A DNA stretch of 64,000 nt, taken from contig WBVU01000004.1 of NCBI GenBank assembly GCA_009192285.1, positions 2,502,001 through 2,566,000 on the forward strand, given 5' to 3'. A program made the translations under genes and the position numbers. The notes under the pieces are model-generated. The model saw only the letters and a program-made list of their open reading frames with translations. It ran no database searches and was not told the DNA's origin. Positions 1-64,000 of the stretch are shown here, piece by piece. The first letter of the stretch is position 1; each line of letters opens with the position of its first letter. The DNA is from Morchella semilibera (Eukaryota; Ascomycota; Pezizomycetes; Pezizales; Morchellaceae).

Positions 1-834
1 TTCCTAACACCTCTCCCTTCCCAAAGCCGAATACATGTACACAACCGTCGGCGTACACCCTTGCAGCGCCAAAGAACTCACAAACTACCCCGCCGGTCAC
101 ATCGCCTACATCGACGCTCTTCGCACCCTCGCGCTCTCCTCGCCCCTCGTCGCCGCATTCGGTGAGATCGGGCTCGACTATGACCGCCTCTACCACGCCT
201 CTGTCGAGGAGCAGAAGATAGCGTTCACGCTGCAGCTGGACCTCGCGGAGGAGCTCGGGCTGCCGCTATTCCTGCACTCGCGCGCGGCCGCCGAGGACTT
301 TGAGGCTATCTTGTTCCCGAGGCTGCCGAAGCTGAGGGGGGGGCTGGTGCACAGCTTTACGGGCAGCATGGATGAGATGAAGGGGATCGTGGCGGCGGGG
401 TTGTATGTAGGTATCAATGGGTGCAGCTTGAAGACAGAAGAGAACTTGGCGGTCATGAAGGAGATCCCGTTGGACAGACTTATGATTGAGACTGATGTAT
501 GTGTATTCTTGTCTGCCTCTTTTTTCCTTTGTGTGTGAATTTCCGGCGTGGTTAATCTGGTGTGATATTGTAGGGACCATGGTGCGAGATTCGCCCTACT
601 CACGCATCTTCGAAATACCTCAAGGGCGCGCCAGCTCTGCCGAAATCAGTCAAGAAGGAACGCTTCGTTGCTGGCGCAAATCAACTAATAAAGGGCAGGA
701 ACGAACCGGTGTGTATATCCCAGGTGGCGTATGTCATCGCGAATGTGAAGGGCATAAGTATAGAGGAGGTTTGTGAAGCTGCATGGAGGAACACCGTCGA
801 TGTTTTTGGGTTGGGCGTCAGGGTATCCCAATAG
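1..834 (+). CDS. TatD-family metal-dependent hydrolase (DNase), 3' part
   Basis: This is the C-terminal part of a TatD-type hydrolase, a TIM-barrel metal-dependent deoxyribonuclease family. The 5' exon or exons lie outside the window; an AG acceptor at about 25-26 precedes the first visible coding bases. The visible exon runs to 496, intron 497-573 (GTATGT...TAG) follows, and the last exon is 574-834. Family hallmarks in order are GVHP, the metal-ligand stretch GEIGLDY, LHSR, VHSFTG, and ETD split by the intron (ETD then GPWCEIRP). The C-terminal part matches the usual TatD ending (SVKKE...EPVCI...VAYVIANVKGISIEEV). The homologous yeast gene is YBL055C. The family is certain from the motifs; the exact nuclease role is inferred from the family. 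Confidence 0.9.
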
Positions 835-1421
835 ATAATACAGGCACCCGCTAGGTTATTATATATATAGACATTTGGGTGGGTTTTACAGTAGCTGGTT
901 AACGTCGAGAATACAGGGCAAAGAAGATGAGACTCTATTAGATAAGATCGGTAATGTGATAAGTGGGAAAGAGACATCCTTAGTAAAGCAGACTTGCTTA
1001 ATCAGTTGATAAATTAGACTATACTTGCAATACTATTAATAAATTAAACGACAATACATGTACTTTTGCTACTTCACAGGTAATCACTCGCAATAAAGAG
1101 ATTAGCCGCGCGCTTGGGTCTATAGCGAGATCAACGCTTTTAGCCGAACAATATCTACAGGTAGCAAAACCACAGAGAACAGTCAAACCTGGGGGAAAAC
1201 CTGTTTATCGATAGGCAGAAAACCAATGTCCGTCTAATTCATCCGCAAAACAGTGCAGGAAGAACAAAAGAAAAGAATTTCAACCTCACATGAACAAGAG
1301 AAACAAGAAAGAAAAACAAGCAAGTAGCAGCTGAGGGAAGGGGGACATAGAACTACTTAATGCTCCATCTCTAAGGATTTCGTTGATTCATTTCTCCCAA
1401 TCAGTAATTCCCTATTGCCCA

Positions 1422-1478
<57 letters not shown>

Positions 1479-1912
1479 CAACAGAAACCTAACAGACCTA
1501 GCAACCATCGGCCCATGACCCAGCTAGTAGTAATAATCCCACACGGAAAAGGAAGAAAAAACAAGTAATAGAAACAGATGAGAAATTGCAAATGAGCATG
1601 AAACAATGAAAAATGAAATGGCACAAACAATGGCAAACATAACATTCGAAGGTTTAGATTCCTCATGACCCCATGTTTCCTTTATGACGAAGCCCGGTAT
1701 GCTCTGCTCTCGTATGCTTCCAGTATAGAACATACATCGCTTCATTCTAATGATGTTCCTCCGGTTACACAAGCGTGACGAAAATTCGTGTCAACCATAT
1801 CATTTCTCTGAAAAAAAAAAAACACAAAAAACACAATAAAGCTTAGTGTAGGAGTAGTAAGTTTTAGGAAACAGATCTTTCCCTTCTTCAGAAATACTTT
1901 TTGGTCTTTTGG
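835..1912. other. Intergenic, tail-to-tail (TatD / PP2C)
   Basis: No gene is supported. The stretch lies between the 3' ends of two convergent genes and should hold both 3' UTRs. It contains one TACATGTA palindrome (1055-1062) and the AGT trinucleotide repeat listed separately. Small ORFs here derive from the repeat. Confidence 0.7.
1421..1478. repeat. (AGT)n trinucleotide microsatellite
   Basis: About 19 uninterrupted copies of the trinucleotide AGT/TAG are visible. In one reading frame of the minus strand it reads as poly-tyrosine, which explains a spurious short ORF there. Confidence 0.95.
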
Positions 1913-3739
1913 TTAATCCGAAGCTTGCTTTTTGGGCTCTACGTCGGTAGAAGCGGCGGTTTTCGCGGGGGAGTCGACCTTTGAGTTCTCCTTGTCCTTG
2001 TCCGACTTTATAATGTCTTTCATCTCCTCATCCTCCTCCTTTCTTTCTCTCGCAGCTACCTTTCGCAGCGCCTCGTCGTCCTTCTCCTCATCTTCTTTGT
2101 CTTCTGCGTCGTCAAACATGTCTGCGTCATCAGAATCAGTTAAAACTTCTGTTCCATCACCGAGCATGATGATGCGGCCCGCACCCGACTGATTCTGCGC
2201 ATCAAATTCGTCTGGACTATCATCAAAGTCGGTATGAACTCCCGGACCGCGGAATTCAGCTGATATAGATATGTTAGTTTTGGTAGCATCCAAAAGAATC
2301 TGAGGGTAATTTGAGTCGGGTACATGGGGATCTTTGGAGGATATGTTGCTGGAGGCAATGGAAGGGTAAAAGACTTGCCGTACTCAGGTGGAGCGCAGGG
2401 GCCATCGCCAGCAGCAACACGCTTCACAATCATATCATACCACTCCTCTTTGGTCTTTCCACGGAGTAAAGCAACGATAGCGATGGTCATGTTGTCACAT
2501 CCTACACCACCAGTATCACTACCGGAAGCAAGGCAGTTGTCCATCATATTTTCACAGATACGATGAAGTTCTTGCTTGACGGCTATGCCACGTCGAACGA
2601 ATTCGATAACGGCCTGAGACGACTGACAATCCCAGATTCCTAGTTAAATTTTTTAGTAATAGAGGTAAAACCCGGAAGTAGAGAAAGTATTTACCATCGC
2701 AGGCAAGAACCAAAAACTCGTCGTCATCTGAGATCTCGTGTACGCTAACGTCTGGAAAGGCGGTAACGATCTGTTGCTCTGGTGGGAGGTCGGCGCTCTT
2801 TTTGAACTCGAAATCGCCGATAGCTCTTGACAACGCAAGGTTGCCGTTGACTCTTCCAAAATCAACGAAACCACCAGCAGCCTGTATCCTGGCCTTTTCG
2901 GCTATTTTGACAATATTAATACTCTGATAACGTGCCAGTTACGCACAGGGAGGAAGAAAGCCAACCTTCATTCTGTGGTTTATGGTCGAAAGACAAGGGT
3001 TTAGCTCTTCCCTTTACACCCAAAACTGTACGTGAATCACCGGCGTTTGCCTATCAAACTCTTTAGTATATTTCTCCTTAGTTAAGACAGGAGAAAACTT
3101 ACAACATAGATTTTTGTGTCTGAAATGAGGGCGGCGGTGGCAGTACATCCAGATACCTCGTCACCATAGCGGGGATCTAGGGAACCGGTTGACTCATCAG
3201 TATCCTGCCCTAGAATGAATCCGAGCCAACTCTTAACAAACACTAGGAAAGGTGGTTTATTACCCTGCAAGATAGCTCTATCTGTAGCAAGAAACCCATC
3301 CTGCAGGGCCTTTCCGTAATCACCAGCCTCGAAAGAAGCCTGCTTCGCTACGATCTTATGGACGTTCTCCCCGCTGAATGCAGCAACCTTCTCGCCTCCA
3401 TGTCCATCGTAAACACCGAAGAAACTTAACCTTCCCTCTTTTCCGGCCGCACTCGCAGCATCAGGCTTATGGAGATCAAGAACAGCAGCGTGAGCATCCT
3501 CCATGGAGATACGCCAGCCCTGCATGCTGGATAGACCGAAAGCCAAACGATCATCTTCACCGCTGTCGGATAGCTAATTTGTGTCAGGCACTTGATCATA
3601 TCTTCCTAAGGACTTCGCTAGAGAGCCAAATAGCGAAAGAGTTCCGTTCATCTTTTTCTCGTTCATTCTTTCCCCCTTCACTCCGTTCTCTAAAATAACG
3701 TACCTTCTCTACTACTGGTTCCGAAAGAGTCTGACCCAT
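1913..3739 (-). CDS. PTC2: PP2C-type Ser/Thr protein phosphatase (Ptc2/Ptc3-like)
   Basis: This is a magnesium/manganese-dependent protein phosphatase 2C. In yeast, Ptc2/Ptc3 dampen stress MAPK and DNA-damage signalling. Exons on the minus strand are 3739-3704, 3573-3103, 3050-2966, 2901-2695, 2639-2379 and 2259-1913, together coding 468 aa. The start gives [12 protein letters not shown], the usual N-terminus of this subfamily with a likely myristoylation glycine. PP2C motifs in order are [20 protein letters not shown] (about 63-72), [55 protein letters not shown] and [10 protein letters not shown]. The metal-binding aspartates are all present. The acidic, Lys-rich tail is typical of the fungal family. 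Intron 2260-2378 appears to use a GC donor (G|GCAAGT): this is the only junction that joins PPEY to AEFRGPGV, a run that is conserved in homologues. Confidence 0.93.
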
Positions 3740-5413
3740 GATGTCGTTCGTTAAAATTCTAAAGGATTCAATCCAGGTCCTCGAAAAGGTTGGTAGTAAT
3801 TTTTGATGTGCGGGAAACCTGTATATGATGGTGATAAGATTCCTGTAGGTAAGACAAAGAAGTGTTCCCTAAAAAGATGATGGAATCGCTCTTTATTCTT
3901 TTCCTCTAGTTGCGCTGCGTGGTGATGGTGGGGGAGGGGAAAGAAGGGGTAGGAGTGCCTTGTCAAAGTCTGTGCTGCGGCTACAGAAAGACCCTCGCCC
4001 AGTCAGAAGGACAACGAAAAAATGAGAGAAAACAAGAACGAGCTAATTAAAACAAGACCTCAATATACGCATATCACAAAAAAAACTAGGCACCGTATGA
4101 GACGTATGAGAACAGAAAAATGAAGCCCGAAGATCCTGATTTTCAGGGTTTAACTTCTTTCCGGTCGCGTGCTTCTTAGAGGAGGTGATACAGGGAAGGC
4201 ACTGCTGCGCTGGATAAAGCTGATAAGGCAATCACCATTAAAGAGGGCGAAGCCAATTCCTCGTTTATTCTGGCTTCCTATAGTTTAATATCATCTACGT
4301 ACTTTTACAATTTTACAACCTCATACTAAATGGCTGTTGCGGAGCATCTACTATTACCAGAATCTTATCAGTGACGTGGGGAAGACGAGAAGTGAGAAGC
4401 GTTCACCCGGAAAGAGGGGCAAATGAAACTCCCGATGACGCCAAAAAAAAAACACCCTCCTACTCATGTTCAGACAAATATGGCATCCGAGAGACATATA
4501 TATACAGGTAGAAAAAAAAAGAAAAAAAATCAGACCAGGGTTGTAACAAGAGGAGGCGGAATATCAGTATTCTCAAGCCCCAACGAACAATCCTCAATTG
4601 TCTCCCTGTCAAGCAGCGAACAGCGGGGAAAGCTCCAGTCTAGCTCAACCTGATTTACAAACCGCGTGGCTGCCTAGAATATCGAGGCACCCAAAGTACA
4701 TGTACTCTACTCTACGTACATGTAGGTATATGTATGTCTCTACCATGCCGTGCTGGTACACTTGCACGTATAGTAGAACCTAACGGTACTTGTGCATACG
4801 GTACTCACCAGAACACTGATATATTATTGTTGAGGCGACGAACGCTGGGCCTAGGCACAGCTATCTTTACCGGCTTTGACTACACTTGCACTTCCAGGTT
4901 TAATATTTAAACATCCGCGCGCCAATAATGTGAGGCGGCTGACAGTTGATGATTAGATACAACAACAAACAAACGCTCCGATCCATAACTACATGTATGG
5001 GTATGAAACTAAAAAAGAATGACATCAACCCTTAAGCGTTAATCCAACGATATTTTGGATCAAATACGATAACGATAAGAACGTTTCAATGAACTGCATT
5101 TATGGTAAAAATAACCAACATAACCCTAACCCTAACCCTACCACCAAGGCCAAGACCTATCTTCTTACATTTATCAACCCCGTTAAAACACCGTCTTCCC
5201 TATGTCCTTTTACTTATTTTTACAGCCAAATTACTATTACTCTCACGTGTTTCCTTATATGAGTTGACCTTTTATTTTCTTGTCGGAATACCTGGGTAAA
5301 CAATATCGTCACAGAAAATCACTCTAAGATTTACATTTACATGGTAACCAGCCCAAAGGACAGACGCGATTTTGAAAGAACGCAAAACTCCGATAACTGA
5401 ACCCCACATAATA
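3740..5413. other. Intergenic, upstream of PP2C gene / downstream of Axl2-like gene
   Basis: No gene is supported in this 1.7-kb stretch, which contains the promoter of the PP2C gene. It holds A-tracts, three TACATGTA palindromes (4697, 4717, 4990) and the telomere-like repeat listed separately. Only short, low-complexity ORFs are present. Confidence 0.65.
5121..5140. repeat. Interstitial telomere-type repeat (CCCTAA)3
   Basis: Three consecutive copies of the fungal/vertebrate telomere unit TTAGGG are read here on the plus strand as TAACCC. The run is perfect and ends in CCTA followed by non-telomeric sequence. It lies about 1.4 kb upstream of the PP2C start codon and about 270 bp beyond the stop of the Axl2-like gene. 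Confidence 0.9.
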
Positions 5414-8374
5414 TTACAGATAAGTCATATCCACCGGAAAGCTGCCTTTTATTTCCTCCTCATTCCCCTCCTCGCTAATTCCAACTGGCCTCTTCTTCGT
5501 GAAATCTACCAATTTTGCTCGCTGTGTGACTAGAGGTGGTATAGTCACTTCCCGTTCCCCTTCAATGTTGGCTCTTCCTATAGTTGGCCCCTGTGCCCGT
5601 GTAGAGGTTACTGCAACGCCATACTCAAATGGCTCGTAAGGGTAGCATGATGACCCTCCACGACTGTAGGATGTAACACCACTCTCTCTAGTAGAGTGTT
5701 TCGGATACCAAACCCTTTGTCCACTTTCATCAACCACGTTTGAGAAGATGCCATCTTCTTCAGCAATCAAGCCCCTACTAGGGTAATTCATAAACGACGA
5801 TGAGGCCGCAAAATGAGGTGGTAGAGCACTGTTATATCTTCGCAATGGTGTCTCCGGAAGATTGAGTGATGAATACGTTCCGATTGTCTTCGTACGGCTG
5901 TTATCCCGAATCATTGTTTTTATGACATCGTCGATAACATCTTGGTCGCCATCATTCGATTCAGCTCCATTTGATGAATGTACCTTCGACCCTCTTCTCC
6001 ATGCTGTTGAAGACCCTGCAAAGAAAGGAGAGGAACCTCTCGCCCGTGCTTGCACCTTTTCAACACCCTCGGGAGATCCGTCAACTAGTCGAACACTAGG
6101 TTGATCAACCTCTTTTTTCTGAGTAGCTTGTGGCGCCTGATTGAAAATTTCGGTCGAGACAGTCTCAAACGTTTCCTCACTTTCCCTAAACCGTTTCCCC
6201 CCAGGCCAGTGACTAGGTGAAACTACCGTTCTTTTCCACGAGCGTTTAGGGACGCCGTATCCTGGCGGTCCTCCAAACGCGGATTTACCGTGACCAACAC
6301 CGTTCCCTTTGACAGATGTGCTTGAACGCCGCCTGAGAGCACGGCCATTGGCTCCCCAAGGGCGTGAACTCGACCCCCGGGAACCTGTTCGATGATTACC
6401 TAGGACAATGCTTTCTCGTCGAGAATTCGGTCGCGCAACCGCAGGATGTGGGCCTTTTTCTCGAGAATTTGAGCGGTCAACTGCGGGATATAGGGAATAC
6501 AATGGCCCTGTCGGGAATGAGATGCGATTCACAGGATGTTGGGAAAAGTTGATGGCTCCAGCCGAACCACAATCACCAGGCGACTCTTGTGTGGAAGAGA
6601 GCAGAGCTGAATGTATAGGCGGTGAAGGCAAACGCAGTATCGTCCCATCATTACCCATCATCGAACTCATAAACCCATTCGATATTCTCCCGCTCCCGTC
6701 TGTCGTGAAGTATCCAAAGGCCGATAAACGCCTTGGCGGTTCTAAATCCTTTTGATTGCTCGAAGTTGCTGTCCATGGTTGCGGGAGCTGCACAAAGGGC
6801 CGAGAGATGTCTGAGCCTATCGGGGTTGTAGAGCGACTGTAGTACGAAATTGAGTCTGTAGATCGACGAGTGGCAAAGTACCATATAAAGAGAAAACTAC
6901 AAACTACAATAAGTGGTAAAATAGTTGCGAGGACAATTATCAGGGTTCTCTTGCGACTACGTTTCGCCGAATCCTCGAGATTTGTATCTGCCTTTGCTTT
7001 TGGGGGTTTAGCTTTAGGTGACCCTGTACGAACAACTGAGCCAGAGGTCGTTTTGGCTTCTGTTTGGTTCGTTGTAGTTCCAGTTGACGTTTTGGTCGGA
7101 AGAGCTGAAACCGATTCGACATCTCCGTCAATATTCAACGAAAAGCTGCGAGATTCAGAAAACCTCCCAATGGATTGAGCGGACACAAGGATATGAACTT
7201 TGATAGAGTTTTTCGGTGCTGTGCCCTGGAACCGCAGGTTTTCGGCGTCAAAAGTAATCCATTCCACGTCCGGATTGTACTTCACACTTAACTTAACACT
7301 TTTAGTAGAAAGGGTTTTTCGGTCAATCAAGTACACAAAATCCTCTCCACCAGTGATGTTAAAGTCGGGAATTCCAGTAGTAAATATACTATCTGTTGCG
7401 TTCACTGGTGAAACATTAATCTGGAACTTTGCTTGCGCCTCGCCCCCGAAAACATCGCGAGCCACGAGATCAACTGTAGATGACTTTACACCTTTTGGCG
7501 GTGTCCCACTAAGCAAGAAGGTGTTCGTGTCAAACGAAAGCCAATCAGACCCAGCCACAGATAACGAACTCAGGTTTTCAAGCCCAATTGGCTCACTATC
7601 TAGTAAGATAGCATCCTGTGGAATCCTATAGTTGAACAGATCCCCAGATCTTGCGTCGGCAGTAAATATTGTGTCTTTGAAATAAATGCGGTGAGGACCA
7701 ACGACTATTTGAAATGACACGGATGGCCCGGCAAATCCTGGATAATCGGTTGCTATCAGAGTAACGTCGAAAGACTGCGGCGGGGCAATCAAAGATGTCA
7801 GATCAGGTGTCACCCCAGAAAATTTTAGGCGGCCTTGATCGAAGTTAATCCACGATGGCAATGGGGTATTGCCTGTCGAAACAGCCTCGTATTGTTTAAC
7901 TGATCCAGGAGGGCCAAAAGTATCTTGTGAGAATGAGAACTCGTACGGCTGGCTGGGAAAAAAAACTATCCCGCCCTTTCCATTTCTAATTCCGGCATTC
8001 TTTAACTGAGTATTAATACCTTTTTCTATTACTGGACCCGGTTCTGACGACACAACGAGTGTTGCTTGGTGCGGTGTTGAACCTGTTGGGTCTGTCGCAG
8101 TTATAACTACTTCAAAAGTCCCAATATTATCTTGGTTTGGCGTGCCATACAGACTTCGTGAGTTGCTATCGAGCATCAGCCATGAAGGCCCGCTGGTGAT
8201 ATTGTATGATATGGGCTTTACACTTGAGGTGAAAGTCCATGGTGAAAATACAAATCCGAATGCCTCCGATACTCGAGCTACTGGCGGTACTTGCGAATTT
8301 ATTGGGAAGGAAACTGATGGTGCTCCTGCTATAAGAGAGGCGTATGAAAGAATGATAATAACAAAAGCCACCAT
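5414..8374 (-). CDS. AXL2: Axl2-like cadherin-type (CADG) single-pass membrane protein
   Basis: An intronless gene for a 986-residue type I membrane protein of the Axl2 family. Yeast Axl2/Bud10 is a landmark for axial bud site and septin organisation; filamentous homologues act in septation and conidiation. A hydrophobic signal peptide covers residues 1-18. About four dystroglycan-type cadherin-like repeats follow (about 20-110, 130-226, 230-322, 325-415), with recurrent SWL/DWLSFD/EWITFD and SGTPP/YGTPN motifs. A Ser/Thr-rich stalk (about 420-470) precedes a transmembrane helix (about 476-500) followed by basic residues. The cytoplasmic tail of about 480 residues is rich in Ser and basic residues, as expected for phosphorylation control. 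The start is the first ATG, directly before the signal peptide. The family is well supported by architecture; the role in this organism is inferred. Confidence 0.9.
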   Translation of the reverse strand: MVAFVIIILSYASLIAGAPSVSFPINSQVPPVARVSEAFGFVFSPWTFTSSVKPISYNITSGPSWLMLDSNSRSLYGTPNQDNIGTFEVVITATDPTGSTPHQATLVVSSEPGPVIEKGINTQLKNAGIRNGKGGIVFFPSQPYEFSFSQDTFGPPGSVKQYEAVSTGNTPLPSWINFDQGRLKFSGVTPDLTSLIAPPQSFDVTLIATDYPGFAGPSVSFQIVVGPHRIYFKDTIFTADARSGDLFNYRIPQDAILLDSEPIGLENLSSLSVAGSDWLSFDTNTFLLSGTPPKGVKSSTVDLVARDVFGGEAQAKFQINVSPVNATDSIFTTGIPDFNITGGEDFVYLIDRKTLSTKSVKLSVKYNPDVEWITFDAENLRFQGTAPKNSIKVHILVSAQSIGRFSESRSFSLNIDGDVESVSALPTKTSTGTTTNQTEAKTTSGSVVRTGSPKAKPPKAKADTNLEDSAKRSRKRTLIIVLATILPLIVVCSFLFIWYFATRRSTDSISYYSRSTTPIGSDISRPFVQLPQPWTATSSNQKDLEPPRRLSAFGYFTTDGSGRISNGFMSSMMGNDGTILRLPSPPIHSALLSSTQESPGDCGSAGAINFSQHPVNRISFPTGPLYSLYPAVDRSNSREKGPHPAVARPNSRRESIVLGNHRTGSRGSSSRPWGANGRALRRRSSTSVKGNGVGHGKSAFGGPPGYGVPKRSWKRTVVSPSHWPGGKRFRESEETFETVSTEIFNQAPQATQKKEVDQPSVRLVDGSPEGVEKVQARARGSSPFFAGSSTAWRRGSKVHSSNGAESNDGDQDVIDDVIKTMIRDNSRTKTIGTYSSLNLPETPLRRYNSALPPHFAASSSFMNYPSRGLIAEEDGIFSNVVDESGQRVWYPKHSTRESGVTSYSRGGSSCYPYEPFEYGVAVTSTRAQGPTIGRANIEGEREVTIPPLVTQRAKLVDFTKKRPVGISEEGNEEEIKGSFPVDMTYL

Positions 8375-8971
8375 TATAAAGGTTGGCGAGAATTCTAACC
8401 ACTCGTTAGCAAACCTTGGACTCGTGTATTACCAGTCAAGAGTAAATACCTAACGGAGTCGCAGATTAACTCAAGAAAGCTGGTTGATTCGATACGAGAA
8501 ACAATTTGCTGGATTGTGTACCAGTGGACGGTATGAACGACAAGGAAAGAATGTACGGTATGAATGAGTAGAATAAGCGAGAAAAGAGCGAAAGAACGAC
8601 AGCGTACTATAGGTTTTTGGAAGGAATCCCAAAAACATTTGGAAGAAGAAATCCTCTAGAAATGAGACTTGGGGCCAGGACGGCGAATCTCCCTTACGTT
8701 GATGAATCTTCATTTCTGGGACGCAAACTATTCAAGCCACACTAGCGGTCATAAAGGGGACTAAGTAAGTTTTCCTATCTACTAAGTTAAAAATCTCCAA
8801 GAATTAGCATATTTGGTATGTTAGTGTTGGAATGGTATGGGGGTATATACCGATGCAAGGGGTTGTTGACGAGTAGGGTCTTGATGCTAAATATCAAGTT
8901 CAGTAACAGTGGAGGGAGAATCGCTTCTAAAGGAATTTGAAATAGTCTTACTTTCGTGATACCCGCAAGGA
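8375..8971. other. Intergenic / promoter of the Axl2-like gene
   Basis: The 597 bp between the Axl2-like start codon and the stop of the GNAT gene (both minus) hold no supported gene. The sequence should contain the Axl2-like promoter and 5' UTR. Confidence 0.6.
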
Positions 8972-9460
8972 TTAAGAATCACGCAGGTTTATCTCCATCC
9001 TAAGAGCATCACGCCCACCCGAATAATAATTTTCAACGGTCTCCCTCTCCTCAAACCCGCACGCCTCATATAGCTTTCGTGCGATTTCTCTACTTTTATC
9101 GACCCAGAGATCAACAATTTCGGCCCCACCCTTCTTCAGGTCCGAAAGAACGAGGTCCATCATCCATTTCCCAATTCCCTGACCTCTTCTGTTTTTCACG
9201 ACGCAAACTTTATGAACCCTTGTAACTAGTTTCGACCGCACATACACGATATAACCGCACAGATCAGGCACATCCTTGGTTTTTGTAAACGCGCAGTACA
9301 GATTTGTAGTTCTTTTCAGGAGTTCGGCGCTGAAATCGAGTACTTCGTTTGATGGGAACGATCGTTTTTCGACTTGTCTGATGTTATTGAGAAGAACGTC
9401 CGAATCCGAACCTAGATTTTTCGAAGGCAGCTTTACAAATATGAGCTTCGAAAGATCCAT
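8972..9460 (-). CDS. GNAT-family N-acetyltransferase
   Basis: A single-exon gene for a 162-residue protein with a GCN5-related acetyltransferase fold. The acetyl-CoA binding motif A is clear: VHKVCVVKNRRGQGIG at about residues 82-97, with the Q/R-x-x-G-x-G signature RRGQGIG. Motif B is visible as IARKLYEACGFEER followed by the aromatic-rich YYSGGRDALRME, the usual C-terminal end of protein N-terminal or small-molecule acetyltransferases. The substrate cannot be deduced. The gene is divergent from the Efm6-type methyltransferase gene, with 323 bp between the two start codons. The length is normal for a one-domain GNAT. Confidence 0.85.
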   Translation of the reverse strand: MDLSKLIFVKLPSKNLGSDSDVLLNNIRQVEKRSFPSNEVLDFSAELLKRTTNLYCAFTKTKDVPDLCGYIVYVRSKLVTRVHKVCVVKNRRGQGIGKWMMDLVLSDLKKGGAEIVDLWVDKSREIARKLYEACGFEERETVENYYSGGRDALRMEINLRDS

Positions 9461-9783
9461 GTCAGTTGCTGTTATGTGGTACAGTTTCGGGTAGAATTAA
9501 TGCGGAAACCAGCGTTAAATGAGTGAGTCTCTTGGCTCGTTCCCACGGCAAAATCCTGTTCAGTTTCTTCGTTTGTATTCACGATGGGGGGTTGTGTGGG
9601 GCGATTTGTCATCCTAAGCACTCTGTTATCATTATCAATGGTCGAATGAATTGAAATGTACTCTACACAAAAGCGTAACATACTTATGTATCCCTTGACG
9701 TGCCAGGCCTTGCGGCTCCGGTGGGGCTCTAGTGGGTCCTCTTAACCCCGCCTCTTTCACAGCCTATAACCTGTTTCTGTATC
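9461..9783. promoter_or_regulatory. Divergent promoter region (GNAT / Efm6-like)
   Basis: The 323 bp separating two head-to-head genes presumably carries both promoters. No convincing TATA element or recurring motif was seen. Confidence 0.5.
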
Positions 9784-10848
9784 ATGGATCTCTTTGGCGA
9801 CAATAGCGACAGTGAGGTTGAGCCCTTTGGGGCAGATCTTGTTGCGCCTGCTCCAATTCTACAAGCTCGTATCACAGAGACTACCTTTGACGGCCTCCTT
9901 GATTCACCTATCAAACTTCACGAAGACCTTGCAAATGGATGCGGCGGACAAATATGGCCAGCAGGAAGGGCCCTCACGAAATATATCCTCAGGAGATATA
10001 AGGACAATGGTAATCTGAGGGGGAAAAGGGTTGTAGAGCTGGGTGCTGGTGGTGGACTGACAGGGTACGAACGAGTCTGTTGATAATTGAATGAAGGCTC
10101 AGTGAAGACTGACCAATCCACTAGCCTCGCTGTTGCTGCCGCGTGCGATCTCCACGGCAGCGAATTATTCATTACGGATATGGACGCCATGATTGATTTA
10201 ATACACAAGAACGTTGCACTTAACGGGTTTCAGAACAGAGTGAAAGTCGAATTACTAGACTGGTAGGCCGGTTATGTCATACCCTTAACGCAAAATGATA
10301 GATTTTAAAACCTAGTGCCTCAGGAGCAAACCCATACCTGATTCAATAGCAAAGAAGCCTGTGGATATTGTGCTTGCAGCAGACTGTGTATGCTTCTTGT
10401 TAGGCGGTGCATCCTACCTTAATTAACCATTATTTCAGGTATACTACGAGCCTGCGTTCCAGCTACTAGAAAAAACCCTGTATGTTGGATGCTTTCTACT
10501 ATGGCCAAGTCAATAACAGAAGCTTACTGATGTTTAGAGTGGACTTGGTGGGAGAGAACACAATTGTATTCTTTTGCTTCAAGAAGAGAAGACGGGTAAG
10601 CAGCCTTTCAAATCGCTCTTGATCTTGTAAACTGCTAAGGCTTCAACAGGCGGATTTGACATTCATGAAAGCGATAAGGAAGAGACTAGATGTTCATGAA
10701 GTCAAAGACGAGCCTGAATACTCCCAATATGACACAGACCATGCAACTTACACTAGAGAAAACATCTTCCTGTGGCTACCCCTCTCTCTTATTCACCGAT
10801 TCCGTACTAATTGTAGCATACAGGTACATTATGAGAAAAAAGAAATGA
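9784..10848 (+). CDS. EFM6: Efm6-like protein-lysine methyltransferase (METTL21 family)
   Basis: This is a seven-beta-strand S-adenosylmethionine-dependent methyltransferase. Yeast Efm6 methylates a lysine of translation factor eEF1A. Exons are 9784-10064, 10125-10262, 10324-10387, 10439-10479, 10538-10595, 10650-10771 and 10824-10848, 242 aa in frame. The order of motifs fits Efm6: GCGGQIWPAGRALTKYIL, SAM motif I VVELGAGGGLTGL, ELFITDMD (post I), KPVDIVLAADCVYYEPAF (motif II), then FCFKKRRR. The last junction (GTGGCT donor) gives a short tail, IFLYIMRKKK, that resembles the end of yeast Efm6; if it is not spliced, the frame stays open to 10889. The family is well supported; eEF1A as substrate is inferred. 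The gene converges on the alpha/beta hydrolase gene. Confidence 0.87.
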
Positions 10849-10898
10849 AAATCACCTTCTCTAGTCATGATAAGAGTGATATTCCATGAACCACGCCT

Positions 10899-12159
10899 CT
10901 AGACTTTCACCCCTAGACTTTTCCTAATCCATCTTAAAACCCCATTTGTCACTTCTTCTGGTGCCTCCTCGCACAGAAAATGGCCTACCCCATTCCCCAC
11001 CCCTTCTACCCTCAATAACCCCTTACCTCCATCAACCCAATCATTCCATACTTTCGCTACTTCGTACCGACTCCCCAAGTAACCCTCGCTATATAAAACA
11101 TAGGTCGGGCAACTAATCTTCCGACCTTTCTTCTGATCCGCAACCTGTTCCGGCGCATCCACAAGCGCACCGGCACGGTAATCGGCACAGGAAGCCGCAA
11201 TTATAGAGGGTCTTTTAAAATACGCGGCATATATAGGAATACTTAGAGACACCTGCGATTCTCCCGAGGTTCCTGTCCATTTCCTAATCAAACTATCAAC
11301 GAATATATCTCCTCCAAGTGCCTCAATCATATTTTCTGGCAACGGTGAAGGGGCTGCTAGGAAAGACCTAGGGATTGGGCGATTAGACATTTTCTAATTT
11401 AACAATTATGAATAAATACCAGTGAAAGGTTGCTGCCGCAACTGCAGGGTCTGTAAATGACGCAAATTGAACAATCGTCGGGACAATGTCCAACAAAGTG
11501 ATTCCTAGAAGATTAAATCCGTAATTCTCTTGAAGAATGCCTTCTGCTGCATCAACTGCTAGACGATGGATGATCCTTGCGCCTCTGTCATGTCCCAGAA
11601 GTATGATCTTCCTTTCTGGGGCATCAAGAAGTCTCTTGAGAGCTTCCAGAATGATATTTCCGATTTCACGCTTTGAATAAGCTGTTGTGTTCGATGGCGC
11701 AGCAGAATAAGTAGACTCGCCATATCCAGGAATCTCAAAAAATTATTAGCAGGTTGAAACGAAAACAAACCCATAAAACACATACATCTGGTACAAACAA
11801 TGGAATCTGTTCTGGTAGAAGTTCTACTAAGTAGCGAAACCTATACTGGTGAGATTTTGCGTGCCACTTAGGACAAGATCTTTACATGTTTATTCTGCCA
11901 TCATTGGGTTAGCACGAAGTTGTTCTTGATCATATTTTCTCCGGGACTTTCGATTAACATACGACTGTGGATAACCATGAATCATCACCAGCACTGGTAA
12001 TTCTTCATTGCTCAAACTCCGGGTTCTCGCTACTACTGTTGCTCCAGAACTTGTCTCTATCCTGTGTACATCCGGTAACAATCTATGGATTGCCTGTGAC
12101 GCCAGTGGGTCCTCCGAGGTCTCTGGAACAGGCGGAATATTCCTGGTTTGTGCCGACAT
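10899..12159 (-). CDS. Alpha/beta hydrolase, epoxide hydrolase/dehalogenase-like
   Basis: An alpha/beta-hydrolase of the epoxide hydrolase / haloacid dehalogenase type, probably acting on small metabolites. A consistent model is exons 12159-11959, 11845-11786, 11733-11420 and 11367-10899, giving 347 aa in frame. It shows the oxyanion motif HGYPQS, the IPGYGES strand, and the nucleophile elbow GHDRG with aspartate as nucleophile. This is characteristic of epoxide hydrolases and fluoroacetate dehalogenases rather than serine esterases. The C-terminal GVGHF supplies the catalytic histidine. The first intron is ambiguous: a GTTAAT donor gives HGYPQSYYRFRYLV, the better length match, while a GTATGT donor gives a version three residues shorter. 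The intron at 11368-11419 restores FHWSFLAAPSPLPE. The substrate is unknown. Confidence 0.87.
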
Positions 12160-12608
12160 GACTGAGGGTTATCCTAGGGAACTTTGCTTGAAGCCTTTGG
12201 TATACTGGGCGAAGTATGTACCTCGGGTAACGGTTACAAGCTACTACAAGATGAAGCGGGGGATCCTCGGCAGTTATTAGAATACTTAGGCTACATAAAT
12301 ATACTAAGGCATGACCTCATAATCAAGCCCCACTAATAATGCCGGGACACCAGCGTAGCTAGGCCAACCCTAATAAATGAACAAAACAAACAGCCCTCCC
12401 AACCCAAACGAAGAAATCTAGAAATCTTCCATATCATATATATAGTGTCCCACGCCCATAATCCCGTTTTTAAAATTAAAATAAAACTCCTGGCCCAGTA
12501 TTCCCTTCTTTCCCCTAGAGCACCCGCAGAAAGATAGAAAATAGAGAAAGTACTCTCCAAATTACGTAGAGGATTAGATGCATAATAATAACTTTTCAAG
12601 GGAGTCTC
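12160..12608. other. Intergenic (hydrolase promoter / Laa2-like 3' end)
   Basis: No gene is supported in this 449-bp stretch between two genes on the minus strand. Confidence 0.6.
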
Positions 12609-14725
12609 TTAACCGTTCTGCCTCTTCTTCCTTGCATACCCCACAAGACTCTCAATGACTGTTTCGAAGGTCTCCTTATCACCAATTGCACTCTCGCGCT
12701 TCCTGAGCCAGTATGTAAGTACCTCGCTGGCAATATGCGTGACTTTCTCCAACTCCCTCACATGCCTTTGAAGCTCTTCCACTGTTAATCCACTCAGTGC
12801 TACGTCGCTAGTACTGCACAATATCCTGGCACTTGGTACGTCAAGAGATTCAGGCCCGATTCCACCGTTCTGGTTTTTATCATCCGCTGCAGCCCTCCTT
12901 GCACGAGAAGAAGGGCGCGAAGACCTTGTTTGTGAGCTCGAACGAGATCTGTGGCCATCATCACCCGAGGAGCGACGGAGAGTATTGATAGAAGGAAGGA
13001 CAAGTTTTTTTTTGTTTAGTTTCTGCAGGAAGAATTTCATCAAGGTCGACAGGCACACCAAGTGAAACAAGGAAGAGACGGCGGATACGAGAAATCTTCC
13101 AGTTAGGAGGTTGTAGAGGTGGCGGAGCAACAAGCTGATTCCAGAGTGATAGGCTATGATACTAGTTAGTATGTGTGCTCGGGGCAATGCAAGTGGTTGA
13201 GATTTACCTTCTTTCAGTGAGAAAACAGCTATCCTCTACTGGTGCGAGCTTAGTTTTTTTACCCGTCGGGAACATGATCTCCAGTGACTCGGAAACGGCT
13301 TTGATAACTGCTTCCGCCCCGCCAAGCTCCTTGTGGTCAAGTACTGGAACAGAAATCACTGGTTTTACCGGTGCGGGTGGTTGTGGAGCGGGATGCGGGG
13401 ACTCTAAAGGTACAGGCTCAAAATCTGTTGTGCTTTCCCCAAACCCCTCAAAATCGTCAAATTCCTCCCCCTCCACCACCTCGCCAAAATCGTCGAAATC
13501 ATCATCGTTGAAATCATCATCTGCTACTTCATTCTCTTTGAAACCTCCGAAATCTGCTGGAAGAACAGCTGGTGACGGCGGGGCGGATCTTCTGCTCCTG
13601 CGCGACGCAGTAGAAGATTCCCGCCGCCGCGGAGCAGGGTGCTCCTCGAAACCTGTAGAGAATGTAGGGGAGAGCGCAGATGTGTTGGGAATGTCGTTCT
13701 CAGCTGTGTCAAGGTCAACTGTAAGTGGGGCTTTGGATACTGGCATCTCCAGAAAGCCACCACTTACAACAACTGTACCTTCACCAGCCGTAGCCCCCTC
13801 CTTTATTTCCACGGCGTCCATCTTCCCGAAACTTGGGCCTGCACTTCGTGCTCGTGTGTGTACTTGATTGTATAGTGTCTCCTTCCCTTTGTTCACATTT
13901 GGGCTTACACTCCTTGTCCTTCCGTGTACAGGAGCCACAACTGGCGTCCCACCACTATGGACCATCATCTCGATCTTCTCACGCTGGGTCTGCACTCTCC
14001 TTGTGATCCGATCCTCTTCCTCATTCCAACGTACAATAATGTCCGGTTGAGCATCTGCCGCCCGTTTCTTGTATGCCTCTGTGCCAGGGACCTCTCCATG
14101 GTATGGCCTATCCTCCTCGATCCTTTGTACGATCATCGTAGGTATCGGGCTTGGATGTCGGGCCACATCAAGTAGTGGATCGGTTAAGCCTTCCTTTGGC
14201 AATTCTGTTGTTGCTTTTCCCCCGTCACTGGAAGTATTCTCGGTCCTTTCCGAAAGGATGATTGGGACACCCGATCTTGGCGTTTCCGGAGTTGATTCCA
14301 CGTTATTGTCGTCATCAGCGTCACAATCACTTCCGTTGAATGCTCCGGGTATGGTAATGCTCATTGATCTACGCTTCTTTGGGGTCTCGGCTCCGTCAGG
14401 CACTCTTGTGTCACCACCCGAGAGATCTTCTAAGGGTGCTGTCCCAAGAGCTTCATCCAGCTTAGACATGTCTGTAGGTGGTATTGGTACCGTCGGAGAT
14501 GGTGTGGTATCTGAGTCGCTCATCTCTGACTCGCGACCTTCTTGCGCGTCTGAGAAGTGGTCGTCGTTGGAGGAATTGTCTATGGAAGACTCGGTCTTAG
14601 AAAAGGCAGAACTTAGGAAATTCAAAACATCAAAAGGGATACTTACAACCGCTTGGAAGATCAGCTGGAGATTGAAGGGAATCACGGAAGAGTGTTGGAG
14701 CAGGCGATGGTGGAGGTTCGGCCAT
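12609..14725 (-). CDS. LAA2: Laa2-like (DUF5102) AP-1 clathrin-adaptor accessory protein, frame break
   Basis: A fungal DUF5102-type protein. The yeast member Laa2 (YBL010C) links the AP-1 clathrin adaptor to Laa1 at the trans-Golgi/endosome. Exons are 14725-14647, 14579-13208 and 13153-12609. The long disordered N-terminal half carries acidic/aromatic motifs (DDFNDDDFDDFGEVV, FDDFEGFGES) of the kind that bind the gamma-ear. The conserved C-terminal block is PPNWKISRIRRLFLVSLGV followed by PVDLDEILPA, KKLVLPSI and a helical end (LTVEELQRHVRELEKV). The summed exons are one base too long: a run of nine A (plus-strand T, 13005-13013) would have to be eight to keep the block in frame. As written, translation would leave frame after PAETKQKK. 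The corrected length would be 664 aa. The family call rests on the conserved block. Confidence 0.8.
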
Positions 14726-16024
14726 TGTATGGTAACTGTAGTGGTAACCAGGTGATGAGCTTATATGTGGGGGGGGGGGGGGTTGGATGGGGTTATTATT
14801 TAGAACCCGGGGTGAGGGGACAGATGGCAGATGCTGCGCAGCACAGCAGAGTAGACTATGTACCTATTGTCGCTGATACCCGTCTTGTATGTACGAGGTA
14901 CTGACAGGGATTATTCTGCCTTGTGAATTATTTTTCAGATGAGAGGCCTCAGCGTCTTTGTCTACATGTAGATATTTTTTTTTTAATGGCTCATCTGTTG
15001 GGTTCGATACACACCTGAATCCCTTTCTGCTCTGTATCCATGTAGGTCCTGCCGGGATGAGTATGTAGGTACACAAGCCAGCGCGGATTTGAGAGCACAG
15101 GTAAATATGATATCTAAGAGCGGGTACCCCGGTAGTTTCTACTGAAAAACCACCCTATGCCAGGATCGAGATCGAGATGTGGACAAAAATTACCGATGGG
15201 ACGGACGTACTTTGTTTTTCCTGTCTCCTTTTCCATGAATGGCAAATATTATGTATCATCACATCGGTTAAGTAACTTCACCCAACCCTTGAACTTCTTT
15301 GACATGGAGTGAAGAGGGCTGAATGGTGATCCAGCATCTCCACGCAAACCTGATTAGATGAATGAGTGAAAATTATCGCCCTGCGTCGATCATTGAACCA
15401 ACAAAAAAAAAAAGCGGTGGATGAACCAAAAGCCTTCGGACTCAAATGCCCAAATGAGAATATCTGGATTGTCCCCTTATGTAGTAAAAGCAAACACAAG
15501 ATAAAAATATATTAATTCACATGATGGTCGGTACAGATACTTACATATATGTATGTACATAAGCCACTGTACTGAAATTTAACTATTAAAAAGAGGTCTA
15601 TTTGTCAGATAGGGCACGCCCTTCAAATATTCTGTTTGGTATCGTGAGTTTGTAAGTGTGCTAAACTGCGACCAGCTCAAGATTTTTCAATCTAGAAGGT
15701 TAGAGACAAGCCTATGAGCCTATGTTTGTATCTACTATATCATATCCTAATATTTATTTCGTAGGTTTGACGAATCAGGGTCAGGTTTGGTTGATTAGGG
15801 TAGGAACCTAGTACGCCGGGTAACTTCTTATTAGAGACAGCAGTCACCAGCTCACACAAATTTTGCACCCTGGGCACACAGGCAACTTGTTCAGCTAGGC
15901 GAATTGATTTGTGAATACACCAAATTTCCTGCACCCGAAGACGACCACGACAATAACCCTCGACGCCCTCCCCGAAAAGCCGGTTTAACGAAGTACAGCA
16001 AGTTTTCGAAAAAAAAAAATCAAT
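14726..16024. other. Intergenic, promoters of Laa2-like and RPS24 genes
   Basis: A 1.3-kb head-to-head region. It holds a G14 run (14769-14782), one TACATGTA (14963), and a TTAGGGT telobox-like site at 15795-15801, about 225 bp upstream of the RPS24 start. No gene is supported. Confidence 0.6.
15795..15801 (-). promoter_or_regulatory. Telobox-like site upstream of RPS24
   Basis: TTAGGGT, the complement of ACCCTAA, lies about 225 bp upstream of the eS24 start codon. In several fungi ACCCTAA-type sites bound by Tbf1-like factors control ribosomal genes. Function here is inferred only. Confidence 0.35.
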
Positions 16025-16684
16025 ATGGCCGACCCAGTCACTCTGAGGACCCGCAAGTTCCTAAGGAACGCTCTTTTAGGAAGGAAACAGATGGTGGTGT
16101 ATGTTATCTCACTTGTTACCTTTATTTGTGTGTTGGGAAGGCTTTATCAGTAAAGAGCCGGAGAAGGAAGAAGGAGAGATTGGAGTGGTCATTGGGTCAT
16201 ATGAAGGCTAGGAATCGGCTTGGACTAGGATATTGAAGGATTTTTTATACTTCGTGAAACTTTAGATTGGAACTAATTTTGCCGCTTGGCTCAATAGTGA
16301 TGTCCTCCACCCCAACCGACCTAACGTCTCCAAGGACGAGCTTCGCTCCAAGCTTGCTGAGCTCTATAAGGCCGACAAGAGTCAGGTTTCCGTCTTCGGA
16401 TTCCGCACCCAGTTCGGTGGCGGAAAATCTACCGGTTTCGCCTTGATCTACGACTCCCACGACGCCTTGAAGAAGTTCGAGCCCCATTACCGTCTCGTCC
16501 GTTACGGTGATGCCACCAAGATCGAGAAGCCTTCTCGTCAACAACGTATGTTTCTCTTGTTTCCAGGTATGCGTGGTGGGGTGCTGATTCATGGCTTCCT
16601 TGAAATACAGGCAAGCAGCGCAAGAACAAGGGCAAGGAGGTACGGGGAACCCACGGAAAGAAGGTCAGCAAGGACAAGAAATAA
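16025..16684 (+). CDS. RPS24: Small-subunit ribosomal protein eS24
   Basis: Cytosolic 40S ribosomal protein eS24. Exons are 16025-16098, 16298-16545 and 16611-16684, giving 131 aa, the usual length. The start [20 protein letters not shown] and the diagnostic run KQMVVDVLHP, split by intron 1 (199 nt), are conserved. So are [20 protein letters not shown] and [12 protein letters not shown], and the basic C-terminal tail [17 protein letters not shown]. Intron 1 begins GTATGT and is longer than most in the window, as often seen in ribosomal protein genes. The T/A-rich stretch just before the ATG is typical of fungal ribosomal protein leaders. Confidence 0.97.
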
Positions 16685-17838
16685 ACGGTCTTGTCAAACC
16701 AAAAATAAACTACGATTCAAAAGCTGTGTTTGGTTCTCGGGAGTGGTGGGAAGGTTGCGTGATAAGGGTTCTTCTTATATTCAACTATGGAAAATAGATA
16801 ATTGGGTTCTCGTTTTCCGCCTAGTTGGGTCACCCAAATCTAGCTCGCCTTCTTCTCGTCATCACCTAAATATACCAAAATGGGGGAGTTCATTTCGTCA
16901 AATCTTTGCTAGCTTGGGTTTTACTGTCTGTATAAAAATGCATTTTTTCGCGGGTTTTCCATTAACTTCGTAGCATGTGTTTCTGCCTATAGATAACCAA
17001 ACCTTATCGTTCTATTGTGCCACAGCCTCTTCTTTAGAGCAGTTTTACACGCCATGGCCACCCACCATTCTAGCTACCCAGGAGCACAGGTTCACACCTG
17101 TGCAATGCCGGGTCACATTGTATCACTCGGGAAAATGAGTTTTGAGCGTTCATCTAGCGCACCGAAAACGCAACACCTCCTGGCACCTTGTTCTGGAGAT
17201 AACCCACCGGTAAAGATCTAGGCTAGCCTATCATTGTAGCCCAGGCTAATTCTCTGCAGCGGGCCGAGCTCTTAAGTAAAGTCAAGCAACTAAAACAAAT
17301 GAATCTTCTCTTAGCCAATCATCTAACAAACGCTTCCTGTGCCGAGAAACCGGTAAGAGGAGGTAAGAAGAGCGGCTCGACTTATTATCCTAGGTCATTA
17401 ATTGGTCCGGGTGACCGATTCTGAGTAGTGGGTAGCCTGTTACTTGGGTTGTTGGTAGGTAATCCTGTGTTTCTATGTCGCAACAGCACGCTACGCTCGT
17501 GTCTCTGAAACAGATTTAACCTCGGACCCCCCATCTTATGGGATCGATCGTTGGCGACATATCCACTATAGGGTGATCTATCGAGATTAGAACTTCAGAA
17601 TTATCTATTTCAGCTATTTGATAATACGTATTATATATATTAATGCTAGATATCATTGAATATCCGTGAATAAGAGTATAGATCCGGGCCCAATAGAGAG
17701 GCTCCGGGCCCAACAGAGAAGGCTATAGTAATAAAATATATTGAGTCTGAGCAAAAATGGATTCGGGTATTCAAGTTCCCACAATTTAGGGTTTTGGAAG
17801 CCCATGCAGAAAGAAATGGTTACACCTTCGGTATCGAT

Positions 17839-19050
17839 TTAACATACCAAACACTCTATGAACCACATCGCCGTTATGATGCCTTGGAACATTACGAGGC
17901 TATTGATAACCTGTCTACAGGTCTGACTCGGCAACAACGGACCCTTTAAAGGGTCGTCAATGGACCCGAGTGAACCCTCCGCCGACAAAGATGGAACATT
18001 ACTAGATGGTGGTAAGATCCAGTGAGTCCCAATGGAGCCCAACAGAGGTCTAAGAGCGATCCCATGTCTACTTTCTTCCACATGTCTTAACATTAGACAT
18101 TGGGCAGCAGATGGAACATTCGTTTATCTCGCGGCGCCTTTACCGACGAGGTCAGAGCACACCCAGTTCAGGCTTGCCATCCCCTAGAAGGAGAAGATGA
18201 GGAGAAAAGTCTCAACGTCACACATGCCCCATGCTGGTAATTTCAAACCAAACATGTCAACTGGACGGATGACAGCTCCGGTCTTATCACAACCGCACAG
18301 ATCCAAACGCTTTGGTTGGGTTTGTACGCCATCTAGCATTGTCGTTGTCGACTTTGTTCCACGAGAATTCGCGGTACCTCCATATTTAGCCCACCCATAG
18401 TTCATCTGATATGTCTGTGCAGAAGCAGATTTATCGTTTGAAGCGATCTTGCCGAGCCTTTACCCTATCTTGGGGAAGTCTCCGGTTGGTTTGTTTGAAC
18501 GCTGATCCATAGCCTCCGACCAACCAATCCTGGTAAGTAAACTCGGTCATGTTGCATCACTCGAGTCGATACGTGATGTCTTGACATATCTGACATCTCG
18601 ATTAACCGCAGCAGGATGTGCAAATGCGCGCTGCAATCCTCCTCGGAAAAGGATAAAACTTCTCTGGTGCTGATATGGTCCTTGCGAATTATGGGCGCTC
18701 GATCATGGATGTAGTTAAGCCTGGGTGAGAAACATAGGCGGGATAAGAGGGCCGGCACGAACCGTACGGCAGGAACGGGCAGAATCCACAGCTATTTTCG
18801 TTTTCGAAACATGCCCAGAATCTGGTGCACTGCATAAAGTAATAATATAATTAAGATGACAACAGAAAGTGCTTTTTGGCGCAAAGTTGCCAAGGCAGTA
18901 GTGCACTAGATTCTGAGGATGTCTCGGCCTGCCACGATATACCAGGGATGAGACATCGTGCTCTTGGTCCCTCCTCCGTATTACCACCCCGGCCGGTGCA
19001 TTGTAAATCAAGTCAACCACGGTAATCGGCTCCGTCTTGATGCCTTTCAC
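17839..19050 (-). other. Cluster of unrecognised minus-strand ORFs (possible unidentified or decayed gene)
   Basis: Four open stretches of 73-111 codons tile this interval on the minus strand: 19050-18715, 18758-18465, 18405-18184 and 18093-17839. Three share one frame. Composition is ordinary rather than low-complexity. I recognise no domain and cannot place convincing splice junctions joining them. It could be an unfamiliar multi-exon gene, a decayed gene, or chance. No function is proposed. Confidence 0.2.
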
Positions 19051-19275
19051 AGTTAATAGTTCCGCACATATGGGGCCTGGGGAAATGAACTATTTGAGAC
19101 TTTGCGCAAGGTCTCTATTGTGTTTTTTTTTTTCTATTTCCGTGGAGTTGGGATTTTGATTCTAGGTCCGGACGGAAGATGGAAGATCTATGGGCTATTT
19201 GGATTGTCCCAGGATCCAACTCTCCGTCCCCACGATTAGGATTGTAGACTGCCGTGCCCTGCCAAGAGACGCACA

Positions 19276-19284
19276 AAACCCTAA
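19276..19284 (+). promoter_or_regulatory. Telobox (AAACCCTAA) upstream of NOP58
   Basis: A perfect AAACCCTAA lies about 190 bp upstream of the NOP58 start codon. ACCCTAA elements are enriched at ribosome-biogenesis genes in many fungi and plants. The regulatory role here is inferred. Confidence 0.4.
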
Positions 19285-19467
19285 AAACAAAGGTATTGTC
19301 TGGCCCAATAACAACCAGGAAAAAAAAAGTTCTTCTGCAAAAAAAAAGTGTGCCCGTCCACACTTGCAAAGTTCCCTTCCTCAACCTCCTCCAACCAACT
19401 TCAACTACAACGCTCAAACCTCGTGTTAATAAATCACCCCCCCCCCCCCACGAGGACAAACGAGACA

Positions 19468-21481
19468 ATGACGTTCCTAATTCTTACCGAGACCAGTGCG
19501 GGTTATGCTCTTTTCAAGGCTAAGGACAAGAAATTGTTAAAGAAGAATGATCTTGCCGGTGAGATGAGCACGCCTGAAGGCGCTGCTGGACTGTATGCTC
19601 CTCTTTTGCTATTCTTGTTTTATGATATGGGGGTGTATACTCTCAATGCACGTGAGAATCAATTACTGTGAAAACTGTAGCTAACATCCTAATCCATGTA
19701 AAGACTGAAGTTGAAGCAATTCGCAAAATTCGACAGTGCTGCTACTGCTCTAGAAGAAGTAACTGCGATTGTAGAAAACAAAGTTTCGCCCATGCTCTCA
19801 AACCTCTTGGAGTCCGTCAAGGATGAGAAGAAGGCTTCACTTGTCGTCGCTGATCCCAAGTTGGGTATGCTTTATCATCCGCCCCACCCTTGGTTTCGTA
19901 GTTTTCGTAGTTTTGCCAATATCCTAACATTTTGTAGGAATTGCCATCAATAAGCTCCCTGGTCTCTCATTCACCATAATATCTGATTCCAGCACCCATG
20001 ACCTGTACCGAGCGATCCGCGAACACCTTACCGCGCTTATCCCCGGCCTCACACCCTCAGATATCTCCACCATGTCCCTGGGGCTTTCCCACTCATTGTC
20101 ACGCCATAAGCTCAAGTTCAGTCCCGATAAGGTCGACACCATGATCGTTCAGGCGATCGCCCTTCTTGATGATCTCGATAAGGAGCTCAATATCTACGCT
20201 ATGCGTGTGAAGGAATGGTACGGATGGCATTTCCCCGAAATGGGCAAAATCATCAACGATAACTTGGCATACGCCAAAGTAATCAAGGCCATGGGTATGA
20301 GATCCTCAGCTTCCACAGTTGATCTTTCGGAGATCCTTCCTGAGGAAATTGAGACTGCTCTCAAGGCCGCCGCCGAGGTTTCTATGGGAACTGAGATCAC
20401 CAACGAGGATTTGAGCAATATCACCCTTCTTGCGGAGCAGGTCATCTCATTTACAGAGTACAGACAGCAATTATCATCTTACCTGTCCGCCCGCATGACA
20501 GCTATCGCGCCTAATTTGACTGTCCTTGTTGGCGAACTTGTTGGAGCTCGTCTCATTGCCCACGCTGGTTCTCTGATGAACCTCGCAAAATCTCCTGCCT
20601 CAACTGTCCAGATTCTTGGTGCCGAGAAGGCGCTCTTCAGAGCTTTGAAGACTAAACACGATACCCCTAAGTATGGTTTGATTTACCACGCTTCCCTCAT
20701 TGGCCAATCAACTGGAAAGAACAAGGGCAAAATCGCCCGTATGCTCGCAACCAAGACCGCTCTTGGTCTGAGAGTTGACGCTCTCACCGAGGATAAGGAC
20801 GAGTCTGCTACGATTGGTCTTGCCATGCGTGCTCAGGTCGAGAACCGTGTCCGTAAGCTGGAAGGGAAGCCCCTTGTCCCCCGGGGCGCGAATGCCAACG
20901 CTACCCCCGTTGCTGGCGCCAGACAACCCGGCAAATGGGAGATCAAGGAGGCTAAGAAGTATAACCCTGACGCTGATGCCATTATGGAAGATGCTCCATC
21001 TGCCGCACAGGCTGTCGCCGAGGCTGCTGCAAAGGCTATCAAAGAGGATGCTGAGATGGACTCTGAGGATGAGGATGAGGACTCTGAGGATGAGGATGAG
21101 GACTCTGAGGATGAGACCGAGACAAACAAGAAGAGCAGGGGGGACAAGAAGAGGGAAGAGAAGATCGTTGCCGTTCTTCCTTCCGCACCTATCCCTGCTG
21201 TCGAGTCCTCAGAGGACGAGAAGGAGGAGACGGACAGGGAGGCTAAGAAGAAGGCCGAGAAGAAGGCAAAGAAGGAGGGAAAGAAGGGAAAGAAAGAAAA
21301 GAAGGAAAAGGGGGAAAAGGGGGAAAAGGGGGAAAAGAAGGAAAAGAAGGAAAAGAAGGAAAAGAAAGAGGACAAGTCCAGCAAGAAGAGACGGAAAGAG
21401 GCTGAGACTGACGGCGAAGTTGATAAGAAAAGGAGCAAGAAGGACAAAGATGGAAAGAAGAAGAAGAGCAAATCGGAGTAA
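19468..21481 (+). CDS. NOP58: Box C/D snoRNP core protein Nop58
   Basis: Core scaffold of box C/D small nucleolar ribonucleoproteins, needed for rRNA 2'-O-methylation and pre-rRNA processing in the nucleolus. Exons are 19468-19592, 19704-19864 and 19938-21481 (609 aa). The N-terminus [20 protein letters not shown] and the [18 protein letters not shown] block match the Nop5/56/58 N-terminal domain. The Nop domain follows, with [19 protein letters not shown], a coiled coil around [15 protein letters not shown], and the C-terminal block [13 protein letters not shown]...[34 protein letters not shown] and the long KKE/KKD and acidic DSEDEDED repeats form the usual eukaryotic tail. The tail is longer than in yeast Nop58. 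Intron 2 begins GTATGC. Confidence 0.97.
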
Positions 21482-22602
21482 ATATAGCAAAGCAGTGTGG
21501 ACGGGCAGGCGGCTATGGAGAGCTAAAATTTCTTAGGTGGTAGTTGCTGCTTGCTCTTGTAGTATACTCTTTTTCTTTTTCTTTTCCTCCTCTCTTCATT
21601 TTTGTCTACTGTAGTCTCCTATGTCCTGATGTACCTTTCTTTTTCTTTGCATTATTATGTAGTCCTTTTACTTTCTCTTATATTGATTTCCTTTTGGTTT
21701 GTATGTGCTTTGCCGGGCCAACAAAAAGTATTGTGTAGAATTTACAGCCACTAAAGGGTAGTATTCATTCATGAAACGCCTACAAGTGCCTATTGAAACT
21801 TTACTACGTGATGCAGGTAAACACATGTTTGAAAGTCTGGCTAGAACGAGGGCCAAGGAGATAAAGCTACATGGTAGTTAACCAATCAGAATGCGCTCAA
21901 TGCCCAGTGTTAAGAAATGCGCATCACTACATGTAGATAGTACCTACATGCAGCCTAAGATAGTAAAAGTACATGTACCTACATGTATGTAGGGTTAAGA
22001 GTTGATGGTCTCGAAGCTCATGAGTTCAAACCGTGATATAAACAACCAGACAAGAGTGACTGCAATGGCAATTTATAGTTACATATCCCTATACTGCTGA
22101 AATATTTTTTTTTTTAATCGTAGATGTTTTTACAGGGTGCCAAAACTTTGCGGACGCGGCTGTACCTGTACATACATGTAGGGTATGAAGGTTTCATGCT
22201 TAGTACTACATGTATTAAAGAGTGGCATTACTAGAACATGTATGGTATGTACTTATGTACTTACTTGGTTGTGAGACTCACATACTCAAATACATACTTA
22301 TTGCATTTAACTTCTCCCCAGTGATGTCTCTAAGTTGTCATGTTTGATATGCCATCCGTTTCAAGAAATACTAACCCCACCCCGAATCATAGGAGAGCAA
22401 TCGTTCAAGCGAGTGATATACCATGCCAAACAGTTGCAATGAGGCGTTTTGTGTCTCTCCCAGAATTTACCAAGAACCCTGCAGACCCGGTGACGGGACG
22501 GCGGCTGCCGATCAAAGAACCAAACCAAAGTTCCTACACACCCCCCCCCCCCCCAATCTGAACACAAGCTTTGCAACTACCTAAACATGCCTTGATCCTG
22601 AA
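21482..22602. other. Intergenic (NOP58 3' / transporter promoter) with TACATGTA cluster
   Basis: 1.1 kb without a supported gene. Five TACATGTA palindromes fall within 290 bp (21928, 21970, 21980, 22173, 22207). A C14 run sits at 22541-22554, just upstream of the transporter start. CT-rich sequence directly after NOP58 is presumably its 3' UTR. Confidence 0.6.
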
Positions 22603-24649
22603 ATGTCAACTCCCTCAACTCTAATTAGTTCCAAAGCTCTCAGTAGCTCCCGCCTAGTAAGGCGTAGCTCCAACGATTCAATTCTCTCTTCGGCTCTATC
22701 GTCAGATCACTCATCGGATGATTTAGTTGTCACCCCGAAGCTCCCGCACCTAGTCGTTCACCGGTGCCACCCCTACAGCCAGTTCCACGTACGCCTAATC
22801 GAACGGTCCGGTTTGCTCTAGATGAAACTCCTGGCGATGATCAGGATGAAGAGACAGGAGATCGCTGGACGACGGAGGAGGACTACCTCCACAGCGACGA
22901 TGAGGACGAAGGATTGCTGGGTCGTAGGCCAACCTCGCAATTTGAGTTCGGAGAGCTCCTGGAGAATTCACGGCCAAAAAGTGGCATGAAGATGGCGTTC
23001 ATGAATATGGCTAATAGTATCATTGGTGCGGGTATTATTGGTAAGTCTGCTTACACTCTCGCGCGCGCGCAATGATAGGATTTATGACGCGCGTACTAAT
23101 AGTATCATCGGGATATAGGACAGCCATATGCATTTCGGCAAGCTGGACTTGGGATGGGTATACTCTTGCTAGTGGGATTGACGATAACGGTGGGTACATA
23201 GCGATGCTTACGCTATTATGCCTGCGTTGCATTGGCCCCCTCTGCACAGGCGATAGGGCTGCAGCTGACGGGCGATATTCGCATAGGTCGATTGGACTAT
23301 CAACTTAATAGTAATAAACTCCAAACTCAGTGGTACAAAATCGTTTCAAGCTACCGTCAGCGCTTGCTTTGGAAGACCTGGATTGATTGCAATTTCTGTA
23401 GGTTTTTGTTTCCCTAGTAATAACCGTGGCGGTGTAAATAATGGACACAGAGTTAATACCTCCCCTAGATTTCGCAATGGGCATTGTAAGTACCATCGTT
23501 TATTTTTATATATACTCGGATACAAAGCCTGGGGGTTTGGGGTTCAAAATTTAAAGCTCAATTCCTAATTTTGTTTATTCTTTAGCGCATTCGGAGGTAT
23601 GATAGCCTTCTGTATAATAGTTGGGGACACAATCCCACACGTTATATACGCGCTCTTCCCATCGGCGGATTCCAACGCTATACTCAGCATATTCACGAAT
23701 AGAAGAGCCTGTATAGTCATCTTCATTCTTACAATATCCTACCCATTGAGCTGGTACCGCGATATCGCAAAGCTTGCAAAAGCATCAGCTCTAGCTCTTA
23801 TATCAATGCTCATAATTGTCCTCACTGTAATAACCCAAGGCTTCACTGTACCCGAAGATATGAAAGGCAGGCTCGGGAAGGACATGCTTCTAGTCAACGA
23901 TGGAGTATTTCAAGCCATTGGTGTTATCTCATTCGGTCTGTTCCCACCCTTCTCCAAGCTCCCGTGACCAATCCTTAATAAAAAAAATCCTTGCAGCATT
24001 CGTATGTCACCATAACTCGCTGTTGATCTATGGCTCCCTAAAAACACCCACCTTGGACCGTTTCGCTCAAGTAACTCACTACTCCACGGGAATTTCCATG
24101 ATCGCCTGCCTTCTCATGGCTGTTTGCGGATTCCTTACATTCGGCGATAAAACCGAAGGCAATGTGCTTAACAACTTTCCCTCCGATAATCTCATGGTTA
24201 ATATTGCACGTTTGTCTGTGCCCATATGAATCTTCTTTTATAGCCTACGCTAATGATCGAACTATAGCTGCTTTGGTCTCAATATGCTAACCACGCTCCC
24301 GCTGGAAGCTTTCGTGTGCCGAGAAGTGGTCGAAACCTACTTCTTCCCCGATGCCCCCTTCAGCATGAAGCGTCACCTCATCTTCGGGACCTCACATGTT
24401 GTTTCCGCAATGGTTCTGTCGCTTCTTACATGCGACCTGGGTGTCGTGTTCGAGTTGATCGGCGCTACGAGCGCATGTGCGCTGGCATATATACTACCAC
24501 CATTGTGCTACATGAAGCTCTCAACGAGGAGCTGGAAGACGTATATTGCGGGTGCAACAGTGGTTTTTGGGGTCTGTGTTATGGTGATATCTGTCATGCA
24601 GAGCTTTTTCAAGATTTTTAGGGGGAGTGTAGAGGGTGGGACGTGTTAA
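22603..24649 (+). CDS. AVT2: Avt2-like vacuolar amino-acid transporter (AAAP family), N-terminal frame uncertain
   Basis: A multi-spanning transporter of the amino acid/auxin permease (SLC38-like) family, probably exporting neutral amino acids from the vacuole. Exons are 22603-23040, 23119-23189, 23287-23397, 23469-23485 (17 nt), 23586-23935, 23997-24213 and 24268-24649. Conserved blocks include NSIIGAGIIGQPYAFRQAG (TM1), TVDWTINLIVINSKLSG, QWAFAFGGMIAFCIIVGDT, YPLSWYRDIAKL, FVCHHNSLLIYGSL and CFGLNMLTTLPLEAFVCREV. About eleven membrane segments are visible. Summed exons are one base short. Either a C4 run at 22733-22736 lacks a base (528 aa, giving a Pro-rich linker), or an intron at 22657-22778 (GTAAGG...CTACAG) is removed (487 aa). 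The disagreement concerns only the disordered N-terminus. Confidence 0.85.
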
Positions 24650-25045
24650 GGTTGGCTACTGCAACTCATGGGGAAGAAAGGGGATGGGCAGATTAGGGCT
24701 AGTACATATATAGCTTTCAACTTTGCCATAATTGTAGATTTTTTGAACCTTGTATCCCGGTGATCGATTATTGGCCCTCATATTCGGCTCGTGACATTTG
24801 GGGCATTTAACGGATCAATTATATTTAGCAATGTCGATAAACCTATTTAGTCATAGGTGAATGCTGATCATAATAGGTTTATAAGCTTGTAAAGGCGCCT
24901 ACTAAGTGCCTATCAAGTTTGAATAGCTATATGTTACTATAAACTTTTAGGGCACAACATTGCAAGATGTCATAACGCAGCTATTCTCGGTGGGGAGTTT
25001 AATAGTGCTAGATACGTAGTAATCAAATAACTAGTTCCAAAATAA
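24650..25045. other. Intergenic, tail-to-tail (transporter / Med18)
   Basis: About 400 bp between convergent stop codons, AT-rich, presumably 3' UTRs. Nothing else seen. Confidence 0.6.
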
Positions 25046-25879
25046 TTACCTTGCCCTGGTGTCTAATGCCAACCTCTCTGCAACTTCCAAATCACACATT
25101 CCCTTCATGAGTTCTTTGAATCCCTTCAACTCATTCGCACCAGCAGTAAGACTGTCTACGTCTTGGTTACTCTGTACCCGTATACTTGCCTTCAAGATCC
25201 ATGATTTGGCCGGATCGAGCGATACTAAATCCGCCACTGGGAACGGATTTCCCAGCATCTCATCTAGTGAAGGAGTTGCTGTAGCTGGAGCTGAATTGGC
25301 CAAGGCTGGATGGTTTGGTGGGAGTAGTATCTGTGTTAACTTAATAATGACGTTATTATGTACTAGCCGAAACGACTTGGTGAAGTATGCTGCCTGGAAC
25401 CTATCAATAGTCCAATTCTATCAACATCTTTATTTGAGTGTGCCTCCCCTGCCTACAAGCAAAACTCACATGTATCCTAAACTCTCCATAAAAGCGACAG
25501 CGTCTCCCTCGCTGATGTCCGAGCTCAGAACGGCCCTATTAGTGACCGGCTGTTTCCGTATCACTTCCGGTATATCCTTCAGCGTCATTGTCCACTTCTG
25601 CTTCCGCACCTCGTAGTCATTCCCCACTGCCCCCTGTGTCTCGTCGATCCTGGAAACAAGGTGCACATAGTATAGCTCTGTACTACCGCCGCCAGGGCCG
25701 GACTGTTTTGGCCGCTTGGGTTTGAAGACAAGAGTGTGGTGTAGTGAAGTGTCGGGAAGCATGCCGGTGATGCCGGAAACAATACGGAGGATCTGGGGCT
25801 GCCTTGATGAGGGGATATGAGAGTATAAAGATAGCTCCTGATGGGAGTTTTGAAATTGGGGCTGTTGGGGGCGCGCCAT
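25046..25879 (-). CDS. MED18: Mediator complex subunit 18
   Basis: Head-module subunit of the RNA polymerase II Mediator complex (yeast Srb5). Exons are 25879-25470 and 25400-25046, separated by a 69-nt intron (GTGAGT...TAG); the product is 254 aa, a normal length. Recognisable parts are an N-terminal HQELSLYSHIP and RQPQILRIVSGITGM, the middle NRAVLSSDISEGDAVAFMESLG, and FTKSFRLVHNNVIIKLTQIL after the intron. The C-terminus is WILKASIRVQSNQDV followed by KGFKELMKGMCDLEVAERLA and LDTR. The last two blocks are the most conserved part of Med18. Confidence 0.9.
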
Positions 25880-27033
25880 AATTTGGGTGTTTTGAGGGCT
25901 GGCCTTGGGGAATAGTTTTGAATATGTAGGTATTGTTAGATGTTTGGTGTTGTGGGTGAGGCTTAAAATCGCTTAGGTTATTGGGCGCACACGCTAAGAA
26001 CTTTAAACCAACCTCAACTGAGGGCCTGCCCAACCATTGTCACACTGTCCAAGTGACTAGACGTCGCTAGCCCCTCCCCCCTCCCCCCGCACAAGTGGAT
26101 GTCACTTTTTGTATGGGGTACCAATCATTCCTTAACCATACTAACAAAATTTTACTCTTTGCCTTTGACATAGAGTTCTCAACTGCTTCCTTAACGGTCT
26201 GAAAAACCTTGTCTCTCTGTTTCGTGTCGTACTAGAGAGGAGATTTATTGATCCTATGCTAAGGTCGGCCATACTAAAACCGATGATCCACTTGATCCAG
26301 TTTTTGTCAAACCTCTTCTCGATCATCGTGACCTAACATGCGAGGCTCTTATAGTTAATTAGCATTTGTCCTAGTAAATTATAAACCACGAGTTCCCTCA
26401 ACACCTATAACCGTATTGTAAACTAATAATCCGGGACTCTTAAGTCAAAAGTCAAGGCGGAGTACAAGGTACCAAGAACTTACTGTGACACATATGAAAC
26501 ACTCTGCTCCGCCTGAAGAGTATACACCCCACACGTTATTAAGCTGCCAAATCTGACAAGTTCCGTGTTTGGCTCAATTATGTGGTTTACGCGCGAGATA
26601 TGCCCGGTGTTACTACGCCCAAGCCTAAGTGGTAGTATGTTGTTAACAATGGTATTCAACTAAGAATCGACAGTCGATTCTGAAAAACATACTTTTGAGA
26701 GCAATGGTTATGGTGTAGGGTACATTTACTCTTATTTTTGATACATGTAGATATACGAAGATCATAGGTATAAAGTATACATATATACATGTAAGCATTC
26801 AGTCCAGCTTCGTGACTACGTGTATACATACATGTATATCTCATAGCCATAAACAGTAACCATATGATTGATACTCAAACAGGGGAGAGAAGTCGGGGCA
26901 TTCGACGGAACATCTCCGGAACGCCCCGGAGTAAAAAAGGCATCAAAAACCTTGTAGAAAGAGAGGGTGGTAAAAGAGATGGTTAGAACAAAACCTGTGC
27001 AATAAAATACCCGTTTAGATTGATAGAAAGGAA
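25880..27033. other. Intergenic (Med18 promoter / SWIM-RING 3' end)
   Basis: 1.15 kb with no supported gene; contains C-rich sequence near 26075 and three TACATGTA palindromes within 95 bp (26742, 26786, 26829). Confidence 0.6.
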
Positions 27034-28253
27034 CTACCAATAGCCCCTTCTCCTATACCCATATCCTCCAAAAGCTCCATAGCCTGGAGCATATGTGCTT
27101 GTATCTATCTCGGGTGGTGAGCAAGACGTGACCTTTCGGCGGAATATGGCCGATACATACCACGCTCAAGACTCATACCCAATTGTTCAGCTACATTGAC
27201 GTAGCCCTCTTCTCCGACTCTTCCCCCACGAGAGTAGACTTCACGTTTTCGCTATGCCATGGTTGGCGGCACATAACACATGTCACTTGACCCGGGCCTT
27301 GTGTGGCGGCCCATTGCCGAAAACAGGCCTGTAATCAAGTAAGCCTTGAGACTAGCAATTAAAGCAGTTTACATACCTCGTGAATATTAGTTCCACATTG
27401 AGTTATACAGTATACAGTGCTCTCTTCGTCATCAAATTCAGAATAGCAGATGGGGCAGTCGTCATCCTCAAGAGGTTTTCTATTACTGGGGCCACTATTC
27501 GCTGAGTTGCTTGCGGGGGCGGCGGGGGCTTGGCTAAAGATAGTTTCAAGTTCCTAAGCGTATACGTTAAGAATGCGTCTCGGTGGAGTTAGAGGGGATG
27601 CGGTACTTACAGACGAGAGAAGAGATGGTTGATAGACAAGTTCATCACGAGCTCTCAAGACCTTCATCAAAACCTATAATATGCGCTATGAGTACTATGA
27701 ACTATCCAAAATCTCACTAGAACTCACATAGAGTATGTGCTTACACAGCCCAGTCTAGTACAGTTAGCCCCGCAAAACAGGATATGACACAATATGGAAC
27801 CATTACCTGAATACCATCCGGACAGCTACAAGTTGATTTGCGTTTGATGTGGACTTGATAAACATTTCCTGTAGTCCCAGCAATTTGAAATAGCTCTTCA
27901 GGCGGCGACACTTCCATATTTCTGTGTCTGTTTAGCACAACCATCCGTTGAGTAAGGCATCTATGTATCCTATCTCTCAGTTGCTGGGTTGGTTGTGAAC
28001 GCCACTTTCCGAGTCTTTTCTCTTCTGCTACGGGTGCGTGTTTTGGTTTCTTTACCCCCTCTCTCGGCCTTGCTGGTGCAGACTTTGGCTCGATATCATT
28101 ATCGGCATCTACCAGGTCAACCTTTCGTTTACGACCTCTACCCCGCACTGGGGTCGGAGCCGTGTACGATTCCAAGTCTTCTTCGGTGAGATCGATTACA
28201 TGCAATGGGCGTCTAGCGGGGTTGGTAGGATCATTGCTCTTACTAGAGGCCAT
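27034..28253 (-). CDS. SWIM and RING zinc-finger protein, probable E3 ubiquitin ligase
   Basis: A fungal protein joining a SWIM zinc finger and a C-terminal RING finger, an arrangement also found in animal ZSWIM2-type ubiquitin ligases. Exons are 28253-27807, 27754-27728 (27 nt), 27673-27611, 27553-27377, 27328-27161 and 27104-27034. An N-terminal basic, disordered region precedes the SWIM motif CSCPDGIQTGLCKH, whose last Cys and His come from the 27-nt micro-exon. The RING ligands are CPICYSEF, YCITQCGTNIHEAC and CVMCRQPW. The C-terminus ends in DTSTYAPGYGAFGGYG and a basic tail. Summed exons are one base short between the RING and the conserved EGYVNVAEQLG: a G5 run (plus-strand C, 27223-27227) may lack a base, or a very short 38-nt intron is spliced there. 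Confidence 0.82.
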
Positions 28254-28485
28254 TGTACGGGTTCCCGGTAACTTTGTAGGAATTGATGTTGTGGGCAGTC
28301 GCTACCTGTTTAGCTTCATGTATGTGGTGACGTTCCGCACACATCTTGTGGAGTGTGGAGTACTCATAATATTAGCACATATAGTTATAACTTGGCATGC
28401 AGCTGCTGCCTGCAGGAACAAGTTACAACTGGAGTTGGTGCTAGTATCAGCCCTGACTAGCCCATAACCAACATCTATATAAAAA

Positions 28486-29161
28486 TTAAACATCAATCCG
28501 GCTTAAAACATCTTGTCCATCCTCGTCGTCACTCCTGGCTTCATCTGCCTCTATATCTTCAAATGTCAAAGAAGCTCCGTACGATATCAGCAATTCCTCT
28601 CCTTCCTCAATGTCGCGCAATGTTGAGTAAACGATTACTTCCGCGTCTACATTACGCTTCCATCCCACATTTTGGCGGATCGATGAGTGATTGAACATTG
28701 ATCCCAACCCCAGGACAATAGCCTGGTGCATAATTGATTTTCCTGAAGACTCGCACCTCTTTGGCCAGTTACTACACAGAGCGCGGAAGAGTGGGAGAGG
28801 TGGATCAGGATCAGTTCTGCACGGACAATAAAATATTAAGGCGAAGAAAAAGGACGGTTGGGGTTTGGGGGAAATAAATCTACGCATGAGAGGGCAATTA
28901 CTAGCTATAGTTTATGAGCTTTGAATGTTGGATATATTTATCAAATTCTTCCATGGTGAGAATTATCACTGGCGCCGTGTCAATTACTGTTCCAGCCTCA
29001 ATTTTCTTCGCTGCAAAGACCCCGCGCCCTAGAATGCACACGACTTAATCGCCTAACTCTGTTTTAGTAGATAGAGCAGCGCAGCGGCTGTACGCTTACT
29101 TACCTTTTGGGGTGTCGAGGATGAGCTCCAAGCAGTCAATGCGCTGCAAAGGTACTGACAT
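28486..29161 (-). CDS. Small SET-domain protein, Set7-like histone methyltransferase
   Basis: A compact SET-domain protein of 156 aa. Exons are 29161-29104, 29028-28902 and 28771-28486. It starts MSVPLQRIDCLELILDTPKG and runs into GRGVFAAKKIEAG, the SET N-terminal signature. NYSYNWPKRC follows, then LGLGSMFNHS (SAM-binding NHS) and the catalytic end YSTLRDIEEGEELLISYG. Its size and motif order resemble S. pombe Set7, reported to methylate histone H3 at K37. No pre-SET or post-SET cysteines are seen. An upstream in-frame ATG at 29344 would add an atypical N-terminus, so the internal ATG is preferred. The SET fold is certain; the histone site is inferred. It shares a 283-bp divergent promoter with TRAPPC13. 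Confidence 0.82.
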
Positions 29162-29444
29162 TTGAAACCTAGGTAAATAAAGGAAGTCGACGGCTGCTTT
29201 GAGATAATTCTCTAGGGAATGGTGATGTATGGCACTGTGTATGTACAGAATCTTAGATGGCGATGTCAATCGATTCAATGTGGGGTTGGAATATGTTCTT
29301 AGATTGGTCAGGGGTGTGTAGCAGAGGCTTGGCGCGGCTCTCATTCATTGATTGGGTGAGGGTTCGAGTGCAACATCGACCTCGGCTTTAGCAAACGACG
29401 GACCAAGGACAAGTAGTACTACTATTTAGATCCTATAGTTAACT

Positions 29445-30500
29445 ATGCCCCGTGATCGAGCGGTCTCAGAAGTAAAGGAGCCTCACTCAATCTCCCTTAA
29501 GGTGCTCCGGTGAGTCCCCTCTCGTACCATCTTAACGTACACATCTTATTGCTAACCTTTGTAGGCTCTCCCGACCTTCTTTAGCAGAGCAACATCCACT
29601 CCCTGTCGACACAGCCTCTGGAGCTCCAGAGCTTGAGGCCCTGTCTAAGCATTCCCAAGCTTATCCTTCACACCCACTCTCGAATCCCTTTATCCTTAGT
29701 CCATTGGTATGCTCCTTACCCGGGCATTCGGATAACGATAAGAAAGGGCTGACACCTCCAAGCTTACTCTTCCCCCAGCTTTTGGAAATGCCTACATTGG
29801 CGAAAACTTCAGTTGTTGCCTATCAGCCAATAATGAAAAGCCCAATACCATTACGAATGTTCGCATAAGCGCCGAAATGCAGACGCCCTCACAGACATTA
29901 AACCTGGAGCTTGGAGGTGATGAACGGCAAAGTGTGGATCTAGAGGTTGGGCGCACAACTCAAAAGATTGTCCGCTACGATTTGAAAGAAGAGGGGAATC
30001 ATGTTTTGGCAGTGACAGTGACATACACGGAGGCGCCTAAGAAGCTCGACGACGATGAAACAATGCCTGGCCGAACTCGAACGTTCCGGAAACTCTACCA
30101 ATTTGTTGCGCAACAATGCTTAACCATTCGAACCAAAACAGGGCCCCTCCCTGGCGGGAGAGCAATTTTGGAAGCTCAATTAGAAAATATGGGCGATGGT
30201 CCAATATCTTTAGAGATGGTAAATTTAGGTACAAAGAGGGGGTGGAAATCCGTTTCTCTCAATTGGCCGGGATCAACAGGAGTAGGTTTATCAGGGCAAG
30301 ATCCTAGAGATACGCCTCTCCTTCGATCCCGTGATGTGATGCAGGTGGCCTTTTTAGTGCAGCCTGATGGCACAGTAGAGAAAAAGGATGATGACCCGGG
30401 TACAGAGAAAATTGTATTGGGCCAATTGAGCATTGAGTGGAGGTCTGCATGTGGAGATAGAGGTGTTCTTTCCACAGGTCGATTAGGGTTGCAAGTGTAG
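29445..30500 (+). CDS. TRAPPC13: TRAPP complex subunit 13 (Trs65-like, DUF974)
   Basis: Subunit of the TRAPP tethering complex that activates Rab GTPases in secretion and autophagy. Exons are 29445-29509, 29565-29706 and 29763-30500 (314 aa). Conserved parts are the N-terminal ISLKVLRLSRPSL, LPPAFGNAYIGENFSCCLSA (the DUF974 core, with the usual LPxAFG entry), NVRISAEMQTPSQTLNL, FRKLYQFVAQQCLTIRTK and the C-terminal LGQLSIEWRSACGDRGVLST, followed by GRL. Intron 2 must end at 29762 (CTCCAAG) rather than at the later CCCCCAG, because only this keeps LTLPPAFGN in frame. Confidence 0.92.
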
Positions 30501-30910
30501 ACCGGAGTATTGTGTTTGGTATGGTGTATGGAATGCGATGGGTATGGCGTCTTGTGCAGGTCGCAAATAGAATATGGACCGGGATAATACAATGAAAAGT
30601 AACATTCCCAAACAATGGATCGAGACCTTCTATTTCAGAAAGTTAGGTGCACAGGGGCTCCCTAACTTATGCCGATGGGACATATCTATCCAGACCAAGA
30701 TAAGCATATCGGCATTAAAAAGCGACAGTCGCATTCAATGCCAGAAATCGAAGCTCTCGTGCTTTTTAAAAACAAAATGTAGTGCCTCTTCTAAAAATAA
30801 GGGTTTAACTGGGATAAATGAAATTCAGGAGTACCTACATAAAAGACGTTACAACGTCGTACTCAAGCCTTGTGGCTTGTCTAGCTCCGTGTAACCCTGA
30901 TCAGCTGCAG

Positions 30911-31025
30911 TACCGCAAAATCTGAGAAAATTCGTTGCGCTGCGGCAGGGATATCCTACACCAAAACTGTTCAAAGACTGCCTATCCCTGCTGTCTCGCA
31001 ACGAACCTTCTCAGATTTTGCGGTA
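30911..31025. repeat. Inverted repeat with 43-nt arms (fold-back element)
   Basis: Arms 30911-30953 and 30983-31025 are of equal length and align without gaps when one is reverse-complemented. By eye 37 of 43 positions match, and a 29-nt spacer lies between. Two of the mismatches are A/G transitions that still allow G-U pairing. No flanking target-site duplication was obvious. It may be a MITE-like remnant or a hairpin in a transcript. Confidence 0.8.
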
Positions 31026-33029
31026 GTTCATCCTCCCAATTCTCACATGTTGGCCGTGATACCATCATACATGTACCTAACTTTATCCTATTTTGTAGCT
31101 ACTAATCAGCCGTGAATGGTGGTGGAGTGTTCTGGCCCACCCACAAATTGGGTTGTCTTTTTGCAAGAGAAGTATGTGTGGCTGATTCACATCATCCTTG
31201 GGATTGAGATAGAAATTTGGGTAACGTGACAATTCGGCAACGATCAGCGCGTGTTCACGTGGTTAGGTATTGTGTGATATTAGATGCTCGTCGTGCATAA
31301 CTTGCGGGGAAAGAAGAGTACCGTCTCGTCAAACCCCCCAGGTGTGCCCATTCAGCGCGTTATTTTTTGCCGACGGCGAACCCTACTGTGCCTTGAAAAT
31401 CAGTCTTTGTTAAAGGATGTGCTGCATGTGTGTGTGCAGGTACTCTACACCGTTTCGATATGGGTACATAACAGCTGCAGCCCAGATCGTAATACGGATG
31501 ATATGCCTACCTAGGCATAAATCCTAATCTTCAAAGTCGCAAAAGTGTCCTTGATAATCAATTCAACGAAGCGCCCATTTGAATGGCATGATTGATGTTT
31601 TGTCTAGATAGCTGGCTGTATAATTGCAGTAGTACTAAAGAGACACCGATAAGAATTTTCCCAAGAGGTGTAATTAAATCGTGAACAAGTCCTACCTATA
31701 CTCCCGAAAGACATTTACTACATGCAGTACATGTAGTTCTAGTAAAATCCACGAGCTGTATCTCGTACATGTGGTCATGGAATCAACCTAGTGATTTTGG
31801 GGGTACATGACAGCCTTGGAAGGACGATTACGTGTCCTGGCGTCACAGCAATGGGGACTTCGGGCTAGACGTTAGAGAGATGATGCACTCCCGGTTCCAA
31901 CCTTTGAAAATTCTCCTCCCGAGCCTCCCGCTGATTATAATCTGTTTCGAACTGAACTGTCAGCTAGAAGTTACTAAAACCTCTTGCAATATCGGGTGGC
32001 CGCGGGGTATGAGGTACCGGTTACAACATAGCACTACTTGCCTATATAACCTCCTCCACCTCGAGATACGTAGAGTAGATACGGGTGCTTACGTTGATGT
32101 ATTGTTCTCCTTATCGAGTTTTGGCGGTGATGCTTACCGCAGTACGCCCACATGCCTGATATGGTTCTCTGTCTATACATGTATTTATATCAATGCCTCC
32201 TAAGAGGTAATTGATCATCACAGGTATCAAGCACGTAGTAGGTGGTACAGGTACATACAACACGATATTATGGTATAGTAATTACTGGTTCTCGAGTTTA
32301 AAGCCCTTTCGGCTCCTCTTCTACGCATATCAAGCATGGTCAAGCATGATCTCGCTTGCGTCGAGGGATTGCGCACAGTAGTAACGAACGAAGTGGGGAG
32401 AGAGAGAGCAACCACACGAGCAGGTTGGATTTGAACGGTGGGAGACCGAGAACAGCAAAGTTACATTATTATGGAAGATACCGTGTCATCCTAACTAGTG
32501 GCTACATGTAGGTTAGACCCTGCTCCTTTCAACCAGCTCTTGGGAGGAGAGATCGCCGCTGCCCCTGCACCCTTTCTACCACCCCTCCACAGAGGGCTCG
32601 TACCAGCAGGTACACTCCATCTCACAGCGAATACTGCTTATGGATGGGACTGTGGGTAGATTCCCGCCCAGAACAGTAATGAGAGACACGGGAGACCTTC
32701 CCAGCTGCCCCAGCTGCTCCCTATCCTGCACGAGGAAGCTCGCGAAGTGCAAATCGCAGGTCAAGCCTATCGTTGTTTCGAAGGATGGGGAAATGTCAAA
32801 AAAGCTGGAGAGCAGTCCAAGTCGGTAAGGCACAAATGTTTGCCGGCTCCCCTGTCTGTGCGTCTATAGTTGGCTGGACCTGTCTGTGTGTCTATCCCTA
32901 GTCCGGCGTCCAGTCTGTGCAGACAGAGTCTGCAGCAACTGAGCAAAGGGTTCGGTTTCTGTGCTTCGTGTTTTGGGCTTATGGACTTTCTAGGCTGTCC
33001 TGGCCTTTCCTTCTTTATCATCCTTTCTG

Positions 33030-33560
33030 GATTTCATCCTTGAGATAGCTGTTTGTTTCTTTTCCTTTTTTATCTCTCCCTTCTATTCTTTCTTTTCCTT
33101 CTTCGTGTGGCTTTCCCCGGAGAGAAGATTATCTGGAAGAGGTCGATATCTAGTTACATACCATACTTTTTTTTTTTTTTTTTTTTTAGTGTTGTGTTCC
33201 TGATCGAGTAGCGTGAGCCCTGCAACGGTGTTTGAGCCTTACTCAGGAACTGCTGCCCCTTTACCTCAACACCCAGCAAGCAACGACGTTCACCACCACA
33301 AAATACACCACCGCCTTGCGGTTGTTTCTGTTACTGCTGCCATTTGTCCCCCATCTTGTTTCCCCTCGACCTACATACTTCGGAAACTTTTTCGAATGTC
33401 ATGAACGAATCCTCTTTGTTTTAATCTCCCCCTTTTCTTTAACTTCTTTTTCTTTCCTTAAACCCTGTTTGTCCCCCTCCACACGCTCCAGTCATCTCAA
33501 ACAGCCATTCACTGTACGCATCACTCCAATAATCTCTCTGATATAAAACAATACATCCAG
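33030..33560 (+). promoter_or_regulatory. Pyrimidine-rich leader/promoter of the DENN gene
   Basis: A long CT-rich tract, including a T21 run and repeated CTTTTCCTT-type stretches, runs to just upstream of the start codon at 33582. CT-rich sequence directly before transcription or translation starts is common in filamentous ascomycete genes. The precise start site cannot be read. Confidence 0.5.
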
Positions 33561-33581
33561 AACCCGCATAAAACAAACGCC

Positions 33582-36500
33582 ATGAACAACCCTCCTGGAC
33601 TTGACCCTCCCCTGGCAGACTACTTCTGGATAGCCGGGATAGACTCCATCTCTTATGGAGAACATTTGGCTCAGGACTCGAAGCCAGCCAGACGAAGCTT
33701 CACAGAACAGTTGCTGGAGGCTATCGAAGCAGAGGAGGAGGTGCAAGAAAGCCTTCACGTCCCGAGAAATGGCCCCTCCTCGCACGGGATGCCTTCACCG
33801 GATAGCACCGTGACCATTGACCCATTATCTCCAATCGGTGATGTCGGTGATGCTGTGGAGACAACTTCCCCAGTGCAAGCTAACCCGTCGAACAATCTCA
33901 TTCGCAATTCATCAACCTCAAGCAGTTCTACAATTACAAACAATAATAGCACTGTTAGCGGTAGCGGTAACCTTAACAACGATGGGCGGGTGAGAACATT
34001 CAAAGGGATGACTGACGATGACTTCGACAACGCGCTTCTGAAGTTTGCTGCTGAGCGAGACAGCTTTTTGGATGATCTTTCATTCAGTGCGGGTACCATT
34101 GTACCCCATAAACCGGTCATGCATCCCCGCGCCCAGAGAGTCGTTAGTGAGGATCTGGCTGCCCTCCAGAAAGCCCCCTCGTTAAGGCGGAGAATTTCTC
34201 TACGTGACCTAACATCCATGCGGAGAGCTCCGTCTGTTAATAGATCTTGTAAGAATCAGGATCTACTACTCTGAGCTGTCTAATACAAGATGGACATTGG
34301 TTCGGTTCGCTGACGGTTTCAATTAGCTACAGCGTCTGTCCGTACAGCAAGGAGGATGTCGAATTACAACTCTGTTATTCCCACACCACAACCACTCAAC
34401 TCATCCCCGAATATGCATCCTTTGAAACGTAAGTTCGAGCCCGTACTCTTGGACAGGTACCCGCCAAAGCATTTGACGGAGGAGACCAAACGACGCGGAC
34501 CATTCCCGGATTATGTCCCCATGTTTGCATTTCCTAACGATGTGAATATTGTCTCGTGTGATGAGAGGCCCAGATCCACATGGCATGGATTTGTAAGTTC
34601 ATCTCTTCGGTGTACTAAATGCAGTAAAAGCTTACACCTAATGTAGACAATGACCGGCGGTGACAATGCACGCCTCCATGGAATATGTATAATCATTTGG
34701 ATTCCCCTTAACCCCAGGGCTGCGGAAGATCTTGAGAGGAGATGTGAAGAATGGAGAAGAGATAACATGACAGATGAAGAAAGAGAGCTGGCTACTAGTT
34801 TGGGTGAAAGGTATAGCTTGCATTAGTCTTGGGTTTGGTATTAAAGCATTATTAACATAGTTATCAGGCTGGCGGCGGAACGTACAAAACTCTCCAAGCT
34901 TCTGGCAAAACTCCCATCAGTGGTGAATAACCCTGAGGCGAGAGAGGAGTTGGATGATCAGATACTTGCCACAGAGGAGAAGATTGGGCTTATGGCAGAT
35001 CTGTTACGCCCTGTGCGTCATGGCGCAGCCTCGAAAATTGAAGGACTGACCGATGGCGAGACTGGGCTTTGGATTCCTCGGGCTTACGGTATCCTAGGAA
35101 AGGACTCTTCCATGGTGAACTTTTGGAAGGAGTGGTTGAAGGCAATTGTTGTGCCCATGATAAACGGATCAATTCTTAGAGTGCCTCTTTCTTCGCCAAA
35201 GATCGGGATGTGGCAGCCCTTGGAGAGGTTTGGGCTGCTCAATATCCCCAAATACCATGCGCACGACTGATAAATGATAGATATGTTGTCAACCTCTGCT
35301 CCGAGGCCCCAGCACCCAACTCTTCAAGAACACAAATCGAATTGGCAATTCGTGAATTGAGGATGTTTGCCAGGAAAGAGGCCGGAAATGAGATTCCCGG
35401 AAGCCGCACTGTAAGTCCTTGTATGCTCGATTCTAGAATTCTTTGCTAATATAGGCATAGACCGACCTTTATGCTTTGTTCAGGTCATTGTCTCTTCCAA
35501 ACATTGTAACAATGTTTGAGGTGAGTTCCTGCTTGTAGGTATTTTTTTGAGATCTACTAAACCTCCGGTAGTTTGCACTTGCCGAGTCCCGCATCATTCT
35601 CTTGTCGTCACATACAGCTATGTTGCATATCGCAACACGTGCTCTAATTAGTTTAATGTATCCTTTACAATGGCTTGGGATTTACATTCCTGTTCTTCCG
35701 GCTCGTCTTCTATCTGCCCTTGAGGCTCCATGTCCCTACATTGTGGGTATAGAGCGCCGTTATGACAAACTTGAACTCCCTGAGGAGGATTTTGTCTGTG
35801 TGGACCTTGATTCCGACGTGATCATCTCGTCCACACCACCAGTGCTCCTTCCAAGGCAGCAGAGAAGGAAGTTACTTTCGTTATTGCAGCTTGCAGCTCC
35901 CCATCATAACCGTTATGGTGTGCCAGTAGGTCCTCCTCAGTACGCCATTGAGACTTTCCCTCATAACTCCTTTATGTCGGAAAACTCCGGAATATTCACC
36001 CCTACACCTCAACCTAGTACTCTTGCGAAACTAGTCAACCTGAACTCGACCTCATTTGGCGACGCTGTGGTTTCGGACTTTGCCCCGAGACCTTTGGTTT
36101 TCAACGCATTTCTTCAGTCAAAAGGTGAGACCAGGTACGAAAGGCCGGGAACAAGTGGTACTGTTAGAGGACAGTCACCACCGTCCCCTCACTCTCCAAA
36201 ATCCCAGAATTATCCGCCACCAGGAACGAATCTCTCTAGGAATGAAACCGGGTTCACTTTGACTGCGACTTTGAGAGGAAAGAGGTCTGGAAACTTTGAT
36301 GCTGCCTCCCGTAGGAGCTCTTCATTTGGGTTTGAGCGTACGCCAACTCTGCGCCGGCCTAGCCTACCCTTTGCAAATCACTCGCCGTCTCCATCAACTA
36401 GTTCTCTGGGTGCTGACAATCAATCAGTGTTTAACGCCTATCCCCCTTCCGTATTTGCTCCATCCACCATCGCAGCATCGACAGTCATGCCGAACATGTT

Positions 36501-37466
36501 AGTACAACCGGTAAGGAATACGGACACCACGAAATGGGTTGAAGGCCACTGTTTGCAGTGGAAGACTCACAACCTTGAGTCTGTTTGCTCAATCTGTGAT
36601 GAAAAGTCGGATGAGGGGATTTACTGTTGTGCAAGTAGGTGTTTAATTCACAAAGCTATAGGGTACGGTGGTTCATGCTGATATAAATATTAGACTGTCG
36701 TGTTGCTGCACATGCCCGCTGCTCCTCTCAAATCGGTCTCCCATGCCCTGTAGCTTTCCACCCTGATCAAATACGTGCGGCGTTCGTCAGGTGCTTTGCG
36801 AGTCTGTTTTACACATACCGCAAGTTTCTCCTACCGGCCACTGGTGATGGAAAGAAAGCCGGAAACATTTACCGTTTCAACATGGAAGGTTTCCTCAAGA
36901 GCATGCCACAGGAAAACTCGCTCTTTATCCAGATGCTTGAACAGACCCAGGCTTTCAGCGAGTTTATCCACGACAGGGAGGCGAAAAAGCCCTCGGACCC
37001 GTCAATTAAGCTGTTTGATGAAGTCATCTTGTCTAAGAAGAACCGTGGAAAGTCTGGTTTCTTTTCGAAGTCCAGTATGTTTAAGTTGCATCCCATCCCC
37101 GCCGGCAGGAGTCTGGTATCTCACAATCAAGTTACAGCGACGAACTATCTTCAAGACACATCCGAGCATATATGGCGTACTATCACTAGTGGATCTCATA
37201 GCTCTAGACATCCTACGGTTGCTAGCAATAGAAGTATGATCGTTCCTTAATATAATATTCCCTTGATGTTGTATCGTGCTAATAATATAATTTCAGCCCC
37301 CGCTAAGCTTGATCCAACGCTTATGAAGGAGCCGACTAGGCCCAAAACACAACAGCAACCACAGCAACAGCATGAAGTCCCTGTAATTCAAAATCCTACC
37401 AAAAAGGCGGAGAAGCATAAAACGTGGGGGTTGCATACGCCAACCCTGCAGATCAACGGGAAGTAA
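33582..37466 (+). CDS. DENN (AEX-3) domain protein with C1 zinc finger, Rab GEF
   Basis: A large fungal protein with tripartite DENN module, a family that activates Rab GTPases in vesicle traffic. It is split into about ten exons; exon 1 is 33582-34248. The N-terminal region is Ser/Asn-rich and disordered. uDENN begins near KRKFEPVLLDRYP (about 34420), with a coiled region RRCEEWRRDNMTDEERELA. cDENN includes LERYVVNLCSEAP, ELRMFARKEAGNEIPGSRT, then FALAESRIILLSSHTAMLHI, YPLQWLGIYIPVLPARLLSA and LEAPCPYIVGIERRYD. A C1-type finger follows: CSICDEKSDEGIYCCANC, then HARCSSQIGLPC. dDENN features are RCFASLFYTYRKFL and TQAFSEFIHDREAK. The last exon ends at the TAA at 37464-37466. The target Rab is unknown. 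Confidence 0.9.
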
Positions 37467-40400
37467 AGAAAAAAAAAAGCTGGAGTAGTTATTTTGTCTT
37501 CGCTGCTTTATACTGGGTTTTAATGTTTGCTACTTCATGTACTCCAATGCTTTAGTTCCTTTTCCACATCTTTCCTTGTGTATCCTGAGTTCCTGCCTAC
37601 TACATATTTTTTTTTGGAAAGGGTGTCCGGTGTGATAGTCATCTTGCTTGATTTTATTTTCTTACATTTGTACTACTTTTGTGATTACCGCAATGTCTTT
37701 CCTCATCATATTTTATGAGCGTGACCATATGGCATTGTTGTGCAAGCGTTCTTTGAATTATTGTTGTAATATGGCTATGGTCGGTTGCTTTGTTTATTTG
37801 CTTTTTCCAGTCCGGTCCTTTTCCTCCGGACAATATTTACTGGGTTTAACGGGAAAATATCATATCCAAAGAGCGTGTATTATTTTTTTTATTTTTTTTA
37901 GGGGGGCGGGGTTTGAGATTCTACACATACGGTTAGCGTGGAACAAAAGAGAATCTTGGTTATATCCACCAGAATATCTAAAAGGTTCGGATATCAGCTT
38001 AGCCCACAAGTTAGAAGATTGGAAGAAAATTAAAGAATCGAGAAGTTGCGTGAAATTTCTCTATCGTTGACCGATTATCTCATTTACCCGGCTATCTATC
38101 ATTGACATCTGACGACGGTCTACCATAGTCCCTCTAACTACATATAGGCACGGCCCATACTCCTGCAGGAAATGGAGGCGGGGGGATTGGGGACGTCGCG
38201 ATGAAACTGTAGATGATAGTATATGGTTAGAAATGACAGAAGATATGAGGTAATTCAATCTGATACGTCTGCAGACTGATTCGGCGGGCAGAAATCGAGG
38301 CTTGATGGCGAGTCGTTGCTCATGATAAATTACATGTAGTATCTCGCCCATCTCCAGCACTAGTGACCTCAAAAGCTGAGATCGGTATCCTGCTGTAATC
38401 CTAGATGACTTTCCGGGTTGAGAAAATTGGGTCGGAAGTTTGGTGAGAGAAGAGCCCCCACATGAAGTCTGGTATGACCTTGTAAGGAATACAGGCACGT
38501 GTGTACGTACCACAGGACTTTCAGGATCAACACGCGCACCATAAAAATAGCTCGCGTTTCGAGGGCCTGTCTTGCGCAACTGGGACGTGTCCCGGAGCCC
38601 CTTTCCCTTTTTTTACTTTGGTGCTAGAGTACTCCATACATGCAATATATAGGGACTTCCTACTTACCTTACCTCCTCTTCGATTCAATTCGGGGCGCCT
38701 ATTCTTCATAGCTTTGAGGATGTACATGTCTCCTTTAATTCCCACAGCTACAGAACCTCACGGCTCAAGGGAGTTAAGAGCGGGAAAAACATCTGCATAT
38801 ATAGCACGGAATAATACTAAATGCTTGTGCCCGAAAGATTCAAACCTTCAATCAACAATAATTAAGTATCGCTATAGTGGTCAGATGACTTGTTCATTGC
38901 CTTTACCCACAAGTCATAAAATTCTTTGAGTATATTTATTCCATCAATATATAATACATACCTTCTCCGACCTGTTAAGCCCTTTACAATGGTACGTTGT
39001 TAATCCATTGATTGTGTGCACCATTTATAATGATTTTACATGATCCTGATCCTTAGAGGGACTGTTCTGAATAAGAATTTGTTACGGCAGCTTCCGTAGA
39101 CCTGCTCCAAATCGCGTACAGATTAAGTGACGGCCAGTTCAGGCTCAGTAACTAGTGGAGATGTGTGATATATGTTCCGTTGTCAGTTATATTAATATTG
39201 TCTATACGTATTCCCTGATTCAGGAATTTCCCTATGTATCTATATATAATCCAGCGTGGACAGATCATATGGAAACGACTGTAACGCTTGGAATGTGAGT
39301 TAAGAATTGTGCGGTTCGACTAAAAGATAAAAACAGCTGATGTCAGAACGTCAAATTTTGTGCAACTCGTCTACTTTCGGTGGTTAATTAGACTTAGAAT
39401 ATCAAAGTATTTTGTCGATTTACGAAATATTGTAGGATGGTTGAGTTGGTTATAGTGCTAGGAGGCTAAGGTCTTCTTCCTCTTAACACCAATCAACAAT
39501 TCCTGGCCCGGAAACAAGTGTGGAAATGGGTTAAATTCATCAAGCCTTTCAGAGTATCTTTATCTCTTTAACGAGGGCCATGCCGTTCTCAACCTACGAC
39601 GCATAGTGTTGGGGTGCCATTCTTCGTTATTTCGTTAGAGTCGAGTGATTGTTCATGAAGATAAGAGACAAGAAGGATACATTAATTTGGAAACAGAGAA
39701 TGGCCATAATCGTCTTCGTTTACACTGTACTAGCACTATTTTTTTTTCGCTTGTGTATGGCTACGAAACTCCAGCGCAAGAGATCGGCGATCTGGCGTCG
39801 TACATGTTCCAGCATCAGCCCACACATGTAGTTTAGCAAGTCTAAAGAAAAGTGTTGATAAGCTTATTCCCATTGTTTTAAGACACATATTTCAGCGTCG
39901 GGTATCACCGTGGGCCCCTGAAGGTTTGGCTAGTTAAGTTAGGAAACAGCTACAAGGGCAGAACTAAGTAACGAGTTCGTTAATTGCGCATGATATTAAT
40001 ACCTATTCTTACAAATACAATTTTCAAAGAATATATTAGAAACACAAGCCACAATAATAAATGTATGTGGTTTAACGTACCCTAGTTGAGCTTGGAATTT
40101 ATTAGTATAGATATAGGTTCTGTGTGGGATGGGGTCGAGTGACAATCCATGAGCCTATTGTATACACCCAACCACCAGGATATATAGCTCTGGTTAGAGA
40201 TTTATGTAAAGTCCCTATCCAATTGCAAAGTTTTCGTAAAAGGGCCAATTACCACTCAAATTAGCTAGGCGAAACCCGGTTCCAAATGTAGAGCCACAAC
40301 ACAATTAGTTATAATGATGAACAGAGGTAAAATATTTTGACCCTTAGGGGAAGCCTTTTGCACATTTCTAAATTGGTAAAAGGTGTAGTTAAGGTATAAT

Positions 40401-42830
40401 AAATATTTTAGTAGAGAACCCCGTTGCTAGGGTAGATTTGTATGGGATTTCACCACTGAACCGCTTTCGGGCTTTCACGAAAAGTTACATGCAGTCGGGT
40501 AGAATTGTAACGTATATCGGGTAGATATACATACATGCACGTACACGCATCACTCAGGACTTTACGAGAATCATCCCTCTACCAGTTAGCTACTGATTAA
40601 ATGTCTTCCTTGACCTATAAATTCAACCCAGGCTACAGAAATCCTCCACCAGAACCCTAACAGCGACTCAGACCTAAGTCGTTGTAATTCCTCTAAAAAC
40701 CGGCCCTATTGCTTACTGACAGAACTTTTTATAAGCCAGACCATCCAACTACCACCAATTGTATCGATTTTCTCAATGTGGGAAAAGGAGTTCGGAACGC
40801 CCGCAGCAGTTGGTGTATGTAGTAAAAAAAAAAAGTATATTTGGATCACGCAATGGAACCCTGCTGCACACCAGAAAGCCAAGAAAGCTTTAACGAAACT
40901 TAAATATATCAAGTGTCAGGGTTGAGCCTCTACCGCGCTGCAACCCCACGTGTGTGGGGTAATGATGTTTTTTTTTTTCTGCTTTTGCTGAAAACCTAGT
41001 TGGCTTTTAAAGATGTCAGAAGATCTGCCAGGCCATTGTTGAACTGAACTGTAGGTACATACATACATACGTTGAATGTGAATGTCTTGCATGTCACATA
41101 CGCACAAGAAATGGAATTCGGTAGGTAGGCAGAGATAGGCCAAAGGCATGATGTTGCAGTTGTGGGGGGAGGGAAATAGTCGGCAACCCCGGCTATCCCG
41201 AGACGTCGGTAAATCACCAACTTATGTCTTTTGTTTTCTCGATATAGATTTAGACTACCTACTGCGGTTTTTGCGGTGTGTTTCCTTTGCCCCGTCGCCA
41301 CCACCACTGAACGCGTAGGGACTTCGAGGACTTTTTTTTTATGCAGTCAACCTTTTACAGAAAAGCAAAACAGAAAAGCCCGTTCTTCTGCTTGCTACAT
41401 AGCCCCAGTCAGCAAGTAATATGCTGTCCCAGAATTTCGGTAACTAAAAAAGATACCGGCCCTTATTTGAATCGCGGGGGTACTCGTTCTCCCCCCCACC
41501 CGTGCCGCCCCCCACCCATGGTAACCACAGATTACCGGTCTACAGATCTTTACGAAGTGTGTCGCAATTTGAAAGGAAAAAAAAAAATCTCCGCAGACGA
41601 TGGTGATGGTTACTAGTGCGTATGTACATCTGGGAGCATGGGCCAGGCAGTTTCGTCGGTGGCACGTGTGTATGTATATGTAGGTATGTTGCAATTTTCA
41701 CCTTCTTTTCTTTTTGGCTGTGGTGGCCCATGTATGAAGACGTCAGAGACTCAAGTAAGTGAGAAAGAAATAAAGGGAAAAAAGTAGCCCCTTCCCCGCT
41801 CTCTTTTTTGTTTCAGGCCCAGATGTTGTAGAGCAGTCGGCATGCCACCCCTCGCGGTAGATTGATTGATTGATGATACCTGCAGAAAGGACCCTTACCC
41901 CACATATTGGGTATGCATCTGCACACGTGAGTGAAAAATATATTGAGACCATAGTAAGCCTTATAATTTCTACGTCTCCGAGCAGCAAAATAGCCCAGGC
42001 AGCAAAAAAAAAAAAGAGTCCTTCGGAGTTGGGGGAAGGTTCGTCATGAGGTCGAATCGCCGTTGGAAGGAACCCCGGCCCGGAAAAAATAATTTCAAAA
42101 CTAAATTTCCGAAAAAGGATCGGTACTTGACGAATTTGTTTGGGGAAAGCACGACAAACCCAAACAGTGGAGGTTACAATTTAAGTTGGTAAGAGGGGGG
42201 GGGGGGGAGGGGAGAAAGAAAGAAAACTCCGGAGCATGCCTAAAGTTTCCAACAGCAGAACACGGGAGAGGTCAGAAGCGAGGTTTATGGATTTTCAGGA
42301 AACTGTAAATTTCGTAACAGTTTTCTAGATACACCAAAGTATTAAGATACAGGGTATTTATGATGCGCACATCTATATTTTTCCTTCTACTCTTTCTATG
42401 TGTGATATTACTCTTTGATGCGCCCCTTGAGAAGGAAAAAGAAGAGTGAAAGTCAAAAGGAAACCCAATTTCGTGAAATTAAAGAAACCAGAATAAACAC
42501 CCCAACCCGCCCACCAAAAACAAAAACCAACTCTTCTTTCAGATATAACGGGATTAGATATAAAAAAAAAGGTCAAAAAAATCAAAGCCAACAAAACCCC
42601 TAGTGACCGCAGATAAACATAAATAAACAAAAACAAAACAGAACAAAACCCGCCCAAAACCGTTTATACCGAAGAAAAAAGCAGGAAAAAACAAAAAACA
42701 AAGGAAATTGAAAGGCGGCCCGGCCAATGATCCTCGAACAGCTATTATAATGCTCGCAGTAAAAACGAGGCAATAATCAAAAGAAAAGGGGAAATAGCGA
42801 AAAGGAAAAATAGATCTGCAGATAGACGCA
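37467..42830. other. 5.4-kb gene-poor AT-rich region
   Basis: The region between the DENN and SOK1 3' ends holds no recognisable gene. The first 500 bp are T-rich and probably 3' UTR. One TACATGTA occurs at 38331. Parts at 39-40.6 kb are notably AT-rich. The longest ORF (38061-38579, minus) starts with TTG and has no family signal. Decayed mobile DNA is possible, but no terminal repeats or protein traces were identified. Confidence 0.5.
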
Positions 42831-44658
42831 TCAAGCTGCCAAGTACATCTTTCCAAAGATTTGCCAATGCATGAATGTGATATGTGAGGCCCTCTGGGCT
42901 ATTGAGGCCAACTCCATTGATGAGCCTGTTACATCAACGTTTGACATGATTGAGAAGGTAGACAGCGAATGCCACCCCTTCATCACTCTTAGTACCATCC
43001 CAGTCAATTCTTCAGTGATGCCCTTCTCAACACGAGTGTAGATGGGCGAGTTTGTCTGTAAGTGCTTAATAAACCAGTTCTCGGCCATCTTCACCAACGA
43101 AGCATCGGCAATGCTGGCGGAGCCATTGAACTCATTAGCGGCTTGCGTGATGTGCAGAGCCACAGCGCTACTGTTTCGCAGCCATCGGTGAACACCATCC
43201 TCCTCTCCCAAGATCGCCAAAATGGAGGTCCTCAACTTGTCAGTAGTGGCAGAGTTGACGTCGCGTCGTGATGAGAGGGTGAGTTGGCGGAAGAAGAGAA
43301 TTGCTAGCTTGAGACAAGTGGCTTCGCGAATATCATCGCGAAGGCTCTCCAGTCGCTCGTAGTCGAACACGAACGTGGCAGGGTACTTGGCGTAGTTTGA
43401 GGGCGTGACCATGTCTATAACAGCGCTAGTGAAGGTGGTGAGATTGTCGGCGTTTTCGGTTTTGCAGGCCGAAACAGATTTGTTGTACCACTCCCTTGGT
43501 TCTCTCATATCCAAGCGACCCTGCTCTATCCTCTCCTGGAAGTATCCCTGTTCGAAACTGATCGCCGTGGAAATGAGGTGAGGCCTGAGTGTTCGGATTT
43601 GGTGGTTTGCAACATCCTAGGAAGGGTTAGTATGACTCACAAGTTGCCGGAACCACCCAATAGACAGGACATACCAGTTTCATCGCCTCCAAAATCCCGA
43701 AAACCATCTGCAGCCCTTCAACCAATGCTGAGACCTTTCCATTATCCACCCCGTATGTTACCTTTGCAACCATCTGCTCCACCCATTGATCCCTCATTGG
43801 CGCGCAGTGTGCCTTTAGAACGCCGGACAACCATAACGCAAGCCCCTTGAAGTCCAAAACATTGTGCTTGAGCTGTTGCATCAGCAATGGTGCGTCGAGA
43901 ATAGAGTCGACGTCCATCCGGTCGGTCTTGGGAACCAAAGTCAAGAGAATATCACGCATTGTCTGGAAGAGAATTGGCAGCTTCATCGGTACGGGTGCTA
44001 AGTTATTTCTCCCCCACCTAGAAGGTCCAAGTAAAACCTCGCACTCGTGCAATACCATCTGCCAATACATATCCGCCATCTCCTTCTTTCTCCTCCCCCG
44101 GGTTCCATCAAGGTTAGGTCTGAAGTGAAGCTGCGAGTCAAAGACGACATCGTGACGAAGCTTGGGATTGCGGTAGATTTCGTGTAGATCAAGCTCTCTC
44201 AATGTGCTCAAAGTGACTGGAGGGATATGCTGGTGAATGTTCTCGACTGTTCTTCGTTTGCGGCGAAGAGTAGGAGGTAGTGATCGTGACCTATATGGTT
44301 GCTTATTCTGGTGGAATCTATTTCTTGAAGATCTCTCGACATCTGAATCTGGTGTTGTTGCTGGCTCTGATGGCGTGGGCGATGTTGGTAATACAGGTTC
44401 TGAACATGGGCCTGTGTCTTCTACTCGTGGGCGTTTGGGGAATGGAGGAGCTGATTCATTTGAACGCTTTGCTGGTGCATTTGGAGAGGACTGATATTCG
44501 TATCCAGGCGTAGAGACCTCAGAATTGACACTGTGAGAGCTTGACTCTGGAAGCTCTATGCTCTGTGGGGGCGCAGTAGCTGTATCATAGTCACCATCTG
44601 ATGTTTGTAGATGGAATGGTTGGCTGTGGCTGTGGTGAGGGCCAGGGCTGGAATCCAT
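42831..44658 (-). CDS. SOK1: Sok1-like protein (T-complex protein 11 family)
   Basis: A TCP11-family protein. Yeast Sok1 is a high-copy suppressor of loss of protein kinase A and is linked to growth and sporulation control. Exons are 44658-43675 and 43616-42831, separated by a 58-nt intron with GTATGT donor and a CTAAC branch-like site; the product is 589 aa. The first 140 residues are Ser/Pro-rich and end in the basic SRSLPPTLRRKRRTVENIHQ. The TCP11 domain then covers the rest, with LRELDLHEIYRNPKLRHDVV, YWQMVLHECEVLL, QWVEQMVAKVTYGV and EAMKLDVANHQIRTLRPHLI. The C-terminal part includes YNKSV, ATFVFDYERLESLRDDIREA and WFIKHL. The family is secure; the signalling role is inferred from yeast. 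Confidence 0.88.
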
Positions 44659-47000
44659 TTTGGACTACTGTATTGTATATAGTATTGTATAATATTGTTG
44701 TATGGGATGTCGATCTTTTATATAATCAAGCTGGGAGTAACAATTCAGTAGCTTGAACTCTGAAGCTGGGTCAACCTGCTGTATATATGCTGAAGTCGAG
44801 GGCCAGGCAATTTAGGAAGACTGAGAAGCCGAGGCAAGTTGATCTGATTGAGAATATGGGGGATAGAGGCCGGGCGAGGGGAGGGGGACAAGTTCATTTT
44901 AAATAAAGGGACCTGCATTAATCGGTAAGGTAGAACTCTGGTAAGGAGAGCTGTGGCATGGGTGGGGGGGGGGGGACTGGTAACTTTCGGTTTTTTTCTT
45001 TTCTTTTTTTTCTTTTTTTTTTCCCTCTTTGCCCTACTTGGGCTGAACCCATAGCGTACATGTAGTTTCGAGGAGATAGATGCAACAAGAGAGCTACAGG
45101 CGTGGGTGTGGTGGGAATGTCTGGGACAAATTGGGGTGGGCCCTTTTTGCTGACTTCCATTGAAGACAAACAAGGACCCCCGCGGGCAAGAATTAATAAG
45201 GAAAAATCATTCCCATTTGAAATATTACAGTACATTGCGCTTTGCCCTCTAAACATCGATATTTGGCAACGCTCATGCTGTAGATAACTTTGTTACTGTT
45301 GCTGCCTCCACTAACTCTGTCCCTCTCTACATCTTCCTTTCTTCCCCTCCTCCTCCCTGCTCCTCCTTCCTTGCTACTAAACGATTGGCGCATAAACAAC
45401 AATACTCAGTTGTCCGGCTGGATTGGAAGAGACTGACTGATCCTGACTACTGACTGACCTAAGTACATGTAACTACAACTAACAGACTGACACTATGAAA
45501 AAAAATAAAACAAAAAAAGGCGGACCTGTCTATCTACATCCACAACTTTCTCCGGGTCCACCGAGCTACCATTTTTGTTTACCTAGAACCTAAAACAAAC
45601 CAAACTTCAGAGGGGCTAGAAAAGATGCTCTTTCTGCATGACTTGCTCGGAGTACCAGATTTTTGGCTTGTATGCAAAGCCTAGTCCGGCCCGGAAACGT
45701 CTAGCAACTACTATTAAAAGGCCCTTCCAAACTCCCCTTCCAGGCGAAACAGGTAAAATAGTAATAAAAAAAAAAAAAAAAAGGCGAGGAGGAGGAAGCC
45801 CACCAGCCTACGCGAATTGCTTGCCCCGGGTACAGGAAATCTAAACGGTGTGATGATGATTGCCTCTGTAGCTGGGTACGTGGGACTCACTAATTAGTGG
45901 GCGGACAACGCACAAAAAGGAAAAATTTCACAATCCCGCACGGAAGCAACCGTGCATGAATGTCGGGGTTTCGCGCGAGATAGAGTGAGCTACCAGGTAT
46001 AGTTCGCAAATTTTAGGAGGACAACAATCAGTTACATATGTAGCCCCCCCCCCCTCCCCCCGCCCCCCGCCCACCGCGCCCACCGACAGCAGAGACGCGA
46101 CGAGGGGTGGGGAGGGAAACCTCATCGAGTGAGCGGAAACGAGGAGGAGGAGGGGTAAGACGATGCTAAAGCGGTTCGTTTGATGAGATTCACGAACAAT
46201 TGGTTTCGCCACAACCTGTCGTCTCCATATGATCACCACCACCTCCACCACCTCCACCACCTCCAGCTTCATGATGATGATGGCAAACCCCTCTCCTTGA
46301 TATATCATACTGCTTCTGCGAGTCCTTGCTGTTCAGGCATAAGAAAGCACCTTAGCACCATATCGCAGAGGAAGGCCCATGCCTGTTTAGTTTGACAATT
46401 GTAGTAGGTGCTCTATATCAGTATTGACTGCTGCGCTCCTCGCTGTTGTCCCGGCCCATGGATATTCTCACCGAGAAATTTAAAAAAGAATATCAGCTTT
46501 TCCTGTCCACGCGCCCAAAATCTGCTGCTCTTCTTTTTTTTTTTTTTTCTTCTTTCCCTTCCTTTCTCACTCGCCCCCCAAATGGTACGTGATAGTTGCC
46601 GTCATCATGCTTTGTAGATTTTTTTTTTTTTTTTAAAAAAAAAAGAAAGACATACAGCAAAAGAAGGAGTAAAAGAAAAAAGCACACCACTGTCGTCATG
46701 AGCCCCTCTCCTCACCCCTGATGCCGTAGAGGAAAGTACATATACGTACAGTACATACATGGTTCCATCTCTCTCACACCTGCCCCTTCGCCCCGTCAGC
46801 TTTTTTTTTTTTTTCGCTCTCATTGCTGGTGCTGCTACATCTACTGTCTTCTATCGCCACAATCAATTATCAACACGGATTTGCCCTGCTTGCCACAGAC
46901 AAGTGATACTTTTATGCAAGTAAGGACGTCCCTATCAAAGAGGGCACATCCAGTACCGCACATGCTGTATGTACCTACCATTTTACCTCAGTGATATTAC
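44659..47000. other. Gene desert, part 1: SOK1 upstream region
   Basis: No gene supported. Contains the SOK1 promoter, a G-run near 44965, T- and A-rich tracts (A17 at 45766-45782), C-rich sequence near 46040-46075, a CACCAC/CTC repeat near 46225-46265, and TACATGTA at 45057 and 45464. Apparent ORFs are products of homopolymers. Confidence 0.55.
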
Positions 47001-50000
47001 AGCTTTCAGGCTCTGGCCTGTAAGTAGGTTACTTGGCGCATAAGTATGGCCCATTCATCTCGATGTTCTCTATTTCTGACTAGAATACCCTTCTTAGGCA
47101 AAGTACATATGCTGTCTGTAATGTACTGTGTGTGTGTGTGTGTGTGTGGACTTCTTCGAACCCAGTGTTTGCGGGCCTTCTCGGAGAACTCGGTAATCTG
47201 CAGTTCTCATTCACTTTCCACCCTATGAACGGCTTCCATGATAACCCGCCAGACATGGAGTGCACAGTACCAGCCAGGGGCGTTAGAATGGTCACTACCA
47301 TTTACCACAATCCCGGCGAAGGTCCCTGAGATCTCCTCCTCCTCCTAGATAGCTCACTCTCCCAGCTACCCCCTTGAGTTCACCAGTGTCGTGAATTGTC
47401 GCGCCACGACTACTGCCGCTGCTCCTCCACACCCGGCGCGGGCTGGACATAATTTCGCATATGTCTCTTTACATCATAGAACCTAGGATGTTAAGGTTTC
47501 TTTCTTCCATCCCATCCATGGAGACAACAAAGGCCTAGCTGAAGCTTTGAAGAAGAAGAGGAGGAGGAGGAGGCTCCGTCCAGCTCGGCGGGAGTAGTTA
47601 GATGGTAGACGAGAGAGCTGGGGTGGTGGTGCATCAAAGCTAGAGTAGATGACCCTCGGCTCCCCTGATCGCGATAGATATCAATCATATCACGACAGGA
47701 TCTAGTATACTCTTTTTACATGTAACTCCTTTGTGCGTCGTTATTCATCGCCAACAACGTCTTCAATTAACAGCATATCAGCAAATAGACGCCGCCTCTC
47801 CCCTTTATTATTTCACAGATGCTATTGTTAATTTTTTTCTTTTTAGGTTTTCTTTTCCTCCTCCTCTTATCAGCGAGGGCAGACTTTGGGTGCGATACGT
47901 ATCCGGTGTCGGTGAGCTGGCCGCCTTTGTAATATCACGATGTTAGGCCTAGGTTGAAGGTTGAGGGAAGCGTCTGATATTAAGCACCACAACCATCACC
48001 ACCCACCACAACCATCACCACCTAAGCAACCTTATTGGATCGAGGTCGAGTGGGTATATATATTGTAACTGTTCGTATTTGTATAGCCCATTCAATGCGT
48101 AACGGGCTTGAAAAGGTGGCTTAAACAAGTACATATTGCAGCCCCCATCTATCCACAGGTACCACCCGCATGGCCCACCACCAAACAAATCGAGTGGATG
48201 CTAAAACCATATCCCATCTTTTACCCCTTCAGAACGCATCCTATGACTGCTTAAAAGGGTATCTACAAAGCCACCCACCTGGCTGAACAGCTTGTCATGT
48301 CACCCCATGCATGCAACCTAAGATTGGTTACTCATTTTAAAGGGGTGTGTGTGAGGAGGCTAGAGTAGATGTAAGACATGGCTCGCACTCGCGATTTAAG
48401 CCCATCATCATTCTAATTGATGACCGGTCCGCCCATGGAAGCATACATGTAGATACCACCACTCGCTTGCCTGTAAGATAACATACAAAGTACCAACTAG
48501 GGACACCCGAGAATGATTGATCGATTTATTTGGCCCGCAAACCACATTCTGCTACATACATGTACTGCCGAGTGCATGTATGTAAACTGGAAACGAGGCA
48601 TGCACACGAGAAAACCTCCCTGGGACGTATATCTTGACCGTTGTGTTAATTGGCTCTCAGTTCCCCGGTTCGTGCTGCAATGTCAATTATCAAACCTAAT
48701 ACTATACTCACCCCTTTCTTCTTCCTGATGTGATGCTGATGCTGATGCGCATTTCAACATTCGAGACACGTGTTGCGTGGGCATCACGCTATCCGCTAAC
48801 TTACGTGCCCGACTTGCCTGGTGGTTGTGGTGCCTAACCTTCGCCTATGTCCGTCCAGATGTTTCTTCAACTCGAGGAAAGGAAAAAACAAATCCCATAC
48901 CAACACCCCCCCTCCCACCCCTCCTACCCCTCCCACCCTACCCCTAGGCATAGAAATAGACCAAATAAAAATAAAAAAAAAAAAAAAAAAAAAAAAATAA
49001 GGCTCTGTCCGTCACGAGTTGTGTGTTAACGGACGTGGTGGTGGTGGTAGACCCCTCTTTCTGGCGCGAGCGAGCGAGCGTCGGTAGTGTGAGCTTGGAT
49101 CTTCTCTCGGGCATTTCCCGCTTCTTCTTCTTTCTTTGTATATAGGTACATGTAAGTGAGTGAGCAAGGGAAGAAAATGATTTGATCCTGACCCCATTAC
49201 GGGATCTCAAACACCCGCCATTTTGGTTTAGCTTTGCCTGAAACATTCGGGGGGGCTTGCTTTGCTCTAATTTACCTACATACCATATGATCCCATGTCC
49301 CAGCTTATTTTGTTTGGGCCGCCCAATTGTATATTTACTTTTTTTTCCTTCCCTTTTTTTCCTTTTTTTTTTTTCCTTTTATCGGAAAAACGTGGTGCTG
49401 GCGGCCCTGGGAAAATATCAAAATGCTTGACCTTTTTGCACTTCCACTTTTGCTGGCCGTTAATGGAAGTCGATTAAGCGTGCTCTACCGTACCCCACCA
49501 CCACCACCACCACACACGTGAACAACCTTTTCCCCTCCAAAGTGCAAAATCTAATGACCAATCTAGCAGGAACTCGGGCTTCCAGAAGAACTTGTTCGCT
49601 CGCACGTTTAACGGCAAACACGGCAGAAAAGAAGGTGTGTAAAAAAAAAAAAAAAAAGAAGAGGAAAGAAAGAAAGGGTCCGCCGCCGGCCGCGCGCACG
49701 CCGGCCAACGGCTCTTCCATTCCTTCTAGAATCCGTACGCGAGGGGAACTAGAAGGAATGGAAGGTGTCTGTTCTAGCGCCGGCGGTCGGGCTTGGCGGT
49801 GGACCCTTGGGAGAACTTTGAGGGCCCAGGGATGGATGGACCCTGATGATGTACCTACATGTATAGCGATACCTAACGATTGATTGGTTGCGCATGCCAA
49901 TGGTGCTACATGTATCGACGGTAGATGTTTGTCAACAGTGTATAATAGAGAGGGACGGTGCGAAAAAGAGAAGAAAAATTTCAAGACATGTAGGGATGCT

Positions 50001-53000
50001 ATGCTTTGTATCGCGGCGCGCACATAAGGAGAGCACTCTAAGGAAATTGCAATTAAAAAAAAAAAAAAGATGGTCACTGGACCTATTCATCAGCGAGCAC
50101 GATACAGTACCTTAGACAGTACAGCGCTCTACGCAGTCAGTAGGTACAAGAACTGATCTACTACATATAGGTACTAGATGTAGTTACAATATTGGTATAT
50201 GATTTCAATTCACCCGCAATCGCACCCCCGGATCTACTTGACCTACCTGCCTGCTCGAATACAGAAGTTTGTAGACGATGTTACTGTGTCCCCTTACCTA
50301 CTTCATATGGTTCGTATAGTCAATTCATATCGATCGATTAATTGTTCCCTCAGTGATCATCACCATCACACGCACCCCAGATACACTGTGATCCAACTCC
50401 TAAGGATGAACCTTGACCGACGGTCATCTATATACATATATTTACTTACTCACCATACTCCTCTTCTATGCCAGGTTTTGCGGCAATAATTAACTTACTT
50501 ATCCATCCTCAGAGCAGGTCCAAGAGAGCACATGGGCTGGCTATACCTTCTTCAAATGGGGCACCGGCAAAGATCAGCCGAAAGAAACACAGGAAGGGAA
50601 CAAGCAGCAAGCAGCAAGCAGCAAGCAGCAAGCAAGCAAGCACGCGACATAGGAACACACACACATGCAGGTGCTACATAGTGGCCTTCCTGCCTTTTTT
50701 TTCTTTTTTTTTTTTTCTTCTCCTGCCCACTTGTGTACATACATACATGTGTAATCCTCCTCCCGGGTAAGAAGCATGTAGGTTACAGCTACCATAAGCT
50801 GTAACTCTACGTTTACGTTTACGGGTTTGTTGTGGTTCTGGGTGTATTCACGTAGGGGGGGGAACATTACAGCACTTACTCCAGCATCGTAAGAACCATA
50901 CATTTATGTACTTAACTACATGTACTATATATTTGTAAGCTAACCGTAACGCAGCAGCGCATCGCAGCAGCCAGAGTGATTTTCAATGCAACCTACCCCT
51001 CTCACGCGCCAATCTAGGTACCGTAAAAAGAAAAAAAATTAAATTCCCCGATATAAACTCTCGCGATGGATGGGGAGGAGGAGGGGGAGGAGGAGGAGGA
51101 GGAGGAGGCTCTGCGGAACGATCGGTGAAAGGACCGACTACCCGACCGTCAACGCGACGCGGACCCATGGTTCAGGTTCACTCTCATGTCCCCTCCATGG
51201 CTGGCCCACGTTTTCGATTGGTCCCTTCCAGAATTTGATGGCGGCAAGGGACCAGGTCAGGGTAAAAAAGGGGGGGGGGTGGTTCGCGTAGTAGGTAAAC
51301 TGCCGTACCGCTAGCGCCGTTCTAGAATACGTTGTCTGGAGAGAACTGGAAGGTGGGACTCGTGGGAGGGGTGGGAGGGGAGGTGTGGTTAGATGGTTGG
51401 CTGGTTGGGCGGTGCACGGGCCATAGATCTGTCGATGGGATTCCTGATGAGGACGGTCCTGGCTGGCTGTCTTTCTGTCTGGTTAGTTCTATAGAGTACA
51501 TGGAAGTCTGTCAATGTCTGTCTGGGACCCTCTCTATCTTTTCTCTGATATGTGGGTTCAAATAATAATGCTTATCGGAATAAATTTTTCCCCCTTCTCG
51601 AAAAGAAAAAAAAAAGCATGATATATCATTTTGTTATATACTATAGACAAGTACCTAGGCATGAGGTTCCTTTTTGTGTATACGTATTGTGATGGGGGAT
51701 TGCACATCTTCTTCCCCCTCCAATTTCTTGCTTCGCCTACAGACGACCAGACCAGACTAACTACATGTACAACCCGCTTCTACATGGCTGACTGTTTGAC
51801 CCACATTAAAATATCACTCGGGAAACCAACAGGTGGGGGATCCCCATCTCAAACTAGATGAAACAACGGCCACTAGAGAGGAACAACGGCAACAATAACA
51901 ACAAATACCAACAGCAGTTGTACCTGGATCCTTTCTGTTATTTAATTTTGCGTGATGTATGTGTTCCTATCCCTCCCCCCCCCCCCTCCCTTACCTTCAC
52001 CCCCCACACACACCACACACACACCCTTGGACGGCCTCATCTCCTACAACAAACCTTACATACATAACATACGTATCATCACTGCCACCACAACCAGCAG
52101 CACAACCAGCACCAGCAGCACCAGCAAAGGCACACCAGCGGCGAACAGTCATCAAGTATTACGCGAGTCATTGAGAGCTCAGGAGGAGGGAGGAGGAGGA
52201 GGAGGGGCGACGGCGAGGATATCCCTCCCAAGACAAAAAAGAAAAGGATTTTTTTTATAAATATATATATATCCAGATACTGCTAGCAAGTAGCAGGCAT
52301 ACGGAGAATATCCGGCCCCCCTCTGGGCTAACCGATCACAAGCTTCTAGCAAGGGCCATCCCGAGGGAACGCTCTTCCTCTTAGTAAAATCGCCGGCTAT
52401 CGGTGCAACGAGAGGGGGAAGAATAAAAAGAATGACTGCCCTGTCCTCCTGGTTCCTCAGTCTATGACAATAATGATTCAAATAATCTAAGGTGGAATCA
52501 GCATTGCCACTATCTAGGTACATATATCTGGCCAGTGCGTGGCAAAGCACCACATACATACGTTGAAAAGAGAGAGAAAAAATTATATTCCTACTGGCCT
52601 GGGTTAGACAATCATTGACAGCATTGGTTACCGTTCATCGAGATGTTGAATTTTTCCTACGACGCTAATTACCCCCGCGAACCAGGTCGTTTGGAGGTAG
52701 ACCAATATCGGCTTCTCTCGCAGGAATAAAATTTCTGCTTAATTTCAGTACATAACTGGCTATAGTGTCAGTCGCGTGTTGGACGCAGGGAACGGTCCCT
52801 TGGTACGCCAATAGGCAAAAGGCAGGGGTGTCTCTCTCTAGATCTTTTACAAGATCGACAGATGAACCACACCCCATTGCGAAAAATTCCAGCGATTCGC
52901 GAACGGTGTGATCTTTTCTTTGACCACCAATCACTCTCCTCCTGCCAGGGGCTATGGTCAGCGGCGTCTTGGGTATTACCATTTCATCCCCCATGGACCG
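47001..53000. other. Gene desert, part 2: simple-repeat-rich DNA
   Basis: No gene supported. It is packed with short tandem repeats: TG repeat near 47129-47149, A-rich tract 48966-48997, ACC repeat near 49497-49512, AAGCAGC repeat 50600-50642, GGA repeat near 51075-51107 and CA-rich sequence near 52003-52022. There are eight TACATGTA palindromes: 47717, 48444, 48557, 49147, 49856, 49907, 50917 and 51762. A 16-bp perfect inverted repeat lies at 49714-49764. One minus ORF of 109 codons (52665-52994) starts with ATG and is not low-complexity, but no family is recognised. Confidence 0.5.
49714..49764. repeat. Perfect 16-bp inverted repeat with 19-nt loop
   Basis: CTTCCATTCCTTCTAG at 49714-49729 is answered by its exact complement at 49749-49764. 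The pair can form a cruciform or RNA hairpin. Confidence 0.85.
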
Positions 53001-56000
53001 CTTTGCCGAAATCGAGGACGGAAGCTTTACGTGGCAACATCTGTTGAGCTCGTCAGAGATACAAATACCTAGCTAATCATCGTTTGGAATACTAGCAGCA
53101 GCTGCTGCTTTCAAAACAGGATTCTCAAGAATCCACCTGGGCAGAGAGGATACAGCTCTCACTGACGTTCCGGCTGGGAAGGGACCGGGAGTTGTGGGTG
53201 CCGGAATTTCTAACTGTTGGTGCGATTCATCTGATGAATATTAAATCCAGGCACATATGAACGACTGTTAACCATGAATTACCAACGGCTTTCTCACCGG
53301 TACACTTTGTCTACTTTCCTCTATCTCTCCACCGTACATAGGACCTCCATCTCTCTAGAGGCGTTTGGAATGCGGCCACCTCATAACAATTGAGTTTCCC
53401 CCCGGCTACTCAGCGGGCTTTCTGATTGGCGGGCCCGCCGTTCTAATCAGCCTATCAGGGCGGATTTAGAATCGGCACCAATGTGATGAAGCAAAAGATA
53501 CGCTCGTATCGACGTCTCGATTACAAGTGACCTCTGAATTGCGTAGGAATGGGATGTTTTTCATATCTCCAGCGATTTGGTACTTCAAAGTCATAACCAA
53601 TCACTCGTCAGGATGTTTATCATTAAAGGAAATACCCCCAACAGATGTGATGAGGTGATAACACCCGCTCGCCGCCGACTCGCCGTTTGATGGATGGACG
53701 GGTGCTTACCCCGCAGCACCCCGACCCGGTGCTGTCCGCACAGACAGTTGGCCCGAGTCTCAATGGCCAATGATTCGGCGGGCAAAAATACCGTCGATGG
53801 CCGAGCATCTAAGCTCAGCCGTAATCAAGCGCTTTCTTCCCTCTTCCCTCGAGCGGGGCAATGCAACGGCCAGCGGAGCGGAGCGCAAGAGGTGCTTGAG
53901 CGGTTTTTTATTTCTCTTGATAGGAATTGTTTTATTATTATTATTATAATCATCACCTGTGGTGAGGAGATCAGCGGGAGAACTCGGATGCCGGGCTGTG
54001 CGCTGGGAGGCGGTCTTCTATTTATGCGAAACAGTGCTTAGGTCACCTATTAGTTTTATTTTCTTTCTTGCGTGACATGTTCATGTCATGTGTTGCTACC
54101 ACGTGCTCTATTCTCAGGAGACCAGATTTGTGAGCCTCAGGATTGCCATGTGGATTTAAATTCTGATAGAGGAGGTTGCTATTAGTTATGTTTTTGGTTT
54201 GATGGGGTGGTTCTACTATTAGTGAGCCAGTCATAACAGTCCTGTGTGTTATGATAGTACATGTAGTAAAGTAGCAACTATCTTGCAACTAATCATGATC
54301 CGGGCCCATGTTTGTTTATTGGAGTCCAGAACGGAATTAATTCTTGACGTGAAAACGGAGACGATTACAGAGTCTGATCATGATAGATATTACTGGATAG
54401 ACAGATCCGCGCGTAAAGACTTTCCCGTGACCAACAACCCCCCCTTACCTGTGATAGGTGAGTGAGAGGTAGTGATCACGCTTAAGAAATATACATGTAA
54501 GTTAAATCCGAGCTAGGCAGCTACTACATGAACCGATGTTCGAACTAGGGAAGAATTCCAACTGATCTTAAATGGAATAAGTAGTAAATGGGGACTAGCC
54601 TGTTATCAGTGAATTCTAACCCATCTATAGTCGATTGATGTGATTTCATTATTCTCGTACGAACCTGTAAATCTTGGGCAAATCTAGCTATGTCCGAGTG
54701 ATCGACTATGAGTTACGCGTCGTTCTGCGCCCTCCCCTCCTCTCTCTCTCTCCCCTTTTTTAAGAGGATGAGCTACGGAATGTTTGAGTTTGTATGCGGG
54801 TACCTATGTGTAGTCTGATACACATCTAAACTATATGCTCTAAATGGCACCCAGTAAGCGGCATGCCGAGCATGAGACTAGTACAAGCAAGTACCTTTTC
54901 ATGCTAGACTTACCTCACGGGGCGTAACTTTATTTTGACCAACTAAAGATGCTCTTGATGGCCGAAGTCCGTCTCGGAAACGGTTTCTGCTCTCGACCAA
55001 AATCATTCTTCCGTCATTTCCCGCTTGAACGGCGCTTGTACTCTCCCGAGACAGTAATGTTCCAGCAATAAAATAATTAGTTAATGTCAACAAATAAAGC
55101 GGCCTTTGGAAGCAACGTAGAACTAGATAAAAGAAGCCAACATGTGACGTGGGCATATCGGCAGCACAAACTGGGGCCGTGCCTGATCAGCGGCTGTAGA
55201 CTGCATGATCTACTCTAATGAGCACTCTGCGTGACAGCTGGGTGCACCTTATGCGGGCTCGGTCGATCCGGGCAAAGACGCCATACGTAGAGTGCAAAGT
55301 ACTGGCCAAAGCTTAGTTGAAATCGAACACGGTATGTTATGGAGGTTGATTAGGCGTTTAAAACTCCCCGGGAGGCATTATTGGAAAGCTCTGAATAGGG
55401 ACGGAGAGTTCGTTCTCCGTTCCCCGTTCCCCGTGGTACTGGGTGACCGACCCGTGTCTCATATGCACCCGGCAGATCGATTTTTGGCTTTTCGCTTGGG
55501 CCTCACGATCCGAGGACTAGTTGTATCCGATTTTTCTGAATTAGTTAAAGCAGCTCCAGAGATAGAGATTTCCCCTTCCAGAAGGTATGTTTATATCCTA
55601 CAGACCAACCCTTGCTGCTCAAAGGAGTTACTTGCTGGCAAGTCTCATGGATCAGGCCCGGAAACATGAACCTAGGTTCCCTTTTTTTTTTAGTCTATTA
55701 ACCATAATTAAATCATCACCAATCACTCGGTGCGTGGTGGTGTGGGGGTGGGAAATTGGGTGTGCCTTGAGGATCTATAGGCGGAGTATAAGTAGTAGAA
55801 GCACAGACTTTTTTGTGTTGATCAATAACATGTCATTCGTAGAATAATGGGTTCACTGCTTGTTTGCCTTATTCGTAGTTTCCGAGTGGGGGATGAGACC
55901 GCACTTTCGGGAACATCATCGTGCGTACAGTACGGCGCCCCCTTCCACTCACTGTTTCTGAATATATCATCCTGAGGCTATGGTGTGGTGAAGTGCGATG

Positions 56001-57999
56001 CTCATCAAATAGAGCTAAAGGGGTCGAAGCCAGGTGTTGTAACTCTTCAAATTTTGGTGCTGCAAGCTTCCTTATATAGGTACGCCACCAATCTCGCGAC
56101 CAAGAATTAATGCAGTAGCAGCTTGTATCTGGGTCTTCCTGGTTCTGGGGTTCGCGTCCTCAACTACTTTCGGGGGGATATTCAATTGCCTTGATCTGAG
56201 CGCAATCACTATTTGCCGGAGCTCGAGATAGTCGAATGTTTCTAGCTTAAGGGCTTAAGATATATAAGGAGACCGAATAAGGTTTATACCTTGGTAGTGT
56301 ACTCATGTACCGCCACATTTCTTTCACCTGTTTTCCTCGGCTGTAGACAAATGCTGGCCGCCCTCCGCACCATAGTTAAGTTTACTCGAGTTTGATTTCC
56401 CAGTCCTGTTGGTGCTCCAACAGCTCTCCAAAGGTGGGCGTGGTGTGAGCGCTCTTTTTTTTTTTTTTTTTTTCCCCTCTTTGGGGGGGGGGGGGGATAT
56501 TCCGGTTCGCGAATTCGGCCAGGCTTCAGGTTGAGTACATACATAATGGACAGTTAAGGGTCGAGAGTGTGAGAGCGTCAAACTTGACATAAATCTGTGC
56601 GGGCGGATCATATAGACCTGTAGTCCTAAGGAATAACCGCGAGCCCCTTCATGGTAAGAATATCTCAAGATTGAAAATAGCGTTGGTGACAATGATGTGA
56701 TCTGCATACCTACGAAGAATATAACATCATGGTACTCATTAGGCACGGTAGGAGGAAACTAGAACAAAAGAGCTGGAAAGGAAGATACTTTGGCGAAGCA
56801 GCTGAGATTGGTGTTTGACACTTGTTCTGGTTTAACTATGAATGCAATCTATCAAAGGACTTTCGGGACTGGTCCAACCACGATCGCGAGTGGACTAAAT
56901 GATGTGAGCGAATATGAACTATTTCATAATGAAAAGGACTACGCTCATAGCGGTCTTCGGGTGCTCCTGATATTGATAAAAAGGCTAGGTATCTTTTGTA
57001 AGGTCCACAGGTCCTAGGGACGTGGTCTCGGCCCTCAAGATGGTCTAGCGTTGCTCAATTTTCCTTTAAAGTGGCCGTCGACAGTATTCAATGTTGGAAT
57101 TACAGGGACCGGCAAACCCGCGGGCACTGGCGGATAGACTACATGTATGTTTAGATTCGGCCGGCTGGAACGGGATGGAGAAAGCGTGAAGAAGAGTTGG
57201 GATGGGAGCAATGAGGCGTCTATGTAGTTTGTAAGCTTGGGTTACCCAGCCGTGGTAGAATCACAACTCATCACTCGCGCCAAGAAAACCCTGCTGCTTG
57301 CTCTCAGAAAGGCGGAACACTACATACATGTACATATCACTCTCTCACGGGGTGCTACAAGATGACTACAACATATTTCGTATACTTCTCTATTAGTACA
57401 CTATCCCTCCATAGATAAATTCTTTTCCCGCTATTGAAGCGCCTCGGGGCCAATTGAAAAATTTTCATTAAGCCCCATGCCAGTTGCGATTGGCCGTGAG
57501 GAAATAAGCAATAAACCGCGCGAGTTGGCCACATGCTACAATTACGCTCCAGGGGTCTGGTGAGACTATGGTTATGCAGTATACAGTCGTTAGTGAAACT
57601 CACCTCTTTACTCCGCCATCGAAGTCCGCTCTGCTGGTTGGTAGCTATAGGGAGTTTGGGTGAACGGACTAGTAACATAGGTTTAGCGTAGTTTCACGGG
57701 AATATTAAACCTATAACACTCGATTTAGGGAAATGGTCATATGGAGAAGAGCTCTGAATGGGGACTGTGTCTAGGGGCTTTCCTCGCTCGCCTCTACCAG
57801 TTAAGGACGTGGTTTTCCCGCAATTTAGACAGCCATAACTAATTATAACTTACACGCACAAGAGCCATTCTCGGGGAAAAAAAAAACTTACTCCAGCTGG
57901 GTAACTGTTGTAGGGTTAGCACCTTGGCTATAGCCACCTCTGAGAAGCTGCAAGGTCGGCGAAAAAAATTGGTTTTAGTCCTAAGAAGATTTAAACGGC
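53001..57999. other. Gene desert, part 3
   Basis: No gene supported over 5 kb. It contains a 12-bp GC palindrome GGCGGGCCCGCC (53428-53439), TACATGTA at 54258, 54492, 57140 and 57325, CCGAGTGAT-type motifs at 54694 and 55722, and a T-run/G-run pair near 56457-56495. An open frame at 55292-55669 opens with GTG and has an internal ATG at about 55337, but no family signal. Confidence 0.5.
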
Positions 58000-58037
58000 C
58001 AAAAAAAAAAAGGGTCTTGGCGGTTCCTCCTACCAGC

Positions 58038-58045
58038 TATATAAA
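58038..58045 (+). promoter_or_regulatory. TATA-like element upstream of hairpin array
   Basis: TATATAAA followed by C/T-rich sequence lies about 220 bp before the first hairpin. It is the kind of element that could start a plus-strand transcript through the array. This is inference only. Confidence 0.3.
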
Positions 58046-58261
58046 CCCCTCACTCCCACTCCCTCTTCTCTCCCCCAAGCAGCAGACAGCTTCTGGCCTC
58101 ACCGGGCTAGAACCTGTCTGCATACCCCCCCTTGACTCCCTCTCCTCAAATTCTGAGAGGGAAATAGAAGCGGGGGGTAGCAAAAAGTGGTAGGGATAGT
58201 CCCCACTCACTCGCTCTGGCATTGTTGCCATAGAGGAGTTGAGGGGCTATCCTGGCCACTG

Positions 58262-58801
58262 TCTCCCCTGGCTGCTGCTGTCAGGGGGGCGTAAAAAAGC
58301 CCCTCTTGGGCTCTGAGCGAAATGCTTAGAGTTCCGAGCGGGGCTTTTTTGCGTTAGGTCTCCCTGACTATTGTCGGGGAGACTAGCGTGATCAAAGGCC
58401 TCTCCTGGTCCTTGGGCTTTGGCCTGAGGATCAGGGGGGGCCTTTTTTGCGTTAGGTCCCCCTGACTATTGTTGGGGGGACTAGCGTGAGGAAAGGCCTC
58501 TCCTGGTCCTTGGGCTTCGGCCTGAGGGTCAGGGGGGGCCTTTTTTGCGTTAGGTTAGCTGTTTCCCCACCGTTCCTCTTTGCTGTGTAGAAAGGCCTCT
58601 CTTGGTCCTTGGGCTTTGGCCCGAGGATTGAGAGAGGCCTTTTTTGCGTTAGGTGATTAGTTTTCTTGTAGCCCCTCTTTGTTTTATAGAAAGGCCTCTC
58701 TTGGTTCTTGGTCTTTGGCCCGAGGACCGAGGGGGGCCTCTTTTGCGTTGGGTCGCGGTCCCTATTGGTTCTTGGGCGCTGTCCGAGGAATCGAGAGGGG
58801 A
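58262..58801 (+). repeat. Tandem array of ~99-bp hairpin-forming units
   Basis: Units repeat every 98-101 bp. Long type-1 hairpins are at 58293-58350, 58394-58448, 58492-58546, 58591-58645 and 58690-58744, with a degenerate sixth at about 58758-58801. Copies two to five have a stem of about 24 bp starting AAAGGCC. Most copies end in six T, followed by GCGTTAGGT. A shorter type-2 hairpin (10-11 bp, core GTCYCCCTGAC) lies at 58262-58289, 58358-58384 and 58456-58481, that is before the first, second and third long hairpins. Differences between copies are mostly paired: a C-G pair in one stem is T-A in another, and G-C becomes G-T. No protein is convincingly encoded. It may be a structured non-coding RNA, a small-RNA hairpin locus or an expanding palindromic repeat. 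Confidence 0.85.
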
Positions 58802-58852
58802 TTTTAGGAGCTCTAGATCTGGCCGTAATGTGTATGCAATACTTTGTCACTG

Positions 58853-58868
58853 CCACTGTAGCTTAGTG
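58853..58868 (+). other. tRNA-like A-box (possible tRNA-derived remnant)
   Basis: TAGCTTAGTGGTATG resembles a pol III A-box as found in tRNA D-arms. No proper B-box or cloverleaf follows, so this is at best a decayed tRNA or SINE head just downstream of the hairpin array. Confidence 0.2.
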
Positions 58869-58949
58869 GTATGGGAAAACATTGTACGGGATATGGCAGG
58901 TCGGAAGTGTGCAGATTCTTGTGGGGGGCAGGGATGGAAGGAGTAGTTC

Positions 58950-59749
58950 TCTGATCGAGATTTTATTTTATTTTTATTTATTCTATTCTCCGAGTTGAGT
59001 ATTGGAATCATTTAAGGTGGAAGAGGTGCCCGAGCCTTTTTCCTAGTAAAGAACTAAGGTGGCCCATAGCTTGGGATAGAGCGCATGTATCTGTATATAT
59101 ATATAGGGCTACCTCTCCATCGGGAAAAACTGTATAGGTTCTGCAATTCCTGTTTGGTTGGTTGAAAGCTGGTAGCAGTTGGAAGAGCTAGCCCTCCGTG
59201 ATAGAAGATTAATTAGACGGTGGACTTAACTGAGGTTAGCTTGGAGGCTGCTCCTAGCGAGGGTTTGTAGGTCCTTGGTTGTGGGGATAACCTACGACTG
59301 CGAAGACGCTCTAATATATACACATCTGCAGCTGTTTAGTTATCATTAGCCCAGGGACCATAGATGTGACTCTTTAATTTTGACGCATTAGCTATATGTG
59401 AGTTTATAGACCGAGCGGCAACTTTGTAACAGTTCAAGTCCGTACTCGGCTTAGACCAACCCACAACCCACAACCCACAACCCACAACCCACAACCCATA
59501 AAATTGACCTAATCACCACTCATCACTCGGCCCTGCGTCTATCTCGCAAGCGCGGACTGGCTTGGCTGTGTTACTAAACTAGGGGCGGCTCCCAATTCCC
59601 AACAATGCCAAGCCATTACTACCCCAGTCGTTGCCACGTCCCAGTTAAAGAGTTCCGACCAGATCAACCTTTTTGAGAATAGGATATTCAACTGCGAGAG
59701 AGCTGCCATTTCTTCAACCTTCCTATCATACCCCTCTCTTCAAGCTTCG
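58950..59749. other. Intergenic, GET1 promoter
   Basis: About 800 bp with no supported gene before GET1. It contains a short tandem heptamer (CCACAAC, five copies plus partial, 59457-59497) and a CCGAGTGAT-type motif (59522-59530) directly after it. Confidence 0.6.
59457..59497. repeat. Heptanucleotide tandem repeat (CCACAAC)n
   Basis: Five perfect tandem copies of CCACAAC with partial flanking units, about 255 bp upstream of the GET1 start codon. Confidence 0.9.
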
Positions 59750-60540
59750 ATGGTTTCGCTCTTGGTGCTTGTCGTCGTGTTGACGGTGGTGACGCATGTG
59801 GTGAATACGCTGGGTGCTCAGCAGATTGATAATCTGGTACGTATACTGCGCAGACAGGTATAGTGGTTATGATGGAAAAGCTAATTGATTGCCCTGTGTG
59901 TATGGCAGCTGTGGTCGTTCTACAACTCCCTCCCTTTCAGCGCATCCAGGAACGATGTCGCAAAGAGGCGTACCCTCCAGCGCGAGATCGTAACGCTCCG
60001 CGCCCAGCAGCGGGCCACAAGCTCCCAGGACGAGTTTGCAAAATGGGCAAAGCTACAGCGCACCCTCGACAAGAAGAGTGTAGAGCTCGAGAAGCTGAGT
60101 AAGTTTTTATTCTTTGTCGATGTGGGATTTATAGTGGTAAATACTGATTGGGTGGTGGTTGTGGTTTAGACGCCTCGATCTCGACGGCGCGTGTTTCGTT
60201 CGACGCAAAGACCAAGGCGGTGCGATGGACGCTTACCTCCGGGCTGAGGTGGTTTGTGCTCTTCTGGTACAACAAGGAACCGATGTTCTGGATGCCCGAG
60301 GGGTGGGTACCGGGCTATGTTGAGTGGGGGCTATCGTTCCCTAAGGCGCCCATCGGGAGTGTCTCGATCCAGGTGTGGAGCTTTGCCGTCGGGCAGGTGG
60401 TGAGCCTGATTGCGGGAATTGTGATGGATTGCTCTGCAGCGTTTGGAAGGACCCCAGTTGCGATGCCGGCGACGGCGGTAGTAGGCGAGGAGAGGACGAA
60501 AAAAAACCATGTAAAAGAGCATGATAGGCTTGAGTTATGA
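59750..60540 (+). CDS. GET1: Get1/WRB, receptor subunit for tail-anchored protein insertion
   Basis: Endoplasmic-reticulum membrane receptor subunit of the GET pathway; it takes Get3-bound tail-anchored proteins for insertion. Exons are 59750-59836, 59909-60098 and 60170-60540 (215 aa). The hydrophobic N-terminus MVSLLVLVVVLTVVTHVVNT is transmembrane helix 1. A cytosolic coiled coil follows (RTLQREIVTLRAQQRATSS, then EFAKWAKLQRTLDKKSVELE), which is the Get3-binding arm. The exit from the coil is typical: TKAVRWTLTSGLRWFVLFWY with PMFWMPEGWVPGYVEWGLSF. A last hydrophobic segment around VVSLIAGIVMDC ends the membrane part. Length and order match fungal Get1. Intron donors are GTACGT and GTAAGT. 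Confidence 0.94.
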
Positions 60541-61269
60541 GCTGTAGTTTCTCTCTCTTTCTTTTTACGAATTTGAGTCCCCGTCATGGTATTAGATCCG
60601 GAAAGGAAATGGTAATATTTAGGCGTTTGGTCATTGAGGACGATTGCAAAAAAAAAAAGTATTTAGTTGTATACCCGCATAGTACCAAAATAGTGATTTT
60701 CAATGTGAAATTGTTATCCTCATGATGCATTTTATTTGGGGTTGGTAGTTGTTTCGATCGTGATATTACCGAGCGGGTAGATGCATGGACAGGATAATTA
60801 ATTAATATATTGAATGTCATCTCGGGTCAATTTAGTATGCCCACGCCGACATCAATTATTGATATGACCCCAGTCAAGCTCACCCCGACCCACCCTGACA
60901 AATTTTCGGAGTTGCTGATTGATCCTGATATTATTATTAAATGGTAGTCGCGAAGGGTAGTGATCATTGAACTACCAAGACTCCGAGCGAGAGAGTAGAG
61001 AGGGAGGGGGGGTGGGGGAGAGAGAGAGAGACTTGCAGGCAGGATGTATGTAGCAAGTACATGTAAGTAAGCAAAGTAAGCAAGCAAGCAAGTAAGTAAG
61101 CAAGCAAGCAGAGTGCCTAGACCGTCATATCCCCCCCCCCCCCCCCCATCCCCTCCCCTTCTCCCCGCATCCGGAGTCTAAATTCTGAACTTGAGAGTTT
61201 TACAAATTACAAATCCACCAAAGAAGAAGGGCAAAGAGAGAAACACTCATCCCACCACATATACCCAAG

Positions 61270-61400
61270 AATCTTGATTGACCCCACCATCCCCACATCC
61301 TCATCCATCCCCACACCCACATCCTCATCCATCCCCACATCCACATCCTCATCCTCATCCATCCATCCACCGTCCATCCATCTTCCACCATCCACATCCA
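61270..61400. repeat. CATCC/CCACATCCTCATCC minisatellite
   Basis: Imperfect tandem repeats of CATCC-containing units on the plus strand, about 300-430 bp upstream of the glutathione reductase ATG. They explain the repetitive short ORFs on both strands here. Confidence 0.9.
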
Positions 61401-61544
61401 TCCGTTACAGCTAAACCTTGTAGATATCATAATCACTGCACCTGTCTATATAGATACACTTCTTCTTGAGGTTTTATAAATACTCCCCTCACCCCTCATC
61501 TATAGATAATCCCCTTCCCTTCCTCCCTTCCCTCCCAGCAGTAG

Positions 61545-63365
<1,821 letters not shown>

Positions 63366-64000
63366 GGGGTGGTGGAGCGGGTGGAGTAGATGTAGGATAG
63401 TAAATTTATTATGTTTTTGATATCATTGACTGGATGTGTATGTAGGATGATAAAGTGTTTTTTGGATCTTCGCATTGAGATTGAGATGGAACAAAGCTAT
63501 GAAACAAGACCGGAGTTGAGAGTGGGGGGTAATTAATTGAGGCGTCCAATCCCAAGAAATAGTGGCCGAGTGATAATGCATGTTGTATCCAAGTGCTAAG
63601 GCGCGCGGGTCAGGCCGCCAACGGATCTACCAGCTATACATCAGCGGGCGATCATGGGCCGGGTGAGATTTTTGAAGATAATAATATAGTTAATCGATTG
63701 ACACAATTCTGGATATCCTCAGGCACACGCACTAAACAAAGAACCAGAGCGCATACAATACAAAGGCCATACCACTAACTACTACTTGGCGCGCCAAATA
63801 TCTAAAGAATATGATGCCCCCAGACTGATTTTTTAAAAAGAAGATATGCTAAACTAAGGTTCTGGTAGCAAAAGATAGAAAAATAAAAACAAAACGCACA
63901 AAGGACAAAAACGCTCTTCCCCTCCAATCATGGTCGCCATCATACAAACTCGTAAAAAAACAAATGCTGTTTTTCTTCTTCTTCCTAGCTGATAGCCGCC
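63366..64000. other. Intergenic after glutathione reductase
   Basis: 635 bp with no supported gene to the window end. Contains the probable 3' UTR of GLR1 and one CCGAGTGAT motif (63566-63574). Confidence 0.6.

What the first reader, a model, noticed from the sequence alone, without database searches (positions are those of the whole stretch)
58262..58801. Tandem array of long hairpins with compensatory stem changes
Five to six units of about 99 bp each fold into a near-continuous 24-bp stem followed by a T-run and GCGTTAGGT, with a second small hairpin alternating in the first units. Between copies, stem substitutions occur in pairs: C-G to T-A, T-G to T-A, G-C to G-T in the long hairpin, and T-A to C-G in the small one. 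This suggests pressure to keep the fold, or arm-to-arm gene conversion. No protein explains it. A small-RNA (milRNA/siRNA) hairpin locus, a structured ncRNA or a new palindromic repeat family are all open.
Basis: partly seen in the sequence, partly recalled or inferred. Interest (0 to 1): 0.82.

Follow-up and report, generated by a model that had tools for sequence, protein, structure and literature searches.

The report
Twelve-hairpin RNA gene in a fungus
A stretch of about 720 bases in what looks like a fungal genome would make an RNA that folds into a dozen hairpins in a row, several being repeats of one another, and the pattern of base changes suggests that the folded RNA is being preserved, perhaps as a source of gene-silencing small RNAs.

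Summary
The array is real: five copies 98-99 bp apart (u1 diverged, u2-u5 close) of a hairpin followed by TTTTTTGCGTTAGGT (altered in u5), plus a degenerate u6 64 bp on. Small hairpins follow u1 and u2. Together 12 hairpins cover 571 of 722 nt. Classic compensation is thin: one two-sided change in the long stem, one in the small stem. Better evidence is wobble polarity: an unbiased palindrome scan finds G.T against A.C oppositions at 26:1 here, 49:70 elsewhere in the window; 22 of the 26 lie in the related copies u2-u5, but with those columns counted once it is still 13:1. That points to selection on the + strand folded as RNA (or single-stranded DNA). Late spacers diverge more than hairpins; the 5' arm varies less than the 3' arm, borderline. 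Best reading: a non-coding hairpin-RNA gene whose repeated stems feed Dicer, like Drosophila tandem hpRNA or fungal milRNA loci. Dicing, transcription and conservation could not be tested here.

The parts
58038..58045 (+). TATATAAA box, putative core promoter; one of 3 exact TATATAAA on the + strand in 64 kb (a looser TATA consensus has 30 matches)
   Evidence: the promoter role is inferred
58046..58081 (+). CT-rich stretch ending near CCCCCAAG, putative transcription start zone
   Evidence: read from the sequence; resemblance to fungal start regions is recalled, not tested (a literature search for it returned nothing)
58082..58121 (+). hairpin hA
   Evidence: -28.5 kcal/mol, z -6.6, 0 of 200 shuffles as good
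58123..58179 (+). hairpin hB
   Evidence: -31.2 kcal/mol, z -5.1, 0 of 200
58190..58256 (+). hairpin hC (the coverage count used 58192-58253)
   Evidence: -35.6 kcal/mol, z -4.4, 1 of 200
58261..58290 (+). hairpin hD
   Evidence: -19.2 kcal/mol, z -3.5, 0 of 200
58288..58355 (+). unit 1 hairpin (diverged copy; its T6GCG is paired with an upstream CGTAAAAAAG)
   Evidence: -47.5 kcal/mol, z -7.9, 0 of 200
58357..58384 (+). small hairpin s1
   Evidence: -22.9 kcal/mol, z -6.1, 0 of 200
58394..58445 (+). unit 2 long hairpin, 24 bp, loop TTTG
58446..58457 (+). conserved tail TTTGCGTTAGGT of unit 2 (end of the T6 run plus GCGTTAGGT); the same 12 nt stand at 58348, 58544 and 58643, and a changed form at 58742
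58455..58482 (+). small hairpin s2
   Evidence: -22.2 kcal/mol, z -4.8, 0 of 200
58492..58543 (+). unit 3 long hairpin, 24 bp, loop TTCG
58589..58644 (+). unit 4 long hairpin
58688..58743 (+). unit 5 long hairpin, two broken pairs
58757..58803 (+). degenerate unit 6 hairpin
   Evidence: 70% identity to unit 5 over 44 nt; z -1.34, 18 of 200 shuffles as good, not significant

Best explanation
An RNA gene on the + strand. Transcription starts near 58070-58080 downstream of the TATA box and gives a non-coding transcript of about 730 nt that folds into about 12 hairpins. The repeated 24-bp stems u2-u5, with the diverged u1, are cut by a Dicer-type enzyme into small RNAs of about 21-24 nt. The less variable 5' arm (GGCCTCTCYTGGTCCTTGGGC at 58397, 58495 and 58594) is the likely guide and the 3' arm the passenger, so several hairpins would deliver nearly one and the same small RNA. 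Supported by sequence: the fold, the strand polarity, slower change of hairpins than of the late spacers, and lack of a detected coding signal. Inferred only: transcription, the polymerase, Dicer cutting, guide choice and targets.
For: Of 12 hairpins in a row, 11 are matched by at most 1 of 200 shuffles each, covering 571 of 722 nt. 70-nt windows (each strand counted, overlapping) with z of -5 or less: 13 of 100 inside (11 +, 2 -) against 4 of 8424 outside. Unbiased palindrome scan: G.T 26, A.C 1 in 8 palindromes inside, 49:70 in 48 outside, Fisher 4.5e-8 on non-independent pairs; with the u2-u5 columns counted once 13:1, Fisher 2.8e-4. Over the 12 stems chosen from folds: 201 Watson-Crick, 37 G.T, 2 A.C, 9 other; related copies collapsed and u6 left out, 19:2, p 1.1e-4 at 50:50, 3.0e-4 at the 0.53 G+T of the downstream flank, 0.013 at two to one. 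Flanks have G+T of 0.50 and 0.53. + strand fold -451.0, - strand -328.5 kcal/mol, largely the same fact again. Hairpins u3/u4 and u4/u5 are 43/52 and 45/52 identical, the spacers after u3 and u4 20/35. Variable columns in u2-u5: 5' arm 3 of 24, 3' arm 9 of 24, p 0.09; u2-u4 1 against 7, p 0.048; u3-u5 3 against 9, p 0.09. One ATG between 58060 and 58810; no Pfam hit at E 0.1 or better in the stop-free frames of 80 aa or more over the array (58455-58862 -, 58653-58943 +) and its promoter side (57849-58190 +). In Neurospora, milR-1 to -4 share a T stretch just downstream of the milRNA and milR-1 has two putative TATA-like elements (PMC3547838, passages).
Against: No RNA evidence and no relative was available. 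Covariation among the copies does not exceed shuffles. 22 of the 26 G.T pairs of the scan lie in four related copies. The arm asymmetry is borderline and was tested on three groupings. The two early spacers, themselves hairpins, are 29/34 identical, about as alike as the hairpins. Loops of 4 nt are short for a Dicer substrate (recalled). If Pol III makes the RNA, the T6 after u1 (58345) could stop it before u2-u5. Upstream hairpins hA-hD alone show G.T 3, A.C 1. No antisense site with 5 or fewer mismatches to the one 21-nt 5'-arm sequence tested (from u2) lies outside the array in the window.
Confidence: 0.5

Rival explanations
1. A structured non-coding RNA that works as a whole molecule (protein scaffold, sponge or stability element) and is not diced. 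The hairpin + U6 + GCGUUAGGU module is a repeated binding unit.
For: The T6GCGTTAGGT tail is identical in u1-u4 although u1 is only 65% like u2 over 78 nt that include the tail; the loops of u2-u4 are UUUG or UUCG tetraloops closed by C-G; hairpins hA-hD, which no repeat search linked to the units, sit in the same presumed transcript.
Against: No Rfam family reaches its gathering score; tandem copies with nearly the same arm look more like a repeated small-RNA source (inference).
Confidence: 0.27
2. A young tandem palindromic satellite without RNA function; copies are kept alike by unequal crossing-over and gene conversion.
For: Tandem period of 98-99 bp, decay towards the distal end (u5, u6), no excess covariation, the u1-u2 and u2-u3 spacers as alike as the hairpins.
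Against: G.T over A.C polarity, also with related copies collapsed; hairpins upstream show strong folds too; the late spacers diverge more than the hairpins; no copy elsewhere in the window.
Confidence: 0.14
3. Short independent Pol III units: each early hairpin ends in T6, as Neurospora milR-1 to -4 have a T stretch, and each repeat carries its own promoter. This is a variant of the small-RNA reading, so its odds overlap with those of the best explanation.
For: T6 follows u1-u4; no TTTT between 58050 and the first T6 at 58345; non-conventional Pol III promoter with TATA-like elements and a T stretch at Neurospora milR-1 (PMC3547838, passages).
Against: Two kinds of spacer, one after u1 and u2, another after u3 and u4, with little in common (9 to 12 matches in alignments of 40-52 columns), so no shared promoter is evident there; no A/B-box scan was run.
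Confidence: 0.12
4. Selection on a single-stranded DNA hairpin of one strand (replication or transposition), or a MITE-like element; G.T is tolerated in DNA hairpins too (recalled).
For: The wobble test cannot tell RNA from ssDNA.
Against: No target-site duplication seen around unit 2, the one unit looked at by eye; the stretch sits behind a TATA box; no other copy in the window.
Confidence: 0.05

Closest known systems
Drosophila tandem hpRNA cluster hp-CG4068 (PMC10317233, passages read)
   Same: Tandem hairpins produced from a common transcript; copy number drifts (20 copies in D. melanogaster, 9 in D. simulans, 14 and 10 in two sister species); small RNAs lost in dcr-2 mutants.
   Different: Animal; 9 to 20 copies against 5 to 6 here; dicing shown there, not here; no T6GCGTTAGGT-like module or second set of hairpins is described in the passages read; no sequence comparison was made.
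Neurospora crassa milR-1 to milR-4 (PMC3547838, passages read)
   Same: Fungal source of small RNAs; T stretch right downstream; two putative TATA-like elements at milR-1.
   Different: Not described as tandem arrays in the passages read; no sequence comparison was made.
Fungal mi/milRNA hairpins as re-assessed by Johnson et al. 2022 (PMC9757828; abstract, section 11 and a term search)
   Same: Short hairpins with a small distance between duplex arms.
   Different: The words tandem, polycistronic and cluster do not occur in the main text, so a tandem multi-hairpin locus is not discussed under those words.

Membership tests
Fungal milRNA / hairpin-siRNA locus | Stem-loop long enough for a duplex of about 20-24 nt | tested here: met
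   24-26 bp stems in u2-u5 (u5 with two broken pairs), -37.3 to -48 kcal/mol
Fungal milRNA / hairpin-siRNA locus | Intergenic, non-coding, not a known structural RNA | tested here: inconclusive
   No Rfam family at gathering; no Pfam hit in the three overlapping or adjoining stop-free frames scanned. Not every frame around was scanned, and an intron or UTR of an undetected gene is not excluded. Nearest downstream frame with a Pfam hit among those scanned: CHD5-like, 60148-60537
Fungal milRNA / hairpin-siRNA locus | Discrete small-RNA reads, Dicer or Argonaute dependent | not testable with these tools
   No RNA data
Fungal milRNA / hairpin-siRNA locus | Hairpin conserved in related species | not testable with these tools
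   No genome held for the window; viral collection 0 matches; prokaryote collection 10 single matches against about 7.5 expected by my own arithmetic at equal base frequencies
Tandem hpRNA cluster (hp-CG4068 type) | Several near-identical hairpins in tandem on one strand | tested here: met
   u2-u5 42-50 of 52 identical
Tandem hpRNA cluster (hp-CG4068 type) | One common primary transcript | not testable with these tools
   TATA box at 58038 is suggestive only
Known Rfam family | Covariance-model score at or above gathering | tested here: not met
   0 matches in 64 kb; in 57900-59000, 21 matches with E up to 5, each below its gathering score, 14 of them to miRNA-precursor families; best MIR8670, E 0.00075, 31.7 of 150 bits
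MITE / dispersed palindromic repeat | Dispersed copies with target-site duplications | tested here: inconclusive
   No dispersed copy in 64 kb; the rest of the genome is not held

The most novel reading that the evidence does not exclude
A new class of fungal RNA gene: a dedicated multi-hairpin transcript that combines a run of unlike hairpins with a tandem array of hairpin-U6-GCGUUAGGU modules, each module being a repeated processing or binding unit, so that one transcript delivers several copies of one small RNA.
Probability: 0.3. Interest if true: 0.75.

Novelty: new variant of a known kind. Interest (0 to 1): 0.56.

Why it matters
If diced, this would be a tandem, multi-hairpin small-RNA gene in a fungus, comparable to insect hpRNA clusters. 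In the listings seen here (searches; titles and abstract beginnings, 12 of 17 papers shown) no paper was evidently about such a fungal locus; most subscription papers are not in that library. The repeated units offer an internal test of guide against passenger strand, and the conserved U6-GCGUUAGGU tail is a concrete element to test for termination or processing. The wobble-polarity count is also a way to look for RNA-level selection in a single genome without any relative.

Tried and rejected
Covariation as proof of structure: one two-sided change in the long stem and no excess over shuffles with four copies. Rfam: nothing at gathering; 21 sub-threshold matches set aside as chance or generic hairpin matches. 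tRNA genes: none found. Protein coding: no Pfam hit in the stop-free frames of 80 aa or more over the array. Dispersed repeat: blastn of the array against the window at E up to 1 finds only itself and a 13-bp match at 33411. Relatives: exact 19-mer in IMG/VR 0; degenerate 19-mer in GTDB genomes 10 single matches, titles bacterial, about what chance gives, not followed. Targets in the window (one 21-mer per arm, from u2): none for the 5' arm beyond the array; one site with 5 mismatches for the 3' arm at 25784. Literature: searches returned no paper; one listed one and 45 two, none evidently on this locus or on a truffle hairpin cluster from title and abstract beginning.

Organism: read as an ascomycete from Nop58 and from S24e, DENN, Tcp11, CHD5-like and pyridine-nucleotide oxidoreductase frames; the lineage is an inference from recalled knowledge and the species is not identified. 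A guess of Pezizomycetes guided two literature searches and was not tested.

Full report
What is there. The tandem array at 58296-58803 is real. Copies start at 58296, 58394, 58492, 58591 and 58690, with a degenerate sixth at about 58757 (TRF agrees). Units u2-u4 form 24-bp stems with loops TTTG or TTCG; u5 has two broken pairs and a larger loop. A T-run and GCGTTAGGT follow, identical in u1-u4 and changed at two positions in u5. u1 is diverged (65% to u2 over 78 nt) but has the same tail and spacing. Small hairpins s1 and s2 follow u1 and u2; the spacers after u3 and u4 are unlike them and unstructured.

Folding the surroundings shows four more hairpins, hA 58082-58121, hB 58123-58179, hC 58190-58256 and hD 58261-58290, each matched by at most 1 of 200 shuffles; 58068-58300 as a whole has z -7.6. 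The first starts 44 bp after the start of a TATATAAA box at 58038 (3 exact copies on the + strand in 64 kb, though a looser TATA consensus has 30), behind a CT-rich stretch. The feature is therefore better seen as one element of about 720 nt with 12 hairpins covering 571 of 722 nt; 11 of the 12 are significant one by one, u6 is not. In 70-nt windows at 15-nt steps over the 64 kb, both strands, z of -5 or lower occurs in 13 of 100 inside the element and in 4 of 8424 outside (only windows at -18 kcal/mol or lower were given a z).

Is the fold selected? The claim of paired compensatory changes is weak. Among u2-u5, 13 of 24 pairs never vary, one changes on both sides, eight change on one side and stay paired through G.U, and two break, both in u5. 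The covariation measures do not exceed shuffles, and four copies give little power. A different test is informative. A transition in a palindrome makes a G.T or an A.C opposition about equally often if only duplex DNA matters; if the + strand is read as RNA, G.U is tolerated and A.C is not. With a score that treats both alike, the 12 stems hold 37 G.T, 2 A.C and 9 other oppositions. Because those stems were chosen from + strand folds, I repeated the count with an unbiased palindrome scan of the whole window: 23:1 inside (5 palindromes) against 12:14 outside (6) at the strict cut-off, and 26:1 (8) against 49:70 (48) at the loosest (Fisher 1.3e-4 and 4.5e-8). Tandem copies are not independent: 22 of the 26 lie in u2-u5. 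With the u2-u5 columns counted once the scan still gives 13:1, Fisher 2.8e-4 against the outside. The collapsed count over all hairpins but u6 is 19:2, p 1.1e-4 under 50:50, 3.0e-4 under 0.53, 0.0024 under 60:40 and 0.013 under two to one. Flanking G+T is 0.50 and 0.53, so regional skew is small. The signal rests on the array and small hairpins; hA-hD give only 3:1.

Further pattern. Hairpins are 42-50/52 identical among u2-u5, the tail 11-12/12, but the two late spacers only 20/35; the two early spacers, themselves hairpins, are 29/34. The 5' arm varies at 3 of 24 columns and the 3' arm at 9 of 24 (p 0.09; 1 against 7 and p 0.048 for u2-u4, the lowest of three groupings). That is what a guide/passenger pair would look like, but it is borderline. 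u2 and u3 can also pair arm-to-arm into one long duplex (-122.9 kcal/mol; also in the fold), a possible siRNA-type substrate.

What it is not. No Rfam match at gathering; 21 sub-threshold matches, 14 of them to miRNA-precursor families, the best at 31.7 of the 150 bits required; no tRNA; no Pfam domain in the stop-free frames scanned over it; one ATG in 58060-58810; no second copy in the window. The surrounding DNA carries fungus-like nuclear genes: Nop58, ribosomal S24e, DENN and Tcp11 domains, a CHD5-like frame at 60148-60537 and a pyridine-nucleotide oxidoreductase (glutathione reductase by recall) from 61545 on.

Mechanism. I read it as a hairpin-RNA gene feeding an RNAi pathway (0.5), with an undiced structured RNA as chief rival (0.27). 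Drosophila hp-CG4068 is the closest working analogue: tandem hairpins from a common transcript with variable copy number and small RNAs lost in dcr-2 mutants (PMC10317233, passages). Neurospora milR-1 to -4 share the downstream T stretch, and milR-1 has TATA-like elements (PMC3547838, passages). The T6 after the early units leaves the polymerase open: a Pol III transcript could end at 58345-58350, whereas the wobble polarity in u2-u5 argues that those units are transcribed too. The GCGTTAGGT tail has no explanation yet.

Limits. No genome is held for the window, and the collections searched are of viruses and prokaryotes, so conservation, copy number elsewhere and expression are untested.

Noticed in passing
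49714-49764: A separate single hairpin (18 Watson-Crick pairs, 1 G.T, no A.C, 2 other), lying in the only 70-nt window outside the element with z below -6; a candidate lone milRNA-like hairpin. Its sequence was read; a fold of it failed with the call (43) and was not repeated.
   Followed up: partly
58345-58359 and repeats: The tail T6GCGTTAGGT is more constant than the hairpin before it and the late spacers after it; no function assigned.
   Followed up: partly
58288-58355: In unit 1 the T6GCG is paired with an upstream CGTAAAAAAG, so it is double-stranded there, while in u2-u5 GCG is largely unpaired in the single-unit folds.
   Followed up: no
26762-26852: AT-rich imperfect palindrome with 3 G.T and 8 A.C oppositions, if anything the opposite polarity.
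   Followed up: no
1422-1478 and 59457-59498: Perfect microsatellites: 19 copies of TAG and 6 copies of CAACCCA.
   Followed up: no
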